From the NCBI GenBank assembly GCA_000309945.1, contig CM001633.1, positions 4,165,912-4,229,911 of the forward strand: DNA of 64,000 bases, given 5' to 3'. Positions 1 to 64,000 of the stretch are shown one piece after another; positions within the stretch are counted from its first letter, which is position 1; every line of letters starts with the position of its first letter. Source of the stretch: Leptolyngbyaceae cyanobacterium JSC-12 (GTDB lineage: Bacteria; Cyanobacteriota; Cyanobacteriia; Leptolyngbyales; Leptolyngbyaceae). The notes under the pieces are model-generated. The model did not search any database, had not been told where the DNA came from, and saw only the letters and a program-made list of their open reading frames with translations. A program made the translations under genes and the position numbers.

Positions 1-168
1 GTTAGACAAAAACTCACTAATTTGGGCGATCGCTTCAGCTGGTGGACCGTAAGATACCACTCCTTGCCCCAGCGAAATCGTTCCAGGGTGCTGTCGGATC
101 ATTTCTCCGACGATAGGAATCACTGGAGTTTGCACTGCATCCATGCGACTAGGTCTGGCTGTCGTCAT
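1..168 (-). CDS. Pyridoxal-phosphate aminotransferase, class I/II (N-terminal part, runs off the window)
   Basis: The minus strand reads open from an ATG at 168-166 to the window edge, 56 codons. The product begins MTTARPSRMDAVQTP and continues with a GTISLGQG-V-YGPP segment, which matches the N-terminal arm of fold-type I PLP aminotransferases of the aspartate-aminotransferase superfamily. The catalytic lysine lies outside the window, so the substrate cannot be named. The ATG overlaps the stop of the upstream nrtS gene as ATGA, which indicates translational coupling. The family call is good; the specific reaction is unknown. Confidence 0.72.
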   Translation of the reverse strand, partial: MTTARPSRMDAVQTPVIPIVGEMIRQHPGTISLGQGVVSYGPPAEAIAQISEFLSN

Positions 169-416
169 CAAGATTTCATACTCTTCATCCCCACTTTACT
201 GCGATAGCTATATTGACCGTAGACACTCACCAGATATGGCATGAGATAAGTTAGTAATACCGAAACCCAGCGCTCCTGGCTCATCTCTCCCCGCCAAAAT
301 GCCAGCCCGTGATTAATAACGAATAGAAGCGACCCCACTACAAATGCTGTTTTTAAGCCAGTAGGAATCAAGTCTCGATCAAACAAGCTGGCGAGATACC
401 CTCGAATATTTTTCAT
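168..416 (-). CDS. nrtS: NrtS-type nitrate/nitrite transporter
   Basis: An 82-residue membrane protein with an N-terminal basic stretch, two hydrophobic segments (about residues 22-40 and 50-66) and a GQYSYRS end, matching the small NrtS family described in marine Synechococcus as a nitrite/nitrate permease. Such proteins are thought to act as oligomers because each chain is so short. The stop codon overlaps the start of the downstream aminotransferase (ATGA), so the two form a coupled pair. I saw no GTA-N8-TAC NtcA site in the 150 bp upstream. The family is recognised from memory of its sequence pattern, not from a search. Confidence 0.75.
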   Translation of the reverse strand: MKNIRGYLASLFDRDLIPTGLKTAFVVGSLLFVINHGLAFWRGEMSQERWVSVLLTYLMPYLVSVYGQYSYRSKVGMKSMKS

Positions 417-565
417 GCATAAACCCGGTAGTTTGCAATCATCTCCTTTCCGAGGATACGCCGCCCTTCGTACGAGAATAGTGAGTCAAGCAACAGTTCC
501 CTCTAGAATCTCTAGACGTAGGGTGTCACAATGAGGGATACAAATTTTGGGACTTGAGACACATC

Positions 566-1318
566 ATGAGCATTCTTCTCACACTAAACACCGCCTTGGC
601 GCAAGGACAGGCTTTGAAAGTCATTAGCGGCTTGAATAACTTTGATCGCGATCGTGTTGCCACAGTCATTAAAGCTGCCGATCAGGGTGGTGCAACATTT
701 GTGGATATTGCTGCTGATACCAAGCTGGTGCACCTGGCAAAACAACTTACGGATCTGCCTATCTGTGTTTCTGCAGTTGAGCCAGAGAAGTTCGTCTCCT
801 GTGTAGATGCAGGCGCAGACCTGATTGAAATTGGCAACTTCGATAGTTTCTATGCCCAAGGTCGCTGCTTTAAAGCCGAAGAAGTCTTAGCTTTGACCCA
901 GGCGACTCGCCGCTTGTTACCCTCCATTTGCCTATCGGTAACCGTTCCACACATTTTGCCTCTGGATCAACAAGTGCAACTGGCAGAAGACCTGGTTCTT
1001 GCCGGAGCCGATATTATCCAAACTGAAGGTGGCACCAGCAGCAGCCCTGCTCATGCCGGAACTCTCGGCTTGATTGAAAAAGCCTCTCCCACCTTGGCAG
1101 CCGCTTACGAAATCTCTCGCGCTGTAACGGTGCCTGTGCTTTGTGCTTCGGGATTATCCACTGTGACTGCGCCCATGGCGATCGCAGCAGGAGCGTCTGG
1201 CATTGGTGTTGGTTCTGCCATCAACAAACTCAATAGCGAAATCGAAATGATCGCTGCTGTCCGTAGCCTGGTTGAAGCCCTGGCAACCGTGAGTCGCCCG
1301 GCAGTTCAGGTTCAGTAG
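566..1318 (+). CDS. ycf23: DUF561 / Ycf23-family protein
   Basis: A 250-residue TIM-barrel-like protein starting MSILLTLNTALAQGQALK. It has the glycine-rich phosphate-binding-style segments GADIIQTEGG and GASGIGVGSAIN seen in Ycf23/DUF561 proteins, which are conserved in cyanobacteria and plastids. The biochemical function is not established. An in-frame TTG exists 12 bp upstream (554), but the ATG at 566 gives the family N-terminus. About 50 bp upstream, 502-516 holds two TCTAGA hexamers separated by 3 bp, a possible operator. The gene stands alone between nrtS (divergent) and a small zinc-ribbon ORF. Confidence 0.85.
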   Translation: MSILLTLNTALAQGQALKVISGLNNFDRDRVATVIKAADQGGATFVDIAADTKLVHLAKQLTDLPICVSAVEPEKFVSCVDAGADLIEIGNFDSFYAQGRCFKAEEVLALTQATRRLLPSICLSVTVPHILPLDQQVQLAEDLVLAGADIIQTEGGTSSSPAHAGTLGLIEKASPTLAAAYEISRAVTVPVLCASGLSTVTAPMAIAAGASGIGVGSAINKLNSEIEMIAAVRSLVEALATVSRPAVQVQ

Positions 1319-1484
1319 TTGAGACAAGCAGTGAGCGATCTCGGATAGAGGGGGAAAGGGTAGGAAGTGTTGGGTTGTTGGGAAGCGATTTTAGATAAAG
1401 ATGTCATTCCTGCAGCACTCCGTCCCATCCCTCCCCAACCCCACCTTTTCGATCCTCACCTTCTCCTTCTCCCATTCCTCTTCT

Positions 1485-1676
1485 ATGTCCCAATTCACCC
1501 CCGAAGAACTGCATCAATGGCAATTGGCACTAGCGGAGGCGAACCGGAATAACATCTGGTGCCACTGCAAACAGTGCGATGCAGAATGGGTATCGTCAGA
1601 TGAGCAAGCAATTTGTCAACAGTGCGGTAGCGATCGCGTGGAACATATTCCTTGCTGGCAATTTCCAGATGATTAA
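1485..1676 (+). CDS. Small putative zinc-ribbon protein
   Basis: A 63-residue ORF beginning MSQFTPEELHQWQLAL. It contains two Cys pairs, CHCKQC around residues 23-28 and CQQCGSD around 42-48, the spacing expected of a small zinc ribbon. It ends WQFPDD. A longer in-frame reading from 1401 exists, but that extension translates a pyrimidine-rich intergenic run, so the ATG at 1485 is preferred. The function is unknown; nucleic-acid binding or a structural role are both possible. The Cys pattern and the compact acidic C-terminus suggest a real gene. Confidence 0.6.
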   Translation: MSQFTPEELHQWQLALAEANRNNIWCHCKQCDAEWVSSDEQAICQQCGSDRVEHIPCWQFPDD

Positions 1677-1838
1677 TTCCTGAATCAGGCAGAAAATAAT
1701 TACCTATAGACCCCTTTTTCCAGCCAGCAGTTCCTCAAATCCCTATCAGAATTTGCAATTACTCAGGTGAGAGGTTTTGTCCGGATTGAGCGGTGTTGAG
1801 CGAGTTCATGACGAAAGTAACCACCTCACACGCTCACA

Positions 1839-2984
1839 ATGAAAACACTCTCTTCTTTGCGATTTGCCATGCTGGCAGCGATCGCGCTGAGTCCGTTTGG
1901 CTTTGCTCAAGCAGCGATCGCTGCTCCAGGCTCCGTTGTGGTTCCCACGGTTCCCAGCACTGGCTCATTATCAAACTTCCCAACCACATCCCGTCCCTCC
2001 ACGCCATCGCTGGTTGTTCCGGTCTATTCACCGAGCCAACCCGCTCGAAATCCGGTCGTGACTACTCCAGGACAACTACCACCTGTTCCAACTGTTCCGC
2101 CTCTTGCCAGTCCTCCAGGTGTGAACAATCCATCTAGTTCTCAACCATTCAGCAGTGGGCTAATTTATCGAGTTGTGGTCACGAATGCTTCTGACATGGC
2201 ACAGCAGCAGATCAAAACATTAGTTCCACAAGCCTTTCGGACTTCGCTGAATGGACAATCAGTGATTCAAGCAGGTGTGTTCCGGGAACAGACCAAAGCC
2301 ATAGAACTGCAGCAACTATTAAACCGTAACAATTTGCAAGCCACGATTTTGCCCGGTCAAGCCAGTCAACTTCCAACACCTTCTCCCCAAGTCAATTCTC
2401 CAAGTTCTCAACCAAGCACCAGTCCTCTCCCTTCTGTGCCGCGCACTAGTACAGTGGTTGTGATTGATCCAGGGCATGGTGGGAGAGATCCTGGTGCAGT
2501 TGGAATTGGTGGCATTCGAGAAAGCGACGTAGTGCTGGATATTTCTCGTCAAGTGGTGTCGTTGTTGAAGCAACAAGGCGTTGAAGCTGTTTTAACGCGA
2601 TCGCGCGACGAAGAAATTGATCTGGCACCCCGCGTGCAGTTTGCAGAGCGCGCGAATGCGGATGTGTTTGTTAGTATTCACGCAAACTCCTTTGATGCCA
2701 GCCGCACAGATGTTAATGGCATTGAAACCTATTACTACTCTGGTGGCAGTGGGCAGTCTCTTGCCAGGTTAGTGCAAAACAGCCTGGTACAAGAGTTGGG
2801 TGCTCGCGATCGCGGTGTGAAGGCAGCAAACTTCTACGTTATCAGATACACATCCATGCCTGCGATTCTGGTAGAAACTGGGTTTGTAACTGGCTCAGAA
2901 GATGCGGCTCGTTTGGCTAGCGCTTCTGGACGCTCTCGCATTGCTAGAGCGATCGCTCGTGGCATTTTGGAATATATTCGTTAG
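1839..2984 (+). CDS. N-acetylmuramoyl-L-alanine amidase (Amidase_3, AmiC-like)
   Basis: A 381-residue exported zinc amidase that cleaves the amide bond between N-acetylmuramic acid and the peptide stem, needed for cell separation and septal pores. Residues 1-29 are a signal peptide ending near AQAAIAAP. A Pro/Ser/Thr-rich linker follows, then a SPOR-like segment (about 105-175). The catalytic domain (206-381) contains DPGHGG, the Glu of IRESDVV, the His of SIHAN and the Glu of LVETGF, which together make the zinc and catalytic set. The Ser/Pro linker at about 180-204 separates the SPOR-like part from the enzyme. It is complete and intact, with ATG at 1839. No partner gene is adjacent. Confidence 0.9.
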   Translation: MKTLSSLRFAMLAAIALSPFGFAQAAIAAPGSVVVPTVPSTGSLSNFPTTSRPSTPSLVVPVYSPSQPARNPVVTTPGQLPPVPTVPPLASPPGVNNPSSSQPFSSGLIYRVVVTNASDMAQQQIKTLVPQAFRTSLNGQSVIQAGVFREQTKAIELQQLLNRNNLQATILPGQASQLPTPSPQVNSPSSQPSTSPLPSVPRTSTVVVIDPGHGGRDPGAVGIGGIRESDVVLDISRQVVSLLKQQGVEAVLTRSRDEEIDLAPRVQFAERANADVFVSIHANSFDASRTDVNGIETYYYSGGSGQSLARLVQNSLVQELGARDRGVKAANFYVIRYTSMPAILVETGFVTGSEDAARLASASGRSRIARAIARGILEYIR

Positions 2985-3479
2985 ATTTTCAACAGCAAGT
3001 GTTAGAGCATCACTGTCATCAACCTGTGCTGTAGAAATGTGTTGACAATTAAAAATGTGTTGACAATCTGGAAAAAGTGTTGATGTTCTGAGCGCGTTTT
3101 AATTAATTGTTTCAACGGTTTGCGGTTGCGCCAGAAAGCATGTTGCAAACTTCCCTGAGGAACTTCCATCGACAGTGTATAAGATTGAGTCCTACAATTT
3201 TCGCTGGGAAATTATAGCCTTGTCAAACGCTTTATGGCAAAGGCATGTTAGAAATCCTATCCAAACTGCGGATTTTACTCATTTACTTTGTACAAAGCCT
3301 GCTGACCAGAGCCATTGGTCTTTGTCCGGCAGTATGAGCAGTTTGTGAGAAAATCAGGCGAGTATCCCCCGATATAGAAACTCTCCATAAGTAGCTGTAC
3401 CTAGAAGTAATTGACTGAGAAATTTATACTGTTGAGCTAGAGGCGATAGGTTATCTAGACAAGGTGAGAGGAGTTTATT
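2985..3479. other. Intergenic region (495 bp) with a direct repeat of TTGACA-like boxes
   Basis: No credible gene was found on either strand. The notable content is the 3035-3087 repeat described separately. The GTG start of the next gene is preceded by the purine-rich ribosome-binding stretch GAGAGGAG at about 3466-3473. Confidence 0.5.
3035..3087. repeat. Three spaced copies of AAATGTGTTGACAAT
   Basis: Copies start at 3035 and 3053 (identical 15-mers) and at 3073 (degenerate, AAAAGTGTTGATGTT). The 18- and 20-bp spacing is close to two helical turns, so proteins bound to each copy would lie on nearly the same face of the DNA. Each copy contains or resembles TTGACA, so they could be operator repeats or stacked -35 elements. 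Confidence 0.6.
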
Positions 3480-4760
3480 GTGCAAGTCGTAAAAGAATAC
3501 GTCCAACGTTGGTATGAAAGCGGGCTTGATCCCGACGAATACATTTGCCACTGTAAAGCTGGCAATGCAGTTGAAATTGAGGATGCGGCCACAGGCGATC
3601 GCCGAATGGTGTTAACCTTCTGCACAAATGATGTATTGGGATTAACAAACCATGAGTTAGTAAAGCAGGCAGCGATCGATGCCATTTTGCAATACGGCAC
3701 TTCCAACAGTTCCACCTCGGTACTGAGTGGACGCATTGATCTACATCGGCAGCTTGAAGATGAAGTCTCTAAATTCAAGCATTTGCCCCACACCCAATTA
3801 TTTCTTAACGCATGGATGGCAATGCAAGCCTTGATGGATGCTTTTTGTCATTTGGCAATTCCAGTGCCAGGTTTCCAAAACACACGAGAAACGCTGATTA
3901 TGACCGATGTACTGAATCACGGTTGCATAGTCTCAGCCCTTGCAAATGCTGGAACCCGCTCTGGTAAGATGTTTGGCTACAGTCCACGAGTCCGGGTAAA
4001 AGCCTATCGCCATTGCAACATGGATGATATGGCACGGAAGCTCAAACGGTACGCCAAACCCAACGATCGCATCATGGTAGTGTCGGATGCAGTCTTTTCA
4101 ATGGACGGCGACATGGCACCTCTACCCGATATGATTGATATCCTGTCAAACTATCCTGATAGCGTATTATTGATGGATGAAGCCCACGCAACAGGAGCGA
4201 TCGGTTCGACTGGGGGCGGAATTTACGAATATTTTGGGCTAAAACCGCAAGATGCGATTGACCAAGGCGTCGTTCCTCTGATTATGACGACCTTTTCCAA
4301 GTTTGGAGCATCCGTTGGCGCAGCTATTAGCACCCACGTTGCCGAACTGAAGCCGTTGCTGAATGTCTCGCCAACTTCAATTGGAACGTGTTCTCTCGCT
4401 CCTCCACTCACAGCCGCCGCGTTGCAGAGTTTACGCATCGTGCAGCAACAACCTGAATTGGTGGTTCGTTTACAGGAGAACACCCGCTATCTACGATCTC
4501 GCCTCACTGCTCATGATTTTATGGCGATTGGCGAAACTAACGTTGTACCTGTCATCCTGCCATCCGAAGTGAATCCTAAACTGTTTGCTAGAGAATTGTT
4601 GGATTATGGCATCTGGGTGTCACCAATTTGGTTTATTGCCAAGCCACGCATTCGGATCACGGTCAATGCCCTTCACACCCGTGAGGAAATGGATCGATTA
4701 GTGGCAGCCATGGTCAAAGTCCGCGATCGAGCATTTAAGCCAACAACCATCAGTGCCTGA
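3480..4760 (+). CDS. Alpha-oxoamine synthase family PLP enzyme (AONS/KBL/CqsA-like)
   Basis: A 426-residue fold-type I PLP enzyme of the family that condenses an amino acid with an acyl-CoA. Visible signatures are FCTNDVLGLTNH near the N-terminus, GTSNSSTSVLSG, TDVLNHGCIV (the His that stacks on PLP), DEAHATGAIG (the Asp that binds the pyridine nitrogen) and TTFSKFG (the Schiff-base lysine). All catalytic residues are present. No biotin or threonine-degradation genes lie nearby, so 8-amino-7-oxononanoate synthase and KBL are not favoured. A CqsA/LqsA-like alpha-hydroxyketone signal synthase or a lipid-base synthase is possible. GTG start with GAGAGGAG about 7 nt upstream. Long gaps on both sides show that it is transcribed alone. 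Confidence 0.8.
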   Translation: MQVVKEYVQRWYESGLDPDEYICHCKAGNAVEIEDAATGDRRMVLTFCTNDVLGLTNHELVKQAAIDAILQYGTSNSSTSVLSGRIDLHRQLEDEVSKFKHLPHTQLFLNAWMAMQALMDAFCHLAIPVPGFQNTRETLIMTDVLNHGCIVSALANAGTRSGKMFGYSPRVRVKAYRHCNMDDMARKLKRYAKPNDRIMVVSDAVFSMDGDMAPLPDMIDILSNYPDSVLLMDEAHATGAIGSTGGGIYEYFGLKPQDAIDQGVVPLIMTTFSKFGASVGAAISTHVAELKPLLNVSPTSIGTCSLAPPLTAAALQSLRIVQQQPELVVRLQENTRYLRSRLTAHDFMAIGETNVVPVILPSEVNPKLFARELLDYGIWVSPIWFIAKPRIRITVNALHTREEMDRLVAAMVKVRDRAFKPTTISA

Positions 4761-4763
4761 TTA

Positions 4764-4803
4764 CATACCTAGTTAAGAATTGCTAGGCATACCTAGTTAA
4801 GAA
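4764..4803. repeat. 16-bp direct repeat CATACCTAGTTAAGAA, two copies
   Basis: Identical copies lie at 4764-4779 and 4788-4803 with an 8-bp spacer, just after the stop codon of the alpha-oxoamine synthase. The 24-bp period and placement fit a local slippage duplication or paired binding sites. There is no hairpin or T-run, so it is not a classical terminator. Confidence 0.6.
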
Positions 4804-4995
4804 GGAATGAGCTTGGGGAAACATTGTAGATCTGCGTACCCAGGCTCAACTGTCTGCTGTCTAATACTCATAACGCCATGGGCTGATTTGACTAACAAAA
4901 CTCAAACTGTCCTCCCCCTCAGCCCCAAAACGTCCCTAATGGTCTGACCAAAACGGTCTGATCAATCAAATTGAATAATTGGCACTCTGTGCTGT

Positions 4996-5241
4996 TCAAA
5001 GGATTCTCTTCATGGGTACTTTAATAGAAGATGTCTCTGTGTTTCCATAACATAGAAGGCTTTTGGCAGATTCAATTAACTCGTTGTGTTCTTGATCACC
5101 TGTATGGGCGATCGCGATCACTGCAGAGCTGGAGAATTTTCTTAAGCTTTCATGAAGGGCATCATGTGCATTGAGTAATTGGTTACATTTCAAATACTGA
5201 TTTATCCTTTGAATCAGATATTTGAGTCTAATTTCTCGCAT
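4996..5241 (-). CDS. Doubtful small hypothetical protein
   Basis: An 81-codon minus-strand reading frame, MREIRLKYLIQRINQYL..., with a helical, mixed-charge composition that would be acceptable for a protein. No domain is recognised. No Shine-Dalgarno-like sequence precedes the ATG at 5241, which is only 40 bp from the divergent MBL gene. It could equally be a chance ORF. Kept at low confidence because the surrounding 521 bp has no other gene. Confidence 0.3.
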   Translation of the reverse strand: MREIRLKYLIQRINQYLKCNQLLNAHDALHESLRKFSSSAVIAIAHTGDQEHNELIESAKSLLCYGNTETSSIKVPMKRIL

Positions 5242-5281
5242 TGGTGAGAAACGTCATTGAGAACTATAAGAGACACCCAAT

Positions 5282-6181
5282 ATGTCCAGTTCGTCAAAAC
5301 ACTTTGTGGTCAACTTCTGGGGGGTTCGAGGTAGTATTGCCAGTCCAGGTCCGGGAACTGTCCGCTATGGAGGCAACACCCCCTGTGTTGAAATGCAAGT
5401 GGCAGGACATCGTTTAATTTTTGACGGTGGTACCGGAATTCGCGTATTGGGGCGGTCGTTGTTGTCACAGATGCCTGTACAAGCGCACTTATTTTTTACC
5501 CATTCCCACTGGGATCATATTCAAGGCTTTCCATTTTTTGTCCCAGCATTTGTTCCTGGGAATCAATTTTCAATCTACGGAGCGATCGCACCGGATGGTT
5601 CCAGCATTGAACAGCGGTTGAACGACCAGATGCGTCACCCCAATTTTCCAGTACCACTGCAAATTATGGGAGCTGCTCTGAAATTTGTGGATGTTGAAAT
5701 TGGCAAACCCATTCAGGTGGGAGATATTGTTGTTGAGAATGCACCTCTAAACCACCCAGGGCAGGCGATCGGCTATCGGGTGAATTGGCAGGGTTACGCC
5801 GCCGCTTATGTGACTGACACCGAGCACTACCCGGACCACCTGGATGAAAATGTGTTGTACCTGGCGCGTAATGCGGATGTGCTAATTTATGATGCAACTT
5901 ACACGGATGAAGAGTATCATTCTCCCACCTCTAGTAAGGTCGGTTGGGGACACTCTACCTGGCAAGAAGCCGTCAAAATTGCCAAAGCTGCCAAGGTTAA
6001 GACCCTCGTTATCTTCCATCATGACCCACTCCACGATGATGATTTCTTAGATGAAATGGGAGAACACGTCGCCCAGGCATTTCCGACTGGAGTGATGGCA
6101 CGTGAGGGGATGACTATTCATATCACCCCTTTGGAAGTTCCACCCACTGAAACAATTGAAAGCGTGGAAGTTTCAGTCTAA
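5282..6181 (+). CDS. MBL-fold metallo-hydrolase
   Basis: A 299-residue metallo-beta-lactamase-fold hydrolase. The N-terminus NFWGVRGSI-SPGPGTVRYGGNTPC is typical of the PhnP/phosphodiesterase-like branch often annotated as an MBL hydrolase. The metal motif is THSHWDH at 73-79 (His74, His76, Asp78, His79). Later metal or substrate ligands are supplied by LNHPG (about 155), TDTEH and IFHHDP. The substrate is not predictable; cyclic nucleotides or phosphodiesters are common in this branch. It ends 28 bp before ribF on the same strand, so co-transcription is likely. Confidence 0.82.
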   Translation: MSSSSKHFVVNFWGVRGSIASPGPGTVRYGGNTPCVEMQVAGHRLIFDGGTGIRVLGRSLLSQMPVQAHLFFTHSHWDHIQGFPFFVPAFVPGNQFSIYGAIAPDGSSIEQRLNDQMRHPNFPVPLQIMGAALKFVDVEIGKPIQVGDIVVENAPLNHPGQAIGYRVNWQGYAAAYVTDTEHYPDHLDENVLYLARNADVLIYDATYTDEEYHSPTSSKVGWGHSTWQEAVKIAKAAKVKTLVIFHHDPLHDDDFLDEMGEHVAQAFPTGVMAREGMTIHITPLEVPPTETIESVEVSV

Positions 6182-6209
6182 AAGACTGAAATGTGTCAAA
6201 ATGTAAAGC

Positions 6210-7169
6210 GTGCGGGTAACCTTATCGCTCACTCCTGTTCTCACTCCAACTGCGGTTGCGCTCGGAAATTTTGATGGGGTACATCAAGGGCATCGGCAGG
6301 TAATTCAGCCTATCTTGAAACCGCTAAGGCAAACTGGTGAGACGCTTTGTAAAACGGTTGTGACGTTTCATCCCCATCCGCAAGAATTTTTTTCAGGACA
6401 GCCCCGCAGTTTACTGACCCCCCTAGATGAAAAAGTGGCTCAATTAAAAGAACTGGGGGTTGAACAATTGGTCATGCTGCCATTTGATCGGGAGTTGGCA
6501 TGTCTCAGTCCAGAAGACTTTGTGGAGCAAATTTTAGTTGACAAGCTCCAGGCTCGGTTGGTCAGCGTTGGGCTAGACTTTTGCTTCGGCAAGGGACGAA
6601 AAGGGACAGCAGGTGATCTGAAAGAGATTGCAAGTCGGTATGGTGTTGAAGTTGTGATCGCCCCGCTCAAATTGCTGAACGAGACGCGCATTAGCAGTTC
6701 TCGAATTCGACAGGCATTGCTGGAAGGCAATGTGCAATATGCCAATTATCTGCTGGGTCGTCCTTATAGCCTGGTTGGACAGGTAGTGCAGGGGCGGCAG
6801 CTTGGTAGAACGATTGGGTTTCCCACGGCAAATCTGCAGCTTCCACCCGAAAAATTCCTGCCCTGTTCCGGGGTATATGCTGTGCGGGTGCTGGTGTGCG
6901 ATCGCACCGATGGTCTACTCACTTGTGAAGTTGCTCAACTACCTGGTGTGATGAATTTAGGCACACGCCCCACAGTGAATGGGATTGGCTTAGTTGCTGA
7001 AGTTCACGCCCTTGATTGGTCGGGCAATTGGTACGGAAAGATTCTCTCCGTCCAACTGGAGCATTTCCTTCGCCCAGAACAAAAATTCGCATCCCTGGAG
7101 CAGCTAACAGCCCAAATTCAGGCAGACTGTAAAACGGCACGCACCCTGCTGGCTTCCATTCAGCAGTGA
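6210..7169 (+). CDS. ribF: Bifunctional riboflavin kinase / FAD synthetase
   Basis: A 319-residue two-domain enzyme that phosphorylates riboflavin to FMN and adenylates FMN to FAD. The N-terminal nucleotidyltransferase domain shows GNFDGVHQGHR at about 18-28 and the SSSRIRQAL loop near 160. The C-terminal flavokinase domain shows GRTIGFPTANLQLP and ends in the usual EQKFASLEQLTAQIQAD helix. The start is GTG (GTG CGG GTA ACC); length and N-terminus fit the cyanobacterial family. Its stop codon abuts the stop of the convergent kinase gene with no spacer. Confidence 0.93.
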   Translation: MRVTLSLTPVLTPTAVALGNFDGVHQGHRQVIQPILKPLRQTGETLCKTVVTFHPHPQEFFSGQPRSLLTPLDEKVAQLKELGVEQLVMLPFDRELACLSPEDFVEQILVDKLQARLVSVGLDFCFGKGRKGTAGDLKEIASRYGVEVVIAPLKLLNETRISSSRIRQALLEGNVQYANYLLGRPYSLVGQVVQGRQLGRTIGFPTANLQLPPEKFLPCSGVYAVRVLVCDRTDGLLTCEVAQLPGVMNLGTRPTVNGIGLVAEVHALDWSGNWYGKILSVQLEHFLRPEQKFASLEQLTAQIQADCKTARTLLASIQQ

Positions 7170-8360
7170 TTAGCTAATCGGCAACTGCAGCCAACTGGAG
7201 AGTTCGTAGGCAAGCCAATCGAGTTCGGGTTTAGTGAGAGGTGGGGTGCCGCGTAACTCATATTTCTGCTCGCCTGCCCAAATAGTAATGTGGGGATCTT
7301 CTTCGCCACCTGGGGGAAAGGGTGCGGCTGGCTTCTGATATTCCAGGCGATGAATATCTTTGCGGGCAGAAACGGGAGCACGCCCCGCCGGAATACCTAG
7401 CTTCTTGCTGGAGAGCGTGATCTGGTACTGGTCGATTTGCAGTTGGATTTGCCCCATGCGGGAGGGGATGGTGATTTCTAAAAAGGTAGGGTCTTTGCTG
7501 AGGGTAATTTTGGTATCGGCGGGTTTGCGGACAGGGGGGGCGATCGCTGGGGCAGTAGGCGGGGGACTAGGGCGTCCGTGGTCTAACGCCTGCAATGCTT
7601 CCTGCGCTGATTTAGCGCGACGCTCTAAGTTTGCTTCGTATAACCAACTCAGCCAATCAGCAAACTCGGGACTGATTTGGGAAATTTGGCTGAAATCCAC
7701 TTTGGTCCCTGAACGCACCAGACTGGAGGGGTGAGTTCCGGTAACCAGTGCCAGCAAGGTTGCGCCCAGGCTGTAAAGGTCAGAGGACGGAACCGCTCGT
7801 CCGCTGAATTGTTCTGGTGGCATATAGCCGTAGGTGCCGACTACCGTAAAGGCTGTGGTATCGTTGCCAGAGACTCGTTTCACAGAGCCAAAATCCACCA
7901 GGTAAAGTTGACGATTGGCAAGCAGAATATTGCTGGGTTTGATATCACGGTGGATAATGGGCGGAGTGCGTCCGTGCAGGTAGGACAAAATTCCGAGCAG
8001 AGCCTTGGCAACCTGTTTAGTTTCGGCTTCAGTGAATAACCGTCCTTGCTGGAGGCATTGTTCCAGCGATCGCCCCTCCACATAGGTTTGAATTAATGCC
8101 AGTGCCTTAGCATTGGGTAGTTCTTGCTCAAAGTAGCCAATGTAGCGGGGAATAGAAGGATGGGACAGGGATTTTAGAATCTCTACTTCCCGCTCAAACA
8201 GTTTCAGGTCATCCGGCTCTAATCGCTCGTCTATAAAAATTAGTTTCACAATGACCCGCTCTTGAGTTTGCAGGTCACGGGTTAGCAGCGTCCAGCGTCC
8301 TGTTTGTTTACCAAGTTGGCGCTCTACCTGGTAGCGATTGCCTAAAATTTGACCTGGCAT
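7170..8360 (-). CDS. Serine/threonine protein kinase (Pkn2/Hanks type)
   Basis: A 396-residue soluble kinase. The Hanks signatures are visible: the lysine of RVIVKLIF, IIHRDIKPSN (catalytic loop), LVDFGS (Mg loop), GTYGYMPPEQF (activation segment) and DLYSLGATL. After the kinase (about 10-265) there is a Pro-rich linker, then a roughly 100-residue C-terminal domain beginning TFLEITIPSRMG that recurs in cyanobacterial kinases and whose role is unknown. No transmembrane helix or sensory repeat is present, so the input signal is not evident. ATG at 8360. It converges on ribF with zero spacing. Confidence 0.9.
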   Translation of the reverse strand: MPGQILGNRYQVERQLGKQTGRWTLLTRDLQTQERVIVKLIFIDERLEPDDLKLFEREVEILKSLSHPSIPRYIGYFEQELPNAKALALIQTYVEGRSLEQCLQQGRLFTEAETKQVAKALLGILSYLHGRTPPIIHRDIKPSNILLANRQLYLVDFGSVKRVSGNDTTAFTVVGTYGYMPPEQFSGRAVPSSDLYSLGATLLALVTGTHPSSLVRSGTKVDFSQISQISPEFADWLSWLYEANLERRAKSAQEALQALDHGRPSPPPTAPAIAPPVRKPADTKITLSKDPTFLEITIPSRMGQIQLQIDQYQITLSSKKLGIPAGRAPVSARKDIHRLEYQKPAAPFPPGGEEDPHITIWAGEQKYELRGTPPLTKPELDWLAYELSSWLQLPIS

Positions 8361-8450
8361 CGTTCGTCTCCAACCTTACAAATTCCATCTAACTCTGGGA
8401 TGGATACCAGCCGCAACCCAAGATTTTCGTAACTGGGACTGGGACTAATT

Positions 8451-9746
8451 TTAGTGAAGATTGTTGATTCGGTCTGCTTCGCGCCAACCCGAAAGCAATG
8501 CTCCATGTACGGTGGCGGCATACTGGCGGGAGGTAGCTTCTCCAGCAAAAAATAGGCGATTCCCCACAGGCTTTGCCAGCGCTTCGATATCCTTAGGAGA
8601 GGCACCTTTGGCAATAAATGAATAAGCCCCCTGAGAAAAAGGGTCTGCGGTCCAACGAGTCACCAGAGCCTTCAAAGGAGCAGGTACCGCAGCACCGTAG
8701 ACCCTTCTTAATACCTGCATAGCGGCAGCAATGGTTTCCTCATCTGTCCAGGTTTCCACTGTGCGAGCGTAGTTGCCCGCATTGAATCCCACCAAGATGG
8801 GCTGCCCTGTTACTGGATGCAGGTTGTAAAACTCCACCCATTCGCCTCTGGTCGTGGGAATACATCCCAAAACCTCGGCTTCATCCTGCCAAAATATGGA
8901 GGGGAAGAGCAAAACCAGCTTGTTGAGTGTTCCCATACCCAGGCGACGAATGGCAGTTTGCTTGCGAGTTGGCAGGGCTGGCGAGAATGTTACAGCATCC
9001 GATTTGAGCACACCGAGGGGAAGGGTAATCACTGCGTGGGTTGCCTGAAGCGTGGCGCGATCGCATTGCACTTCAACCCCCACATCGCTATAAGCAATTT
9101 GCTGAACGATGTGTTGCAGGCGAATATCTAATCCAGATGCCAGGTGCTCAACTAACTGATCATAGCCATTGGGAAACAGGCAGTCATCACCTTCAAACTG
9201 CTCACCTTCATCCCAGTAATAGCAAGAAAGTTCACAGCTATCGGCGGCATACTCGTGTTCAATTTCAGCCGCGATCGCGTAATCCAGTTCCCGCCGCTGA
9301 CTGAGCGACAATTTCCAGTGGCTAAGCACAATTTCCAACGCGTCTTGTAACGAAATATCGTCCTCATCGCCATCTTCCAGGTGCTCTCGCAGGGCATCCA
9401 GTTCTTCCAATACGTCGTCCAGGCAGTCTTCTAGCTCATTTTGGATGTTATCTGGCACTAGTTTGCCCTTGGTGTCGTACAGCCAGTAATTATCGTAATC
9501 GGTTTGTTGGGTTTTCAGGTTGAATTGGCGCACCAGAGCCATCAATGGATTGTCTTCTGTGCCGTGCAACCAGGTTGCGCCCAGTTCAATTGGAACGTTC
9601 CAGGTGCGATCAGTCGCGATTCTACCGCCAATGCGATCGCGGGCTTCCAGTACTACCACCCCTCGCCCCGCTGCCCGGAGTTTACTCGCGGCTGCCAGTC
9701 CAGCAATGCCCGCACCAATCACAAGAACGTCTACAGACTGCGACAT
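8451..9746 (-). CDS. FAD-dependent amine oxidase
   Basis: A 431-residue flavoprotein of the monoamine/polyamine oxidase family. The N-terminal dinucleotide fold is VLVIGAGIAGLAAASKL, followed by LEARDRIGGRI and ELGATWLHG, the hallmark of this family. The C-terminus contains the FAD-binding LFFAGEATSRQYAATVHGALLSG segment. It probably oxidises an amine, possibly a polyamine. There is no signal peptide, so it is cytoplasmic. Ninety bp separate it from the kinase gene downstream. Substrate cannot be told from sequence. Confidence 0.88.
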   Translation of the reverse strand: MSQSVDVLVIGAGIAGLAAASKLRAAGRGVVVLEARDRIGGRIATDRTWNVPIELGATWLHGTEDNPLMALVRQFNLKTQQTDYDNYWLYDTKGKLVPDNIQNELEDCLDDVLEELDALREHLEDGDEDDISLQDALEIVLSHWKLSLSQRRELDYAIAAEIEHEYAADSCELSCYYWDEGEQFEGDDCLFPNGYDQLVEHLASGLDIRLQHIVQQIAYSDVGVEVQCDRATLQATHAVITLPLGVLKSDAVTFSPALPTRKQTAIRRLGMGTLNKLVLLFPSIFWQDEAEVLGCIPTTRGEWVEFYNLHPVTGQPILVGFNAGNYARTVETWTDEETIAAAMQVLRRVYGAAVPAPLKALVTRWTADPFSQGAYSFIAKGASPKDIEALAKPVGNRLFFAGEATSRQYAATVHGALLSGWREADRINNLH

Positions 9747-10087
9747 AAAAACGATTGCAATAGAACTCTGCCTATAAAAGCTTACTGCTCCACATTTGCC
9801 ATAAAATCAACCTTTTCATAAAAAGTCTTTAGGGAAAGCACATCAGGTACCGCCCTGCATCAAGCTATGGAGAAGCGACACTTGGAATTCAACCGTCACT
9901 AACCCAAGTTTCTTCAATGAATGACTAGAAGTTTTGTCTGTTCCAAACCTTGTTGAAACGCAAGCACTCAATCGCCTGAAACAGCCTTTCTTTGATTACA
10001 TAGCTGTTTGAGCAATTACCAGAGGCTCAGACTATGAGCTTCACAATGCCTTCACCGGATTACTGAAATCATCAACCGTCTGCTGGC
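9747..10087. other. Intergenic region (341 bp), no gene seen
   Basis: Separates two minus-strand genes. No start codon with a ribosome site, conserved motif, hairpin with a T-run or notable repeat was seen. Confidence 0.4.
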
Positions 10088-10939
10088 TTAAAGGTTTCGA
10101 GCATTAAACGTATCACACTGCCGGATGTCACCTGTTTGAATTCCCCGTTGAAACCAACGAACGCGCTGCGCTGAACTGCCATGCGTAAATGATTCCGGCA
10201 CCACATAGCCTCTTGCCTGCTTTTGCAGCGTATCGTCGCCAATTTGACTTGCCGCATTCAGCCCCTCTTCAATGTCACCCTGTTCCAGTTGGATGTTCTT
10301 GGAATTTCGTGTGTGATGTGCCCAAACACCTGCTAAACAATCTGCCTGGAGTTCAACACGCACTTGCAACTGATTCCCCTGCGTTTGGCTCACCTGCTGC
10401 TGGAGTTGGTTAACTTTCCCTAACACTCCCAATTCCTTCTGCACATGATGCCCCACTTCATGAGCAATCACATAGGCTTGAGCAAAATCGCCTGGTGCTT
10501 TGTGACGTGTGCTCAGTTCACGAAAAAAGTCTAAATCAATGTAAACCTTTTCGTCGCGAGGGCAATAAAATGGACCCGCTGCTGATTGGGCATAGCCACA
10601 GGCAGATTTAATCGCACTGGAGAACAACACCAACTTGGGTTCCTGGTAATCTGCACCCAACTGTTCACGAAAAATGCGATTCCAGGTGTCTTCTGTGTCT
10701 GCAAGAACAGTAGAGACAAGCTGAGCCGTTTTGTCCTCGCGGGGAGGAGTTCCGGCAGGTTGCTGGCTGGCTGGTGGGTTATTGGCTTGCTCTAATAAAA
10801 CACTGGGATCGCCCCCCAAAAACGAAACAACCAATGCTAACAAGACAACGCCGATACCACCTCCCACGACAGGACCCGCAACCCGACCACCGCGCCGATC
10901 TTCCACGTTATCGCTTCTACGCCCAAACTCCCAACGCAT
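10088..10939 (-). CDS. Neutral zinc metallopeptidase, YpfJ/KPN_02809 family, membrane anchored
   Basis: A 283-residue protein starting MRWEFGRRSDNVEDRRG, the standard family start. A single transmembrane helix lies at about 23-42, followed by a Pro/Gln linker. The catalytic HEVGHH zinc motif is at 160-165, preceded by CPRDEKVYIDLDFF and followed by an ELQADCLAGVWAH segment supplying the third ligand. It is predicted to face the periplasm; the substrate is unknown. The DNA encodes a complete protein ending FNARNL. Confidence 0.9.
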   Translation of the reverse strand: MRWEFGRRSDNVEDRRGGRVAGPVVGGGIGVVLLALVVSFLGGDPSVLLEQANNPPASQQPAGTPPREDKTAQLVSTVLADTEDTWNRIFREQLGADYQEPKLVLFSSAIKSACGYAQSAAGPFYCPRDEKVYIDLDFFRELSTRHKAPGDFAQAYVIAHEVGHHVQKELGVLGKVNQLQQQVSQTQGNQLQVRVELQADCLAGVWAHHTRNSKNIQLEQGDIEEGLNAASQIGDDTLQKQARGYVVPESFTHGSSAQRVRWFQRGIQTGDIRQCDTFNARNL

Positions 10940-11149
10940 GGCCTATTCTCCGGTTTTTTGGAATCTTAAACCCCTAGCAGATGCTGTTATTTCATCACGA
11001 AAAAGTAAGAAGACTATAAAAGTTGTGAATCTATTCAGGTTTTCATTGATCAATCGCCACACTACTGATGGGTCGTTAAGAACAACACTGTTGCGCTTAC
11101 AATATCAGGGCTATCATGCCCGGACATATGCATTTGGAGAAATAACGCC

Positions 11150-11521
11150 GTGTCTAACGTATTTATTCAGCTTTTAATCATTGGTTTGGTCGCAGGCGTG
11201 GCGGGGGGCATGTTTGGGATTGGAGGTGGCGCAATTATGGTGCCTGCAATGGTGTTGCTGTTGGGGATGGATCAGAAGTTTGCAACTGGTACCTCGATCG
11301 CCGCCCAAATTCTGCCAATCGGGTTGTTTGGCGCATTGGAATACTACCGCAACGGCAATATGAGTGTGCAAAATGCACTCTTGATTGCTGCTGGATTATT
11401 AATTGGGTTTTACTTTGGGGCGTTGTTTGCCAATCAGCCTTACATCAGCAGTGAACTGATGAAAAAGCTGTATGGCGTGTTTTTATTTGCGATCGGTGCC
11501 CGCTACCTATTTTTCCGTTAG
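11150..11521 (+). CDS. Half-size TauE/SafE-family membrane permease
   Basis: A 123-residue, very hydrophobic protein with about four transmembrane helices. The N-terminal LVAGVAGGMFGIGGGAIMVPAMVLLLG is the TauE/SafE repeat signature. Full TauE proteins have two such halves and about 250 residues, so this is a single-repeat version that probably dimerises. Substrates in the family include sulfite and organosulfonates, but none can be assigned. The GTG start is preceded by TTGGAGA at about 11134-11140. Its last 15 bp overlap the 3' end of the convergent def gene. Confidence 0.82.
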   Translation: MSNVFIQLLIIGLVAGVAGGMFGIGGGAIMVPAMVLLLGMDQKFATGTSIAAQILPIGLFGALEYYRNGNMSVQNALLIAAGLLIGFYFGALFANQPYISSELMKKLYGVFLFAIGARYLFFR

Positions 11522-12046
11522 CTGCTGGATGACGATTCGTTTATGGAACTCTTGTTCAGTCATTAAGTCATGGGTAGATTTCACTCGGTCTAGAAACACT
11601 TTGCCATCCAGATGATCCAGTTCATGCTGAAAGATGCGAGCAACAAAATCTGTCAGCGTTTGCCGATGCAGGATTCCATCCCGCCCAATGTATTCCACCT
11701 CGATCGCCGTGTAGCGCGATACCAGCCCCCGCAGTCCCGGAACGCTGAGGCACCCTTCCCACCCCTTCGCTGTTTCGTTGGAATGAGACACAATGCGGGG
11801 ATTAATCATGGGAGTCGGTTCCATCTTTGGCGCATCAGGATAACGCGGGTTGGGGCGGGATGCCACAATAAACAGGCGTACCCGTTCCCCCATTTGAGGG
11901 GCCGCAATCCCCACCCCGTTGGATTCCTTCACTGCAACCAGCAGGCGATCAATGAGTCTTTGAACACAATCGCTCATTACATCCGCAACTGGCTGAGATG
12001 GTAGACGCAACTCCGGATCGCCAAGCTCCAAAATCTGGTGAGTCAT
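11507..12046 (-). CDS. def: Peptide deformylase
   Basis: A 179-residue metalloenzyme that removes the formyl group from nascent proteins. All three family motifs are intact: GVGIAAPQ at 44-51, EGCLS at 97-101 (metal ligand Cys99) and HELDH at 141-145 (two metal-ligand His and the catalytic Glu). Length and start fit the family. The 3' end overlaps the convergent TauE gene by 15 bp. Upstream (12047-12213) is a purine-rich low-complexity spacer. Confidence 0.95.
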   Translation of the reverse strand: MTHQILELGDPELRLPSQPVADVMSDCVQRLIDRLLVAVKESNGVGIAAPQMGERVRLFIVASRPNPRYPDAPKMEPTPMINPRIVSHSNETAKGWEGCLSVPGLRGLVSRYTAIEVEYIGRDGILHRQTLTDFVARIFQHELDHLDGKVFLDRVKSTHDLMTEQEFHKRIVIQQLTEK

Positions 12047-12213
12047 CGTTTGGGAATAGGTGATGGGTAATAGGGGATAGGGGCTGAGGAAAAGGAGGAG
12101 GGAGAGAGGAATTACAGATTGATGATTAATGATTGATGACTAAGGGAGTTATCAGGTTAATCCCATCTAGAATCTAAAATCACCAACCTCAAATCCATTT
12201 ACCTCCTGACCGT

Positions 12214-13476
12214 TTACTCATTCATCTGTGCCGCTTGAGCTGGGAAAGTACCTACTCGTACTGACTTCGATATTGTGCGTCCGTTACGAGCGATATCAAT
12301 TTGCATCGTGCCACCCACACTGGTTTTATCCACTGCTCGCTGAACCTGGTCAGCACTAGTGATTGCCTGACCATTAATTCTTTGAATCACGTCGCCCATC
12401 TGTAACCCAGCTTGAGCCGCAGGAGAATTTCGCATGACACTAACCACTACGACACCCCGATCATCTCGGATGTTGAAATTGCTCTCAGGATCACTGTTGA
12501 TGCGTTGCCGCAACTCAGGAGTAAGGGTAGCCATGCGAATGCCCAGGTAGGCATGATCGACTCTGCCCTTTGCTACCAGTTGATCAGCAATACGTTGAGC
12601 CGTATTGATAGGAATGGCAAAGCCTAAACCTTGTGCACCGCCAATGATGGCAGTATTCATGCCAATTACTTCACCCCGCTGGTTAAGCAGTGGACCACCA
12701 GAGTTACCAGGGTTGATAGCAGCATCGGTTTGAATGAAGTTAACGCGCTTGTCGGGAACACGGACATCGGAGCTTGTGCGTCCGGTCGCGCTGATGATGC
12801 CCACAGTAACAGTGTTTTCCAATCCCAGTGGGTTGCCGATTGCGATCGCCCATTCACCTGGTTTCAACTGATCCGCATCACCCATTCGGACAGTGGGCAA
12901 ATTGGTGCCCTGCACTTTCACTACGGCTACATCCGTCAAGGAATCGGCTCCCAAAACCTTCCCTTGCATTTCACGTCCATCTTTCATTTTGACGGTGACA
13001 GTATCCGCCCCTGCAACCACATGAGCATTGGTGAGAATCAAGCCATCCTGCCGAATCACAAAGCCAGACCCCTGCCCCCGTTCAACCCGAGTGGGAGGTT
13101 GGTTGGGAATATCGCCAAAAAATTGGCGGAAAAATGGGTCACGAAAGACGGCTGGAATACGATTCCGCACGGTTCGGGATGAGTCGATCCGCACAACTGC
13201 AGGTCCAACCTGCTCCACTGCACGCACCACAAAGTTTGGATCGTTAGAGTTGAGGATGGTGCTACTCCGGCTAGGAGTTTGGGCAACTAAAGCGGGTGTT
13301 TCTACTGTTTGAGCAATCGCAGGCAGCGTCATCGCAGACTTGGTAGAAAGCCAGTGATCGCCTGCTATGGCAACTCCAGCACCCAAAAACGGTAGCACCA
13401 GGAGAGTGACTGATTTTTTCCAATTAAACTGTTTGAGGTTGTTGGCTGAAATATTCATCGCAGTGTTGTCTTTCAT
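12214..13476 (-). CDS. HtrA/HhoA/HhoB-type trypsin-like serine protease with PDZ domain
   Basis: A 420-residue exported protease for periplasmic or thylakoid-lumen protein quality control. An N-terminal hydrophobic segment (about 21-38) acts as a signal anchor. The protease domain has His152 in LTNAHVV, Asp182 in SLTDVAVV and Ser259 in NPGNSGGPLL. A PDZ domain follows at about 300-405 (DRGVVVVSVMRNSPAAQAGLQ, then GDVIQRINGQ). Start at 13476 gives MKDNTAMNIS; an alternative ATG at 13458 is equally possible. Which of the cyanobacterial paralogues (HhoA, HhoB, HtrA) it corresponds to is not decided. Confidence 0.92.
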   Translation of the reverse strand: MKDNTAMNISANNLKQFNWKKSVTLLVLPFLGAGVAIAGDHWLSTKSAMTLPAIAQTVETPALVAQTPSRSSTILNSNDPNFVVRAVEQVGPAVVRIDSSRTVRNRIPAVFRDPFFRQFFGDIPNQPPTRVERGQGSGFVIRQDGLILTNAHVVAGADTVTVKMKDGREMQGKVLGADSLTDVAVVKVQGTNLPTVRMGDADQLKPGEWAIAIGNPLGLENTVTVGIISATGRTSSDVRVPDKRVNFIQTDAAINPGNSGGPLLNQRGEVIGMNTAIIGGAQGLGFAIPINTAQRIADQLVAKGRVDHAYLGIRMATLTPELRQRINSDPESNFNIRDDRGVVVVSVMRNSPAAQAGLQMGDVIQRINGQAITSADQVQRAVDKTSVGGTMQIDIARNGRTISKSVRVGTFPAQAAQMNE

Positions 13477-14039
13477 CTGACCTAAATTCCTACTGATACA
13501 AACTTAGCCAGAGGATATGTCAATTGGGTCACAACTTCATTTCAGTTGGATGAAATTGCGTCATACAAGTGACCCATCCACCAAAAAGATTGCTCCCACT
13601 GTTTTAGCAAAATCAAGACGGGTTTTGTAGAGGGCGGCAGAATCGCAAGATGATTCCCATTTGTCATTTCAAATTCATCTCCGAAACATGGTCTCGACAC
13701 ATCTACCTGCCAGGATAAAAACACAGGTGAATGAACTGCCAGGATAGACAACTAACACCAGTTCCAGAATTTTTCAGGAGATTGGTTGCATTAAGCGGTT
13801 TGCATCTACAACGATGTACCGGGTCGGTTGTCTATCCTTTTTTGTCTTTATTGGGATGTTTTAAGGGCCTGGTTTCTAGTGATTTGGACGACTAAAGTCG
13901 TTAATACAAACATAAGAACACGGATAAATACGGCTGTTTTTTTGGGGTTTGTAGGGATGGTTTTAACCATCCCTACCCTTTTCAAACACCCTCTTACACA
14001 ATGATGTGTCTAAGCAAATTGTGTCTAAACAAATTGTGT
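13477..14039. other. Intergenic region (563 bp) with palindrome and tandem repeat
   Basis: No convincing gene. A 69-codon minus-strand frame at 13542-13751 has no domain and was rejected. The region contains the 26-bp hairpin at 13951-13976 and ends in the 15-bp tandem repeat at 14005-14049. Confidence 0.5.
13951..13976. terminator. Palindromic hairpin, GTAGGGATGGTT arms
   Basis: A 12-bp arm GTAGGGATGGTT is followed by TT and its exact complement, giving a strong hairpin. It lies about 64 bp beyond the 3' end of the minus-strand ATPase gene. GTAGGG-armed palindromes of this sort are frequent intergenic repeats in cyanobacteria, so it may be a dispersed repeat that also terminates transcription. 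There is no clear T-run on the relevant strand. Confidence 0.5.
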
Positions 14040-14049
14040 CTAAACAAAT
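14005..14049. repeat. Tandem repeat, three 15-bp units TGTGTCTAARCAAAT
   Basis: Units lie at 14005-14019 (with G for the purine) and at 14020-14034 and 14035-14049 (both with A). The array runs into the stop codon of the ATPase gene (CTA at 14040-14042), so the last codons and the stop of that gene are part of the repeat. Copy-number change would alter only the 3' untranslated part. Confidence 0.75.
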
Positions 14050-15236
14050 CGGTGAGTAAATTCACAGGTGAGATCAACCCGTCCTTTGCGGAGCATTGCT
14101 GGATCAAGCCGTTCGGTAGTATTGCACGTCATCAACACAACCAGGCGCTGCTCAAATTGCATTGTTGCTTCATCTAACACACTGCGGTAGAGTGTGCCAT
14201 CTAACAAGCTGAGAATATGCTCTGTTTTATTGCTGTATTGGGCCACTTCAAAGGAACGGTTCTGCGCCAAATTATCAGCCTCATTGATGATCAAGCAGAT
14301 GCGCTGAAGATAAGTGGGCGGGATGAAGTTCTGCACGGCATCGTGATCAAGAATAAAGGTGACATACCCTAACGACATGAGAATTTCTTTAGCAACAGCC
14401 TGAGTCCAGGCAGTCTTACCAGTGCCCGGTTCACCACTCACCAACACAGCCAGTTGGTTCTGTTCCATCACAGCTTGTTGCACCACATCAGTGAAGTTTT
14501 GTACATCTGCTGGAAAGCTCCGAATAGGAAACTCCGCCTGAAGTTGTCCCACTCGGCTTTGGTAGCCACTTAACATTACAGCGAGTCCGTGCGTAACTTT
14601 CTGCACTAGCGGCTTAAGGTCTCGCGCCATCAGAGTCATGCGTCGCTCTTTGCCCAGGTTATCAATCTGGAGCCAGATGTCGGGGTCTTGCCACTGAGCG
14701 TAAGCAGTATTAATCACGTCCAACCGTTCCCAGGTGGTGAACTGTTGAATCGGCAAATAAAAATGGCGATCCAGATAGTATTGGGTGATTAGATTGGGAC
14801 GCCCCAGAAACTTAAGAATTTTGAGAATAATAAGTTCGCGCAGGCGATTGAACACATGATCGATCGCAATGCAATCGCGGCTCAATACTGGCTTGATTGG
14901 TGTCTCTACGCTTAAGGTATCCACATGCCGATGGTCGGGATAAGGCGGATCTGGAGTGATGTAATTCCAAAATTCATCGATGTGATACCGGGCATCAGCA
15001 GACAACAAATTGAGGAGGTTTGCCCACCAGGCATACTCATTGCGCCCGGCAATATTGGCAAGGCTGCTGTTAAGGTTGAACCATTTGTGCACCAATTCAC
15101 TGGTATCGTGAACCACCAAGTCTGCTAGAAACTTGAAATCAAGCTGTCGATGATAAGGTCGCCAACCCGCACTCAACAACCCTTGTGCCTGTGGCTGTCT
15201 GGAATTATAAGCTTCGTAGGGGTCGAAGTAGCTCAT
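14040..15236 (-). CDS. AAA-family ATPase
   Basis: A 398-residue protein starting MSYFDPYEAYNSRQPQAQG. An unrecognised N-terminal region (about 1-235) precedes an AAA module: Walker A GEPGTGKTAW, Walker B-like CLIINEADN, a sensor-1-like LVVLMTCNT and LDPAMLRKGRVD with the arginine typical of AAA subunit contacts. A 27-codon N-terminal extension is possible in frame, but the ATG at 15236 gives a cleaner start. It resembles BCS1/FtsH-type single-module AAA proteins only in the ATPase part; its substrate or partner is unknown. It is divergent from the IS-interrupted aldo/keto reductase gene. Confidence 0.78.
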   Translation of the reverse strand: MSYFDPYEAYNSRQPQAQGLLSAGWRPYHRQLDFKFLADLVVHDTSELVHKWFNLNSSLANIAGRNEYAWWANLLNLLSADARYHIDEFWNYITPDPPYPDHRHVDTLSVETPIKPVLSRDCIAIDHVFNRLRELIILKILKFLGRPNLITQYYLDRHFYLPIQQFTTWERLDVINTAYAQWQDPDIWLQIDNLGKERRMTLMARDLKPLVQKVTHGLAVMLSGYQSRVGQLQAEFPIRSFPADVQNFTDVVQQAVMEQNQLAVLVSGEPGTGKTAWTQAVAKEILMSLGYVTFILDHDAVQNFIPPTYLQRICLIINEADNLAQNRSFEVAQYSNKTEHILSLLDGTLYRSVLDEATMQFEQRLVVLMTCNTTERLDPAMLRKGRVDLTCEFTHRFV

Positions 15237-15500
15237 GGGGCGAGTATCCTGGAAAATTGCTAATCGCAGTGGGAAACATGTTGTTGAAGTTGAAATCAAG
15301 TGCTGGGGCGATCGCACATGTCCAAAACATATGATGCGTTGTACAAGGAGACGCTATAGCAGAATCCATCCAATGTTTTAGCCCATGATAGATCCTGCAA
15401 CAGGAATCGTCCGCAGCTATATTACATTGTAGTACGCTGTTTCGTGTCTTCGTCAATCCAGTTTCATGTAGGTTTTATTTAACAAAGGCTGGAGATAGGA

Positions 15501-15507
15501 ATGAAGT
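15501..15507 (+). pseudogene. Detached first codons of the aldo/keto reductase gene
   Basis: ATGAAGT at 15501-15507 is preceded by GGAGATAGGA, a good ribosome site. Removing the IS and one copy of the GAAGT duplication joins this to the sequence at 16564 and restores ATG AAG TAT AAA CAC TTG GGT, giving MKYKHLGESDLK, the normal N-terminus of this reductase family. The start codon and ribosome site of that gene are therefore stranded here, about 1.05 kb from the body. Confidence 0.88.
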
Positions 15508-16558
15508 CAGGAGTTACGCAGTTGAGAAAAAAGGGGAGGTGCGGTAGAACCAAGAAATGAATCCACCCAAAGTCAACGAATACGACTACATCAACTTTCT
15601 GATTGCGGCGCAGAAGGCCTATAGCTGCACGGAAGCCGAACGAGTGCAACCGGAGTCTGATAATGCCGCTGCCCATGACGCAATTACTCGGTTGTTGCAT
15701 CGACTGGAGCCATCGACTCAGCAGTTGTGGCAAGAAGTGCAGTCGCAAGTACGGTTGCACCAGGGAATTTTAGTGGTAGATGACTCAACGCTCGACAAGT
15801 GGTATGCCAAGAAGATGGAATTGGTGACTCGGCACTGGTCGGGCAAGCATGGACGGGTAGTGCAAGGCATCAACCTAATTACGCTGCTATGGAGTGAGGG
15901 AGACCGTCACCTTCCGTTGGACTATCGATTTTACGAAAAGGGTGTCGATGGCTCAACCAAAAACGACCACTTCCGCTCGATGCTTGAAACTGCCAAGGAA
16001 CGAGGGTTTGCGCCCCGATGTGTGGTGTTTGATAGTTGGTACAGTAGCTTGGAGAACCTTAAGTTGATTCGAGATTATGGTTGGATTTGGTTGACTCGAC
16101 TCAAGCGCAATCGGCAGGTCAACCCGGACAATACAGGCAATCGCCCTCTGCATAAGGTCGTGCTTGCGGCGACTGGCACGGTGCTCCATCTCAAAGGTTA
16201 TGGGTTCATCAAAGTGTTCAAGATGGTTGCCCCAAACGGTGACATTGATTACTGGGCAACCAATGACCTGGGGATGGGTGAGCTACAACGGCTGCAATTT
16301 GCCGAGGTTGGTTGGGCAATTGAGGAGTACCATCGCGGACTCAAACAGTGCTGTGGCGTTGAACGGGCGCAGGTTCGCTCAAGTCGTGCCCAGCGCAATC
16401 ATGTGGGTTTAGCCATTCGCGCTTTCCTGCGCTTAGAGGTGCACATGTGGACGACAGGTATCAGTTGGTACGAAGCGAAAGCGGCGATCGTCCGGGATGC
16501 CATTCGCTCCTTTTTAGCGGCTCCTCGTTTCATCCTCAATCCAACTGCGTAATCCCTG
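15508..16558 (+). mobile_element. Intact insertion sequence (1051 bp), IS4/IS701-type
   Basis: Terminal inverted repeats are CAGGAGTTACGCAGTTGA at 15508-15525 and, as reverse complement of 16541-16558, CAGGGATTACGCAGTTGG, with 15 of 18 positions matching. The element is flanked by a 5-bp direct repeat GAAGT (15503-15507 and 16559-16563), the target duplication. It carries a single complete transposase gene whose stop codon lies in the right repeat. The perfect duplication and intact ORF indicate a recent insertion. The family name is tentative; a 5-bp duplication is not the commonest size for IS701. Confidence 0.9.
15557..16552 (+). CDS. DDE transposase, IS4/IS701-like
   Basis: A 331-residue transposase with an RNase H-like catalytic core. 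The candidate acidic triad is visible: the Asp pair of LVVDDSTLDKWY, the Asp of VVFDSWYSSLENL and the Glu of WAIEEYHRGLKQCCG, followed by the basic VERAQVRSS segment typical of the family's C-terminal region. There is no frameshift or internal stop. The TAA at 16550-16552 is inside the right terminal repeat, so the coding region fills almost the entire element. Confidence 0.88.
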   Translation: MNPPKVNEYDYINFLIAAQKAYSCTEAERVQPESDNAAAHDAITRLLHRLEPSTQQLWQEVQSQVRLHQGILVVDDSTLDKWYAKKMELVTRHWSGKHGRVVQGINLITLLWSEGDRHLPLDYRFYEKGVDGSTKNDHFRSMLETAKERGFAPRCVVFDSWYSSLENLKLIRDYGWIWLTRLKRNRQVNPDNTGNRPLHKVVLAATGTVLHLKGYGFIKVFKMVAPNGDIDYWATNDLGMGELQRLQFAEVGWAIEEYHRGLKQCCGVERAQVRSSRAQRNHVGLAIRAFLRLEVHMWTTGISWYEAKAAIVRDAIRSFLAAPRFILNPTA

Positions 16559-16571
16559 GAAGTATAAACAC

Positions 16572-17591
16572 TTGGGTGAGAGTGATTTAAAGGTTTCGGA
16601 AATTTGCCTGGGAACCATGACCTTCGGTCAACAAAACACGTTGGCAGATGCCACCTACCAGTTAGACTATGCCATTGATCAGGGCGTGAACTTCATCGAT
16701 ACAGCTGAAATGTATCCAGTTCCGGCACAGCGCGAAACCTATGGGCGCACGGAAGAGTACATTGGGCATTGGCTCGCAAACCACTGCCGTGATCGCCTCA
16801 TCATTGCCACCAAAATTGTCGGTCCTTCCCGCCGCATGGATTGGATTCGGAATGGAGCTACGGTGATTGATCGTGCCAACATTGTGCAGGCCGTGAATGA
16901 CAGTCTGCAGCGCTTGCAAACTGACTACATTGATCTGTATCAAATTCACTGGCCTGATCGTTATGTACCGTTGTTTGGGCAATCCGTATTTGAGCCAGAG
17001 CAAGTTCGAGAAACTGTGGCGATCGCAGAGCAACTCAGTGTTTTTGCGGAACTGATTGGAGCAGGCAAAATTCGCTACTTGGGTTTGAGTAACGAAACTC
17101 CCTGGGGCATGGCAACGTTTAGGCAGACGGCTCGTCAACTTGGACTACCCAATGTTGTCTCAATTCAAAACGCCTACAATCTACTGAATCGGCAGTTTGA
17201 TTGGACCTGGGCAGAAGTCTGCTATTACGAAAAGTTAGGAATGCTGGCTTATAGCCCGCTGGCATTCGGTTGCCTGACGGGAAAGTATTTGCAGCCCAAC
17301 GAAACGGGGCGATTGCGGTTGTTTCCTGGCTTTGGACAGCGCTATCTCAAAGTCAACGTGAATGAGGCTGTTGCAGAGTATGAGGCGATCGCCCGTCAGT
17401 ATAGTCTCAGTCTTGTAACGCTGGCACTGGCATTTGTGCGGCAACGCTGGTTTGTAACCAGTACCATTATCGGTGCAACAACGCTGACGCAACTCAAAGA
17501 AAACCTGGCAAGCGTGGATATTACTTTGGATGATGAAATTTTGACCGCGATTAACCAAGTTCATCAACGTTATCCTAATCCCGCACCATAA
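16572..17591 (+). CDS. Aldo/keto reductase (Tas-like), 5' end separated by an IS insertion
   Basis: An NADPH-dependent aldo/keto reductase body that has lost only the first six residues to the IS. Catalytic tetrad segments are present: the Asp and Tyr of FIDTAEMYP, the Lys of IIATKIVG and the His of YQIHWPDRY. The NADPH-binding C-terminus STIIGATTLTQLKENL is also intact. The body is open from a TTG at 16572. GGAAG at 16558-16562, created at the IS/target junction, lies 9 nt before it and could act as a new ribosome site. Expression may therefore survive by read-through from the transposase transcript. Otherwise the gene is a fresh pseudogene. The frame is undamaged downstream. Confidence 0.85.
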   Translation: MGESDLKVSEICLGTMTFGQQNTLADATYQLDYAIDQGVNFIDTAEMYPVPAQRETYGRTEEYIGHWLANHCRDRLIIATKIVGPSRRMDWIRNGATVIDRANIVQAVNDSLQRLQTDYIDLYQIHWPDRYVPLFGQSVFEPEQVRETVAIAEQLSVFAELIGAGKIRYLGLSNETPWGMATFRQTARQLGLPNVVSIQNAYNLLNRQFDWTWAEVCYYEKLGMLAYSPLAFGCLTGKYLQPNETGRLRLFPGFGQRYLKVNVNEAVAEYEAIARQYSLSLVTLALAFVRQRWFVTSTIIGATTLTQLKENLASVDITLDDEILTAINQVHQRYPNPAP

Positions 17592-18021
17592 GACTTTCAA
17601 AACAAAGCCGTCAATTAGTTCCGTGGTTTCACCTCACTTCATCAAGTTTTTAATTAGCTTTATAGAAGCTTTACAAAGTAGATGATAAAAATCTTTCATT
17701 GAGACGAATAATTCTATTAGTGGTTTCTTGTTAATGAACTCTAGTGCATTGGTGATTCAACTCTACATTGAGTAAATCCCTATCATTTGCGATAGAATTT
17801 GCAGTCTACAATGGTTTCAACAGTTTCAACAAAATACATCATCCTAAAGTTGACTGACCTTACTGCAAATTGCGATCGCCTATTATTGAGTCTTTTATAA
17901 GTAGTTAATTCAGGATTGATTTATTGAATGCTTAGTCAGTAAATTTACTTGACTGAGTAACTCTGTTTTTAACCTGCCCGAGTTGTTCTGGCAGGCACTT
18001 CATATTTCATCAGGTGGATAA
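17592..18021. other. Intergenic region (430 bp), AT-rich, no gene seen
   Basis: Lies between the aldo/keto reductase and the response regulator on the same strand. The only pattern noted is a short GTTTCAACA direct repeat near 17812-17830. It must contain the promoter of the regulator, but no box stands out. Confidence 0.4.
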
Positions 18022-18441
18022 ATGTTTATTCCTATGACAATGCAACCAGCCACTAGCCTCTACTCTAAGATTCAAGTGCTGCTAGTCGAGGATAATGAAA
18101 TTAACCGATTATTGATGTGTGACTATCTTCGCTACTACGGATATCGCGTGGTTAGCCTGGTAGATGGAGAGCAATTTTTTGAAACTCTGGCTTGTGTTCA
18201 GCCAAATATCATTTTATTAGATCTAAAACTACGAGAAACTAATGGGTATCAAATCTTAGAAAATCTGCAAAAGAGTTCGGAATATCGTGATATTCCAGTG
18301 ATTGTTATTTCTGGTTTAGCCTTTCAAAAGGATAAAAAACGTGCCTTTGAGTTGGGGGCACGTCATTACCTTGTGAAACCCATTAACCTGAATGAGTTAA
18401 ATAAGCTGATTCAAGAAGAAGTGTTGCGCTCTCGTTCTTGA
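18022..18441 (+). CDS. Single-domain response regulator (REC)
   Basis: A 139-residue CheY-like protein with no output domain. The acidic pocket (LVEDN, about 22-25), the phosphorylation site Asp67 in ILLDLKL, the Ser of VISG and the Lys of LVKP are all present. It converges on the HNOBA histidine kinase gene about 560 bp away and could be its phosphotransfer partner. No other receiver domain occurs in this neighbourhood. The 3' end overlaps a small minus-strand ORF. Confidence 0.9.
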   Translation: MFIPMTMQPATSLYSKIQVLLVEDNEINRLLMCDYLRYYGYRVVSLVDGEQFFETLACVQPNIILLDLKLRETNGYQILENLQKSSEYRDIPVIVISGLAFQKDKKRAFELGARHYLVKPINLNELNKLIQEEVLRSRS

Positions 18442-18602
18442 TCCAAAAACTCTTCAACCACGCGAGTCAGACTTTGCAACGCCTCTGCAGTTTCCGCTTT
18501 CTGTATCTCCATCTGATTCATTAGGAGATTCATCGTCTGTAAATGATCCAGCGTGATAGCAAGAGAGGCTTTAAACTGCTGTTCAAACTCGTCAATTGTC
18601 AT
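18411..18602 (-). CDS. Small acidic coiled-coil protein, overlapping the regulator antisense
   Basis: A 63-residue frame from ATG 18602, MTIDEFEQQFKASL..., almost entirely helical with an acidic charge pattern (EIQKAETAEALQSLTRVVEEFLDQERER) suggesting a coiled coil. AGAGGGG precedes the ATG at usable spacing. It overlaps the last 31 bp of the response regulator on the opposite strand and lies at the distal end of the H-NOX gene group. The function is unknown. Its composition and ribosome site argue for a real gene, but the overlap lowers confidence. Confidence 0.5.
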   Translation of the reverse strand: MTIDEFEQQFKASLAITLDHLQTMNLLMNQMEIQKAETAEALQSLTRVVEEFLDQERERNTSS

Positions 18603-18998
18603 CTCCAACCCCTCTAAAATTCAGTGTAACTGTTTATACTTCCAGCATAGTGACTGAAACAGGCGATCGGGTGAAGAGATATTAAAGTAAAAGTCCTACT
18701 ATCTGAGGTTCTCTTGAGTTTTTCAAAACCTATTCTACGAATTTCCTCGCAAGTTAAACATAATTTTTATGCTGAGACATGTATAGCTTTTAAATAGCGT
18801 AGTCTTGCACCTATTTACCAAATACTGAGACTCAGTATCTCAGAGATCATTGATTTGAATTATGGTAATCATATCCATTTCTTCACTGACTTTATAGTCG
18901 GTAGTCTTAAGCGATCGCACCACTGAAGCTTTGAACAATATGGATTGTTTGAAAGCAGCAAGTGAGCGATCGCAAAAACAATCAGCTCACTTGTAAGC
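18603..18998. other. Intergenic region (396 bp) with an 8-bp-arm palindrome
   Basis: AT-rich spacer between the end of the HNOBA kinase and the small ORF. At 18822-18838 ATACTGAG, A and CTCAGTAT form a perfect inverted repeat, either a symmetrical protein site or a short hairpin. No T-run follows. No gene was recognised. Confidence 0.45.
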
Positions 18999-20435
18999 TT
19001 ATGATGCCAGCCTTTCCAGGTGTGTCTGATATTGGCGGAGTGGAATCTCGATCCAAAATTCGGCTCCCAGCCCTGGTTCAGATTCGCACCGCAGTATGCC
19101 GCCGTGCTTCTCAGCAATAATCTGATAACTGATTGAGAGTCCCAAGCCTGTTCCTTTTCCAACTGGCTTAGTGGTGAAAAATGGGTCGAATAATCGTTCT
19201 TTGACTGCCTGCGTCATTCCCGGTCCATTGTCTGCAATTCGGATGATTGCATGAGTCCCGCCACGAACCTCAGTAGTAATTGTAATTTTGCTAGGATTGC
19301 GGCGAATCTCCATCATCGATCGCTGAGAATCATAACTATGTAATGCATCAATTGCATTACTCAGGAGATTCATAAAAACCTGATTCAATTGCCCAACAAA
19401 GCACTCAACTAACGGAAGATTTCCATACTGTTTCACTATTTCGATTGGGGGATGCTCTACTTTTGATCTCAATTGGTTTTGCAAAATGAGTAACGTGCTA
19501 TCAATTCCCTCATGAATATCAACTGCTTTCATTTCTGCCTCATCTAATCGGGAGAAATTCCTCAGAGATAGCACAATCTGACGGATGCGATCAGCTCCTA
19601 CCTTCATCGATGAAAGTAATTTAGGCAAATCTTCCAACAAAAAATCCAAATCAATCGTTTCAATATGTCTTTCAATTTCTGGATTGGGATTTGGATAACA
19701 CTGTCTATAAAGATACAAAAGCCCTAACAAATCCTGAGTATACTTATTGGCATAGTCCAGATTACCGTAGATAAAATTCACAGGATTATTAATTTCATGA
19801 GCAACCCCAGCTACCAACTGACCCAAGCTTGACATTTTCTCAGTTTGAATCAATTGAGTTTGAGTTTGCTGTAATTCAATCAATGCTTGTTGGAGTTTTG
19901 CTGCTTGCGCTTCTGCAATTTCAGCTAAGTTTTCCTTAATTTGCAATGCGCTGCGTAACTCTACTTGCTGTGCTCTCAACTCCTCTGTCAGCTTCTTTGT
20001 ATCTGCCAGGGCTGCATTTTTAGCTTGTAGCAAGAATAGAAAATCTACAATAGGATCGTGCGTCGCAAAGTCTTTTAATTTAAGTCCCAGAGGAGCAAGG
20101 CTAGCGGTATCTGTAACCCAGGGCGTTCCCAGGAAAAATATGACATCCTGCTCTTCGACATACATCATCTGACCTTTGAGTTGCATCCCATTGTGGAATG
20201 ACTCCAGCATGAACAATGAGCGAGATTGCTTTCGAATTTGGTCAAAATCAAGTTCAATGCTAGGGCGATTGATTTGAAAATGGTGTTCAAACTGGCTACC
20301 AACTAGTTCGGTAACAGTAATGCGCTGTAATACTTCCCCAGCTTGCAACACATTCAGATCGCGATTAAAGACAAAATGAAATGGAAACGCAATTGAGAAT
20401 AGCTGTGGGGGTAAACAAAGATAGGGAGAAACCAT
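18999..20435 (-). CDS. HNOBA-domain sensor histidine kinase
   Basis: A 478-residue kinase without transmembrane helices. Residues about 12-150 form an HNOBA-type PAS-like domain (FPFHFVFNRDLNVLQAGEVLQ through FLGTPWVTDTASL), the domain that pairs with H-NOX proteins. A coiled coil follows (about 158-215). HisKA contains GVAHEINNPVNFIYGNL with the phospho-accepting His, and HATPase_c has RIADNGPGM and GKGTGLGLS. Its ATG is 3 bp after the H-NOX stop, so the two are co-translated. H-NOX proteins are known to control partner kinases in NO signalling; the same is inferred here. The neighbouring GGDEF-EAL protein carries a closely similar N-terminal domain. Confidence 0.9.
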   Translation of the reverse strand: MVSPYLCLPPQLFSIAFPFHFVFNRDLNVLQAGEVLQRITVTELVGSQFEHHFQINRPSIELDFDQIRKQSRSLFMLESFHNGMQLKGQMMYVEEQDVIFFLGTPWVTDTASLAPLGLKLKDFATHDPIVDFLFLLQAKNAALADTKKLTEELRAQQVELRSALQIKENLAEIAEAQAAKLQQALIELQQTQTQLIQTEKMSSLGQLVAGVAHEINNPVNFIYGNLDYANKYTQDLLGLLYLYRQCYPNPNPEIERHIETIDLDFLLEDLPKLLSSMKVGADRIRQIVLSLRNFSRLDEAEMKAVDIHEGIDSTLLILQNQLRSKVEHPPIEIVKQYGNLPLVECFVGQLNQVFMNLLSNAIDALHSYDSQRSMMEIRRNPSKITITTEVRGGTHAIIRIADNGPGMTQAVKERLFDPFFTTKPVGKGTGLGLSISYQIIAEKHGGILRCESEPGLGAEFWIEIPLRQYQTHLERLAS

Positions 20436-20438
20436 GAC

Positions 20439-20993
20439 TCATTCAGATTGCTTGTATTTGATTGAAAATTCATCGTGATCCGCACCCTCCTCTCGACTCT
20501 GAATTTGAGTCACCTCAACCTCGGTATCAAATCGAGTTCCCAGTCCTTTAACCAGTCCTATGACCATTGGAGCTAAACCTTCTCGACTGGAATGGTAATG
20601 CAGTCGGAGAGATTCTTCACCTTGATGTGTACAGTCAAAGGATGGGGGTTTGAGCTGAGGAAAAATCACTCCTACACGAGCATGAAGATTATCAAGATTT
20701 TCTAAAAACTCTGGTAAGTTATCACCGCTCATTTCCATCATTTCACCGTAACCTTCTTGAGCAGTGTATTTGACCCAGAATTCTCCAAATGCTTGCATAA
20801 TTTCCGAGGTAGATAAGCCTAAAACTGCACTTGCAGCGTTGACTAATTTATGGGTAACGTCATCGGGATACCCTTCCATGCTGATGAAACTATCAACTTC
20901 TAGATCAGCTTTTTGCTTGATTTCTTTCCAGGTTGCTTCGCCAAAGTATTTGCATACCATGTCCTCAATCGCTTTATTGACTAATCCGTACAT
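20439..20993 (-). CDS. H-NOX heme-based nitric-oxide sensor
   Basis: A 184-residue stand-alone H-NOX protein starting [13 protein letters not shown], a standard family start. The proximal heme ligand is His104 ([10 protein letters not shown]). The porphyrin-propionate motif YxSxR is Tyr133-Ser135-Arg137, and the Pro of LKPPSF is present. The position five residues after that Arg is Pro142, not the distal Tyr found in the O2-binding Thermoanaerobacter protein. This suggests an NO sensor that excludes O2, by family analogy. It is complete and lies between two HNOBA proteins, 3 bp from the kinase and about 90 bp from the GGDEF-EAL gene. Confidence 0.92.
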
Positions 20994-21083
20994 AGCCCCT
21001 CCAAAGAATGCTGTAATTGCGGTAGTCTTCAGTATTTCCGCTTTAATCTCAAGATTCCCACTTTTCTCTCTGTACCAAACAAA

Positions 21084-23855
21084 TTAAATAATAAATTTTG
21101 TTGCAAGAAAACTCTCAGCCGTCTTACTGTCTAAGGGTTTCGAGAAGAAATATCCTTGTCCACTTTCACATTGCAATTCCTGGAGGCGGGCAAATTGTTC
21201 GACCGTTTCAACTCCTTCTGCCACCGCGTCCATACCTAAACTACGAGCAAGCATAACAACCGTGCGGATGATTTCTAACTTCTCTACATCAGTATCTACG
21301 CTTTGAATAAATGAGCGATCGATCTTGAGTGTACTGATAGGAAAACGATTCAAATAACTTAAAGAGGAATACCCAGTGCCAAAATCATCCATTGACAACT
21401 GAATTCCTAATGCTTGAAGCTGTAATAAACTAGCAGTTGTAGATTCAACATTATCCATCAAAATACTTTCCGTAATTTCTAGTTTCAAGTTACTGGCGGA
21501 AAGTCCGGTTGATTGCAAAATCTGCTGAATTTGAGTTGCAAAGTTTGGTTGGGCGAATTGCTTGCTATAGATATTGACATTGATAGTCAGGGTGCTAGCA
21601 GAAGGAAATTCCTGCTGCCAACGGTGCATTTGCCAACAAGCCTCCCTCAACACCCAGTCACCTAATGGAATAATCAACCCAGTTTCTTCTGCGACTGGAA
21701 TAAACTCACCTGGAGCGATCAACCCGCGTTCTGGATGGCACCAGCGGACAAGGGCTTCAAAGCCGGTGATTTCCTGGCTTTTTAAGGATACGATTGGCTG
21801 ATAGTGCAGATGAAATTCTTGACGTTCAAGTGCTCGGCGTAAATCAGTTTCTAGTTGAAGAAGGGCAACCGCCCGCACATGCATCGCGGTGTCAAAGATT
21901 TGATACTGAGATTTCCCTTTCCCTTTGGCGTGATACATTGCGGTATCTGCATCACGCAGCAGATCTTGGGGATGCTCATACCCGGTAGTACTGAGAGCAA
22001 TCCCAATGCTAGTGCTGGCAAAGATTTCGTGTCTGCCCAGTTTAAATGGAAGCGTCAACTCCTTTTGGAGTCGCTCTGCAATTTGGGTAGCGTATTGAGC
22101 ATCTTGAATGCCTTCGAGCAAAATGGCAAACTCGTCACCTCCTAACCGTGCAATCAGGTCATTCCGCCGCAAAGAGGCTCCCAGCCTGCGGGAAATCGCA
22201 ATCAGGAGTTGGTCGCCAACTGTGTGACCAAGACTGTCGTTGATAACCTTAAAGCGATCCAGATCTAGAAAAAGTACGGCAAATAAGTAGTCTGGCTGTT
22301 GCTTGGTACGGGCGATCGCCTGCTCTAAACGATCCGTAAACAGTGCCCGATTGGCTAAACCTGTTAGTCCATCATGCAGCGCATCATGCAGTAGCTGCTC
22401 TTCTACCTGCTTGCGTTCAGAAATATCGCGGCAGACGATGACTCCCCCTTTAGGAATCCCATTCTTATCTTTGAGAGGTCTTCCTGTTACAGTCACCCAA
22501 ATGCCCTCAGGAGCTTGCGCATGGCGCACAAACATTTCAACATCGGTAACTTCTTCACCTCGAATAGAGCGCTCTAATGGCAAATCTCTAGTGTCAAATG
22601 GAGTAACACGATCTGAGCGATAGAGATTCATGGTTTGTGAACAGTGATTTGCCACTAGATGGGTTGCTTGACTTCCAAACATCCGCTCTGCTGCTGGATT
22701 AAAAACCAGGAAATTTCTGTTTTCGTCTGCAACAATCACAGCATCACCCATGCTATCCAGAATGGATTTGAGACTTTCGGAAATTTCTGTTTGCTTTACC
22801 AGGGCAGTTTCGATTTGTTTCCGTTGAATAAATTGACCAATCTTGATACCGATGTCAGTCATCATTTCCTGCAAGCTGTCATCAGGCTGGCAGGGTTTAT
22901 GACTAAAAAACTCTAATACTCCAATCACTTCAGTTCCATTTTGAATAGGTAGTCCAAAACCACCGCATAGATGGGTTGCGATCGCGTGGAGTCTGCGTGG
23001 CGAATTAGAATCTTGAGTAATATCTTCAATCCAAATCGGTTGCCGTTGATGCCAAACACAACCAGCTAGCCCAATTCCCACTGGCAAGGTTAACACCCGA
23101 TTTAGTTGCTCAAATTCCCTGAAGTGCTCTGGGAAAGCCGTCCAAACTTCATGACACTTGAGTTCTCTCGCCAACGGATCAACTATCCACAGCACTCCCA
23201 CTTGCCAGTCTAGAGCTGTGCAGATTGCCTCCAACAACTTGACGGACGCTTCACTGAAGGTTGCAGACTCAGCCAGAATGTGAGTCACAGTATACAGAGC
23301 CGCCAGTTTACGATTCATTTTGCGCAATTCTGCCCGCTGCTCAGTCAGTTCATCGGTCAGTTTCTTCGCATCCGATAGGGCAGTGTTTTGGGCTTGCAGT
23401 AAAAACAGAAAATCAACGACTGGGTCATGAATTGCAAAATCACTAAGAGTCAAGCCGTAGGATTTTAACGATGCAATATCCGTGACCCAGGGAGAACATA
23501 GAAAAAAGATAGCTTCTGGTTGTTCTACATAAACCATCTGACCTTTAAGCTTCATGCGATTATGCAGAGATTCCAATAGGAATAGCGATCGCGTCCGCTT
23601 ACGAATCTGAGCAAACTCAACTTGAATATTAGGTCTATTAATTTGAAAATGTTGCTCAAGTTGACTACCAACTGTCAACTCAGGATAGATTCGTTGTAAA
23701 ACTTCTCCTATTTGAAGAATTTTGTGATTCCGATCAAAGACTAAATGAAATGGAAAAATATCTGTGAATAAGTCAGGAATAGCTTTAAAATAAGACAAAG
23801 ACTGAAAAACTTTCCAATGAGAAGGACTGGATAATGAAGTAATTGCACCAACCAT
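21084..23855 (-). CDS. HNOBA-GAF-PAS-GGDEF-EAL cyclic-di-GMP enzyme
   Basis: A 923-residue soluble multidomain protein. The order is an HNOBA-type domain (about 25-165), coiled coil, GAF (190-340), PAS (360-480), GGDEF (490-650) and EAL (660-910). The cyclase motif RLGGDEFAIL is intact. The phosphodiesterase domain keeps EALVRW, EITES, DDFGTGYSSL, LKIDRSF and AEGVET, so both activities are possible. ATG 23855 is preferred to a GTG at 23870. The shared HNOBA domain suggests that the adjacent H-NOX controls c-di-GMP turnover as well as the kinase, an arrangement known in other bacteria for H-NOX with DGC/PDE partners. Confidence 0.9.
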   Translation of the reverse strand: MVGAITSLSSPSHWKVFQSLSYFKAIPDLFTDIFPFHLVFDRNHKILQIGEVLQRIYPELTVGSQLEQHFQINRPNIQVEFAQIRKRTRSLFLLESLHNRMKLKGQMVYVEQPEAIFFLCSPWVTDIASLKSYGLTLSDFAIHDPVVDFLFLLQAQNTALSDAKKLTDELTEQRAELRKMNRKLAALYTVTHILAESATFSEASVKLLEAICTALDWQVGVLWIVDPLARELKCHEVWTAFPEHFREFEQLNRVLTLPVGIGLAGCVWHQRQPIWIEDITQDSNSPRRLHAIATHLCGGFGLPIQNGTEVIGVLEFFSHKPCQPDDSLQEMMTDIGIKIGQFIQRKQIETALVKQTEISESLKSILDSMGDAVIVADENRNFLVFNPAAERMFGSQATHLVANHCSQTMNLYRSDRVTPFDTRDLPLERSIRGEEVTDVEMFVRHAQAPEGIWVTVTGRPLKDKNGIPKGGVIVCRDISERKQVEEQLLHDALHDGLTGLANRALFTDRLEQAIARTKQQPDYLFAVLFLDLDRFKVINDSLGHTVGDQLLIAISRRLGASLRRNDLIARLGGDEFAILLEGIQDAQYATQIAERLQKELTLPFKLGRHEIFASTSIGIALSTTGYEHPQDLLRDADTAMYHAKGKGKSQYQIFDTAMHVRAVALLQLETDLRRALERQEFHLHYQPIVSLKSQEITGFEALVRWCHPERGLIAPGEFIPVAEETGLIIPLGDWVLREACWQMHRWQQEFPSASTLTINVNIYSKQFAQPNFATQIQQILQSTGLSASNLKLEITESILMDNVESTTASLLQLQALGIQLSMDDFGTGYSSLSYLNRFPISTLKIDRSFIQSVDTDVEKLEIIRTVVMLARSLGMDAVAEGVETVEQFARLQELQCESGQGYFFSKPLDSKTAESFLATKFII

Positions 23856-23976
23856 TGTTCTCTTGCACACTCGCTACAGCAATGATTAAAAGGTTGCGTG
23901 AGAATCATAAAATCTTGCATTGGGGCGATGTCATTGCTTCGCCCCAGCAGATTCATCAGTGGTAAACCTGTTTCGA

Positions 23977-24705
23977 TCACGCCGAAACAAGTTGGAGTGA
24001 ATATGTAAAGTAGTTAAGTACAGATGTTTGGCGCAAAATTCCGTCAAAGAAACATACGCGAGCATTCAAAGCATCAAGAATCGCACGGTTCACATCCATT
24101 GCAAGTTCCGTAGTGGTAATGCGGGGCTCAATTAAGGTAGCCAAATGAGCTGCATGACTGTCATCTACATCAATGTGAACATCAAAAAAGCTTAATGCTT
24201 CTTTGCTCAAAGCCGCTGCTCCAACAATTCCCTGTTGCAGCTGAGTATAAAGGGTGTTGACAATGCCTTCTGAAGCAAAACAGACTGCTCCCAGTGCTGC
24301 TAGGTAGTTGTATTGATGCGGTAAGTTCAGGTAGGTGTCGATTAAATAGCGAGTTTCTGGCTCAGTTGGTAATGATGACAGTGTCTCATCATCAATTCCC
24401 AGTGCTCGTGTGAATCGACGAAATAGCTCAGGATGAGCCAACTCTGGGTTTCCCTGTCCCATTTCATCGAACAAGTTTTCTAAAATCACTCGTTGCGCTT
24501 GCTCATCAGGACAGCAGGATAAAATACCTGCTAATATCCGATTAAATTCCTTGGAGAATTTGTACATCTGGACAGCCAGAACCTGAACTTCTGGCAATGT
24601 CAGTTGCGTAGTTCGGCAACGGATCAGAAACTCATGATTCCAAAGTGGATGATTGGCAGTCACTTCGTAGAAGGATTGCATGACAGAAGAAGAGGGTGGT
24701 TTCAT
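23977..24705 (-). CDS. CADD-like heme-oxygenase-fold di-iron oxidase
   Basis: A 242-residue helical protein of the TenA/PqqC/CADD-like fold, probably DUF3865-like. A full set of iron ligands can be read: Glu81 (FDEMG), His91 (LAHPELF), Glu146 (ASEGIV) and His177-x3-Asp181-x2-His184 (FFDVHIDVDDSHAAH). This matches the E-H-E-H-D-H pattern of heme-oxygenase-like non-heme iron oxidases. That family includes natural-product N-oxygenases, decarboxylating oxidases and the pABA-forming CADD. The residue before Glu146 is Ser, where CADD has a functional Tyr, so CADD chemistry is not assured. The start overlaps the methyltransferase stop (ATGA). Confidence 0.82.
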   Translation of the reverse strand: MKPPSSSVMQSFYEVTANHPLWNHEFLIRCRTTQLTLPEVQVLAVQMYKFSKEFNRILAGILSCCPDEQAQRVILENLFDEMGQGNPELAHPELFRRFTRALGIDDETLSSLPTEPETRYLIDTYLNLPHQYNYLAALGAVCFASEGIVNTLYTQLQQGIVGAAALSKEALSFFDVHIDVDDSHAAHLATLIEPRITTTELAMDVNRAILDALNARVCFFDGILRQTSVLNYFTYSLQLVSA

Positions 24706-25466
24706 CGCGATATCTGTATGGCTAAGTGAAGTGGATAGTCAACAAGGGGCTTGAAAAATGATTCATCAAGTTCTACATGGTCTGGTTGCACCTTGAGTTC
24801 TCGTAGTGTTGGCATGGAGCTAAACCCAGCAGCTTTAAGAGCGTCAAAATAGTCTTCCAGGGTCTTGTGAACTAATTGCACGTCTAGCCAAGAGCCATCC
24901 CGCTTCCAAATTCGTCCTGGAAATTGGCGATCGCGTTGGCTAAAGTAACCTGCTCCTTCCACTTGAAAATAGAAAGGATATTCTGCTGGGCGCATGTAGG
25001 GAAATGCTGGGTGCGGCACACTGAAAATGAATTGTCCACCCGGTTGGAGAATTCGAGCAACTTCCGCCATACACTGCCGAGTTTGCTCGATGGTTAAATA
25101 GTTGAACAAGAAGACTGCAACAACTAAGTCAAGTTCGCGATCGCCAAACTGGGATAGATTCGTTGCACAACCAACTTCGTAGTGAATACCGAGGCAATCG
25201 TCTGCTTCCTGCGATCGGGCAGCAGCAATCATACCCTGGGAAAGATCCATCCCAAATACTTGTCTAGCCCCCCGACGCCGCAATTCTCGACTGCAATAGC
25301 CCTCACCACATCCCAAATCAAGCACTCGCAGCCCAGACACTGGTTCACACAAGGCTAAGATTGCCGGACGCGCAGTAAAATCTGAGAGCGAACTTGGTTC
25401 TCCACGTACCCATTTTGAAGCTGTCTTGTCATATAGATCTCGCGTTGAGTAAGTATTGGTTGACAT
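24702..25466 (-). CDS. Class I SAM-dependent methyltransferase
   Basis: A 254-residue methyltransferase starting MSTNTYSTRDLYDKTASKWV. The SAM-binding motif I is VLDLGCGEGYCSREL. The Asp of FGMDLSQGM binds the ribose, and motif post-I is DLVVAVFLFNYL, followed by ARILQPGGQFIFSVPHP. Substrate unknown; small molecules are usual for this branch. A TTG at 25478 is a poorer start than the ATG at 25466. It overlaps the downstream oxidase by 4 bp, so the two are translationally coupled and probably act on the same pathway. Confidence 0.85.
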   Translation of the reverse strand: MSTNTYSTRDLYDKTASKWVRGEPSSLSDFTARPAILALCEPVSGLRVLDLGCGEGYCSRELRRRGARQVFGMDLSQGMIAAARSQEADDCLGIHYEVGCATNLSQFGDRELDLVVAVFLFNYLTIEQTRQCMAEVARILQPGGQFIFSVPHPAFPYMRPAEYPFYFQVEGAGYFSQRDRQFPGRIWKRDGSWLDVQLVHKTLEDYFDALKAAGFSSMPTLRELKVQPDHVELDESFFKPLVDYPLHLAIQISR

Positions 25467-25564
25467 AGTGTTGCTCAATCAATGAACAGAGTTGATCAAA
25501 GCAATGCGCTTGCTCTGATCTAAGAGACAAGTTCAACCGGTTGACTGAACTTGCATTCTATGAA

Positions 25565-26569
25565 TTAGGACAATTCAAACAGCGACACGGTTCGGTAGTC
25601 TCTGGTATAGAGAGGAACTGAACCAAGGTTGTTCTTTTTGGCTCTTGCTTCTTCCACAGATTCATCAAAGATAATTAGTGTGTCAGTGCCAACTTTTAAC
25701 CACTCTTCGTAGGGCACACTCATATCTGCTTCAACGCCACCAGTCATAGGAGGAATCATGGCTCGATAGGCGTCGTTGAACTTACGACGGAAGCGAAAAT
25801 CAACAGAAATCCGCACCCCTTCGGAAACGCGTCGAACGGTTTGATGTAAACCACGGGCATCGTTAAAGTACATCGTGCCATGTTGTAATTTGGTGTTGTC
25901 GTAAGAAACCACCATTGGAATATCTTTGCCTTCGTTAAAATCCGACATCACCCGCATGGCTGACAGTTCCATCTCACGGGGCATTTCTCCTGCCTCGATT
26001 GTAATGTTTGCGATGTCGCCAAATAAAGGCAGCACAACGACTGTGGCGTCTGGTGCAACACCTGCCCAAACATCGCTATGGCGTTTAGTGCTCGTGAACG
26101 GAAGTTGCAATGCATCAGGGTTCATTTTGCCGTAGACAATACGGAGATTAACTGGCAAATCTACTGCATCAATTAGGTCATTCGCACCGAGTTGCTGGAA
26201 GGCGTTGGCAACGCTTTTCTGGAACAAGTTGAATTCCAGGATATGCTCGCGTTTAGGCATTAGTAACCCTGTGCCCAGGTAGTTGGGTAGGGTACCTCTA
26301 ACTTCCAGTAGTCTTCCTACGATTTCTGCTTCAGATAGGATAACAGGGCTATTGAGACAGGATGAAATATACCCTGCAGCAGCTATCTGAATTTGCTGAA
26401 ACAACTCAGGCTTGAGGGTATGCTCAAAGAGCAGTCGATAGTCGTGGCGGGTTGCAATTCGGGATGCTAACTCGTTAAAAAGACGATCGCCCATTTGAGA
26501 AAATGCGATCGCTTGTTCCTGTGTGAATTGCTGATGTAACTGTGTTCGTTCAATCAGTCTTTCAACCAT
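25565..26569 (-). CDS. Putative Fe(II)/2-oxoglutarate-type oxygenase
   Basis: A 334-residue protein I do not recognise by name. It contains a pattern typical of the cupin-fold Fe(II)/2-oxoglutarate oxygenases: His164-x-Asp166 (KRHSDVW), then His242 (GLHQTVRR) and Arg253 eleven residues later (GVRISVDF). A beta-rich core (ATVVVLPLFGD, GTMYFND) lies between them. The N-terminal 100 residues are helical. ATG 26569 has AGGAG at ideal spacing. It is the first gene of the minus-strand group leading to the methyltransferase, di-iron oxidase and NO-sensor genes. The oxygenase call is inference from motif geometry. Confidence 0.6.
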   Translation of the reverse strand: MVERLIERTQLHQQFTQEQAIAFSQMGDRLFNELASRIATRHDYRLLFEHTLKPELFQQIQIAAAGYISSCLNSPVILSEAEIVGRLLEVRGTLPNYLGTGLLMPKREHILEFNLFQKSVANAFQQLGANDLIDAVDLPVNLRIVYGKMNPDALQLPFTSTKRHSDVWAGVAPDATVVVLPLFGDIANITIEAGEMPREMELSAMRVMSDFNEGKDIPMVVSYDNTKLQHGTMYFNDARGLHQTVRRVSEGVRISVDFRFRRKFNDAYRAMIPPMTGGVEADMSVPYEEWLKVGTDTLIIFDESVEEARAKKNNLGSVPLYTRDYRTVSLFELS

Positions 26570-27175
26570 TCTTTTACTCCTAAACTCCTACACTCATTAA
26601 GTGACTAGATCATTTGCATACAAATGACAATCACAATGATTTCTTATCTATTGAACCTATAGTTCAACTAAACTTTAGTTACTTGTTTGTCAATGATCAA
26701 ATGAATCATTCTGATGCAGAAAGGCTAGTTATTCTTGTCTTGATTAAGAGATTGAATTGATTTGTAATTCAATCAATTCAGATTACTTGGTTAATTTTGT
26801 TTTAACAGTAAAATTTTTCTGATGCAACTGTTGAGAATACAGAGATAACACTGTGCCACTTAGGAAGTTAATTCTTGATAAATTATCTCTCTAACTCCTT
26901 ATAGGCAAGGCTCTGAGGCTATCCTCAATTTTTTATTGGGCAACTTGATGGTGACTTTATGGTTTTTCTTTAAGCACAAAAAAGCTTTCTTGACCGAAAG
27001 TTTATAGAGTTCTCTGTGTATCTAATGAGCTAACTTTTGGGACTTTCAGCAATATAAATGATGTAGCTTCAGTAATTTAGCCGACTCTAGCCTAAACCCA
27101 AAGCTAAGATCAGCCAAATAGCCGAAAAATTATCCATGTCTGAGTATGAAGTAGGCTTACGAGAATGCGCTTCAC
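26570..27175 (-). promoter_or_regulatory. 606-bp AT-rich leader with stacked inverted repeats
   Basis: No gene seen. Four inverted repeats lie 80-205 bp upstream of the oxygenase start: TTGAAC/GTTCAA with 5-bp spacer (26651-26667), AACTAAA/TTTAGTT with 1-bp spacer (26666-26680), AATGAT/ATCATT with 7-bp spacer (26692-26710) and GATTGAATT/AATTCAATC with 7-bp spacer (26750-26774). Farther up, a TGAGG-CTAT-CCTCA hairpin followed by ATTTTTT (26914-26934, plus strand) looks like a small intrinsic terminator with no obvious gene before it. Confidence 0.5.
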
Positions 27176-27697
27176 CTAACAATCTTCTGCTGCCTGTTTA
27201 CAGGCACCAATACTAACCCAACTGGTGGAACCATCTGCCCAATGTTCCTTTTTCCAGATAGGGGCATTGTGCTTCAAGGTATCGATCGCATACTTACAGG
27301 CTGCAAATGCTTCTGATCGATGGGGACAGCCCACTGCAACTAACACACTGATCTCCCCAATCTGCAATTTCCCAACTCGATGATGAATCACCACATGGGT
27401 GACATCTGCCCAGGTTGAACGAATCTCGGCGGCAATTTTTTGGAACACGCGCAATGCCATCGGCTCGTATGCTTGATACTCCAACGCTACGACAGCTTTG
27501 CCATCTGTGTTATTGCGTACCACACCGCTCATTACTACGATCGCACCATTGGCAGCGTCATCCGCTAACCCATACACTTCATTCAGCGACAGAGGGGCAA
27601 ACCGAATCGCAAAGTGATCACCGGAATGAACAGTGATTGCAGATGGCGGTTGAGTAGATAATTGGGCGATCGCGGGAACGTTAGCTATCTCAGTCAT
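27176..27697 (-). CDS. moaE: Molybdopterin synthase catalytic subunit
   Basis: A 173-residue MoaE, which transfers sulfur from MoaD thiocarboxylate to precursor Z in molybdenum-cofactor synthesis. Motifs are GAIVVMSGVVRNNTDGK, ALEYQAYEPMA, VVIHHRVGKL, PHRSEAFAACKYAID and PIWKKEHW, the last containing the active-site lysine. The N-terminal 30 residues are a variable extension. It is followed 42 bp upstream on the same strand by cutA. Molybdenum cofactor would serve nitrate reductase, which fits the nitrogen genes elsewhere in the window. No moaD is adjacent. Confidence 0.93.
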   Translation of the reverse strand: MTEIANVPAIAQLSTQPPSAITVHSGDHFAIRFAPLSLNEVYGLADDAANGAIVVMSGVVRNNTDGKAVVALEYQAYEPMALRVFQKIAAEIRSTWADVTHVVIHHRVGKLQIGEISVLVAVGCPHRSEAFAACKYAIDTLKHNAPIWKKEHWADGSTSWVSIGACKQAAEDC

Positions 27698-27738
27698 GGC
27701 GTTGTTGGAGTCTTAACATCGTCACCATAGCACTCAAT

Positions 27739-28074
27739 TCATGCTGGATTCACGCTGTCTGCAATCCATCGCAAGTAGGGCTGCGATCCTGCCAGGATAG
27801 GAACTGCAATTATCTCTGGCACTTCATAGGGGTGGATTGTTTGCAATTTCGCTTCCAGTTCCGCAAACTTGGCTAGCTCAGATTTGATCAACAGTTGCCA
27901 TTCTTCATCAATTTGCAGGTTGCCCTGCCAGGTATAGACGGAGCGAATGGGCAACAAACTCACACAGGCTGCTAGTTTTAGCTCTACTAATGTTTTGGCG
28001 ATCGCGTCTGCCTCCGCCTGAGAAGGAGCTGTTACCAGCACTACGCAAAACTGATGATTTCCCGTTTGTCCCAT
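27739..28074 (-). CDS. cutA: CutA divalent-cation tolerance protein
   Basis: A 111-residue ferredoxin-like trimer-forming protein. The signature FCVVLVTAPSQAEADAIAKTLVELKLAACV and the later YTWQGNLQIDEEWQLLIKS and HPYEVPEIIAVPI segments are diagnostic. GGAGAAG lies about 7 nt before the ATG at 28074, which rules out the longer reading to 28107. CutA is often linked to copper/heavy-metal tolerance, but its biochemical role is unsettled. It probably shares a transcript with moaE. Confidence 0.92.
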   Translation of the reverse strand: MGQTGNHQFCVVLVTAPSQAEADAIAKTLVELKLAACVSLLPIRSVYTWQGNLQIDEEWQLLIKSELAKFAELEAKLQTIHPYEVPEIIAVPILAGSQPYLRWIADSVNPA

Positions 28075-28505
28075 AGCGTAACTTCTCCTATCTGCTGCTA
28101 TTCCCACTTATAAGCTACTCCCACTTATAAAATAAAGATAAGTCGTCAGTGCGATCGCATTTCTTTCCTTCTGCTGTTACCGCTCTAACCTCAAGAACAG
28201 GAGCCTGTGCTCGATCTCGACTAGGCAGTAAACCAGGGAGCATGTCAGTTTTGCAAGTCTCTGCATTTGCCCTCATCCCCTAACCCCTTCTCCCAAGTTT
28301 GGGAGAAGGGGAGTCGAAGCTTCAAGTCCCTCTCCCAAGCTTGGGAGAGGGATTTAGGGTGAGGGCGCAAAGGTTACATGCTCCCGTAAACCAAGTTTAT
28401 GAGGAGGCTGCACTGGATCTCGTGATCGCTTTTCGCAGCAGCCAGTTTCCCCCGTGAGTCAGGCTGATTTTGCCTAGACTCAGAGCTTAACGCAGCATAA
28501 GTTAT
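28075..28505. other. Intergenic region (431 bp) occupied largely by a MITE-like element
   Basis: Apart from the 150-bp element at 28236-28385 and its flanking duplication there is no gene. The remainder contains the promoter of cutA and the 3' end of the HlyD gene. Confidence 0.6.
28236..28385. mobile_element. MITE-like element, 150 bp, with 8-bp target duplication
   Basis: The ends are GGGAGCATGT at 28236-28245 and its exact complement ACATGCTCCC at 28376-28385, with weaker pairing continuing inward. Inside are nested hairpins: CCCTCA...TGAGGG, CTTCTCCCA...TGGGAGAAG and CCCTCTCCCAAG...CTTGGGAGAGGG. GTAAACCA occurs immediately outside both ends (28228-28235 and 28386-28393), an 8-bp target-site duplication. 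The element has no ORF. The inner CCCTAACCCCTTCTCCCA-type hairpin is a common cyanobacterial dispersed repeat. Here its mobile boundaries can be defined. Confidence 0.82.
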
Positions 28506-29957
28506 CTAGCGAACAGACTTGAAGCTATCCACCTTTTGGGTAAAGCCATCTACAAAAATGCTCATGACGGATCGCTGCCGAATTTTGATATTGGCACTAA
28601 CCGACATTCCCGATTGCAATCGTAAATCGCGTCCGTTGTCTTTCAACCCATCCACATTATCGAGCCGGACGGTAACGGGAAAACTGTAGAACTGGCGCAC
28701 CTGGGTAGGAGGAAGGGCATCCGAACCAATCGACTCGACCACACCTTTAAGATCCCCAAATTCACTGAAGGGGAAAGAATCTACTCGAACATCCACAGGT
28801 AGCCCAGTCTTGATGAAGCCAATATCTTTGTTCGGCACAAACAGTTCCACTTTCAGGGCATCTTTGGGAACTACTTTCAACACAGGTTCGCTGGTAGTGG
28901 CAACATAACCAGGACCCGATGCTTTCAAGTCAAATATGGTACCTTCTACTGGAGCGCGAACTTCTTGATATTGCAATGTTTGCTCTGCCTGCTTCAGTTG
29001 ACTATCGATTTCGGCTATTTTCTTTTCATTTTCAACAATTGCCTTATTTAACTCCCCATCAATTTGAGCAATCCGCTTCTCATTCTCGGAAATTTTAGTC
29101 AGCAGATCTTGATTTGAGAGCGCAATCGTATTTTGTAGTTTCTGTTGCGCCTGGGCGATCGCCAGTCGTAATCGTCCCTGTTCTTCCTGCAATTGTTGTA
29201 CCCGCGCTTGGCTACTTTTTACTTCCTGCTCTTGACGTAAGTATTGAATCCGAGGTAACCCGCCTTCCTGTGCCACCTGGGTTAAGTCTTTGAAAATGCC
29301 TTCGTTAATTTGCAAAATTTCTCGGGCAGTACTGAGTTGAACGCGATTTTGTGCTAGTTGTTTTTCTAATTGTTCTGCTTCCAACTGGGCAGTGCGTTGA
29401 CGAGTTCTTACCTCCTCTAGGCTCGATTGCAACCGTAAGGCTTGTTCTGGGCTAAGTTGCATTCCTTTTGTAGAACCACTAAGTTGTGCTCGATATAGAG
29501 CGGTTTCCGCAATTAAGGCTCGACGGCTTTTGGTAAGTGCCAGGGTTTCAGCAGGGATTTTAAATTCTGGAGTTTCACTAGCTGCATCTGGAACTAAATT
29601 GCCCATTTCCTGCCGATAAAACAAAGTTTCTGCTTTTAAGGCATCTCGAATTTTTGTCAACGATTTCAATTGAGCTTCGGCTGTTTTTTGATCCAGCGTA
29701 ATCAGCAAATCACCCTGGTTAACGCGATCGCCATCTTTAACGTGCACTACTCGCACCACCCCATTCAAAGGGACTCGCACCTCTCTCACAGTTCCTTGCG
29801 GTTCTAGCTGCCCAGTCGCGGAAACAGCTTCTTCTAGCTTGGCAAAGTATGCCCAGAGGACTGTAAACGTAGTGACTCCTACAATGCCCCAAACAACTGC
29901 CCGCGACCACTTGGGAGAACGACGTAAAATAACTGGCTGGTCAAAATGGGTGCTCAT
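28506..29957 (-). CDS. HlyD-family membrane fusion (periplasmic adaptor) protein
   Basis: A 483-residue type I secretion adaptor. One transmembrane helix lies at about 20-38. A lipoyl-like half GVVRVVHVKDGDRVNQGDLL (about 66-85) is followed by a long alpha-helical hairpin (about 130-325, very rich in Gln/Glu/Leu). The second lipoyl half is VRAPVEGTIFDLKASGPGYV, and a beta-barrel ends near the C-terminus. It would link an inner-membrane ABC exporter to a TolC-type channel. No ABC transporter is adjacent in this window, so the substrate is unknown. Confidence 0.88.
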   Translation of the reverse strand: MSTHFDQPVILRRSPKWSRAVVWGIVGVTTFTVLWAYFAKLEEAVSATGQLEPQGTVREVRVPLNGVVRVVHVKDGDRVNQGDLLITLDQKTAEAQLKSLTKIRDALKAETLFYRQEMGNLVPDAASETPEFKIPAETLALTKSRRALIAETALYRAQLSGSTKGMQLSPEQALRLQSSLEEVRTRQRTAQLEAEQLEKQLAQNRVQLSTAREILQINEGIFKDLTQVAQEGGLPRIQYLRQEQEVKSSQARVQQLQEEQGRLRLAIAQAQQKLQNTIALSNQDLLTKISENEKRIAQIDGELNKAIVENEKKIAEIDSQLKQAEQTLQYQEVRAPVEGTIFDLKASGPGYVATTSEPVLKVVPKDALKVELFVPNKDIGFIKTGLPVDVRVDSFPFSEFGDLKGVVESIGSDALPPTQVRQFYSFPVTVRLDNVDGLKDNGRDLRLQSGMSVSANIKIRQRSVMSIFVDGFTQKVDSFKSVR

Positions 29958-30120
29958 ATCACTGCAGTTTATAAAAAGTTAGTGGGCGTAAAAACAGCAT
30001 GTTCTGATACAAAATAGCCTACACTGCCAACATGCTAACAACCAGGGATAGAGCATCTAAAACTTGTTTTTTCATTTAATTTACAGAATCTCTTCAACTT
30101 GTTACTTACACTAAACGCTA

Positions 30121-30594
30121 ATGACTGAGATTGGATACCCTATGAGTTTGTCCGCTGACATTACATTGACTCACCGCCTACCTGCTGACTCAAACGCTTC
30201 TCCATCGTTGAGTCTGGCGCTTACCGCAGAAGAACGCACGCGATCGCGGCATCGATTTGAAACTGCTGATGGGCAGCCTGTTTATCTGCACTTGCCCCGA
30301 GGCACGGTGTTGCAAAATGGCGACTTGCTACAAACTGAAGATGGATTGGTCGTTCAGGTATTGGCAAAACCGGAACCCGTCCTTACTGTCACGGCTTCTT
30401 CCCCATTGCAACTATTACAAGCTGCCTATCATCTAGGCAATCGCCATGTCCCCCTGGAAATTACAGCAACCTATCTACGGTTGTCTCCTGATCCAGTTCT
30501 ACAAGATATGTTGCTGCATCGTGGGTTAACTGTCATTGAAGAAATTCAGCCCTTTCAACCAGAGGTAGGAGCGTACAAGGGGCATCAACATTGA
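30121..30594 (+). CDS. ureE: Urease accessory protein UreE
   Basis: A 157-residue nickel metallochaperone. The N-terminal domain contains [19 protein letters not shown] and [13 protein letters not shown]. The C-terminal domain contains [14 protein letters not shown] with the conserved metal-binding histidine. It ends YKGHQH rather than in a long His tail, so nickel storage is limited. It is the first gene of a two-gene group: its stop is 20 bp before the chosen ureF start. An ATG at 30142 is an alternative start. The urease structural genes are not in this window. Confidence 0.9.
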
Positions 30595-30614
30595 GTAGAG
30601 CGGGAGAGGAGGAG

Positions 30615-31310
30615 ATGAAGGAACTTGAATTGCTGCGGTTGTTGCAACTTGCAAGTCCGGCGTTGCCAACTGGGGCGTATAGCTATTCAGAGGGATTGGA
30701 GTGGTTGGTAGAAACAGGGACGATCGCCAGTTCAACAACTCTGGAACATTGGCTGACGCAGGAGTTGCGTTATGGGGCTGTGCGGCTAGAGGCAGCGGTA
30801 ATGTTACGGGTATATCAGGCGCTTCAGCAGGATGATTGGGCAGCGTTGCAATTTTGGGATCAATGGCTTCTGGCAGCGCGAGAAACCGAGGAATTGCGAT
30901 CGCAGAGTTTGCAAATGGGGCGATCGCTGTTACGACTGGCTTCCGATTTGCAACTTCATAGCTGGCAGAACACCAAACAACCGTCGATTCCAGACTGGTT
31001 GCAAAGTGGAGGTTGCAATTTTGCAACAGCCTATGCAATCACGGCAGTGTTCTGGCAAATCAATCAACATTCTGCTCTGTTGGGATACCTTCACAGTTGG
31101 GCAACGAACCTGATCAATGCTGGAATCAAATTGATTCCGCTAGGGCAAACAGTAGGTCAGCAACTGTTACTGAGTCTTCACCCCCGATTGATTACCGTTG
31201 CCGCTGAGATTGCTGCGTTACCTGACGATCGCCTGGATAGCTGTAGTTGGGGGCTAGCGATCGCCAGCATGGCACACGAGATGCAATACAGCCGATTATT
31301 TCGTAGTTAA
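30615..31310 (+). CDS. ureF: Urease accessory protein UreF
   Basis: A 231-residue helical protein that acts with UreG and UreH to insert nickel into urease. The N-terminus [25 protein letters not shown] is diagnostic, and the C-terminal [16 protein letters not shown] fits. I place the start at the ATG 30615 because GGAGAGGAGG lies just before it. An in-frame TTG at 30591 would overlap the ureE stop (TTGA) and is less attractive. ureG, normally next, is absent downstream. Confidence 0.92.
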
Positions 31311-31506
31311 GAAAACAGAATTTCAGTGATTAGCTCTGCTGAACAAAAGAAAAGTTTAAGAAAGCCTAACTTTTGTTTACACTGCTTTACCTTTGAGTAA
31401 GTATTTGTACCTTTTGCCAGCAGTGGCACTCACGTGTCCCTTGCGGTTTGGGGAGATTTTTGTTTGGCAACTTTTTTTGACACTAGTAACATTTGTCACT
31501 GTCGCA

Positions 31507-32046
31507 ATGCAGAGATTAAGTGTAGAGACCTTACTGACCGAATATAAACTTGGTAAACGAGATTTTAGCAGGGTGAATTTAAATGGAGCAAACCTGTTTG
31601 AATCTGACTTATCGTATGGTGATTTTTCCGGTAGTGACCTAACCAATAGCCACTTACCTTACTCAAATTTAACTCAAGCAAATTTTCAGCACGCGGTATT
31701 GCGAAATGCCGAACTGAGTAATAGTCAACTGTATCAAGCTAAGTTGGCTAACGCTAATTTAGAAGGTGTCCAACTGTCTAGAGCAGGTCTCCGATTTGCT
31801 AATTTGTCGAATGCCAATTTAGTCAGAGCAAACCTGCAAGGGGCAGATCTGTCCAATGCAGACTTAAGTTCTGCTGATCTCCGAAATGCCGATCTATCTC
31901 GCGCTAATTTAGCAAATGCTAAGCTAGTGGATGCCAAACTCAGTGGAGCAAATTTCTTTCGCGCTCAAGGTGTAGATTTTTCGGGTGCGCTGGTTGACTC
32001 TAGCACAACGTTACCTGATGGACATCGATTAAGTGAGGGGGAATGA
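31507..32046 (+). CDS. Pentapeptide-repeat protein
   Basis: A 179-residue right-handed quadrilateral beta-helix protein made of about 25 A(N/D)LXX repeats, for example ANLVRANLQGADLSNADLSSADLRNADL. An N-terminal helical cap, MQRLSVETLLTEYKLGKRDF, precedes the repeats. It has no signal peptide from this start. An in-frame extension to 31393 would add a hydrophobic segment encoded by what looks like leader DNA, so ATG 31507 is preferred. Function of such repeat proteins is not predictable; scaffold and DNA-mimic roles are known elsewhere. Confidence 0.85.
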   Translation: MQRLSVETLLTEYKLGKRDFSRVNLNGANLFESDLSYGDFSGSDLTNSHLPYSNLTQANFQHAVLRNAELSNSQLYQAKLANANLEGVQLSRAGLRFANLSNANLVRANLQGADLSNADLSSADLRNADLSRANLANAKLVDAKLSGANFFRAQGVDFSGALVDSSTTLPDGHRLSEGE

Positions 32047-32181
32047 GGAGTAAGGAAGTTGGGGAGATGGGGCATGGGGAAAATTCATACCTAACAGCCG
32101 ATACCCAATACCCTGATGTATTATGCCCTGACTTCTACTTTCTCCAATCGTCCATTTCAAATCTTTCTGGCTTCTGCTGTC

Positions 32182-33174
32182 TCAGTCTTGCTCAAAGACT
32201 TTGCCGAGGGCCGCAGGTGGGGCACTGTGGATGGTTTGTCTGGCGGCGAGTTCAATGCTGGGAGGCAGTCGTTTGAGCGATCGCTCTAGCCACTCACTAG
32301 AAGTCAATACCAGAAATAAGATCATCAGCACAAATGGAGCGACAGTGAATACCTGGGTGGGGACATTGGGAATAGTGCTTTGGGCGACACTGGCGAGCGA
32401 CTGTAATATGCCAAATAGGTAACAACTCAGTGCTACTCGCAGGGGATTCCACCCACCAAAAATCACAATCGCCAGGGCAATCCAGCCGTAGCCTGCGGTG
32501 TGGCGATGGCTCCATCCAGCTTTGAAGTCCAGGGAGAAAGCAGCTCCGCCAATCCCCATGAATGCCCCACCCAACAGAGTGTAGATATAGCGCATCAGCA
32601 CTACATTTGTGCCACGAGCAAAGGCAGCCGCGGGTTGTTCTCCAATTGCTCGCAGCATCAGCCCAGAGCGGGTGCGGTAGAAGTAAATCACGGCTGTCCC
32701 AATCAAGGCGTAGCTGAGGTACACTAGCAAATCGCTCTGAAAGAACAGCTTGCCCAAAATGGGAATATCTTGCAGGATGGGAATTTTGAAGCTGGGAACG
32801 GTAGGACCGGGAATGCGCACAAAAGGATTGCCCAGAAATGAAGACAGGTCAGCACAGAGCAGCGCCAATACAAACCCGATCGCCACTTGAGATTGCTTCA
32901 GGGTTAACGCTCCAAATGCCACGATCGCCGCGATCGCTGCTCCCACAATAGCTGCCCCGGCGAATCCTAACATCAGACTGGGTGTTGTGCCTAAACCTTC
33001 TGTCGTTTTAGCAATGGCAAACCCCGTCATTGCACACAGCAAAATCGTACCCTCGGCTGAAAGGTTAATCACACCTGCCCGTTCGGTAAAGGTTTCGCCA
33101 ATGGTGGCAAACACGAGGGGTGTAGAGGTCGCGATCGCTACCGAAAGAATCGAAAGAATCTGAGACGTTTCCAT
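32182..33174 (-). CDS. ABC transporter permease, nucleoside/sugar type (branched-chain fold)
   Basis: A 330-residue inner-membrane permease with about nine helices. ATIGETFTERAGVINLSAEG near the N-terminus is diagnostic of the YufQ/NupQ-type permeases of BmpA-dependent nucleoside importers. RAIGEQPAAAFARGTNV is the cytoplasmic coupling loop. Partner permease, ATPase and lipoprotein genes are not adjacent, so the operon is split or lies elsewhere. Start ATG 33174. The three-gene group to its right is unrelated in transport family. Confidence 0.87.
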   Translation of the reverse strand: METSQILSILSVAIATSTPLVFATIGETFTERAGVINLSAEGTILLCAMTGFAIAKTTEGLGTTPSLMLGFAGAAIVGAAIAAIVAFGALTLKQSQVAIGFVLALLCADLSSFLGNPFVRIPGPTVPSFKIPILQDIPILGKLFFQSDLLVYLSYALIGTAVIYFYRTRSGLMLRAIGEQPAAAFARGTNVVLMRYIYTLLGGAFMGIGGAAFSLDFKAGWSHRHTAGYGWIALAIVIFGGWNPLRVALSCYLFGILQSLASVAQSTIPNVPTQVFTVAPFVLMILFLVLTSSEWLERSLKRLPPSIELAARQTIHSAPPAALGKVFEQD

Positions 33175-33273
33175 GGGCTACAGCAGTTTTCACCTGTATA
33201 AAATGCATCCGAACTCCTATCCTCTACACCCTACCGCAACAGACAATACCGAGTGGAAACAACCATCACCTTG

Positions 33274-33579
33274 TCAACATCCTCGTGCTAAAAATTCCAC
33301 TTTTGGCAACAGGGGATCTTGCACGATTCCCACGCCGCCAAAGTCCCAGCGCTTGATCAAAGCCTCAAGCTGGCTTCCCGGAATCGACTCCACCGCAAAG
33401 CGATCGGCGATATCTTTTCCGTGAGTATTTAGATAGCTGAGAGCATCAAAGTGTTCTTGAAACATCAGCAAATAGCCAGAATTTCCTTTGCTTGCAGACG
33501 TTTCATCCTGGCGCAGATGGGCAACCAGATACTGACCATCTACCTTTGAGCGAACTAAGTAATAGGTGTGGGAATACAT
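33274..33579 (-). CDS. Conserved-looking hypothetical protein, co-transcribed with the OppB-like permease
   Basis: A 101-residue cytoplasmic protein, MYSHTYYLVRSKVDGQYLVAHL..., with no recognised domain. Its ATG is only 2 bp after the stop of the OppB-like permease, so it belongs to the same transcript. Composition is balanced, with no signal peptide or membrane helix. It looks like a real gene of unknown function. A role in the transporter is suggested only by position. Confidence 0.7.
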   Translation of the reverse strand: MYSHTYYLVRSKVDGQYLVAHLRQDETSASKGNSGYLLMFQEHFDALSYLNTHGKDIADRFAVESIPGSQLEALIKRWDFGGVGIVQDPLLPKVEFLARGC

Positions 33580-33581
33580 GA

Positions 33582-34631
33582 TTAACCGTCGTCTCCCAAC
33601 TTGATTCGGGGATCAACCAGCTTCAGCAACAGGTCTGCTAACAGGTTACCGATTATCAGCATCGTCGCTCCAATCATCAGGCTTGCCATCACCAAATAAA
33701 GGTCTTGTGCCAGCAATGCCTGGTAAATCAAGCGTCCGAGACCGGGCCAGTTGAAAAAGTACTCGGTGATGAAGGCTCCACTCAGCAGTGCCGCAAATTC
33801 AAAGCCCAACAGCGTGATCAGTGGGTTGATGGCATTCCGCAGGGCGTGGACGTAGATTACCCGGTTTTCAGGTAAGCCTTTAGCGCGGGCAGTTTGAATG
33901 TAGTCTTGCCGCAATACGTCTAGCAGTTGCCCACGGGTGATGCGCTGGAGTCCGGCAAAGCTAGTGATGCTGAGAGCGATCGTGGGCAAAATCATATGCC
34001 AGCCAATATCCAATATTTTGCCGAACAGGGTGAGGTCTTCAAAATCAATGCTGGTCATATCCCCCACGGGGAAAAGCGGCGTGGTGTTTTGGGCAAAAAT
34101 CAGCAGCAACAGTGCCGCAATAAAACTGGGAAAGCCCTGCCCAATGTAGCTAATCACTCGAAACAGGCGATCGATGAACTTGTTTTGGTTCACGGCTCCG
34201 ATGATCCCCATTGGCACCGCGATCGCCCAAGTAAACACCAGCGATGAAATTGCCAGTAGTAAAGTTGCGCCTACTCGTTCCCATAGCAAGGAAGACACTG
34301 AGCGATTGTAAACAAAGCTTTCGCCGAAGTTGCCCTGCAAAACCACCTGCCGCAGCCAGCGAAAGTACTGTTCAACCCAGGATTTATCCAGCCCGAACTG
34401 TCGCCGGAGTTGCTCAATCCGCTCTGGTGAAATCTTTGGGTTTTCTTTCAACGCACTCAAATAATCACCAGGCGCAATTTGAATTAACAGAAAACACAGC
34501 ATAGATGCCAGCAGCAGGGTTATTAAGCCTTGCAACAGCCGCTTAACGATATAAGCAAACGTATCGCTGGCAAAAAACACCAGCAGTGCATCGATCGCAG
34601 ACTCAAACCGATTTTGAACGGAACTACTCAT
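33582..34631 (-). CDS. ABC transporter permease, DppB/OppB family
   Basis: A 349-residue permease of dipeptide/oligopeptide or nickel-type importers. The N-terminal helix is followed by the typical LRRQFGLDKSWVEQYFRWLRQVVLQGNFGESF segment. The EAA-like coupling loop is DYIQTARAKGLPENRVIYVHALRNA, and EYFFNWPGLGRLIYQALLAQD lies near the C-terminus. There are six predicted helices. The partner permease and ATPases are not next to it. It lies 71 bp downstream of apt on the same strand. Confidence 0.9.
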   Translation of the reverse strand: MSSSVQNRFESAIDALLVFFASDTFAYIVKRLLQGLITLLLASMLCFLLIQIAPGDYLSALKENPKISPERIEQLRRQFGLDKSWVEQYFRWLRQVVLQGNFGESFVYNRSVSSLLWERVGATLLLAISSLVFTWAIAVPMGIIGAVNQNKFIDRLFRVISYIGQGFPSFIAALLLLIFAQNTTPLFPVGDMTSIDFEDLTLFGKILDIGWHMILPTIALSITSFAGLQRITRGQLLDVLRQDYIQTARAKGLPENRVIYVHALRNAINPLITLLGFEFAALLSGAFITEYFFNWPGLGRLIYQALLAQDLYLVMASLMIGATMLIIGNLLADLLLKLVDPRIKLGDDG

Positions 34632-34701
34632 GTCCTGACTGTGGGCTGTAGGAGTGGTCTCCAGTGTAATCGTTAATTTGGCTGAGCGAACAGCACCCCA
34701 A

Positions 34702-35226
34702 TTAATCCCCTTCGTATTGCACCAGCGAAATAATTGGCACAGAAGGCAGTTTTTCGCGCCCTTTCAGGTCTACTAATTCAATCACAAAGGCGCATCCAAC
34801 CAGGGTTCCGCCTGCTTGCTGAATTAATGTAGCCGTTGCACCTGCCGTTCCACCTGTGGCAATCAAATCGTCTACCATCAGCACTTTGGAACCAGGCGGA
34901 TACAGCGCATCCTGATGGACCTCCAGGCGATCGCGCCCATATTCCAGTTCGTACTCAATCGCATGAACCGCTGCGGGGAGCTTGCCTGGTTTGCGGACAG
35001 GGACAAACCCAGCTTCCAGTTTAGTTGCCAGTGCCGCCCCAAAGATAAAGCCGCGAGACTCCATCCCAGCAATGAAATCGGGCGATAGATCAGCACACTT
35101 TTCAGCCAGGCAATGAATCGTGTATTCAAACCCTTTGGCATCTCGCAGCAAGGTGGTAATGTCTTTAAACGAAATTCCAGGTTTAGGGAAATCTGGAACT
35201 TCACGAATCAGCGTTTTGATATCCAT
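34702..35226 (-). CDS. apt: Adenine phosphoribosyltransferase
   Basis: A 174-residue purine-salvage enzyme making AMP from adenine and [31 protein letters not shown] is the family N-terminus. The PRPP-binding loop is [16 protein letters not shown], and [14 protein letters not shown] precedes it. Complete, ATG start. It lies between the OppB-like permease and the cyclase, all on the minus strand, but intergenic gaps of 70-80 bp allow separate promoters. Confidence 0.95.
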
Positions 35227-35306
35227 AAAAAATGTCAGTCAAGGGGGTCATACCATATCAGTCGGTTTATACCAGATCTTGCCCCCTAATGGTGTTGCAC
35301 CTATGT

Positions 35307-36836
35307 CTAAACGCGAGTGGGAAGGGCTACCACTTTTTGCTGTGCTCGTTTACGCCCGGTGAGCAAATAAGCCGCCATCTCGCCCTTTCCTTTCACCTGA
35401 ATTGTGCCGCGTGCCTGGAAAGTGTAGCAATGTTTGAGCCGTTCGTAGGTCGCCGCTGTGACCTGAATTTCACCTGGGATGCCATGAGATTCCATGCGAC
35501 TGGCAACGTTGACCGTATCGCCCCAGAGGTCGTAAATGAATTTTTTGGTACCAATTACGCCAGCAATTACTGGACCAGAATTGATGCCGATGCGAATATC
35601 GCAGTCGTATCCCTGTTCCAGACTGAACATGGTGATCTCGCCCAGCATATCCAGCGCCATTTCAGCGATCGCTTCCGCATGATCCACGCGGGGATTGGGC
35701 AACCCACCCACCACCATATAAGCATCGCCAATCGTCTTAATTTTCTCCAGCCCATGCTTTTCGGTGAGGCGATCAAATCGGGAGAAAATTTCATTCAATA
35801 AGGAAATTAATTGTGTTGGTGGAATTTTTTCAGACAGTTTCGTGAAGTTGACCAGATCGGCAAAAAGCACCGTGGCTTCGGCAAACCCTTCAGCAATGCT
35901 GCTGTGTCCTTCTTTCAGTTGTTCAGCGATTGGTTCCGGCAGAATGTTCAGCAATAACTGTTCTGATTTCTCCTGTTCAACCGTTAACTGCTCGTTTGCT
36001 TTGCTCAGTTGGGAGGTGCGTTCAATGACTCGCAGTTCTAGTTCACGCGAGTTTTGCCGCAGTTTTGTAATTACCAGAGCAATCCCGATGAGTGCCAGCA
36101 ACAACAAACTAGACAGCATCATGAAGGTGCCTTGCAGTCCAGCGCGAGTTTGGGCAATAAAGCTATCCAGTGGTCGCGTAATTTCCAGCACACCGCGCAC
36201 ATCGCCTACTTTCCAATCTTTCTTAGGACTGCTGGGATGGGTGTTATGGCATTCTACACAACTCGGCTTCATAATATCGGCTTCGGCATACCGCAGCGAT
36301 CGCCGTCCTTGAAAATTTTCCACTCGGACAAATGGCTGCTTAGGATTCTGTCGCAAAAACGCGATCGCGGCCGTTTCAAAATCATCCCTAGGACCGCCTT
36401 CCTCTTTTCGCCAAGGGAACGGCAGGTCACTAAACAACCGCACAGACATACCCGGATTCTGCTGACTGATAGATTTGCTGAGTTCAATTAAGTAAGTGGC
36501 AGGGAGGGGAATCGCTCCTGGCTGGGCAATGTAATCATGGGTGACACGAATACCTTCAATCTGCCTGGCTCGGCTAACGGCATTATTGCTGTAAAGAGTC
36601 CGGGCTTCTTTAATTGCCTGAGCATAGAGAGCAGAGCTTTGCACCGCTTGTGACTGAATCAGATCAGATGACAAACGGGACATATTAAACAACGCAGCCG
36701 CTAAACCCGCAATAAAAAGAATGGCTAAGAGGAGAATCGTCCGACGATTTAAAAGATGAACAACAAAATTTAGAACTGAACGCAGGATCGGTAGCTGGGA
36801 ACGCTTTCTAGAACTGGAAGCAGCCAGATTCATCAA
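35307..36836 (-). CDS. Adenylate cyclase with heme-c (Tll0287-like/DUF3365) sensor domain
   Basis: A 509-residue membrane receptor. TM1 is at about 33-51. A periplasmic DUF3365/Tll0287-like domain (52-235) contains one covalent heme-binding motif, C193-V-E-C196-H197. TM2 (about 236-258) is followed by a coiled coil. A class III cyclase domain (about 305-475) shows VLFADLVNFTKLS (metal Asp), KIKTIGDAYM (the Lys that recognises adenine), GINSGPVIAGVIG and YDLWGDTVNVASRM (the Asp that pairs with that Lys), so cAMP is the likely product. Heme-c suggests redox or gas sensing. It is divergent from the cNMP-binding polyferredoxin fusion across 276 bp. Confidence 0.9.
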   Translation of the reverse strand: MMNLAASSSRKRSQLPILRSVLNFVVHLLNRRTILLLAILFIAGLAAALFNMSRLSSDLIQSQAVQSSALYAQAIKEARTLYSNNAVSRARQIEGIRVTHDYIAQPGAIPLPATYLIELSKSISQQNPGMSVRLFSDLPFPWRKEEGGPRDDFETAAIAFLRQNPKQPFVRVENFQGRRSLRYAEADIMKPSCVECHNTHPSSPKKDWKVGDVRGVLEITRPLDSFIAQTRAGLQGTFMMLSSLLLLALIGIALVITKLRQNSRELELRVIERTSQLSKANEQLTVEQEKSEQLLLNILPEPIAEQLKEGHSSIAEGFAEATVLFADLVNFTKLSEKIPPTQLISLLNEIFSRFDRLTEKHGLEKIKTIGDAYMVVGGLPNPRVDHAEAIAEMALDMLGEITMFSLEQGYDCDIRIGINSGPVIAGVIGTKKFIYDLWGDTVNVASRMESHGIPGEIQVTAATYERLKHCYTFQARGTIQVKGKGEMAAYLLTGRKRAQQKVVALPTRV

Positions 36837-37112
36837 ATTTCTCCATTTAGCACCTGACGCTATTGTTTTCAGGTGAGTGTTCTGTTTATCCGGAGATTTC
36901 GCAAATTATTTTTTAAGCATCGTCAAGGACTTCACCGAAAAAACATAAGAAAATTCTGTCTCTTTGCAAGAACTTCATAAGGATTTCTGATTTTCTCCGG
37001 CTCAGGCAGTGATCCATTGAATGTGTGAATCTAAACAGATCTTTAAGGCTGTCGTCTGTTCCCTGTTTTCTATTCATTCACTACGTTCATACGAAGTTGG
37101 GAGACTAACTGA

Positions 37113-40100
37113 ATGCTAGGAGCGAACAAGCTTTCACAAGTGTCTGAGCGTCAGATGCACCGGGTGCGCTGGGTGCTAACAATTGGCTGGCTGGTGATGA
37201 TTGGTTCGTTGTTTTGGGATCCCGTTTCCTCCTACCTCACCGATCCCGCTGCAATGTTTAGTCCATTGCAGTTTGATCCAGATCAATGTGTGCAAGTGCA
37301 GGGGCAATGTTTGCCGCAAAAACCGTATTCTGTGGGGCTGTTTATATTCTGGTCGCTGGTGATTCCAGCTTCAATTTTAATTTTGCTGGTATTTGGGCAT
37401 GAAACCTGGCGACGGATTTGCCCGATCTCGTTTTTATCGCAAATTCCACGAGCCTTAGGGGTTCAGCGTAAACGCAAGGTGGAATCGCGCAACAGTGCAG
37501 GGGCGACTCGTTATGAACTGGTGAAAATCCGTAAAGATTCCTGGCTGGGTAAATATCATTTATACGTACAGTTTGGCTTGTTGACGTTGGGGTTAGCTGC
37601 CAGGCTGCTATTTATTAATTCCAATGCGATCGCACTGGGGATTTTTTTGATTACAACCATCGTGGCAGCGATCGCGATAGGGTTTCTATACGAAGGCAAA
37701 AGCTGGTGTCAATATTTTTGCCCCATGGCTCCAGTGCAACTCGTCTTTAATGGTCCCCGTGGTTTGCTGGGAAGTGAAGCCCATCAGGGACCGCGCCAAA
37801 CCCTGACCCAATCCATGTGTCGCACAACTGATAAGGAAGGCAATGAAAAAAGTGCCTGTGTAGGTTGTCAATCTCCCTGTATTGATATTGATGCCGAACG
37901 CACTTATTGGGAAGTATATTCCAAACCAGGTCGTCGCTTTGTGCAGTATGGATATGTTGGATTATTACTTGGTTTCTTTATCTACTACTTTTTATATGCA
38001 GGTAATTTTGATTGCTTGTTTTCTGGAGCCTGGTTACGAGAAGAGAACCAAACTACAATGCTATTCAGTCCTGGATTTTACCTTTTAAACCAGGCAATTC
38101 CTATTCCTAAATTTGTTGCAGTTCCGTTGACATTGGTGTTATTTATCCTATTCAGTTATGGGATATTAACGTTCATCGAGAAAGATTATCGTAAGTCTTT
38201 AAGGAAGAGAAACAAAACTGTTTCAAATCAACAGGTTGCTCATACGATTTTTTCGATCTGCACGTTCTTCTGTTTCAATGCTTTTTTCTTTTTTACTAGT
38301 CGATCACTACTCTCTCCATTCCCATTTCCAATACATTTGTTATTTAATGGGTTTATTGTTTTAGTGAGCACTTTATGGCTTTCTAGAACTCTAAATCGTA
38401 GTTCAGAGTTGTATACTCGCGAAAGTCTAGCAAATACACTACGCCGTCAATTAAGCAAGCTCACGATTGATTTCTCCCGCTTTTTAGAGGGGCGATCAAT
38501 GGAAGATTTGAAAGCGGAAGAAGTTTACGTATTGGCAAAAGTGCTGCCTGGTTTTAACCAGGAGCAAAGCTTGCAGGTATATAAGGGTGTATTGCGAGAA
38601 ACATTGGAACAGGGCAATGCGGATTCTGCCTCCAGTCTGGAAGTGTTGCGCCCAATTCGTCAGGAATTGAATATTAAGGATGAAGACCACTTTGCTGTGT
38701 TGACGGAACTAAGTAGTGTAGAACCGGATTTACTCGATCCGAAAAAGCGCCGCACCCGCGAAAATCAATTGCGGATTGAAAGCTATCGGCAGGCGTTGGC
38801 TTCAATGCTGCTGGATTTGCTAGATAGTGGCATGTCGTTGCAAGAAGCAATGCAGCGGCAGCGCAAACAGATTCAGTTCCTCAAGTTGGAATACGGCATG
38901 ACCAGCGAAGAAGAAGAGGAAGTGCTGAACCAGATTTTGGCTGGTGAAAAAAGTACCATTCTGCGAAAAGCAGATACCCTGCTGGAACAGATGCGGCAGT
39001 TGGCAGGACGCGATCGCGTCCTGCACAACCAGATCCTCAATGCTCAAACTCCAGTTTTTAAGTTTCTTCGCTTAACGGCAGTCCAGCAAAAACAACAAAT
39101 TTTGACTAAGCAAATGTTGGGCTTACTGGAAGTATTGGGTGACGCATCCGAAGCTCTGGAATTGGCGGGAACCACTCGTGCTCTCGCGATCGCCGTTTTG
39201 CCAGAAATTCTCCAAACAGTAGATGGCAGCGCACAAACCTGGAAAAGTCGCCTGAAACCAGAGGTGCTGGCAGTGCTGGAAGGCACCTCATCCTCCCCCA
39301 ACCCATTGGAAAACAGTCCCCTGGAACAATGGGCACCGAATTTGTCAGCCGCGGATCTATCCCAAACTGAAGTTACCAACCCCACATCTGCAACAAGTGA
39401 GCACTCCCTGGCATTGGCAATAGTGCTTGATGAGCTACTTGCCGAACTGGATCCATTAATTCAGGCACTGGCGTTATATGGCTTGAATGTTCTTGATCCG
39501 CAAGCAGCAACCGCCAAAGCTGAGCAAGTCTTGAGCATCACCAATCCAGGGCACTGGCTAATTCAGGAGACGGCTGAAACCCTGCTGAGTCGAAATCAAG
39601 AGCAAATGGCGAACGAGGTGCAAACCTTGATTGCCCAGGTGATGCTCAGAGGCAAGGTGGAGAAGCAAACCTTTCAACAACCTGTAGTACGGGTGGGTAG
39701 CAGTCCGGTGAATGACATTGTATTGCCCAGTCCTGCTGTAGCAAAGCATCATGCCATCTTTTACCTGGATGGGGAAGATTACAGCGTGTTGGATTTGGGC
39801 AGTACTGACCGCGGCCTGTATGTGGGCGATAAACACCTGAGTAGCGATCGCGATCATTTGGCTCAGGGAGAACGCATTTGCTTTAGCGAGTCCGCTGACC
39901 CCAGCATCACCGTTTATTGGGACAAACAGCCCCTAATCAAAAAAGCTCCGACTGAAACACTGGGCACATTGGATAAAGTCATGCTGCTGTACGAAAGTCG
40001 TTTCTTCCGTTCCCTCAACCCCGATGCTTTGATTGAACTGGGGCGAGATGCGATCGTCAAAATCTATTCCCGTGGCGATCATATGTGTCGGGCAGGCGAT

Positions 40101-40427
40101 CCCTCTGACTCTATCCTACTGTTGATTGATGGCACCGCAGAGGTAATGATTCAGCGCGGCGATGCCCAGCAAACCGTAGGCACGGTGAACGTGGGTGAAA
40201 CCATCGGTGAAATGGGCGTACTCACCCGACAAAAGCGCTCTGCCTCGGTAATTTCCGTATCCGATTATTGCCGCGTCCTCGTCATTCAAGCTGATCGCTT
40301 CGATGCAGTGCTGCGCCAAGACCCAGAAGTTTCCAGAAATCTGCTTGTGGTGCTCAGTAGCCGCCTGCAAAGCATGACCAGCAAAATTAACACGACTTGG
40401 CAAGTTACCCAGAAAGGAAAAAGATAA
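37113..40427 (+). CDS. NapH/NosR-like iron-sulfur membrane protein fused to FHA and cyclic-nucleotide-binding domains
   Basis: An 1104-residue fusion. The N-terminal membrane half (about 1-430, at least six helices) carries CP motifs WRRICPISF and WCQYFCPMAP plus a CVGCQSPC cluster, as in NapH/NosR/CcoG-type ferredoxins. A long helical region follows (about 430-840). An FHA domain (about 850-940) contains VRVGSSPVNDIVLPSPAVAKHHAIFY, and a cNMP-binding domain (about 950-1090) contains VGETIGEMGVLTRQKRSASV. It may transfer electrons under phospho-peptide and cAMP control. An IS has entered its 3' end, and the present C-terminus (from Asn1094, TSKI-NTTWQVTQKGKR) is IS-encoded. Before that it ended TSKI-KAVSKA, with the stop now at 41867-41869. 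Confidence 0.85.
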   Translation: MLGANKLSQVSERQMHRVRWVLTIGWLVMIGSLFWDPVSSYLTDPAAMFSPLQFDPDQCVQVQGQCLPQKPYSVGLFIFWSLVIPASILILLVFGHETWRRICPISFLSQIPRALGVQRKRKVESRNSAGATRYELVKIRKDSWLGKYHLYVQFGLLTLGLAARLLFINSNAIALGIFLITTIVAAIAIGFLYEGKSWCQYFCPMAPVQLVFNGPRGLLGSEAHQGPRQTLTQSMCRTTDKEGNEKSACVGCQSPCIDIDAERTYWEVYSKPGRRFVQYGYVGLLLGFFIYYFLYAGNFDCLFSGAWLREENQTTMLFSPGFYLLNQAIPIPKFVAVPLTLVLFILFSYGILTFIEKDYRKSLRKRNKTVSNQQVAHTIFSICTFFCFNAFFFFTSRSLLSPFPFPIHLLFNGFIVLVSTLWLSRTLNRSSELYTRESLANTLRRQLSKLTIDFSRFLEGRSMEDLKAEEVYVLAKVLPGFNQEQSLQVYKGVLRETLEQGNADSASSLEVLRPIRQELNIKDEDHFAVLTELSSVEPDLLDPKKRRTRENQLRIESYRQALASMLLDLLDSGMSLQEAMQRQRKQIQFLKLEYGMTSEEEEEVLNQILAGEKSTILRKADTLLEQMRQLAGRDRVLHNQILNAQTPVFKFLRLTAVQQKQQILTKQMLGLLEVLGDASEALELAGTTRALAIAVLPEILQTVDGSAQTWKSRLKPEVLAVLEGTSSSPNPLENSPLEQWAPNLSAADLSQTEVTNPTSATSEHSLALAIVLDELLAELDPLIQALALYGLNVLDPQAATAKAEQVLSITNPGHWLIQETAETLLSRNQEQMANEVQTLIAQVMLRGKVEKQTFQQPVVRVGSSPVNDIVLPSPAVAKHHAIFYLDGEDYSVLDLGSTDRGLYVGDKHLSSDRDHLAQGERICFSESADPSITVYWDKQPLIKKAPTETLGTLDKVMLLYESRFFRSLNPDALIELGRDAIVKIYSRGDHMCRAGDPSDSILLLIDGTAEVMIQRGDAQQTVGTVNVGETIGEMGVLTRQKRSASVISVSDYCRVLVIQADRFDAVLRQDPEVSRNLLVVLSSRLQSMTSKINTTWQVTQKGKR

Positions 40428-41846
40428 GCAGAAAATGTAGGAGACGTTAGCCGTAGCCGTATCATGCTGCCCTTTGTCGCTGTGCCATCGACGATTGCTC
40501 AAGAGTTTGGGAAATATCGAGACCTGTTCTGCCGAGGCGCAGGCTTTGAGCAGGTGAGTCGCTATGTGACCGGATTGCTGTTGAGTGAGAACAAAACCTT
40601 GCAAGGGATTGCCGGACAATGGGTAGCAGGTGGGGAGGTCGGCGGACGAAGAGCGATGCACGCAGCGGTGTTTGAGGCGGGCTGGAGGAGTTCAGAGTTA
40701 ATGTCCCATCATCGTGCTGTGATAGCCAAAGAGCATCAGGGGCGAGGGCGAGAAGTCATCAGTCTGGATTGGACGCTCAGCCATCACGATTGGGGCAAGC
40801 AGATCTTTGGGGTGAAGCGATCCTATGATTATGTGGAACATCGGATGAGTTGCTTTCAAACGGTGGTGACGGCGACGATTGCGAACCGCCACCTAATTGA
40901 TGGGATTGACGTGGTGGTGCAGTTTCCAGATTTTTCAGTGGCAGAACGGGAGTATCTGAAGGTGACGGCAAAATCCCACTATGACGATTTAGACCAAGTG
41001 CGAGAACGACTGATTGAGATGTTGCATTATCACAAGAATCGATTGGAGTATCGCAAACGCACCGAGATTGCCGTCGAGATTGTGCGCCAAGTGGAAGCGG
41101 AAGGACAATTTCCCACCGCCGATTATGCGTTTGACAATGGGGTGTTGACTGTTGAGTTAACCACCATGATTGAGTCCGCAGGAAAACACTGGGTGAGTGA
41201 AGTTGAAAGTTCTCGCAACATCTTGTGGAATGACCAATGGCAACGGGTAGATGCGATTGGTTTAGAACTCAGAATCCATCACCCAGAGAGCTTTCGCCCG
41301 ATTCAAGTCACTTGCCGCAACGGCGAAACGAAACCGATTTGGGCATTTACCAAAGTCGTGCGCCTCAAGAAGTTTGGACGCAAGCGATTGGTCATCGTCC
41401 ACGAGCAAGCAGATTTACAAGACCCACCTCGCTTCCTGCTCACCGATGCGTTGCATTGGGAAAGTGGGCGAGTCATGCAGACTTGGAGTTATCGATGGTC
41501 CTGCGAGGTCTTTCATGAGGTGAGCAAACAGCACACCGGGCTAGAGTCGGCTCAGGTGCGGAACGAGGAAGCGGTCAACCGTCACTTCCGTCTTAGTTGC
41601 GTGGCGCAGTCGATTCTGCAACGGACTGCCTGTTCTGGCGCACAATCTGAACGATTTGAGTTTGCTCAAGGCAAGCAAACGGTGGGACAGAAGCTCTATA
41701 CCCTCACTCGTCAAGCCTTTGATGATTTGCTGCAATTCATTGTGACGCGATGTTCTCACGGACATACAAATGAACAGATTTTACAAGCTCTCCTCCCCAG
41801 TTGATTGGCGATCGTTTTTTCTACTTCGGTAACTTGCCAAGTTGTG
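40391..41846 (+). mobile_element. Intact insertion sequence (1456 bp) in the 3' end of the fusion gene
   Basis: Terminal inverted repeats are CACGACTTGGCAAGTTACC at 40391-40409 and, as complement of 41828-41846, CACAACTTGGCAAGTTACC, with 18 of 19 positions matching. A 7-bp direct repeat AAATTAA lies immediately outside both ends (40384-40390 and 41847-41853). It carries one complete transposase gene. Removing the element and one AAATTAA copy restores an open, in-frame end to the upstream gene, which confirms the boundaries. The repeats and intact ORF imply recent activity. Confidence 0.9.
40464..41804 (+). CDS. DDE transposase, IS4/IS701-like
   Basis: A 446-residue transposase. Candidate catalytic acids are the Asp of VISLDWTLSHHDW, the Asp of YAFDNGVL and the Glu of WSCEVFHEVSKQHTGLESAQVR. 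The last is the C-terminal YREK-like region shared by this superfamily. It is not a close relative of the transposase at 15557: length, N-terminus and terminal repeats all differ. There is no frameshift. It is transcribed in the same direction as the gene it has entered. Confidence 0.85.
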   Translation: MLPFVAVPSTIAQEFGKYRDLFCRGAGFEQVSRYVTGLLLSENKTLQGIAGQWVAGGEVGGRRAMHAAVFEAGWRSSELMSHHRAVIAKEHQGRGREVISLDWTLSHHDWGKQIFGVKRSYDYVEHRMSCFQTVVTATIANRHLIDGIDVVVQFPDFSVAEREYLKVTAKSHYDDLDQVRERLIEMLHYHKNRLEYRKRTEIAVEIVRQVEAEGQFPTADYAFDNGVLTVELTTMIESAGKHWVSEVESSRNILWNDQWQRVDAIGLELRIHHPESFRPIQVTCRNGETKPIWAFTKVVRLKKFGRKRLVIVHEQADLQDPPRFLLTDALHWESGRVMQTWSYRWSCEVFHEVSKQHTGLESAQVRNEEAVNRHFRLSCVAQSILQRTACSGAQSERFEFAQGKQTVGQKLYTLTRQAFDDLLQFIVTRCSHGHTNEQILQALLPS

Positions 41847-41853
41847 AAATTAA

Positions 41854-42188
41854 AGCAGTATCCAAAGCCTAAAAATCAGATACCGATCATTTCCTCTAGC
41901 GGGAAATGTTGCATGCAATGTTTTCCTATCATCCTCTGCGATGTCCCAATGTAACCATCAAGGTTTGGGCGGCGAGGGCACAGCAACAGAGGTGCTAGCT
42001 TTTTTCTTAGACGTGCAAGTTTTGCTGGTAGCATCGGCTAATGTACCAACACTCACAGGTAAACTACCAATACGGTTGACTACGGCGATCGCTGCGATCG
42101 TCGTTACCTTCTTAAGTGGAGATGCGAACAACCTGAAATTCACAGGTTTAACTCCTATACATGAGGAAATTACCTTAAGGGGTGTTCA
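41854..42188. other. Intergenic region (335 bp) after the second IS
   Basis: Begins with the displaced last codons and stop (41867-41869) of the fusion gene. A TTGCATGCAA palindrome lies near 41910. A short minus-strand ORF is listed separately, and a competing plus-strand ORF at 41941-42192 was not accepted. Confidence 0.45.
41958..42143 (-). CDS. Doubtful small secreted-type peptide
   Basis: A 61-codon frame from a GTG at 42143, preceded by AGGAG with 8-bp spacing, which is the main support. The N-terminus MNFRLFASPLKKVTTIAAIAVVN has basic then hydrophobic residues, as in a weak signal sequence. The rest is Ser/Thr/Lys-rich and ends PSPPKP. No family is recognised. A plus-strand ORF covers the same DNA, and neither can be proven. 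Confidence 0.3.
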   Translation of the reverse strand: MNFRLFASPLKKVTTIAAIAVVNRIGSLPVSVGTLADATSKTCTSKKKASTSVAVPSPPKP

Positions 42189-43463
42189 GTGATCTTAACG
42201 ATTTGGTCAACCTTTCCTGGGAATATTTTCATCATGCTGCTTGGTCTTGAACTGTTGCTTATTCTATTGATCGCCGGAGGCATCGCCTTTTATCTGGCAT
42301 GCGCTTTTTTTACCTACCAATTTTTTAGTGAGAAGAGAAGGAAGGAGATAGGAGACAAAAGTCAGAAGGCTGGGAGCTTGCTGATTGCTAATTCCAGATC
42401 AGATCTTCAGTCTCCGCTCTCTCCCCCCTTATCTCCCCATCCCCCCCTCCTTCCCCCCGTCTCCATCCTCGTTCCCGTTTGCGGACTGGATGCGGGTGCC
42501 TGGGAAAACTGGTCATCCCTGTGTACACAAAATTACCCGAATTATCAGGTACTGTTTGGGGTGGTTGATCCTGATGATCCTGCCGTTCCGGTGATTAAAC
42601 GGTTAGAGGCAACCTATCCAGACAAAGTACGGTTGTTTACTGGGCTGGAGCCACGCGGCATTAATCACAAAGACAGCAGTCTCAGCTATCTACTGGAAGA
42701 AACAGATCACGACATTTTGATCTTTGTGGATAGCGATATTCGCGTCCATGCTGATTACATTCAGACTGTAACCGCCCCGCTGCAAGATGAAAAAGTAGGA
42801 ATGGTGACCTGCGCCTATATTGGCTACAATCCGCAGTCGTTGGGAGCAGCGATCGCATCGTTTGGGCGCTGTTTTGATTTCATTCCCAGTTTGCTGATTG
42901 CACGGGCGATCGATGGTGGATTGAAATGTGCCGTGGGCACGACGATCGCGACCCGGCGCGATGCCCTCAACATTTATGGCGGCTTGCATCTAAATCGCAT
43001 TGGTTCTGATTACAACCTGGGCAAACGGGCAGCCCAGGCAGGCTACATCGTAGAATTGTCTCCCTACGTGCTGGAGTCGGATACAGGGACAGAGAGCGTG
43101 GCAGAGGTGTTTCGGAGGGAGTTACGCTGGGCACGAACCATTCGCTTCAATCGGGGTGCTCAGTATTACTTGATGATTTTTTGTTATGGCATTGTGTTTT
43201 GTGTGCCCCTGTTGCTGATTTCAGAGTTTGCTAAATGGGCGATCGCCCTTTCATTGGCAACTCTAATGATTCGCTACTTGCAAGTGTTTGTTGCCATCGG
43301 CAGTATGAATGCCCCGCGTCTAATTTCCTGGCTCTGGGCATTGCCGTTCCGAGATGGACTCAGTTTTGTCATTTGGCTGGTGGGTGCCTACGGGCAAAAA
43401 GTCTATTGGCGTGGACGACAGTTAAGAGTGTATGAAGATGGGCTAATTACTCAGTGGGACTGA
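42189..43463 (+). CDS. Glycosyltransferase, GT21/HpnI-like (ceramide-glucosyltransferase family)
   Basis: A 424-residue membrane glycosyltransferase. An N-terminal helix (about 13-40) anchors the catalytic domain, which contains VSILVPVCG, HKDSSLSYLLEE, the metal-binding DSD of IFVDSDIRVH and the FRRELRWARTIR motif typical of GT21. Three C-terminal helices follow. HpnI of hopanoid synthesis is a bacterial relative, so a lipid acceptor is likely. Residues 47-90 are a low-complexity insertion (Lys/Arg then Ser/Pro-rich) absent from the family core. The start may be GTG at 42189. The last 75 codons are duplicated at 47929-48155. Confidence 0.85.
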   Translation: MILTIWSTFPGNIFIMLLGLELLLILLIAGGIAFYLACAFFTYQFFSEKRRKEIGDKSQKAGSLLIANSRSDLQSPLSPPLSPHPPLLPPVSILVPVCGLDAGAWENWSSLCTQNYPNYQVLFGVVDPDDPAVPVIKRLEATYPDKVRLFTGLEPRGINHKDSSLSYLLEETDHDILIFVDSDIRVHADYIQTVTAPLQDEKVGMVTCAYIGYNPQSLGAAIASFGRCFDFIPSLLIARAIDGGLKCAVGTTIATRRDALNIYGGLHLNRIGSDYNLGKRAAQAGYIVELSPYVLESDTGTESVAEVFRRELRWARTIRFNRGAQYYLMIFCYGIVFCVPLLLISEFAKWAIALSLATLMIRYLQVFVAIGSMNAPRLISWLWALPFRDGLSFVIWLVGAYGQKVYWRGRQLRVYEDGLITQWD

Positions 43464-43717
43464 CCAAGAATCGCGGTATGGAGAGCAAAATTGGGAGGTC
43501 TAGAATACATGCGTTTGATTATTGCTCTACCCTTCGTGACTTGTATGCCGCGGCAAAAGATATCACAGTTCAAAAAATCAATGCTCAACTCAGCAATAAA
43601 CTAAAACAACATCAATATGCGGAAGCGATGCTTAAAGCCGCCAAAATTGAGTTGGAATGGCAATTTCGGAAGAGGCAGCCCTCAACCATGCGATTAAACA
43701 GCTAAAAAAAGAAATTG
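43237..43717 (+). repeat. Direct repeat copy A (GT tail plus truncated kinase head)
   Basis: 43237-43538 matches 47929-48230 at about 98% by eye (six mismatches in 302 bp). 43539-43717 matches 48585-48767 with two substitutions and a 4-bp deletion. The 354 bp at 48231-48584 are missing here. The left boundary is the HIP1-containing palindrome GGGCGATCGCCC. Confidence 0.9.
43464..43717 (+). pseudogene. Truncated head of the PAS histidine kinase
   Basis: Duplicate of the region before and within the start of the kinase at 48245. It reads through MESKIG, then RIHAFDYCSTLR joined directly to DLYAAAKDITVQKINAQL, showing an in-frame loss of 118 codons that removes the first PAS domain. The 4-bp deletion near 43670 then shifts the frame into a stop after RKRQPSTMRLNS. 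No kinase core remains. Confidence 0.85.
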
Positions 43718-44041
43718 TTGATGAGCTGCATGTTTGCTGGCCCAGTTATTTGCTGAGTCGCTCGCCGAGTTGTTTGCTCAAGTATTTGCCCAGGTATATG
43801 CCCAATGGATCGCAAGTTTTACGGCAAGTTCTGTAACCTATTCAATCAATCCCGATTCACAATTTGCTCCTCTTCCACACGCTGAAACTCTCTTTCAAAC
43901 CATCCTTTCAGGCGATAGCGTTTTTGAAGCGAGTGAGGCTCGTGGGTGGTCACGAAACTCTATTTCTTTTCAGAAGAGCCGATGCCTCGCCTAGTCAGAA
44001 ATATTGTAGCTTGCTCAGTCGAGCTTGGGTGATTTAGAGGA
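43718..44041. other. Region of unknown origin (324 bp) between the repeat and the minus-strand kinase
   Basis: An 86-codon plus frame at 43734-43994 begins with a repetitive LAELFAQVFAQVYAQW stretch, then becomes non-descript. No domain or ribosome site. It may be a gene remnant brought in with the inserted segment. Confidence 0.35.
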
Positions 44042-47000
44042 TTACCCTGTGAACTCTCTTGATCTGCTCGATGGAGCGGTTGCGACTTGTCTCACAGGAA
44101 TCTTAACCACAAACTCCGCCCCATTGCCCAGCTTAGAGTGGCACTCCAGCGTTCCACCGTGGCGCTCCGTCACAATTTGGTAGCTAATCGACAGCCCCAT
44201 GCCTGTACCCTTGCCCACTTCCTTGGTCGTGAAAAATGGGTCAAATAATCGTTGCTGAACCACTTCGGATATACCAGGACCATTATCGGCAATGCGGATA
44301 GATACCCACTCACCGTTGAGCAAATCGGTGCGAATTTTGATCTGGGGCTGGCGTGTTTTGTCTTTGAAGGGATTGTTGGGCTGAGTCATGAACTCTTCGA
44401 TCGCATCGATGGCATTACTGAGGATGTTCATAAACACCTGGTTGAGTTGCCCGGCGTAGCACTCGACTTTGGGCAAGTTGCCGTATTCCCGCACAATGCA
44501 GATTTCGGGGCGATCGCCCTTGGCTTTGAGCCGATTCTGCAAAATCATCAGCGTGCTGTCGATCCCCTCATGAATATCGACCGCTTTGAATTCTGCCTCG
44601 TCCATGCGAGAGAAGGTGCGCAGGGAGGCGACAATTTTTTGAATGCGCTCCGCCCCAACCCGCATCGAGGCAATCAGCTTGGGCAAATCTTGCATCACAA
44701 AAGGCAAGTCAATCGCCTCGATTTCATCCTGAATGTCGGGATGAGGGGAGGGGTAGTGCTGCTGATAGCGGTCCAGCAACCCCAGCAAATCCTGCGTGTA
44801 GTCGTTGGCGTGAGACAAGTTACCGTAGATAAAGTTGACGGGATTGTTAATCTCATGGGCGACGCCAGCCACCAGTTGTCCCAAGCTAGACATTTTTTCG
44901 GCTTGGATCATTTGGGCTTGGGTGCGTTGAAGCTGTTGCAGGGTCTCTTGGAGTTCTTCGCTGCGCTGGCGGAGGGCGGCTTCGGAGCGTTCGAGTTCGA
45001 GCTGGGCCTGCTTGCGCTCGGTAATGTTGCTCATGGTTCCGACTAAGCGGGACATGACACCGTCTGCGCTAAAGAAGGGAATGCCGTGATCTTCTACGTA
45101 GATATACTCACCGCTGGTTTGCAAGAAGCGATACTCCGCAAAGAATGGCTTTTTCTGCTGCACGGATTCGGCGAGGCGGGATGCGACCCGCTGGCGGTCT
45201 GCAGGATGGATGCGTTGTTGCCACTGATCAGCATTGACCTGCTGAAAGGCTTCTGGCGTGTTGCCTGTCATCTGAGCGATCGCCCCATCCCAGCGAATTT
45301 GCCCCGTGGTCACGTCATAGTCATAAATCAACTGACCCGTCTGTTCGACTACCAGCCGGAACCGCTCCTCGCTCTCTTGCAATGCGGCTTGGGCTTTGTA
45401 ATAGTCCCGCATATCCCGTATCACCGTAGACAGATATTCCACCTGCCCCTCCGCATTCTTGTGGGCAATGATGAGCTGCGAGACTGGGATTTCTTCACCC
45501 TCAGCGTTAAACACAGCGGTTTCGCCAATCCAGGAGCCGTTCTGCACGGCTGTGGGAATGCCTTCTTTGAGAACCCGTTCTAATGCCCAGGCAGGGTGGA
45601 ACCTGCTAATCGGAGCCTTGTCTAGCGGAGCGTCTGGTGCAAGTCCCGCTACTTGGCGACCGGTGCGGTTGAGGTATAGGGACTTGCCTGCAAGGGTTGC
45701 CGTACCAATCAAATCAGGGCTGGCTTCCAGAATTTCAATCAAGCGCGATCGCTCTTGCTCTGCCTGCTTTTGGGCTGTAATGTCTTTTGCAGTTCCAGTG
45801 GTGCCTAAAATCTGCCCGTCTTCATCGCGGAGTGCCGCTGCACTAAACAAAAGTGTCACCAACTGCCCATCCTTCGCCACCCAGTTAAACTCATAGTTCA
45901 ACACCGAAGATCCCAATAGCGTTGCCTGAAACGCAGCCAAGCCAGCTGGGTGTTGGTCAGGCACTAGAAAATCTGTAAACGGCCGACCGATGACCTCTTC
46001 TGGTCGATAGCCCAAAATTCGCTCAGTCGCGCTGTTGACAAATGTAAAACACCCTTGGCGATCGCACGACCAAATTAAATCCTGCGATGTTTCCACCAGC
46101 AGTCGATAGCGGTTTTCACTGTCCTGCAAAGCCTCCTCCGCCAGTCGCCACTGGGTAATGTCGGTTGCGGTTCCCACCAATCGATAAATCTGACCAGCGG
46201 CATTACGCAACGGCGCAAGGGTGGTCAAAAAGTGCCGGTGCCCGCCCTCTGCCGTAGGAATCGTTTCCTGATACGTCAGCGGCACCCCACCCTCGACGCA
46301 AGCTCTAAACCGCGCCTCAAACAGCGAACCCAGCTCAGAACCGAAGGTTTCTATACACGTCTTGTTTAAGAATACAGACTTATCAAATATTCCAAACATT
46401 CGCATTGCCGATCCATTGGCATCCACATAGCGAAATTGGCCATCCTCTCCCAAATCGGACACATAGATTCCTTGATTTGTGCCCTCATAAATGCTCCGCA
46501 AAAACTCTTCCTGTTGCCGCAGTTCTGCCGTTTGGGCCGCCACCTGGCGCTCTAGCTCTAGCTTGGCTTGCTGCAGGGCCTGCTCTGCTCTATAGCGACT
46601 CGTAATATCTCGAATAATACCAATGACAAAACCGCGCCCCTCCGCGTCTTGGAAGTAGCTTTTTCTGGTTGAAACGAAGTAAGATTCCCCATTGGGTAGC
46701 GTTAGCTCTTCATCATTAATGTTTTCTTCGCCCGTCTCCAGGACTTGCCGATCTTTCTCCCAAAAGACCTCAACCTGCTCCATCGGAAAAAACAGGTCAT
46801 CTGTTTTTCCAATGTATTCTTCCTGGGAAATTTGGGTAAGCTCACAGAAAGCCCTATTGACCAAGACGTAGCGATGCTTTTCGTCCTTAACAAAAATTGG
46901 GTCGTTGCACCCGTTGATCACGCTTTGTAAGAACCGTTGAGATGCCGTTAATTCAGCATCAGCCCGCTTTTGCTCAGTAATGTCGCGGGCAATCACGACA

Positions 47001-47746
47001 ACGTGGGAGCGGCCGCTCGCATCTTGAAATCGCGTTTTGTGATCTTGGTAATAGCGAATTTCTCCGCTGGGTAGTGTTACTTGCAGTTCCAAGATCGAGG
47101 GTTCGCCCGTGGCTAGTACCTGCTCGTCGGTTTGTCGGATAGGATCTGCTTGCTCGGTTGGCAGAAGGTCGTAGTCAGTTTTACCCAGAAGGTCTTCCTG
47201 GCTGATGCCCATCTGTTTGCAGAGGGCATCGTTGAACAGGATGCAGCGAAATTCCTCATCTTTGACCAAGACTCCATCCGGAATCTCATTGATTAAGTTT
47301 TGCAGGAACTGCCTTGAGTCTTGAAGTTGTTGAGCCAGTTTGCGATGTTCAGTCACATCGATGGCTCTGGAGATAATGCCAACCACCTCATGGTCTGAGT
47401 TTAATAAGGGTGAGTGAAACCAGTCGCAGTAGATTAAATTCCCACTCTTGGTCAGGTTTTCGGTTGTGCAGCGATGGCTGGTTTTCTGAGTGAGCAGTTG
47501 ATGAATACTGTTTTGTACAGTTGCAACCTGAGCTTTGGGCACAATTAGCTCGTAGGCGCTGCGTCCAATCACCTCTTCGGCAGTGAATCCGAAAATTTGC
47601 TCCGCAGTGGTATTCCAGGTAACAATCTTTAGCTGGGTTGTCCACTCAATCACCGCTAAGGGGCTGTGATTGATGAGGATATTAAGCTTCTGCGTTGGAT
47701 CTAGGCTGGCAGTAGAACTTTTCTGAGACGCGGCTGCTGGCTGCAT
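44042..47746 (-). CDS. Seven-PAS sensor histidine kinase
   Basis: A 1234-residue soluble kinase. Seven PAS/PAC units can be counted, starting near residues 25, 150, 275, 410, 550, 680 and 810, each with a typical F-x-x-N or LVNRAF core. After a coiled coil, HisKA has GVAHEINNPVNFIYGNL, and HATPase_c has RIADNGPGI and GKGTGMGLS. There is no receiver domain, so it is an orphan kinase. The kinase core is closely related to those at 18999 and 48245. It lies inside the 4.2-kb segment flanked by the direct repeat and on the opposite strand to its neighbours. The signal sensed is unknown. Confidence 0.9.
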   Translation of the reverse strand: MQPAAASQKSSTASLDPTQKLNILINHSPLAVIEWTTQLKIVTWNTTAEQIFGFTAEEVIGRSAYELIVPKAQVATVQNSIHQLLTQKTSHRCTTENLTKSGNLIYCDWFHSPLLNSDHEVVGIISRAIDVTEHRKLAQQLQDSRQFLQNLINEIPDGVLVKDEEFRCILFNDALCKQMGISQEDLLGKTDYDLLPTEQADPIRQTDEQVLATGEPSILELQVTLPSGEIRYYQDHKTRFQDASGRSHVVVIARDITEQKRADAELTASQRFLQSVINGCNDPIFVKDEKHRYVLVNRAFCELTQISQEEYIGKTDDLFFPMEQVEVFWEKDRQVLETGEENINDEELTLPNGESYFVSTRKSYFQDAEGRGFVIGIIRDITSRYRAEQALQQAKLELERQVAAQTAELRQQEEFLRSIYEGTNQGIYVSDLGEDGQFRYVDANGSAMRMFGIFDKSVFLNKTCIETFGSELGSLFEARFRACVEGGVPLTYQETIPTAEGGHRHFLTTLAPLRNAAGQIYRLVGTATDITQWRLAEEALQDSENRYRLLVETSQDLIWSCDRQGCFTFVNSATERILGYRPEEVIGRPFTDFLVPDQHPAGLAAFQATLLGSSVLNYEFNWVAKDGQLVTLLFSAAALRDEDGQILGTTGTAKDITAQKQAEQERSRLIEILEASPDLIGTATLAGKSLYLNRTGRQVAGLAPDAPLDKAPISRFHPAWALERVLKEGIPTAVQNGSWIGETAVFNAEGEEIPVSQLIIAHKNAEGQVEYLSTVIRDMRDYYKAQAALQESEERFRLVVEQTGQLIYDYDVTTGQIRWDGAIAQMTGNTPEAFQQVNADQWQQRIHPADRQRVASRLAESVQQKKPFFAEYRFLQTSGEYIYVEDHGIPFFSADGVMSRLVGTMSNITERKQAQLELERSEAALRQRSEELQETLQQLQRTQAQMIQAEKMSSLGQLVAGVAHEINNPVNFIYGNLSHANDYTQDLLGLLDRYQQHYPSPHPDIQDEIEAIDLPFVMQDLPKLIASMRVGAERIQKIVASLRTFSRMDEAEFKAVDIHEGIDSTLMILQNRLKAKGDRPEICIVREYGNLPKVECYAGQLNQVFMNILSNAIDAIEEFMTQPNNPFKDKTRQPQIKIRTDLLNGEWVSIRIADNGPGISEVVQQRLFDPFFTTKEVGKGTGMGLSISYQIVTERHGGTLECHSKLGNGAEFVVKIPVRQVATAPSSRSREFTG

Positions 47747-47925
47747 AGGTGTGAGTTTTGATACAGGAAACGCTGACCAAGTATTTCACGTCCAGAATTC
47801 CCAAAGCGAACGCTACAGTCAACAGAGAAACAGCCCATATTCAGCACTTTGTCGTCTGAGTTTTTGATGAAATTCAGCCAGATTTCGGTTGTTTTTTGTT
47901 GGTCTGTAGAAGCAAGTGTAGACAT
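47701..47925 (-). pseudogene. Possible remnant ORF at the rearrangement junction
   Basis: From an ATG at 47925 the minus strand reads MSTLASTDQQKTTEIWLNFIKNSDDKVLNMG..., protein-like for about 30 codons, then less so. It overlaps the first 46 bp of the kinase gene in another frame. The ATG is 4 bp inside the boundary of direct repeat B, so its natural upstream region has been cut off. It could be a displaced gene head or chance. Confidence 0.25.
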
Positions 47926-47928
47926 TGG

Positions 47929-48155
47929 GGGCGATCGCCCTTTCATTGGCAACTCTAATGATTCGCTATTTGCAAGTGTTTGTTGCCATCGGCAGTATGA
48001 ATGCCCCGCGTCTAATTTCCTGGCTCTGGGCATTGCCGTTCCGAGATGGACTCAGTTTTGTCATTTGGCTGGTGGGTGCCTACGGGCAAAAAGTCTATTG
48101 GCGTGGACGACAGTTAAAAGTGTATGAAGATATGCTAATGACTCAGTGGGACTGA
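47929..48155 (+). pseudogene. Orphan C-terminal fragment of the glycosyltransferase
   Basis: Encodes LSLATLMIRYLQVFVAIGSM to VYEDMLMTQWD, the last 75 residues of the glycosyltransferase ending at 43463, with a few substitutions. No start or catalytic domain accompanies it. It probably marks the ancestral position directly upstream of the kinase gene at 48245. Confidence 0.9.
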
Positions 48156-48767
48156 CCAAGAATCGCGGTATGGAGAGCAAAATTGGGAAGTCTAGAATAC
48201 ATGCGTTTGATTATTGCTCTACCCTTCGTGTTCCAAAATCAGCTATGGATCAACCGTTTGAGGATTTTTCATCGGAAGTTTCGTGGTTTCATGACTCACC
48301 GTTCTTTCACCTATCCTGGGATTTATTAAGCATTCTGACTCAGGAGGGATATGTCAAACACGTAAACTCTGCCTGGAACACAACCCTTGGCTGGACACCA
48401 GATGAACTATTGGGACAGTCTTGGCTAGAACGAGTGCATCCGGACGATCGCACCCAAACTCTAGCAGCCCTAAACCAGTTAACCCATCTTGATCCAGCAT
48501 CAGTTACGTTTGAGCATCGGTTTCAACACCAAAACGGGCGCTACTGCTGGCTATCCTGGCGAGTTGCGATTGCCCCCGATCAGCACTTGTATGCCGCGGC
48601 AAAAGATATCACAGTTCAAAAAATCAATGCTCAACTCAGCAATAAACTAAAACAACATCAACACGCGGAAGCGATGCTTAAAGCCGCCAAAATTGAGTTG
48701 GAATGGCAATTTCGGGAACAAGAGGCAGCCCTCAACCATGCGATTAAACAGCTAAAAAAAGAAATTG
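47929..48767 (+). repeat. Direct repeat copy B (GT tail plus intact kinase head)
   Basis: Matches copy A at 43237-43717 as described there. It contains the 354 bp that copy A lacks. Together the copies bracket 43718-47928. Confidence 0.9.
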
Positions 48768-51472
48768 CGGAACGCCAACAAGTTGAAGTTGCTCTGGCAA
48801 CCAGCGACGCTCGCCTAAAAAATATCGCTGCTAACCTTCCAGGAGCCATTTTTCAGTTTTGTCATCATCACGGCAACTGGAAAATGGATTACATCAGCGA
48901 TGGCATCTGGAACATTATGGGCATCAAGGCAGCCGATGTCATGAAAGATCTGGCATTGTTTACTGCCCGTATTCATCCTCAAGATCTCCGTACCTATATT
49001 GCATCAGTGGCAGATGCGATTGCTAATCTCAGCCCCTGGCACTATGAAGGGCGGTTAGTCAAACCCAGTGGTCAGGTCCGCTGGTTTCAGGGGGATGCCA
49101 CTCCAACCCATACTCCTACAGGAGAGATTGCCTTTTGTGGGGTGTTTTTGGACATAACAGACCGGAAACAAGCTGAAATTGCTCTGCAGCAGGCAAAAAA
49201 CGATTTAGAGTCAAAAGTTGAAGAACGGACACAGGAACTTCGGCAGGTCATCGCTCAACTCGCTCAAGACAATCAGGAGCGCGATCGCGTCTTGTATGAA
49301 CGGGAACAGGCAGAAATCCGGTTACACGATCGTGAACAATTTCTACGCAACATCTACGAAAGCGTCAACCACGAAATTTTTGTGATTGATGTAGATGAGA
49401 ATCAGGAATTTCGCCATGCCGGACTCAATCGGTTTGCAGAACAAGTCACTGGACTTCGCACCAAAGATGTTATTGGGAAGACGATGCAAGAGTTGTTCGG
49501 CGACAAAGAAGGAAGTGAAATATGTCAGCGGTTTCGGGAATGTGTGCAGAAGCAATCAACAATTATTTACGAAGAATGTCTTACCTTCCAGAACCAGCCC
49601 ACCTGGTGGCTCACCACCCTCAGCCCATTACGAGACAATCACAATCGGATATATCGATTAGTGGGGACAGCGTTTGACATCAGCGATCGCATCAAAGCCG
49701 AACAAGAACTCAGAGCATCCAAACAACTGCTGCAACTTGTCTTCGATACGCTCCCTCAGCGCGTTTTTTGGAAAGATCGAAACTCTCGCTACCTTGGTTG
49801 CAACATGCTGTTTGCTCACGACGCTGGACTCTCCTCTCCTGACCAAATTGTCGGCAAAGACGATTTCGTACTGCCGTGGAAGATGTTAGCCGAAGCATTT
49901 CGGGCAGAAGACCTAGAGATCATGCAGAGCAACACGCCAAAAATCAATATTGAGGAATCGAAATACCTGGAAAATGGCGACATTATGTGGTTAAGAACTA
50001 ACAAAATCCCATTGCACAACGAACAAGGAGACGTAATCGGCATCTTTGGGTCCTACGAAGACATTAGCGAAACCAAACAACAGGAAGCGGAACGCCGATG
50101 GGCAGAAGAACAATTGCGTCAGAGTGAGCAGCGATTTCGGGATGTTTCAGAAGCGGCTGGAGAATATCTTTGGGATATTGATTTAGAGGGAGTTTACACA
50201 TTTGTCACTGACAAAGCCAAATTAGTGAAAGGCTACAGCCCTGCCGAGCTTCTAGGACGCTCTTTGTTTGAATTTATGCCACCTGAAGATGTTGCAACTG
50301 TACGACATCACCTTCAAGCAGCAATGGCACGGAAAGGTAGTTTCAAGTTGCAGCATCGAGATATCACCCCCGATGGCGCAATCGTCTGGGAAGAGGTAAA
50401 TGGGGTGCCTTTGCTGGATGAAAAAGGAGCAATTATTGGGTTTCGTGGCACTGGGTTGAGCATCACTGAGCGCAAACAAGCCGAAGAAGCCTTGCGCCAG
50501 TCTGAGGCAGAATTGCGCCAGCAAGCCCATGAGTTAGAACAAGCTCTACGTGAACTCCAGCGCACCCAGGCACAACTGGTGCAGAGTGAGAAGATGTCTA
50601 GCTTGGGGCAATTGGTAGCTGGCGTCGCTCACGAAATCAATAATCCCGTGAATTTTATTCATGGCAATTTGCTCCATGCCGAACAATACGCCCAAGATTT
50701 GCTAGAGCTGTTACACCTATATCGCCGACATTGCCCCCAGCCCCCAGCCCACATTCAGGAACGGGAGGAAGACGTTGATCTGGAGTTTTTAATTGCTGAT
50801 TTGCCAAAACTACTCATGTCGATGAAAGTGGGGGCTGAGCGCATTCGTGAAATTGTCAAATCTCTACGCACTTTCTCCCGGTTAGATGAAGCGGAATTCA
50901 AAACCGTAGATATTCATGATGGGCTTGAAAGCACATTGATGATTTTGCAGAACCGCCTGAAACCTAAATCTAATCAGCCGATGATTCAGGTCATCAAAAA
51001 CTATGGTGAGTTACCTCTGGTGGAATGTTATGCCGGACAGTTGAACCAGGTATTTATGAATATTTTGAGTAACGCGATCGATGCTCTGGAAGAGAATCTA
51101 GCTATCAAAAGCCAAGAACCGGAAGGATATGGAGAGTACTCTCCAACTATCTGCATTACCACCCAACTTTCTTCTCAAAACACCGCCATTATTCGGATTG
51201 CTGATAATGGACCAGGCATGACTAAAACAACTCAAGAGCGACTTTTTGATCCATTTTTCACAACTAAGCAGGTAGGGAAAGGAACCGGACTGGGAATGTC
51301 CATTAGCTATCAGATTGTGACTGAAAAACATGAGGGATCTCTCACCTGTATTTCAGCACCGAATGAAGGAGCGGAGTTTGTGATTGAGATTCCCATTCAT
51401 CAGCACGTTTCAAGACTCGAAATGCTAACGACTGACCATTCTCTCACTGACAATTCTCGCAAGTTGAGCTAA
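48245..51472 (+). CDS. Five-PAS sensor histidine kinase
   Basis: A 1075-residue soluble kinase from ATG 48245 (MDQPFEDFSSEVSWF). Earlier in-frame codons from 48146 translate former intergenic DNA. Five PAS units begin near residues 22, 185, 360, 485 and 620, the first with GWTPDELLGQSWLERVHPDDR. A coiled coil precedes HisKA (GVAHEINNPVNFIHGNL) and HATPase_c (RIADNGPGM, GKGTGLGMS). No receiver domain. It ends 32 bp before the TPR-CHAT gene on the same strand, so co-expression is likely. Confidence 0.88.
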   Translation: MDQPFEDFSSEVSWFHDSPFFHLSWDLLSILTQEGYVKHVNSAWNTTLGWTPDELLGQSWLERVHPDDRTQTLAALNQLTHLDPASVTFEHRFQHQNGRYCWLSWRVAIAPDQHLYAAAKDITVQKINAQLSNKLKQHQHAEAMLKAAKIELEWQFREQEAALNHAIKQLKKEIAERQQVEVALATSDARLKNIAANLPGAIFQFCHHHGNWKMDYISDGIWNIMGIKAADVMKDLALFTARIHPQDLRTYIASVADAIANLSPWHYEGRLVKPSGQVRWFQGDATPTHTPTGEIAFCGVFLDITDRKQAEIALQQAKNDLESKVEERTQELRQVIAQLAQDNQERDRVLYEREQAEIRLHDREQFLRNIYESVNHEIFVIDVDENQEFRHAGLNRFAEQVTGLRTKDVIGKTMQELFGDKEGSEICQRFRECVQKQSTIIYEECLTFQNQPTWWLTTLSPLRDNHNRIYRLVGTAFDISDRIKAEQELRASKQLLQLVFDTLPQRVFWKDRNSRYLGCNMLFAHDAGLSSPDQIVGKDDFVLPWKMLAEAFRAEDLEIMQSNTPKINIEESKYLENGDIMWLRTNKIPLHNEQGDVIGIFGSYEDISETKQQEAERRWAEEQLRQSEQRFRDVSEAAGEYLWDIDLEGVYTFVTDKAKLVKGYSPAELLGRSLFEFMPPEDVATVRHHLQAAMARKGSFKLQHRDITPDGAIVWEEVNGVPLLDEKGAIIGFRGTGLSITERKQAEEALRQSEAELRQQAHELEQALRELQRTQAQLVQSEKMSSLGQLVAGVAHEINNPVNFIHGNLLHAEQYAQDLLELLHLYRRHCPQPPAHIQEREEDVDLEFLIADLPKLLMSMKVGAERIREIVKSLRTFSRLDEAEFKTVDIHDGLESTLMILQNRLKPKSNQPMIQVIKNYGELPLVECYAGQLNQVFMNILSNAIDALEENLAIKSQEPEGYGEYSPTICITTQLSSQNTAIIRIADNGPGMTKTTQERLFDPFFTTKQVGKGTGLGMSISYQIVTEKHEGSLTCISAPNEGAEFVIEIPIHQHVSRLEMLTTDHSLTDNSRKLS

Positions 51473-51504
51473 GACAGTAGAGAATTTTGTCAGTCTTTTC
51501 TGCT

Positions 51505-54177
51505 ATGAAGAATTACTTTGGGTTTCCGGTACTGGTGCTGGCACTAGGCACTGTTTTTGGGACGGCTAATTTGGTCTTGGATTTTCCTCATGGTTGGATG
51601 ACTGAAAAACTAGTAAGCCATCGCGCGATTGCCCAAACGTTCCCCCAAACCAAGCAACTTTTGGAGGTTGGACAACGGCAATACCAGCAGGGACAACTGC
51701 GAGAAGCCCTGGTAACTTATCAAACAGCACAAGACCAATATCGCCAGCCTGGAGGCAATGCGCTGGAGCAATTACAACGTCAAGATGGAGAAGCCGCTGC
51801 AACTCAAATGATGGGACTGATCTATGCCCGACTGGGACAATATCAGTTGGGGTTAGAGACTTTGCAACAGGCCGCAGCGTTGCACCAAACCTTGATTGAG
51901 CGGGCTGGGAAAGCTGAGAAGAACGATACGACGTTGCAAATCTTTTTTAGAAATCGTGGCAGATTGCGATCAACGCTTTCCTTTCTGGGGTTGATTCATC
52001 ATCGCCTGGGACAATACCAGAAAGCACTGGATTTTAATCTGGATGCGTTGGCTCGTAGTGGCAGAAGCCCAGGTGACTATGCCCTGGATGGCGAAATCTT
52101 CAATGCGATCGGGATGGTATATGCCAGCCAAGGGCAATCTTCTAAAGCATTAGAAGCGTATTACCAGGCAATGCAGATGGTTGAAGCAGTCGGTTACCCG
52201 CTGGGACGAGATATGACGAAGGGTGGTAAGCCTGTTAACTTTATTGAGGCAAACCAGATTATTTACAGTCCTCAACGTCTGAATAGCAAAGCCATCACTG
52301 ACTCTCTGGAAAAAGCAATCCAGCCAAATTATCATGCCCCCGTGCGGATGCATCCCTGGGCGAGATATCTGTTTGTCATGACTCTCAATAATATTGGTGA
52401 TACGTATGCTCAGATGGGGCGATCGCAGGCACCGTTCTTTTTCCTGAAGGCGTTGGAAGCAAGCCGCTTCACACAGGATCAAGCTCTGGAGGCAACTAGC
52501 TTGAACAATGTGGGCATGAGGTTTACGGCGACTGGACAGGCAACACAGGCGCGGGAGTACTTACAAAAGGCATTGGAACTAAGTCAGAAATTGGGTGATC
52601 GCGCCTTGCAAGCCAAAACTCTTACCAACCTTGGCACAGCCTTTCTTCAGATGAAGAACTATAGCCAAGCAACTACCAATCTCACGGCTGCCATGGAAGC
52701 GTTGGAATCGCTCCGTCCTGGTTTGAGTGATGACAATTTGCGATCGCTCTTTGAAACCCAAACCCAAACCTATGAGCTGTTGCAAAGTGCACTAATTGCT
52801 CAACAACAAATAGAACGAGCCTTGGAAACTGCCGAACGGGGCAGAGCTAGAGCTTTTGTAGAACTATTAGCACGTCGCTTAAAGCCTCTAGACAGCACCA
52901 AAACCAACATTCAACCATTGAATATTGCCCAGATTAAGCAGGTTGCCAAGACCCAAAACGCCACCCTAATCGCCTATTCTCTGATTGGCAACCAGACCCT
53001 TTACATCTGGGCAGTAAAACCTACGGGAGCGATCGCGTTCCAGTCTGTTGATCTATCCTCCTTCCTCCCTAGTCGCAGAAGTACCCTCGCCGATTACATT
53101 GAACGAGTGCGGTTTGACAGCCTCGGTGTGCGAGGCAGAGGCACTCCTGGGAAACGCCCCCGTAAAGAGCAACGCACCACTTCCACCGATTTGCAGCAAC
53201 TCCATCGACTATTAATTGAGCCGATCGCTGCTCATCTGCCGCAAGAACCCGGCTCCCAACTCATCTTCATCCCACAAGGTGCCCTATTCCTGGTTCCCTT
53301 TGCAGCCCTCCAAAACGCTTCTGGCAAATACTTGATTGAGCAATACACAATCTCGATAGCACCCTCCATCCAGGTACTTGAATTAACCCAAAGGCAAGGA
53401 AGAAAGATGAATCAGGAGTCAGAAATTAGGAGTCAGAAGTCAGGAGCCAGAATTGGCAAACCTGATTGGAGAGCCTCGATAGAGGCAACTCGCAGTAGTG
53501 GCAAAATGATTGCCTCTCCCTCTTCCCCCCCTCCTTCCTTCCTGACTCCATCGCTGATTGTCGGCAATCCCACGATGCCAGCGATCATGTTGCAGGCAGG
53601 GTTACCACCGGAGCAATTATCTGACCTGCCGGGAGCAGAGATGGAAGCGAAAGCGATCGCTGCCCTGCTTAATGTTCCTGCACTGACAGGTGCTCAAGCC
53701 ACCGAGAGAACGATTGTGCAACAAATGCCAAATACCCGTTTGATTCATCTAGCAACTCACGGATTGCTGGATGACCTTCGGGGGTTGGGCATTCCTGGGG
53801 CGATCGCACTGGCTCCCGATGCCCCAAATCAGGAAACGGGAGATGGCTTACTAACTGCCAATGAAATTTTGGATCTCAAGTTGAATGCAGATCTGGTTGT
53901 GTTAAGTGCCTGTGACACCGGACGGGGACGAATTACCGGGGATGGGGTTGTAGGCTTATCGCGATCGCTCCTCTCAGCTGGCACTTCCAGCGTGATTGTT
54001 TCCCTCTGGGCAGTCCCCGATGGGCCCACCGCTACCCTGATGGTGGAGTTCTACCAGGCATTGCTGAAAACCCCCAACAAAGCCCAGGCACTCCGCCAAG
54101 CCATGCTCACTATGCTTCAGCAATATCCGGCACCCCGCGACTGGGCAGCATTTGTGTTGATTGGAGATGTTCAGTAG
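51505..54177 (+). CDS. TPR-CHAT caspase-like protein, exported or membrane anchored
   Basis: An 890-residue protein. A hydrophobic N-terminus (about 5-22) acts as signal or anchor. TPR-like repeats run from about 50 to 430. A C-terminal CHAT peptidase domain (about 570-890) has the Cys/His dyad: His of LIHLATHGLLDD and Cys of VVLSACDTGRG, with a typical SLWAVPDGPTATLM strand. Residues about 630-680 are an insertion encoded partly by six heptamer repeats (53415-53456). ATG 51505 is preferred to TTG 51487. CHAT proteins of this kind are common in cyanobacteria; the substrate is unknown. Position links it to the PAS kinase. Confidence 0.88.
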   Translation: MKNYFGFPVLVLALGTVFGTANLVLDFPHGWMTEKLVSHRAIAQTFPQTKQLLEVGQRQYQQGQLREALVTYQTAQDQYRQPGGNALEQLQRQDGEAAATQMMGLIYARLGQYQLGLETLQQAAALHQTLIERAGKAEKNDTTLQIFFRNRGRLRSTLSFLGLIHHRLGQYQKALDFNLDALARSGRSPGDYALDGEIFNAIGMVYASQGQSSKALEAYYQAMQMVEAVGYPLGRDMTKGGKPVNFIEANQIIYSPQRLNSKAITDSLEKAIQPNYHAPVRMHPWARYLFVMTLNNIGDTYAQMGRSQAPFFFLKALEASRFTQDQALEATSLNNVGMRFTATGQATQAREYLQKALELSQKLGDRALQAKTLTNLGTAFLQMKNYSQATTNLTAAMEALESLRPGLSDDNLRSLFETQTQTYELLQSALIAQQQIERALETAERGRARAFVELLARRLKPLDSTKTNIQPLNIAQIKQVAKTQNATLIAYSLIGNQTLYIWAVKPTGAIAFQSVDLSSFLPSRRSTLADYIERVRFDSLGVRGRGTPGKRPRKEQRTTSTDLQQLHRLLIEPIAAHLPQEPGSQLIFIPQGALFLVPFAALQNASGKYLIEQYTISIAPSIQVLELTQRQGRKMNQESEIRSQKSGARIGKPDWRASIEATRSSGKMIASPSSPPPSFLTPSLIVGNPTMPAIMLQAGLPPEQLSDLPGAEMEAKAIAALLNVPALTGAQATERTIVQQMPNTRLIHLATHGLLDDLRGLGIPGAIALAPDAPNQETGDGLLTANEILDLKLNADLVVLSACDTGRGRITGDGVVGLSRSLLSAGTSSVIVSLWAVPDGPTATLMVEFYQALLKTPNKAQALRQAMLTMLQQYPAPRDWAAFVLIGDVQ
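53415..53456 (+). repeat. In-frame heptamer repeat (STRR-like) inside the CHAT gene
   Basis: Six consecutive 7-mers on the pattern GGAGTCA / GAAGTCA: GGAGTCA, GAAATTA, GGAGTCA, GAAGTCA, GGAGCCA, GAATTGG. Such short tandem heptamers usually occupy intergenic DNA in cyanobacteria. Here 42 bp (14 codons) are read through in frame, encoding a hydrophilic loop. Confidence 0.7.
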
Positions 54178-54186
54178 ATTGATTTC

Positions 54187-54966
54187 CTAACCCATACCCA
54201 TGATTTCGTAGCCAGCATCGACGTAGATGACTTGTCCTGTAATGCCGCTGGCTAAATCGCTGCATAGAAATGCGGCTGTATTACCAACTTCGGTTTGGGT
54301 CACAGTGCGGCGTAGGGGAGCAACTTCTTCCACGTGATGAATCATGTCAAGAATACCGCCAACGGCTGAGGATGCCAGGGTGCGAATGGGGCCTGCAGAA
54401 ATAGCATTTACCCGGATATTGCTAGGACCTAATTCTGATGCTAGATAACGAACGCTCATTTCCAGTCCAGCTTTGGCGATCCCCATGACGTTGTAATTGG
54501 GGATAACCCGTACACCGCCCAGATAGGTCAGGGTGACAATGCTACCCCCTTCGGTCATTAAAGGTTTGGCAGCGCTAGTTAGTTTTACCAAAGAGTAGGT
54601 GCTGATATCCAACGCCATGGCAAAGCCCGATCGCGAGGTTTCAGCAAAACTGCCAGACAAGTCATCTTTGTTTGCAAAGGCGAGGCAGTGAATCAAAATA
54701 TCGACCCTACCCCACTTTTCTTGCACGCTATCAAAGGCGGCTTGAATTTGCTCATCGTCTTGCACGTTGCAGGGAACGAAGATGCTGGGATTGAGTGGTT
54801 CAACCAGTTCGGCAACTTTTTTTTCCAGCTTGCCTTTCTCATCGGGCAAATAAGTCACCCCGATGTTGGCTCCAGCTTTGTGGAGTTGTTGTGCAATTCC
54901 CCAGGCGATCGAGCGGTTATTGGCAATTCCAGTCACTAAGGCGTTTTTTCCTGTCAAGTCCAGCAT
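54187..54966 (-). CDS. fabI: Enoyl-[acyl-carrier-protein] reductase FabI
   Basis: A 259-residue short-chain dehydrogenase that reduces enoyl-ACP with NADH in fatty-acid synthesis. The cofactor loop is GIANNRSIAWGIA, typical of FabI, and the active site has YNVMGIAKAG with Tyr and Lys at FabI spacing. The C-terminus GQVIYVDAGYEIMGMG is characteristic. Complete, ATG start. It converges with the CHAT gene across a 9-bp gap. Confidence 0.96.
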   Translation of the reverse strand: MLDLTGKNALVTGIANNRSIAWGIAQQLHKAGANIGVTYLPDEKGKLEKKVAELVEPLNPSIFVPCNVQDDEQIQAAFDSVQEKWGRVDILIHCLAFANKDDLSGSFAETSRSGFAMALDISTYSLVKLTSAAKPLMTEGGSIVTLTYLGGVRVIPNYNVMGIAKAGLEMSVRYLASELGPSNIRVNAISAGPIRTLASSAVGGILDMIHHVEEVAPLRRTVTQTEVGNTAAFLCSDLASGITGQVIYVDAGYEIMGMG

Positions 54967-55131
54967 GGATCTCTATGATTAGGAGCAACTATTCAGAATA
55001 CTGTGAATGGGGGACGAAGGTAACTAATTGCAGGAAACGGAGCTTACTCCTAAGAAAGGTAGAGTGGCTAACCCCAACCTGGAGATTGGCATCTTTATCA
55101 TCATCTATCGTTAGAGCAATCGCAGATGAAT

Positions 55132-56226
55132 TTAGGTAACTCGGCTATGTTGCAAGATCCAATCTACCCATTCAGGCATTGGGTCTAGCATTTGGTTCCA
55201 CCAACCATCCTGCCGCGATCGCCATTCATCTGGCGGTTGAAAGCGATTGCATATCCACGCAATCAGCGTAGATGCTGTGGGATATGGACATTGGCAATAG
55301 CCTATCACTGGCTGAAATTTCAAGGCATCAGTCTCTCCTCGTGCCATCCCAACCCCTAAAGCCAAAAAGTTGATCCCCATCCAGGTGGAATATAGCAAGG
55401 TCCCCCAAAAACGCGGGTTGAATTCAATCACATTCACCTGTCCAGTGCGATCGTCAATTCGCATATCAATATGGGCAACCCCGTGATACTCCGAAGCACG
55501 ACAAATTTCTTGACCAATCCGAATCACTTCAGGATGTTCTACAAATCTCATCCCCTCCCCTTCTGAATGTTGGATCGACCAGGCAAGAATTTCCCCTTGA
55601 TTAGCAATTAAGCTCAAGTCAATATCCATCCCAGGAATCCACTCCTGAATTAGCAGGGGCATTGGTTGCTGTTCAACTTTTTGTCGCAACTCATCCAACG
55701 TGGCAACTTGTTGTACTCCCTGCCCACCCTCGCCCTGTGGAGGTTTAATCATCACTGGAAAATCTAAGTCCGAGGCGAGAGTCTCAACATCGGCAGGATG
55801 ATGAATGAGAATAGTGTTTGGCAATGGAAGCTGATGTTTGAGCAAGAATTCTGCAAAGGTTCCTTTGTTTGCTAACTGACGGATTTGCTCATAGGATGCG
55901 AGTGGAAACACAGGAGTTTTAATCTGGGCGGAATGCTGTGCAAGTAAATAGGTAAAACGAGTATCGGCAGGCACCAACACATCAATTTGATAGTGATTTG
56001 CAATCTGGTTGATCTGTTGAATGGTCTCATCTAAAGTCTGTCCCGTTAGGATATGTCGATGCAGCACGTAGCGTGATAAACAGTCCAGCCCAAAGCGGCG
56101 ATCGGTTAAAACAATAGGTCGAAATCCAGCAAGTTTAGCCGTCCTCACATGAGAAAGACAAGTCAGAAAGCCTATCATCCGGATTTGACATTTGAGCCTT
56201 TGCGGCAGACCTGGTTTGCTGCCCAA
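55132..56226 (-). CDS. ATP-grasp ligase-like protein
   Basis: An up-to-364-residue protein with a pre-ATP-grasp Rossmann-like domain (about 14-115) and an ATP-grasp domain: FPVMIKPPQGEGGQGV (phosphate loop), LLIQEWIPGMDIDL, and NVIEFNPRFWGTLL (metal ligands). ATP-grasp enzymes join a carboxylate to an amine or thiol; the substrates are unknown. The start is uncertain: TTG at 56226 keeps the first beta-strand, while ATG 56178 would truncate it. It is divergent from ntcA, sharing a 302-bp control region. Confidence 0.8.
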   Translation of the reverse strand: MGSKPGLPQRLKCQIRMIGFLTCLSHVRTAKLAGFRPIVLTDRRFGLDCLSRYVLHRHILTGQTLDETIQQINQIANHYQIDVLVPADTRFTYLLAQHSAQIKTPVFPLASYEQIRQLANKGTFAEFLLKHQLPLPNTILIHHPADVETLASDLDFPVMIKPPQGEGGQGVQQVATLDELRQKVEQQPMPLLIQEWIPGMDIDLSLIANQGEILAWSIQHSEGEGMRFVEHPEVIRIGQEICRASEYHGVAHIDMRIDDRTGQVNVIEFNPRFWGTLLYSTWMGINFLALGVGMARGETDALKFQPVIGYCQCPYPTASTLIAWICNRFQPPDEWRSRQDGWWNQMLDPMPEWVDWILQHSRVT

Positions 56227-56528
56227 CGCAATATTTTGGGCAGAACGACCGGATTAAGCGTACACTTTGCCAAGCTACGGTTAAGATACTGTTAATCCAA
56301 GATAGGTTGGGCTGCCTAGCTTGCTAGCCCTTCTTGTTGGTTTGAATGACAACTGTCTTCCTGACGCATCGACCAAGACGTACGGATCAAAGATGCGAAG
56401 AAGAGATGTGTAGCATTCACTACAAAAAACCCTCTTGGAGTACGTTTAAGTGTTCTAAGTTACAGTACTCTTCGCAATTTGATTGACAGTACTTTATCTA
56501 GGGCAATCTAAGGCTCTGAGTAAGGAAT
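56227..56528. other. Shared control region of the ATP-grasp gene and ntcA (302 bp)
   Basis: Besides the NtcA site at 56410-56423, a GGGCT-GCCTAGCTTGCT-AGCCC hairpin lies at about 56308-56331. A TACAGT element that fits the NtcA-promoter -10 form TAN3T lies at 56461-56466. Otherwise unremarkable. Confidence 0.55.
56410..56423 (+). promoter_or_regulatory. NtcA-binding site GTA-N8-TAC
   Basis: GTAGCATTCACTAC is an exact match to the NtcA consensus and lies 106 bp before the ntcA start codon. TACGTT at 56441 and TACAGT at 56461 are possible TAN3T -10 elements, with 17- and 37-bp spacing rather than the canonical 22. Autoregulation of ntcA is well established in other cyanobacteria; it is inferred here. 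Confidence 0.72.
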
Positions 56529-57200
56529 ATGGTCGTGACGCAAGATAAACCGTTGGCATCGGTATTTCGTCAAATAGGAGGTGGGGTGTTTCCCCCGGTT
56601 GTGGAAACGTTTGAGCGTGGAAAAACGATCTTTTTCCCAGGAGATCCAGCGGAACGGGTGTACTTTTTGCTGAGGGGCGCTGTGAAGCTTTCCAGGGTGT
56701 ATGAAGCTGGGGAAGAAATTACGGTTGCCTTACTCCGTGAAAATAGCGTGTTTGGGGTATTGTCATTAATTACAGGTCATCGCTCTGATCGCTTTTATCA
56801 TGCGGTAGCGTTTACCCCAGTAGAGTTGCTTTCCGTGCCCATTGAACAGATGGAGAAAGCCTTGAAAGATAACCCTGACCTGTCAATGGTTTTGCTGCAA
56901 GGGTTATCATCTCGGATTCTGCAAACAGAAATGATGATTGAAACGCTGGCACATCGAGATATGGGATCGCGGCTGGTCAGCTTTTTGTTGATTTTGTGTC
57001 GGGACTTTGGCATGCCGACGAAGGATGGAATCACGATCGATTTGAAACTTTCCCATCAGGCGATCGCCGAAGCGATCGGTTCTACTCGTGTTACAGTGAC
57101 TCGATTATTGGGTGATTTGCGTCAAGATAAGATGATATCAATTCACAAGAAAAAAATAACTGTTCACAATCCTGTAACCCTCAGCCAGCAATTTACCTGA
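56529..57200 (+). CDS. ntcA: Global nitrogen regulator NtcA
   Basis: A 223-residue CRP-family transcription factor that senses 2-oxoglutarate and activates nitrogen-assimilation genes at GTA-N8-TAC sites. The effector domain (about 25-140) contains [35 protein letters not shown]. The C-terminal helix-turn-helix is [25 protein letters not shown]. Length and sequence are typical of NtcA. A consensus site lies upstream. The following DUF3084 gene is a usual cyanobacterial neighbour. Confidence 0.97.
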
Positions 57201-57341
57201 AGGTTTGATATTCGCTCGCCCACACTGTTGAACTCCCATCGCTGAAACCCACAACTCATGAGACATAGGGTAGGCTGTAGATGCAGCCTGCGTCTTACTT
57301 GTATGTTGTGAATTTGGTGTGACAGGTGCTTTGGAGATTGA

Positions 57342-58694
57342 ATGTCCAGCGGGCTAATTCTTATTCTGGCGGTCTTGGTGCTCGGTGGGGTAATTGCTAC
57401 CGTGGGCGATCGCATTGGGACAAAGGTGGGCAAATCTCGCCTCAGCCTGTTCAATCTGCGTCCTCGCAAAACTGCAACCCTGGTAACGATTCTCACGGGC
57501 GTAGTTGTGGCGGCATCAACCCTGGGCATTTTGTTGGGGACGAGTGGTCCATTACGAACTGGCATTTTTGAATATGAACGCATTCAGCGGGATCGCCGCC
57601 GTGCCAAAGCCGACTTGCAAGCTGCTAGAGAAGAATTGCAGGCAGCCAGAAATGAGCGATCGCAAATTGGGAAAGAACTGAATAAGGCACGGTCAGACCA
57701 GACAACAGCTCAAAAGCAGCTTGCAGAAACCAATGAATCCCTAAAAAGCGCTGTTGTTGAACGGGACAAAGCAAATGCCTTACGGTCTCAGGTGCAATCT
57801 GAACTGTCTCAAGCTCAAACAGAACTGGCTCAAAACGAAGCACGCTTGGTGCTGGTGACGAACCAAACCGCAACCCTGCGAGCGGAAATCAACCAATTGC
57901 AAGCAGAACGACAACGAGTGATTGCCCAGGGAGAGGAAGAAATTCGAGCTAAGAATGCAGTGATTCAAGAACGGGAACAACGATTGAAACTGCTAGAAGC
58001 GCAGCAAGAATTTTTAGTACGAGAAATTGCCAAACTTGAGCGGGAAGCCGAAGGGCTGCGCCGAGGAAATGTGGCGATTCAACGGGGACAAGTACTGTCA
58101 TCAGCAGTAGTACGAATTGTGAACCCAGCCGCCGCCCAGGATGCGGTTGATCGCTTATTACGAGAAGCTAACCGGGTGGCGATGCAACTCGCTCGTCCGG
58201 GCAGCCGCCAGCAAGAACAGGTGATTCTCATTACCAAAGCAGAAGTTGGACAATTAACGGCGCAAATTGATGATGGACGGGATTACGTTGTTCGGGTATT
58301 GTCTGCTGCAAATTACCTGGTTGGAGAAACCCCCATTCAAGTCGTGGTAGAAGCAGTTCCAAACCAGGTCATTTTCAACAAAGGGGATCTGGTTGCGTCT
58401 ACGTTGATTGATCCATCCGTGGCAACTGATGCTGAAATTCAACAGCGAATTAACCTGCTACTGGCAGCGGCAAACTTCCGTGCTCGTCGTCTAGGAATCC
58501 TGACAGATACAGTGGAAATTGGGCGGGTGCAGAATCTGTTAACCTTTATTGAGCGCGTCAAGGAATATAAGCAGGCAGTGGAACTACGAGCGATCGCTGC
58601 GTCCCCAACGTATACGGCTGGTCCTCTCACCGTGGAACTGGAAATTGGAACTAATGGGCGATCCCAGGGGCGATCGCCCCAATCAATGCCCTAG
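57342..58694 (+). CDS. DUF3084 coiled-coil membrane protein
   Basis: A 450-residue protein beginning MSSGLILILAVLVLGGVIATVGDRIGTKVGK. Two transmembrane helices (about 4-24 and 45-65) precede a long coiled coil (about 80-245) and a C-terminal DUF3084-type domain. It occurs next to ntcA in several cyanobacteria. Function unknown; an envelope or scaffold role is a guess. It lies 141 bp downstream of ntcA on the same strand, so partial co-transcription is possible. Intact. Confidence 0.88.
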   Translation: MSSGLILILAVLVLGGVIATVGDRIGTKVGKSRLSLFNLRPRKTATLVTILTGVVVAASTLGILLGTSGPLRTGIFEYERIQRDRRRAKADLQAAREELQAARNERSQIGKELNKARSDQTTAQKQLAETNESLKSAVVERDKANALRSQVQSELSQAQTELAQNEARLVLVTNQTATLRAEINQLQAERQRVIAQGEEEIRAKNAVIQEREQRLKLLEAQQEFLVREIAKLEREAEGLRRGNVAIQRGQVLSSAVVRIVNPAAAQDAVDRLLREANRVAMQLARPGSRQQEQVILITKAEVGQLTAQIDDGRDYVVRVLSAANYLVGETPIQVVVEAVPNQVIFNKGDLVASTLIDPSVATDAEIQQRINLLLAAANFRARRLGILTDTVEIGRVQNLLTFIERVKEYKQAVELRAIAASPTYTAGPLTVELEIGTNGRSQGRSPQSMP

Positions 58695-58787
58695 TAATTA
58701 GAAACAGAACTGATTGACTACTCTCCCTCTGGCTGAACAAGGCATACTTTAGTGGAAGACTGCTGCGTGTACTCTAGGGCATACTGC

Positions 58788-59987
58788 ATGGTAAACAATC
58801 GCACCCGAATTTCTGAAATGCCAGTGATGGCTCAAAGCAACGAAGAAGAAGCCTCTTATGTTGATTACTACTATGACAACCCAGGTGATTTGCCTGGCAC
58901 CCTGGACATCGACCCAGATGCCCCGCCACCAGTCATCATTTTGATTGATTACAGCGAAGATAAAGCCATTCGTCAGGAGTTAGAAACCCCCGAAGCTTGT
59001 CTGCCATTTCTGGATTCCGAGTCTGTTTCCTGGGTCGATGTTAAAGGATTGGGCAGTGAAGACATCTTAAAAAGACTGGGCAACGTTTTCAATCTTCACC
59101 CATTGGTGCTGGAAGACATAGTCAACGTCCCCCAACGTCCCAAAGTAGAAGAACACGGGGATCAACTCCTGATCATTGCCCGCATGGTGACCCTGCATGA
59201 AGACGACAAAACCTTCGAGAGTGAGCAAGTAAGCCTGATTTTGGGCAAACATTATCTGTTAACAGTGCAGGAAGAACCTCGCTATGATTGCTTCGGTCCC
59301 ATTCGGGAACGTATTCGAACAGATAAGGGTGCAATTCGTAAAAGTGGTGCAGACTATCTTGCCTATGCGCTGATTGACTCAATCATCGATGGCTTTTTCC
59401 CAGTGCTGGAAGCTTATGGTGAGCAACTCGAAGAACTAGAAGACGAAGTAGTTGCAAACCCCAACCGCCAAACGTTACAAAAAATCCACGATATCAAGCG
59501 AGAACTGCTGACCTTACGCCGTGCCATCTGGCCCCAGCGAGATTCTATCAACGCTCTGATTCGGGATGGCAGTAAGCTATTTAGCAATGAAGTACTGGTT
59601 TATTTAAGAGATTGCTATGACCACGCAATCCAGGTGCTGGATATGGTAGAGACCTATCGAGAAGTGGCTTCTAGCTTGATGGATGTCTACCTGTCGTCTG
59701 TTGGCAATCGGATGAACGAAATCATGAAGTTTTTGACTGTAATCTCGTCGATTTTTATTCCTCTTACTTTCATTGCGGGGGTTTATGGGATGAACTTTAA
59801 TACTGAGAAGTCACCGTTTAATATGCCAGAGTTGAACTGGTATTTGGGTTATCCAGCGTGCATGGCAATTATGTTTACGATCGCCGTTTCGCTTGTGCTG
59901 TTCTTCAAACGCAAAGGCTGGTTTGAAGATTACTCGGCAGTCAAAGATCTGGTTTCCAGTGCAACCAAACCCATAGGACATCGATAA
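58788..59987 (+). CDS. corA: Magnesium/cobalt transporter CorA
   Basis: A 399-residue CorA/MIT channel subunit; the working form is a pentamer in the inner membrane. An acidic cytoplasmic domain (about 1-330) is followed by two helices, the first ending in the signature YGMNF and the second near the C-terminus. ATG 58788 is preferred; a GTG at 58752 would add 12 residues including three cysteines. Its stop is 4 bp before the next gene. Confidence 0.94.
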   Translation: MVNNRTRISEMPVMAQSNEEEASYVDYYYDNPGDLPGTLDIDPDAPPPVIILIDYSEDKAIRQELETPEACLPFLDSESVSWVDVKGLGSEDILKRLGNVFNLHPLVLEDIVNVPQRPKVEEHGDQLLIIARMVTLHEDDKTFESEQVSLILGKHYLLTVQEEPRYDCFGPIRERIRTDKGAIRKSGADYLAYALIDSIIDGFFPVLEAYGEQLEELEDEVVANPNRQTLQKIHDIKRELLTLRRAIWPQRDSINALIRDGSKLFSNEVLVYLRDCYDHAIQVLDMVETYREVASSLMDVYLSSVGNRMNEIMKFLTVISSIFIPLTFIAGVYGMNFNTEKSPFNMPELNWYLGYPACMAIMFTIAVSLVLFFKRKGWFEDYSAVKDLVSSATKPIGHR

Positions 59988-59991
59988 GCCA

Positions 59992-61041
59992 TTGAGTAAC
60001 ACTGCGACTACTCATCTTGCTCAATCTTTGCCGCAGGAACGATTCAATTGTCCTGATGGTCGGCAACCTGTGTGTGTGTGTCCGGAGCAGCGCCAACTCC
60101 CCTGCCCCTGTCCTCCAGGGCGACTTCTTGTTGGTCCCCCCGCCACACTTGCCCAAGTTCAGCCCAGAAGTCAATCCGATCCCGCCAGTACAGAGCCTCT
60201 TGAAACAACCTCCCTCAGATCAGTGCCAGTTTCCTTCGTTCCTGACATTCCCCTGACTCAATCCCCTCTGCCAGACCCGGCTAGATCGGCTCCATCCACA
60301 ACAATTCCCGCTCCTGGCACAGAGCCATCTCAGGACATAAGTCAGTCTTTCCCTGTTAGTACCTGGGATGTGCTGATACTGATTACGTACTTTGTTTGCA
60401 TCATCACGGCACTCTCAAAAATCAAAAACAGCTTTAATGACGAATACACTGTGACGCCAGATGAAAAGACGTTGAAACAAAGCCTGGCAGAGCAAAAGCT
60501 AGAAAACATGGTTGGTATTAGCTTTGGTTTTGATAAACGCTATGAGTTTGGCAAAAATGACAAGCTGCGGCAGTTTGGCATCAACATTACAAACAAGTCC
60601 TCTACCCATTCCATCTACGTGGATTGGGACTATTGCACCATGACTGATTTGGGTGGGCGGGCACGGCGGGTTACTCGGTTAATGCCCGGAACGACACTAG
60701 ATTTGTTTCAAACTCAGGCATTTAGTGCGATCGCCCCCGGTACCACTCTCAAAGAAACCATCACTGCAGAAGACGTACTTAAACGCAAGGAATCAAAGGA
60801 TGACAAGGTGTTGGTTGCGTTGGGAATGGAAGTTGATAAACCCCTGCTCAACTTTGGAGGCGTAGATAAGAAAAAACAGGCTCGCTTCGTTGCAACCCTC
60901 CAAACGATGGAATTTTTTCTAGATGTGGCGATTCGTCTGGTGGGACCGGCGCGTTCTTCCAGTGATCATGCCCTGATTCGTTGTAAATTCATTTTGCAGA
61001 AACTTCCCTGGCAAGCAGGATTACCGTGGAACCCAAAGTAG
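59992..61041 (+). CDS. Unrecognised single-pass membrane protein downstream of corA
   Basis: A 349-residue frame that starts at a TTG 4 bp after the corA stop, so it is probably translationally linked. Residues 1-115 are Pro/Ser-rich and include a Cys cluster (CPDGRQPVCVCPEQRQLPCPC). A transmembrane helix follows (about 122-142, STWDVLILITYFVCIITAL), and then a folded domain of about 200 residues with no recognised motif. The N-terminal Cys-rich stretch would face the outside or lumen if the C-terminal domain is cytoplasmic. No family was recognised. Confidence 0.7.
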   Translation: MSNTATTHLAQSLPQERFNCPDGRQPVCVCPEQRQLPCPCPPGRLLVGPPATLAQVQPRSQSDPASTEPLETTSLRSVPVSFVPDIPLTQSPLPDPARSAPSTTIPAPGTEPSQDISQSFPVSTWDVLILITYFVCIITALSKIKNSFNDEYTVTPDEKTLKQSLAEQKLENMVGISFGFDKRYEFGKNDKLRQFGINITNKSSTHSIYVDWDYCTMTDLGGRARRVTRLMPGTTLDLFQTQAFSAIAPGTTLKETITAEDVLKRKESKDDKVLVALGMEVDKPLLNFGGVDKKKQARFVATLQTMEFFLDVAIRLVGPARSSSDHALIRCKFILQKLPWQAGLPWNPK

Positions 61042-61054
61042 AACCCAAAGTGAA

Positions 61055-63505
61055 TTAGGCTCCGTTAGAAACAAGCGGCTTATCAGAATTTTCACTCACC
61101 ATCGTTTTATGCAATTTCTTGATGGCGTTAACGGTTTGTTGATAATTGGCGGAATCTCCCTGATCCATAAATAACTGAGCTGCTTGTCGCAAATCTCGCA
61201 GGGCATCCATACTGTACCCAACTTTTGCATTGGCTAAACCACGGTAGAAATAGGCACTGGCATCTTGAGGATTTAAGTGTATAACTTCGGTATAGTCCTG
61301 GATGGCACCTAGCTTATCCTGGAGGCGTGTGCGGGCTAACCCTCGATAAAAATAAGCTACGGCATAGGCTGGATTGAGTTTTAGGGCTGTCGTATAGTCT
61401 GCGATCGCGCCTTCCTTGTCCCCCAACTCCGAGCGAATATAACCCCGGTTACTGTAGGCAATAAAATTCTGCGGATTGTGCTGCACAGCTGCCTCAAACT
61501 CCGCGATCGCCCCTTCCTTATCGCCGAGGTCATACCGCACCAAGCCACGATTATTTAATGCCACGTCATCATCGGGATTGATTGCCAGAACAGCGGTGTA
61601 GTCAGCCAGGGCACCTGCCCGATCGCCCAATTCATAGCGGGTAACGGCGCGGTTGAAATAAGCAACTGCATCATCTTCATCCAGCACTGGGTTATCAAAC
61701 CGGTCAATCAAAGTATGAATAATGTCGGGGTCAGTCGTGCGCACACCCATAGTTGTTTCCGGGAAACAAAGACTGGTCGTTGATAACGATTCGGTTCCCA
61801 ACACAGCATAAATGCGATCGCACACCAAAAAGAACTCATCCGTCCCCAGCACCTTAAATCGAAACTGCTCTGGGTACTGCTTTTTCAACTCTGTGAGCTG
61901 ATTCAGTCGATTGAACAAAAACTCGTTTTCAGTCGGGCTGATAGTGCGGCGATGTTCAATAAATCGGGAAACGCGATCGCTTGATTGCCGCAAACGACCC
62001 CAGCCAATATCCAAGCAACCCTTCCGGTCTAAAAACTGCCGAAACTGCTGAATCAAGTCATCGTCTAAAACCGTTGGGCATGGGAAAGGATACACCACAA
62101 CCAGCCGCGCCGTTGCATCATCTAAAGCTCGCTCTAGCATCATCCGGCTCCCACTACCCTGCCGTTGCTGGTCTTGTTTTATATCCAGCACCAACTCATG
62201 CGTTGGGGCAGTTCCAACCCGTGTTTGCAAATCGACCAGATGATTCTCCGCCCATTCCACCCGGCTTGCCAGATACTTCACCTCATTGTGTAAAGCAGAA
62301 GAGTCCAACAATTGAGGCAACCGATGAACCCAGTCTCGAAGGGTACGGTGCTGCTGCTCCAAATCTTGTGTCTGCTGCTGTACTGTATCCAACTGTTGCT
62401 GTAACGGATTGAAATGATTGGATACTAGGCTCCGCACTTCTGAGCGCAAACTCTCCAGATCATTCGTGTCAGAAAGCTGGGTTACCCGCCGCTCCAAGGC
62501 ATTGACTGTTGCTTCCAACCTATCCAATCCCCTCGATTCTAAAGCGACTGTTGTCATCCGACTAGCAACAGGATTCAACGTCTCCTCAAACACGGACATC
62601 CTGGTAGTAACCGTATCGACCTGCTTTCTCAAAATATTCGTTACCACTTTGATAGGGGCAACCGATTGTTCAACCGCATCGCTTTGTTGTGCCACCTTTT
62701 CCAGTTGCGCTTCCAAACGAGCAAGATCCCGTCGAGAGGCCATTTCTCCAATCACTTTAATCAGCGACTCCACATCCTGACGCAAAGCACCCGCATCAAA
62801 AGGAGCTGGCAATTTATTCAATCGGCGATTCAAGTGGTTAATTTGATCTTGCAAGACTCGATACCCATTAAATTTTTGCTCCCCTGCAATGGCTTGCAAG
62901 TTGGTTTGCAGGTGAGCCAATTCCGTCTTTAAATGGCTTAAATCCGACTCCAGTGTATCGAGTTTGGTGAAATTCAGCCGACTTAGGGACTCGCGCACTC
63001 CACTAACGGAATTTCCCAGCGCAACATACAGCTCCTTAAGCTGCGCCATTTCTTGCGACATTACTCGCCATTCAGGCTTAACCGCATCCGATTGCAGCGT
63101 TTGCAGTTTTTGAGACAGTTCGTGGAATGCCTCCTGATTACGAGTTTGAAGATCCTTGCGCAGGTTAGCTAGATGCAGGGGGCTGGGAAGGGTTTGAACT
63201 TGTTGTTGAAGCGTGTTGATTGAATTGGAATACTTTTGATCAAGCTGCGAGATGGCTGTTTCGGTGGTTTGTTGAGCGATTTGCTCGAGTTGACGGTGTT
63301 TGAGTAGATTGAGCACCGCTAATGCAGATAAAGGCGCGGCTGCAAAAACAAATTGTTGTGAGGCAGCGGTAGCAACTGTGCCAACGCCTGTACCGACCAA
63401 CATTAAATTTTCGGCAACGTTCAACCAACGATGATTTTTCACAATAACTTTAACCCAGCAGATGAATAGGGCAGTGAAATAAACGTAATTTAGGTTTCTC
63501 CACAC
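61055..63505 (-). CDS. Coiled-coil and TPR protein with N-terminal membrane anchor
   Basis: An 816-residue protein. Hydrophobic segments at about 8-22 and 35-65 anchor it. A very long Gln/Leu-rich coiled coil spans about 70-440. A globular region (about 450-600, ERALDDATARLVVVYPFPCPTV... and DIGWGRL) of a type recurring in cyanobacterial TPR proteins follows. Four to five TPR units (about 615-775) end the protein, each near AIADYTTALKLNPAYAVAYFYRGLA. The GTG start at 63505 lacks a clear ribosome site; ATG 63403 is an alternative. Function unknown, probably a scaffold. Confidence 0.82.
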   Translation of the reverse strand: MWRNLNYVYFTALFICWVKVIVKNHRWLNVAENLMLVGTGVGTVATAASQQFVFAAAPLSALAVLNLLKHRQLEQIAQQTTETAISQLDQKYSNSINTLQQQVQTLPSPLHLANLRKDLQTRNQEAFHELSQKLQTLQSDAVKPEWRVMSQEMAQLKELYVALGNSVSGVRESLSRLNFTKLDTLESDLSHLKTELAHLQTNLQAIAGEQKFNGYRVLQDQINHLNRRLNKLPAPFDAGALRQDVESLIKVIGEMASRRDLARLEAQLEKVAQQSDAVEQSVAPIKVVTNILRKQVDTVTTRMSVFEETLNPVASRMTTVALESRGLDRLEATVNALERRVTQLSDTNDLESLRSEVRSLVSNHFNPLQQQLDTVQQQTQDLEQQHRTLRDWVHRLPQLLDSSALHNEVKYLASRVEWAENHLVDLQTRVGTAPTHELVLDIKQDQQRQGSGSRMMLERALDDATARLVVVYPFPCPTVLDDDLIQQFRQFLDRKGCLDIGWGRLRQSSDRVSRFIEHRRTISPTENEFLFNRLNQLTELKKQYPEQFRFKVLGTDEFFLVCDRIYAVLGTESLSTTSLCFPETTMGVRTTDPDIIHTLIDRFDNPVLDEDDAVAYFNRAVTRYELGDRAGALADYTAVLAINPDDDVALNNRGLVRYDLGDKEGAIAEFEAAVQHNPQNFIAYSNRGYIRSELGDKEGAIADYTTALKLNPAYAVAYFYRGLARTRLQDKLGAIQDYTEVIHLNPQDASAYFYRGLANAKVGYSMDALRDLRQAAQLFMDQGDSANYQQTVNAIKKLHKTMVSENSDKPLVSNGA

Positions 63506-63863
63506 CTTTTCTAGAGATTTGTAGGTGTATCAGGAAATCTGCTATGGGATTACTTTTGGAATTTGCTGCGATAGTCGCAGTCATACAAAGCATCGCGGCA
63601 GCAAGTCAGAAAGGTTACCCAGAATCTTCCATGAAATCTTTCGTATTGTGCTAAGTTTTCTGACCAAAGTTGTAAAATCTGTCCGGAGAATGGAGGGTCA
63701 GTTTTGTATCACTCCCTTGTTTCCCAACATTTAAGATTCTATCTTTCCAGAGATAGGTTGGTTCGTAACATCACGATATAATCGCGTGAAGTTTATATAT
63801 TGCAAATGTTTTCTGAAGCGAACAGCTAAGGTAGCAGCCAGTTAGTTGAGGTTAGGAGTGAAC
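63506..63863. other. Intergenic region (358 bp), divergent promoters
   Basis: No gene was accepted; the small frame at 63525-63734 has no protein-like features. An A+T-rich run TTTATATATT near 63793 could be part of a promoter for the plus-strand gene at 63864. Confidence 0.4.
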
Positions 63864-64000
63864 GTGAAGCAGATCGATACAGATTCCAATGTGCATGAGG
63901 CTCAAGCGGATATATACCCTTTAGACCCTTCTGAGGAACCTCAACCATCTCAGACATCCTCAAGCTCTCCTAACTCTCTCAAGCTATTGAAACGTACTTC
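63864..64000 (+). CDS. N-terminal fragment of an unidentified gene (runs off the window)
   Basis: A GTG at 63864, preceded by AGGAG (63854-63858) with 5-bp spacing, opens a frame that stays open to the window end: MKQIDTDSNVHEAQ..., then Ser/Pro-rich. The 45 visible residues are hydrophilic and disordered in character. No family can be named from them. Confidence 0.6.
   Translation, partial: MKQIDTDSNVHEAQADIYPLDPSEEPQPSQTSSSSPNSLKLLKRT

Follow-up and report, generated by a model that had tools for sequence, protein, structure and literature searches.

A conserved association of cyanobacterial H-NOX with a methyltransferase, a haem-oxygenase-like dimetal oxidase and a predicted Fe(II)/2-oxoglutarate oxygenase

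We find that three metabolic enzymes of Leptolyngbyaceae cyanobacterium JSC-12, a predicted Fe(II)/2-oxoglutarate (2OG) oxygenase (OXY), a class I SAM-dependent methyltransferase (MT) and a haem-oxygenase-like dimetal oxidase (HDO), are encoded as a cassette beside an H-NOX sensor gene, and that this association is real and conserved. The linkage survives rearrangement of gene order and strand, and the unity of the cassette is seen in a gene that fuses HDO to OXY (L039), in one genus where a TauD-type enzyme replaces OXY (L065–L068) and in a relic (L045). On balance, we lean toward the reading that the cassette is an H-NOX-governed, NO-responsive biosynthetic unit that modifies an amino-acid-like substrate.

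In the analysed window (64,000 nucleotides; contig CM001633.1, positions 4,165,912–4,229,911), open reading frame positions and Pfam matches bear out the six-gene minus-strand group of the initial annotation, at 18999–26569. It comprises OXY (25565–26569; 334 aa, assigned by motif and predicted fold), MT (24702–25478; Methyltransf_25/11), HDO (23977–24705; Haem_oxygenas_2, PF14518, with a 3-His/3-carboxylate ligand set), an HNOBA-GAF-PAS-GGDEF-EAL protein (21084–23870), a stand-alone H-NOX (20439–20993; HNOB) and an HNOBA histidine kinase (18999–20435; HNOBA-HisKA-HATPase_c). The MT stop and HDO start overlap as ATGA, as had been noted earlier (24702–24705, minus strand). MT starts with TTG at 25478, with an ATG at 25466, leaving 86 bp to OXY (98 bp counted from the ATG); the other gaps are 106 bp between HDO and the EAL protein, 90 bp between the EAL protein and H-NOX, and 3 bp between H-NOX and the kinase. 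A consensus scan, which cyanobacterial promoters may escape, found no minus-strand promoter- or terminator-like site inside these gaps; promoter-like matches numbered 7, below the mean of 18.4 for shuffled sequences. A weak terminator-like stem, a consensus match only, follows the kinase (18825–18843, minus strand).

On the sensory side, the H-NOX matches the HNOB profile over positions 1–162 of 163 (195.8 bits) and carries His104 and YHSSR at 133–137, which we take to be the proximal histidine and the YxSxR motif. Its closest solved relative is Alr2278 (Ns H-NOX; E = 4e-77). HNOBA domains are present in both the kinase and the GGDEF-EAL protein, and the HEINNP phospho-acceptor box of the kinase (beginning at residue 213) and the GGDEF and EAL motifs are intact. 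Earlier examples of H-NOX action on kinases and on GGDEF/EAL partners are given in excerpts of PMC8846402, and the combination of an HNOBA kinase with an HNOBA c-di-GMP partner recalls the HnoX/HnoK system of Shewanella oneidensis and SwH-NOX/SwDGC of S. woodyi described there. Compared with these systems and with Ns H-NOX, the JSC-12 locus adds the three-enzyme metabolic cassette, and in the partial texts that our literature search covered, we found no published description of H-NOX tied to such a cassette.

Among the 38 related loci with H-NOX, 37 have the kinase downstream of the sensor gene; L029 holds only its start, at a contig end, and in L039 an HNOBA hybrid kinase takes the place of the usual one. 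The HNOBA-GAF-PAS-GGDEF-EAL protein is a facultative partner, found at cassette loci in the JSC-12 window, L003, L004, L070 and L071 (L078 and L079 are repeat records of L004 and L003), with similar genes following H-NOX in three loci that have no cassette (L051, L061 and L064). The convergent single-domain REC gene that had been grouped with the locus is present (18022–18441, plus strand; Pfam Response_reg), but it probably lies outside the conserved unit, because it is unmatched in L004 and L070, near relatives with sequence extending beyond the kinase. No response regulator conserved across loci was found, and only in the genus of L065–L068 is the kinase followed by a conserved REC gene.

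The association extends beyond this genome, which clearly defeats the first refuting condition of the initial annotation, that the triad and the H-NOX genes adjoin each other only here: H-NOX lies within about 3 kb of MT-HDO in 38 of 42 related loci, all of them from close relatives. A class-wide genome-neighbourhood survey, of the kind proposed in the initial annotation, detected HDO in 16 of 291 genomes, every one with H-NOX 591–4176 bp away (within 4.2 kb), and OXY in 13, likewise all with H-NOX. In a family sample, H-NOX was present in 24 of 24 HDO genomes versus 19 of 102 genomes without HDO; the two genes are 594–1101 bp apart in 21 of the 24, and the remaining 3 also possess an H-NOX gene. 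The samples share three HDO genomes (G107, G129 and G283), and named loci overlap with the genomes (for example, L003/L079, L004/L078 and L041/L069). Fisher p values for co-occurrence were 2e-15 and 2e-14, which overstate independence because the genomes are kin. HDO was thus accompanied by H-NOX in every genome searched for both, while H-NOX is common without the cassette: in the class sample, 26 of the 42 genomes with H-NOX lack HDO, and the surroundings of 20 of 29 cassette-free H-NOX genes were inspected. NO synthase was considered as a partner of the cassette and rejected: its oxygenase domain (PF02898) was found nowhere in the JSC-12 genome and scored above cut-off in 13 of the 291 genomes, including just 1 of the 16 with HDO.

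Inherited synteny bears on how these counts are read. In 25–26 of the 42 loci the block sits downstream of an apcE-A-B-C-like group, with an ftsW-like gene following in 25 (gene names assigned by eye), and because the block keeps one genomic position, many of the loci may stem from a single event. The cassette could then have landed once beside H-NOX and stayed there with no functional coupling, which we consider very unlikely given that linkage holds in several families despite differences in gene order, strand and flanking sequence, that the cassette has been gained or lost repeatedly beside H-NOX, and that genomes with MT-HDO elsewhere still possess H-NOX. On the H-NOX tree (56 of 74 rows, near-copies removed), cassette presence changes about 9 times, at least 5 of them forced by well-supported branches.

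Gene arrangement varies among these loci. OXY is in line in the JSC-12 window, L003, L004, L070 and L074 and divergent from MT-HDO in 33 of the 42 loci and in L071–L073; in L065–L068 MT-HDO is itself divergent from H-NOX and the kinase. MT adjoins HDO in 42 of 42, with a transposase-like gene intervening in L042. In loci without the EAL gene, HDO and H-NOX are mostly 103–415 bp apart, and in L039 the fused gene is separated from H-NOX by 33 bp. Because of the divergent OXY genes and this spacing, a single operon spanning all parts is plausible only for loci with OXY in line, such as that of JSC-12. In the divergent OXY-MT region, NtcA-like sites (GTA-N8-TAC) occurred in 7 of 33 loci and are not conserved; the sequence AAATYAACA, taken from two conserved blocks of this region, was present in only 4 of 24 upstream stretches (ahead of OXY in L072 and L005 and ahead of MT in L005 and L028).

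Fusion, replacement and loss also mark the cassette. L039 encodes HDO and OXY in one gene, and in L065–L068 OXY is missing and a TauD-family 2OG oxygenase gene stands beside MT-HDO, with the proteins of the four loci sharing at least 78% identity with the L065 protein, from which an HTD motif and a Pfam match were read. The relic L045 retains OXY and the C-terminal part of HDO next to H-NOX. In 4 of the 42 loci (L035, L038, L042 and L043), MT-HDO lies by a DapA-like gene away from H-NOX; H-NOX is encoded elsewhere in these genomes, in which no match to OXY was found, and on the MT-HDO tree (40 rows, near-copies removed) this arrangement forms one derived clade. OXY was found in none of the five genomes whose MT-HDO or HDO sits away from H-NOX. 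Separately, an HDO-cupin gene adjoins H-NOX in L047, a pairing that is probably coincidental because, of the four other genomes with close matches to this gene, the class search detected no H-NOX in three (G170, G189 and G010), and in the fourth (G190, matching the HDO part only) H-NOX is far away.

The earlier reading of HDO as a DUF3865/CADD-like di-iron oxidase holds for the enzyme class, while the Pfam match is to PF14518 and not DUF3865, and the score against TIGR04305 (the CADD family) is 90.1 bits, compared with a cut-off of 200. The predicted model (pLDDT 88.9) has a haem-oxygenase-like seven-helix fold with Z of 18–26 to haem-oxygenase-fold structures among 50 matches listed, and the six ligand residues of the 3-His/3-carboxylate set (E81, H91, E146, H177, D181 and H184) are invariant in 26 sequences. 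Among the matches listed, CADD ranks first by fold (Z 26.1), ahead of HrmI (24.2) and BesC (22.6), and sequence profiles place CADD at 72 bits, BesC at 57 and HrmI at 35. In the E81-to-H91 loop, HDO aligns without gaps to HrmI and with gaps to BesC and CADD.

The proximity to CADD raises a folate-pathway role, in which HDO would be a self-sacrificing pABA synthase of the CADD/NePabS type and its neighbourhood incidental. We rejected this assignment as extremely improbable, because HDO has Leu in both places where CADD has its sacrificial Tyr and Lys (alignment read by eye), and a second HDO encoded in the same genome (L002) bears HPFYVAW and VATTKIDGL, which match the sequence contexts of these two residues in NePabS given in excerpts of PMC11965152. 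One of the Leu residues, L27, is invariant in the 26 sequences. Related HDOs perform varied chemistry, from N-oxygenation by HrmI to C-C cleavage by BesC and further reactions in others.

The proposal that OXY is a Fe(II)/2OG oxygenase is supported by an HxD...H...R motif, H164xD166...H242...R253, that is invariant in 31 sequences, and by a predicted 2OG-oxygenase-like fold. H164, D166 and H242 are presumably the metal ligands and R253 presumably binds 2OG. The model has a mean pLDDT of 72.9 and a pTM of 0.80, falling below a pLDDT of 50 in segments 156–168 and 244–249 at the metal site; with this model, the fold matches listed are all Fe/2OG-type oxygenases by title, the highest Z being 9.4, with an rmsd of 3.6 over 167 residues. 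VIA-align and Foldseek lists singled out no 2OG subfamily, Z values being tied across many families. Neither Pfam nor NCBIfam gave a match to OXY at E 0.001, and beyond the cyanobacterial class it had no significant relative in plasmid records or in the PDB by sequence and profile search; OXY thus represents a predicted iron-enzyme family that has no family model. For MT, the best solved relatives include ToxA and other enzymes that, from their molecule names, we take to be N-methyltransferases.

In the NO-responsive biosynthetic reading that we favour, NO, as the probable physiological ligand, would bind at the predicted haem of H-NOX, which would in turn change the activity of the histidine kinase through its HNOBA domain and, in the JSC-12 lineage, may also alter the dual c-di-GMP enzyme in the same way. 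This output might determine the timing of cassette production or use. MT would methylate, probably at a nitrogen atom, a small substrate resembling an amino acid, whose methylated form HDO (using a dimetal site and O2) and OXY (Fe/2OG) could then oxidise, by analogy to HrmI/HrmJ and BelK/BelL, where, according to the partial text of PMC10764440, an HDO and then a 2OG enzyme act in sequence on L-lysine. The end product may be a small signal or a protective metabolite under NO-related conditions.

The HrmI/HrmJ and BelK/BelL systems share the pairing of an HDO with a 2OG-type oxygenase, and the HDO model superposes on HrmI over 222 residues with an rmsd of 2.6. They differ in that HDO is only ~21% identical to HrmI, so that resemblance to these lysine N-oxygenases is one of predicted fold and loop, and the JSC-12 gene group has no NRPS or ATP-grasp gene and has in addition the methyltransferase and the association with H-NOX. 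BesC, which acts with BesD toward 4-chloro-allylglycine, shares the HDO fold and is the second characterised family by profile, but it is ~21% identical to HDO with a shorter metal-site loop. The fold matches of OXY include lysine halogenases and hydroxylases of the BesD type. Such halogenases are not known to carry the Asp of HxD, whereas OXY retains it.

A different pathway logic is suggested by SznE and SznF of streptozotocin biosynthesis. SznE is a methyltransferase, and the cupin domain of SznF binds iron. In the SznF reaction, as presented in excerpts of PMC13108848, HDO and cupin domains on one chain turn an N-methylated arginine into an N-nitroso compound, recalling MT with HDO and OXY and the fusion in L039. 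HDO and OXY might then N-oxidise a methylated amino acid to an NO-releasing or NO-mimicking nitroso, nitro or related compound, or to NO itself without NO synthase, to be sensed by the adjacent H-NOX. The second place of the N-oxygenase HrmI in the fold ranking, the gapless loop, the constant company of H-NOX and the lack of NO synthase in JSC-12 and in 15 of the 16 HDO genomes are consistent with this scheme, which we nonetheless judge unlikely. SznF is a remote match (E about 0.2) with a 3H/4C site and a cupin; in HDO the six 3H/3C ligands were identified, and JSC-12 HDO has no cupin by Pfam. Moreover, profiles rank CADD and BesC over HrmI, full co-occurrence is equally expected from mere regulation of the cassette by H-NOX, and no NO-releasing product is known. 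The complete version of this scheme, a closed NO-synthase-independent circuit in which MT, HDO and OXY would yield an N-oxidised NO source or mimic from an N-methylated amino acid and the adjacent H-NOX would read it to set kinase and c-di-GMP output, we consider quite unlikely.

A role in handling NO stress would also fit control by H-NOX and the patchy distribution of the cassette. In that case H-NOX would induce the cassette to repair, detoxify or recycle an NO-damaged metabolite, such as a nitrosated amine or amino acid, by degradation and not synthesis. The TauD-type enzyme has a weak similarity to dioxygenases of trimethylated amines (36–38 bits, far under cut-offs) that would suit such a role. 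We hold it to be decidedly unlikely, as a methyltransferase is odd in a degradative set, the eight proteins scanned with Pfam include no flavohaemoglobin or other known NO-detoxifying protein, and reviewed HDOs are for the most part biosynthetic, in excerpts of PMC13108848.

Cyanobacterial H-NOX has served widely as a structural model for the animal NO sensor, with 22 PDB entries for sequences named Alr2278, yet the literature found, in partial text, gives no settled target for it, and excerpts of PMC6963936 cite the question of whether it senses NO or acts as a redox switch. The H-NOX-linked cassette is a direct, testable output candidate. In the samples searched, HDO and OXY never appeared without H-NOX, which gives an initial clue to what this sensor controls and points to a small pathway with a product that could be looked for. 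If that product were a source of NO, the signal would have an NO-synthase-independent origin, and if it were both made and sensed by the locus, bacteria would have an NO-type signal whose dedicated non-haem-iron source and sensor are encoded side by side.

The window's genome is a single contig of 5.53 Mb, and gene positions and Pfam matches in the window confirmed the minus-strand gene group proposed in the initial annotation. In transcription order it comprises a cassette of a predicted Fe(II)/2OG oxygenase (OXY, 26569-25565, minus), a SAM methyltransferase (MT, 25478-24702, minus) and a haem-oxygenase-like dimetal oxidase (HDO, 24705-23977, minus), followed by an HNOBA-GAF-PAS-GGDEF-EAL protein (23870-21084, minus), the stand-alone putative NO sensor H-NOX (20993-20439, minus), whose closest solved relative is Alr2278, and an HNOBA histidine kinase (20435-18999, minus). 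The ATGA overlap claimed for the cassette's middle members indeed joins the MT and HDO genes, and the REC gene said to converge on the group is present in the window (18022-18441, plus), with no match in the related loci L004 or L070. A gene judged by eye to be transposase-like (15557-16552, plus) precedes the REC gene by ~1.5 kb, and an aldo-keto-reductase-like gene occupies the interval. A block upstream of OXY at about 26790-26846, CTCTGTATT.TCAACAGTTG...ACTGTTAAAACAAA, also recognisable by eye in loci L003 and L004, is a possible regulatory site.

In one draw of 291 genomes from the class, we found HDO in 16 (cut-off E <= 1e-25, weakest match 7.7e-88), H-NOX (HNOB) in 42 (45 genes) and OXY in 13 (cut-off E <= 1e-4, weakest match 2.8e-142). 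Each of the 16 HDO genes shared its contig with an H-NOX gene 591-4176 bp away; H-NOX was likewise present in every one of the 13 OXY genomes, of which 12 also had HDO. The dependence of the cassette on H-NOX has one direction, because 26 of the 42 H-NOX genomes lacked HDO. A second draw, of 126 genomes from one family, contained HDO in 24 and H-NOX in 43: every HDO genome carried H-NOX, at 594-1101 bp in 21, and H-NOX occurred in 19 of the 102 genomes without HDO. Fisher tests gave p = 2e-15 for the class and 2e-14 for the family, values that overstate the case because the genomes are related. An H-NOX tree built from 56 sequences shows cassette state changing ~9 times (16.7 in shuffles), and well-supported branches force at least 5 of these changes; a linkage that survives rearrangement and gain or loss is better evidence than the Fisher values.

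Querying one genome per species (84,980 species) with HDO yielded 42 related loci, cyanobacterial by their record titles, as are the named HDO relatives. MT adjoins HDO in all 42, counting L042, where a transposase-like gene (L042:7219-8799) intervenes and HDO is without its N-terminal part. H-NOX is present in 38 loci and OXY in 36, the exceptions for OXY being L035, L038, L042, L043, L027 (cut by a contig end) and L041 (genome G182), an assembly that carries OXY on a different contig. Of the 38 loci with H-NOX, 37 have an HNOBA kinase after it. The remaining one is L039, where a single 558-residue open reading frame encodes both HDO and OXY and the next genes are H-NOX and an HNOBA hybrid kinase that takes the place of the usual one. 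Arrangements vary, with OXY in line, OXY divergent, or MT-HDO divergent from H-NOX-kinase. By eye, an apcA-/apcC-like group lies upstream of the cassette and H-NOX in 26 loci (L005 and 25 others), 25 with an apcE-like gene, and in 25 of the HDO-related loci the block is followed by an ftsW-like gene. The cassette is undescribed in the portions covered of the open-access H-NOX literature, including PMC9510103, PMC6963936, PMC9500659 and PMC8846402. The protein classes are all known except the OXY family, and the association of H-NOX with the three-enzyme cassette is, as far as we have seen, new.

Genome searches found no OXY in L065-L068, four genomes from a single genus. There, MT-HDO has a TauD-family gene on its downstream side, and H-NOX and the kinase are divergent; the family match and HTD motif were read on the L065 protein, to which those of L066-L068 are 78-82% identical. 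This supports the OXY assignment, because a second, unrelated 2OG oxygenase occupies the same setting. A single-domain REC gene follows the HNOBA kinase in this genus (L065:13869-14264, L066:3299-3697, L067:6597-6995, L068:8570-8965; proteins 79-95% identical to that of L065) and is a candidate partner regulator there. L035, L038, L042 and L043, which an MT+HDO tree groups as a single derived clade nested among H-NOX-linked Nostocales (support 100/100), have MT-HDO beside a DapA-like gene (family match read on the L035 protein), with cytochrome oxidase genes, named by eye, near it in the first three. Their genomes gave no OXY match and carry H-NOX elsewhere, beside an HNOBA-GGDEF-EAL-like protein. 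MT-HDO with the aldolase gene is possibly a variant pathway and may offer a clue to the substrate. What remains beside H-NOX in L045, OXY and HDO's C-terminal third, is a decayed cassette. In L046, genes sized like apcE, apcA and apcB precede an apcC-like gene, then H-NOX and the kinase, with the cassette absent; its nearest relative on the H-NOX tree has the cassette. The c-di-GMP gene accompanies the cassette in the window, L003, L004, L070 and L071, similar genes adjoin H-NOX at loci without it, and the gene is facultative to cassette loci.

OXY residues H164-x-D166, H242 and R253 are invariant among 31 sequences; in its predicted fold (pLDDT 72.9) the metal-site segments are poorly predicted, and the structures listed as matches carry titles of Fe/2OG-type oxygenases (highest Z 9.4). 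MT is close to ToxA and other solved relatives that we take, from their molecule names, to be N-methyltransferases, which suggests that it methylates nitrogen. The 3H/3C ligands of HDO (E81, H91, E146, H177, D181, H184) are invariant among 26 sequences. Its profile scores were 72 bits for CADD, 68 for another pABA synthase, 57 for BesC, 35 for HrmI and a remote 14 for SznF, and its predicted structure (pLDDT 88.9) matched CADD (Z 26.1), HrmI (24.2), PqqC (23.6) and BesC (22.6) among the matches listed. The E81-H91 loop gives a gap-free alignment with the N-oxygenase HrmI, and its alignments with BesC and CADD need gaps; we treat this as a lead only. Sequence rejects HDO as a pABA synthase: both sacrificial positions, as given in PMC11965152, are Leu, and a second HDO has both contexts. 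That protein, from the same genome (L002:1465-2169; G000:C1 about 1255891-1256514), carries HPFYVAW and VATTKIDGL, matching the Tyr and Lys contexts reported there for NePabS, and is probably the genuine pABA synthase. L047:4267-5424 encodes an HDO fused to a C-terminal cupin, an SznF-like layout, beside and divergent from H-NOX and its kinase; none of its close matches in four other genomes is near H-NOX.

The initial annotation had speculated that the cassette's product could yield or mimic NO and be sensed by the H-NOX of the same locus. The resemblance of MT and HDO with an iron beta-barrel enzyme to the streptozotocin pathway (PMC13108848) and the cassette's dependence on H-NOX both favour such a loop, but SznF is only a remote match to HDO and plain regulation of the cassette by H-NOX predicts the same co-occurrence; we consider the loop unlikely. 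For HDO-2OG pairs there is precedent in HrmI/HrmJ and BelK/BelL, which, according to PMC10764440, take lysine through a nitro stage to a nitrocyclopropyl amino acid, known pairs working sequentially on a free amino acid. H-NOX proteins govern kinases and c-di-GMP enzymes (PMC8846402 and PMC9500659). The linkage of H-NOX to the cassette is observed and we infer the direction of control: H-NOX would be the NO switch, and the cassette enzymes would form a biosynthetic pathway with a putative substrate and product. Joining these two precedents, we suggest that the locus most likely encodes a small biosynthetic pathway controlled by an NO-sensing switch.
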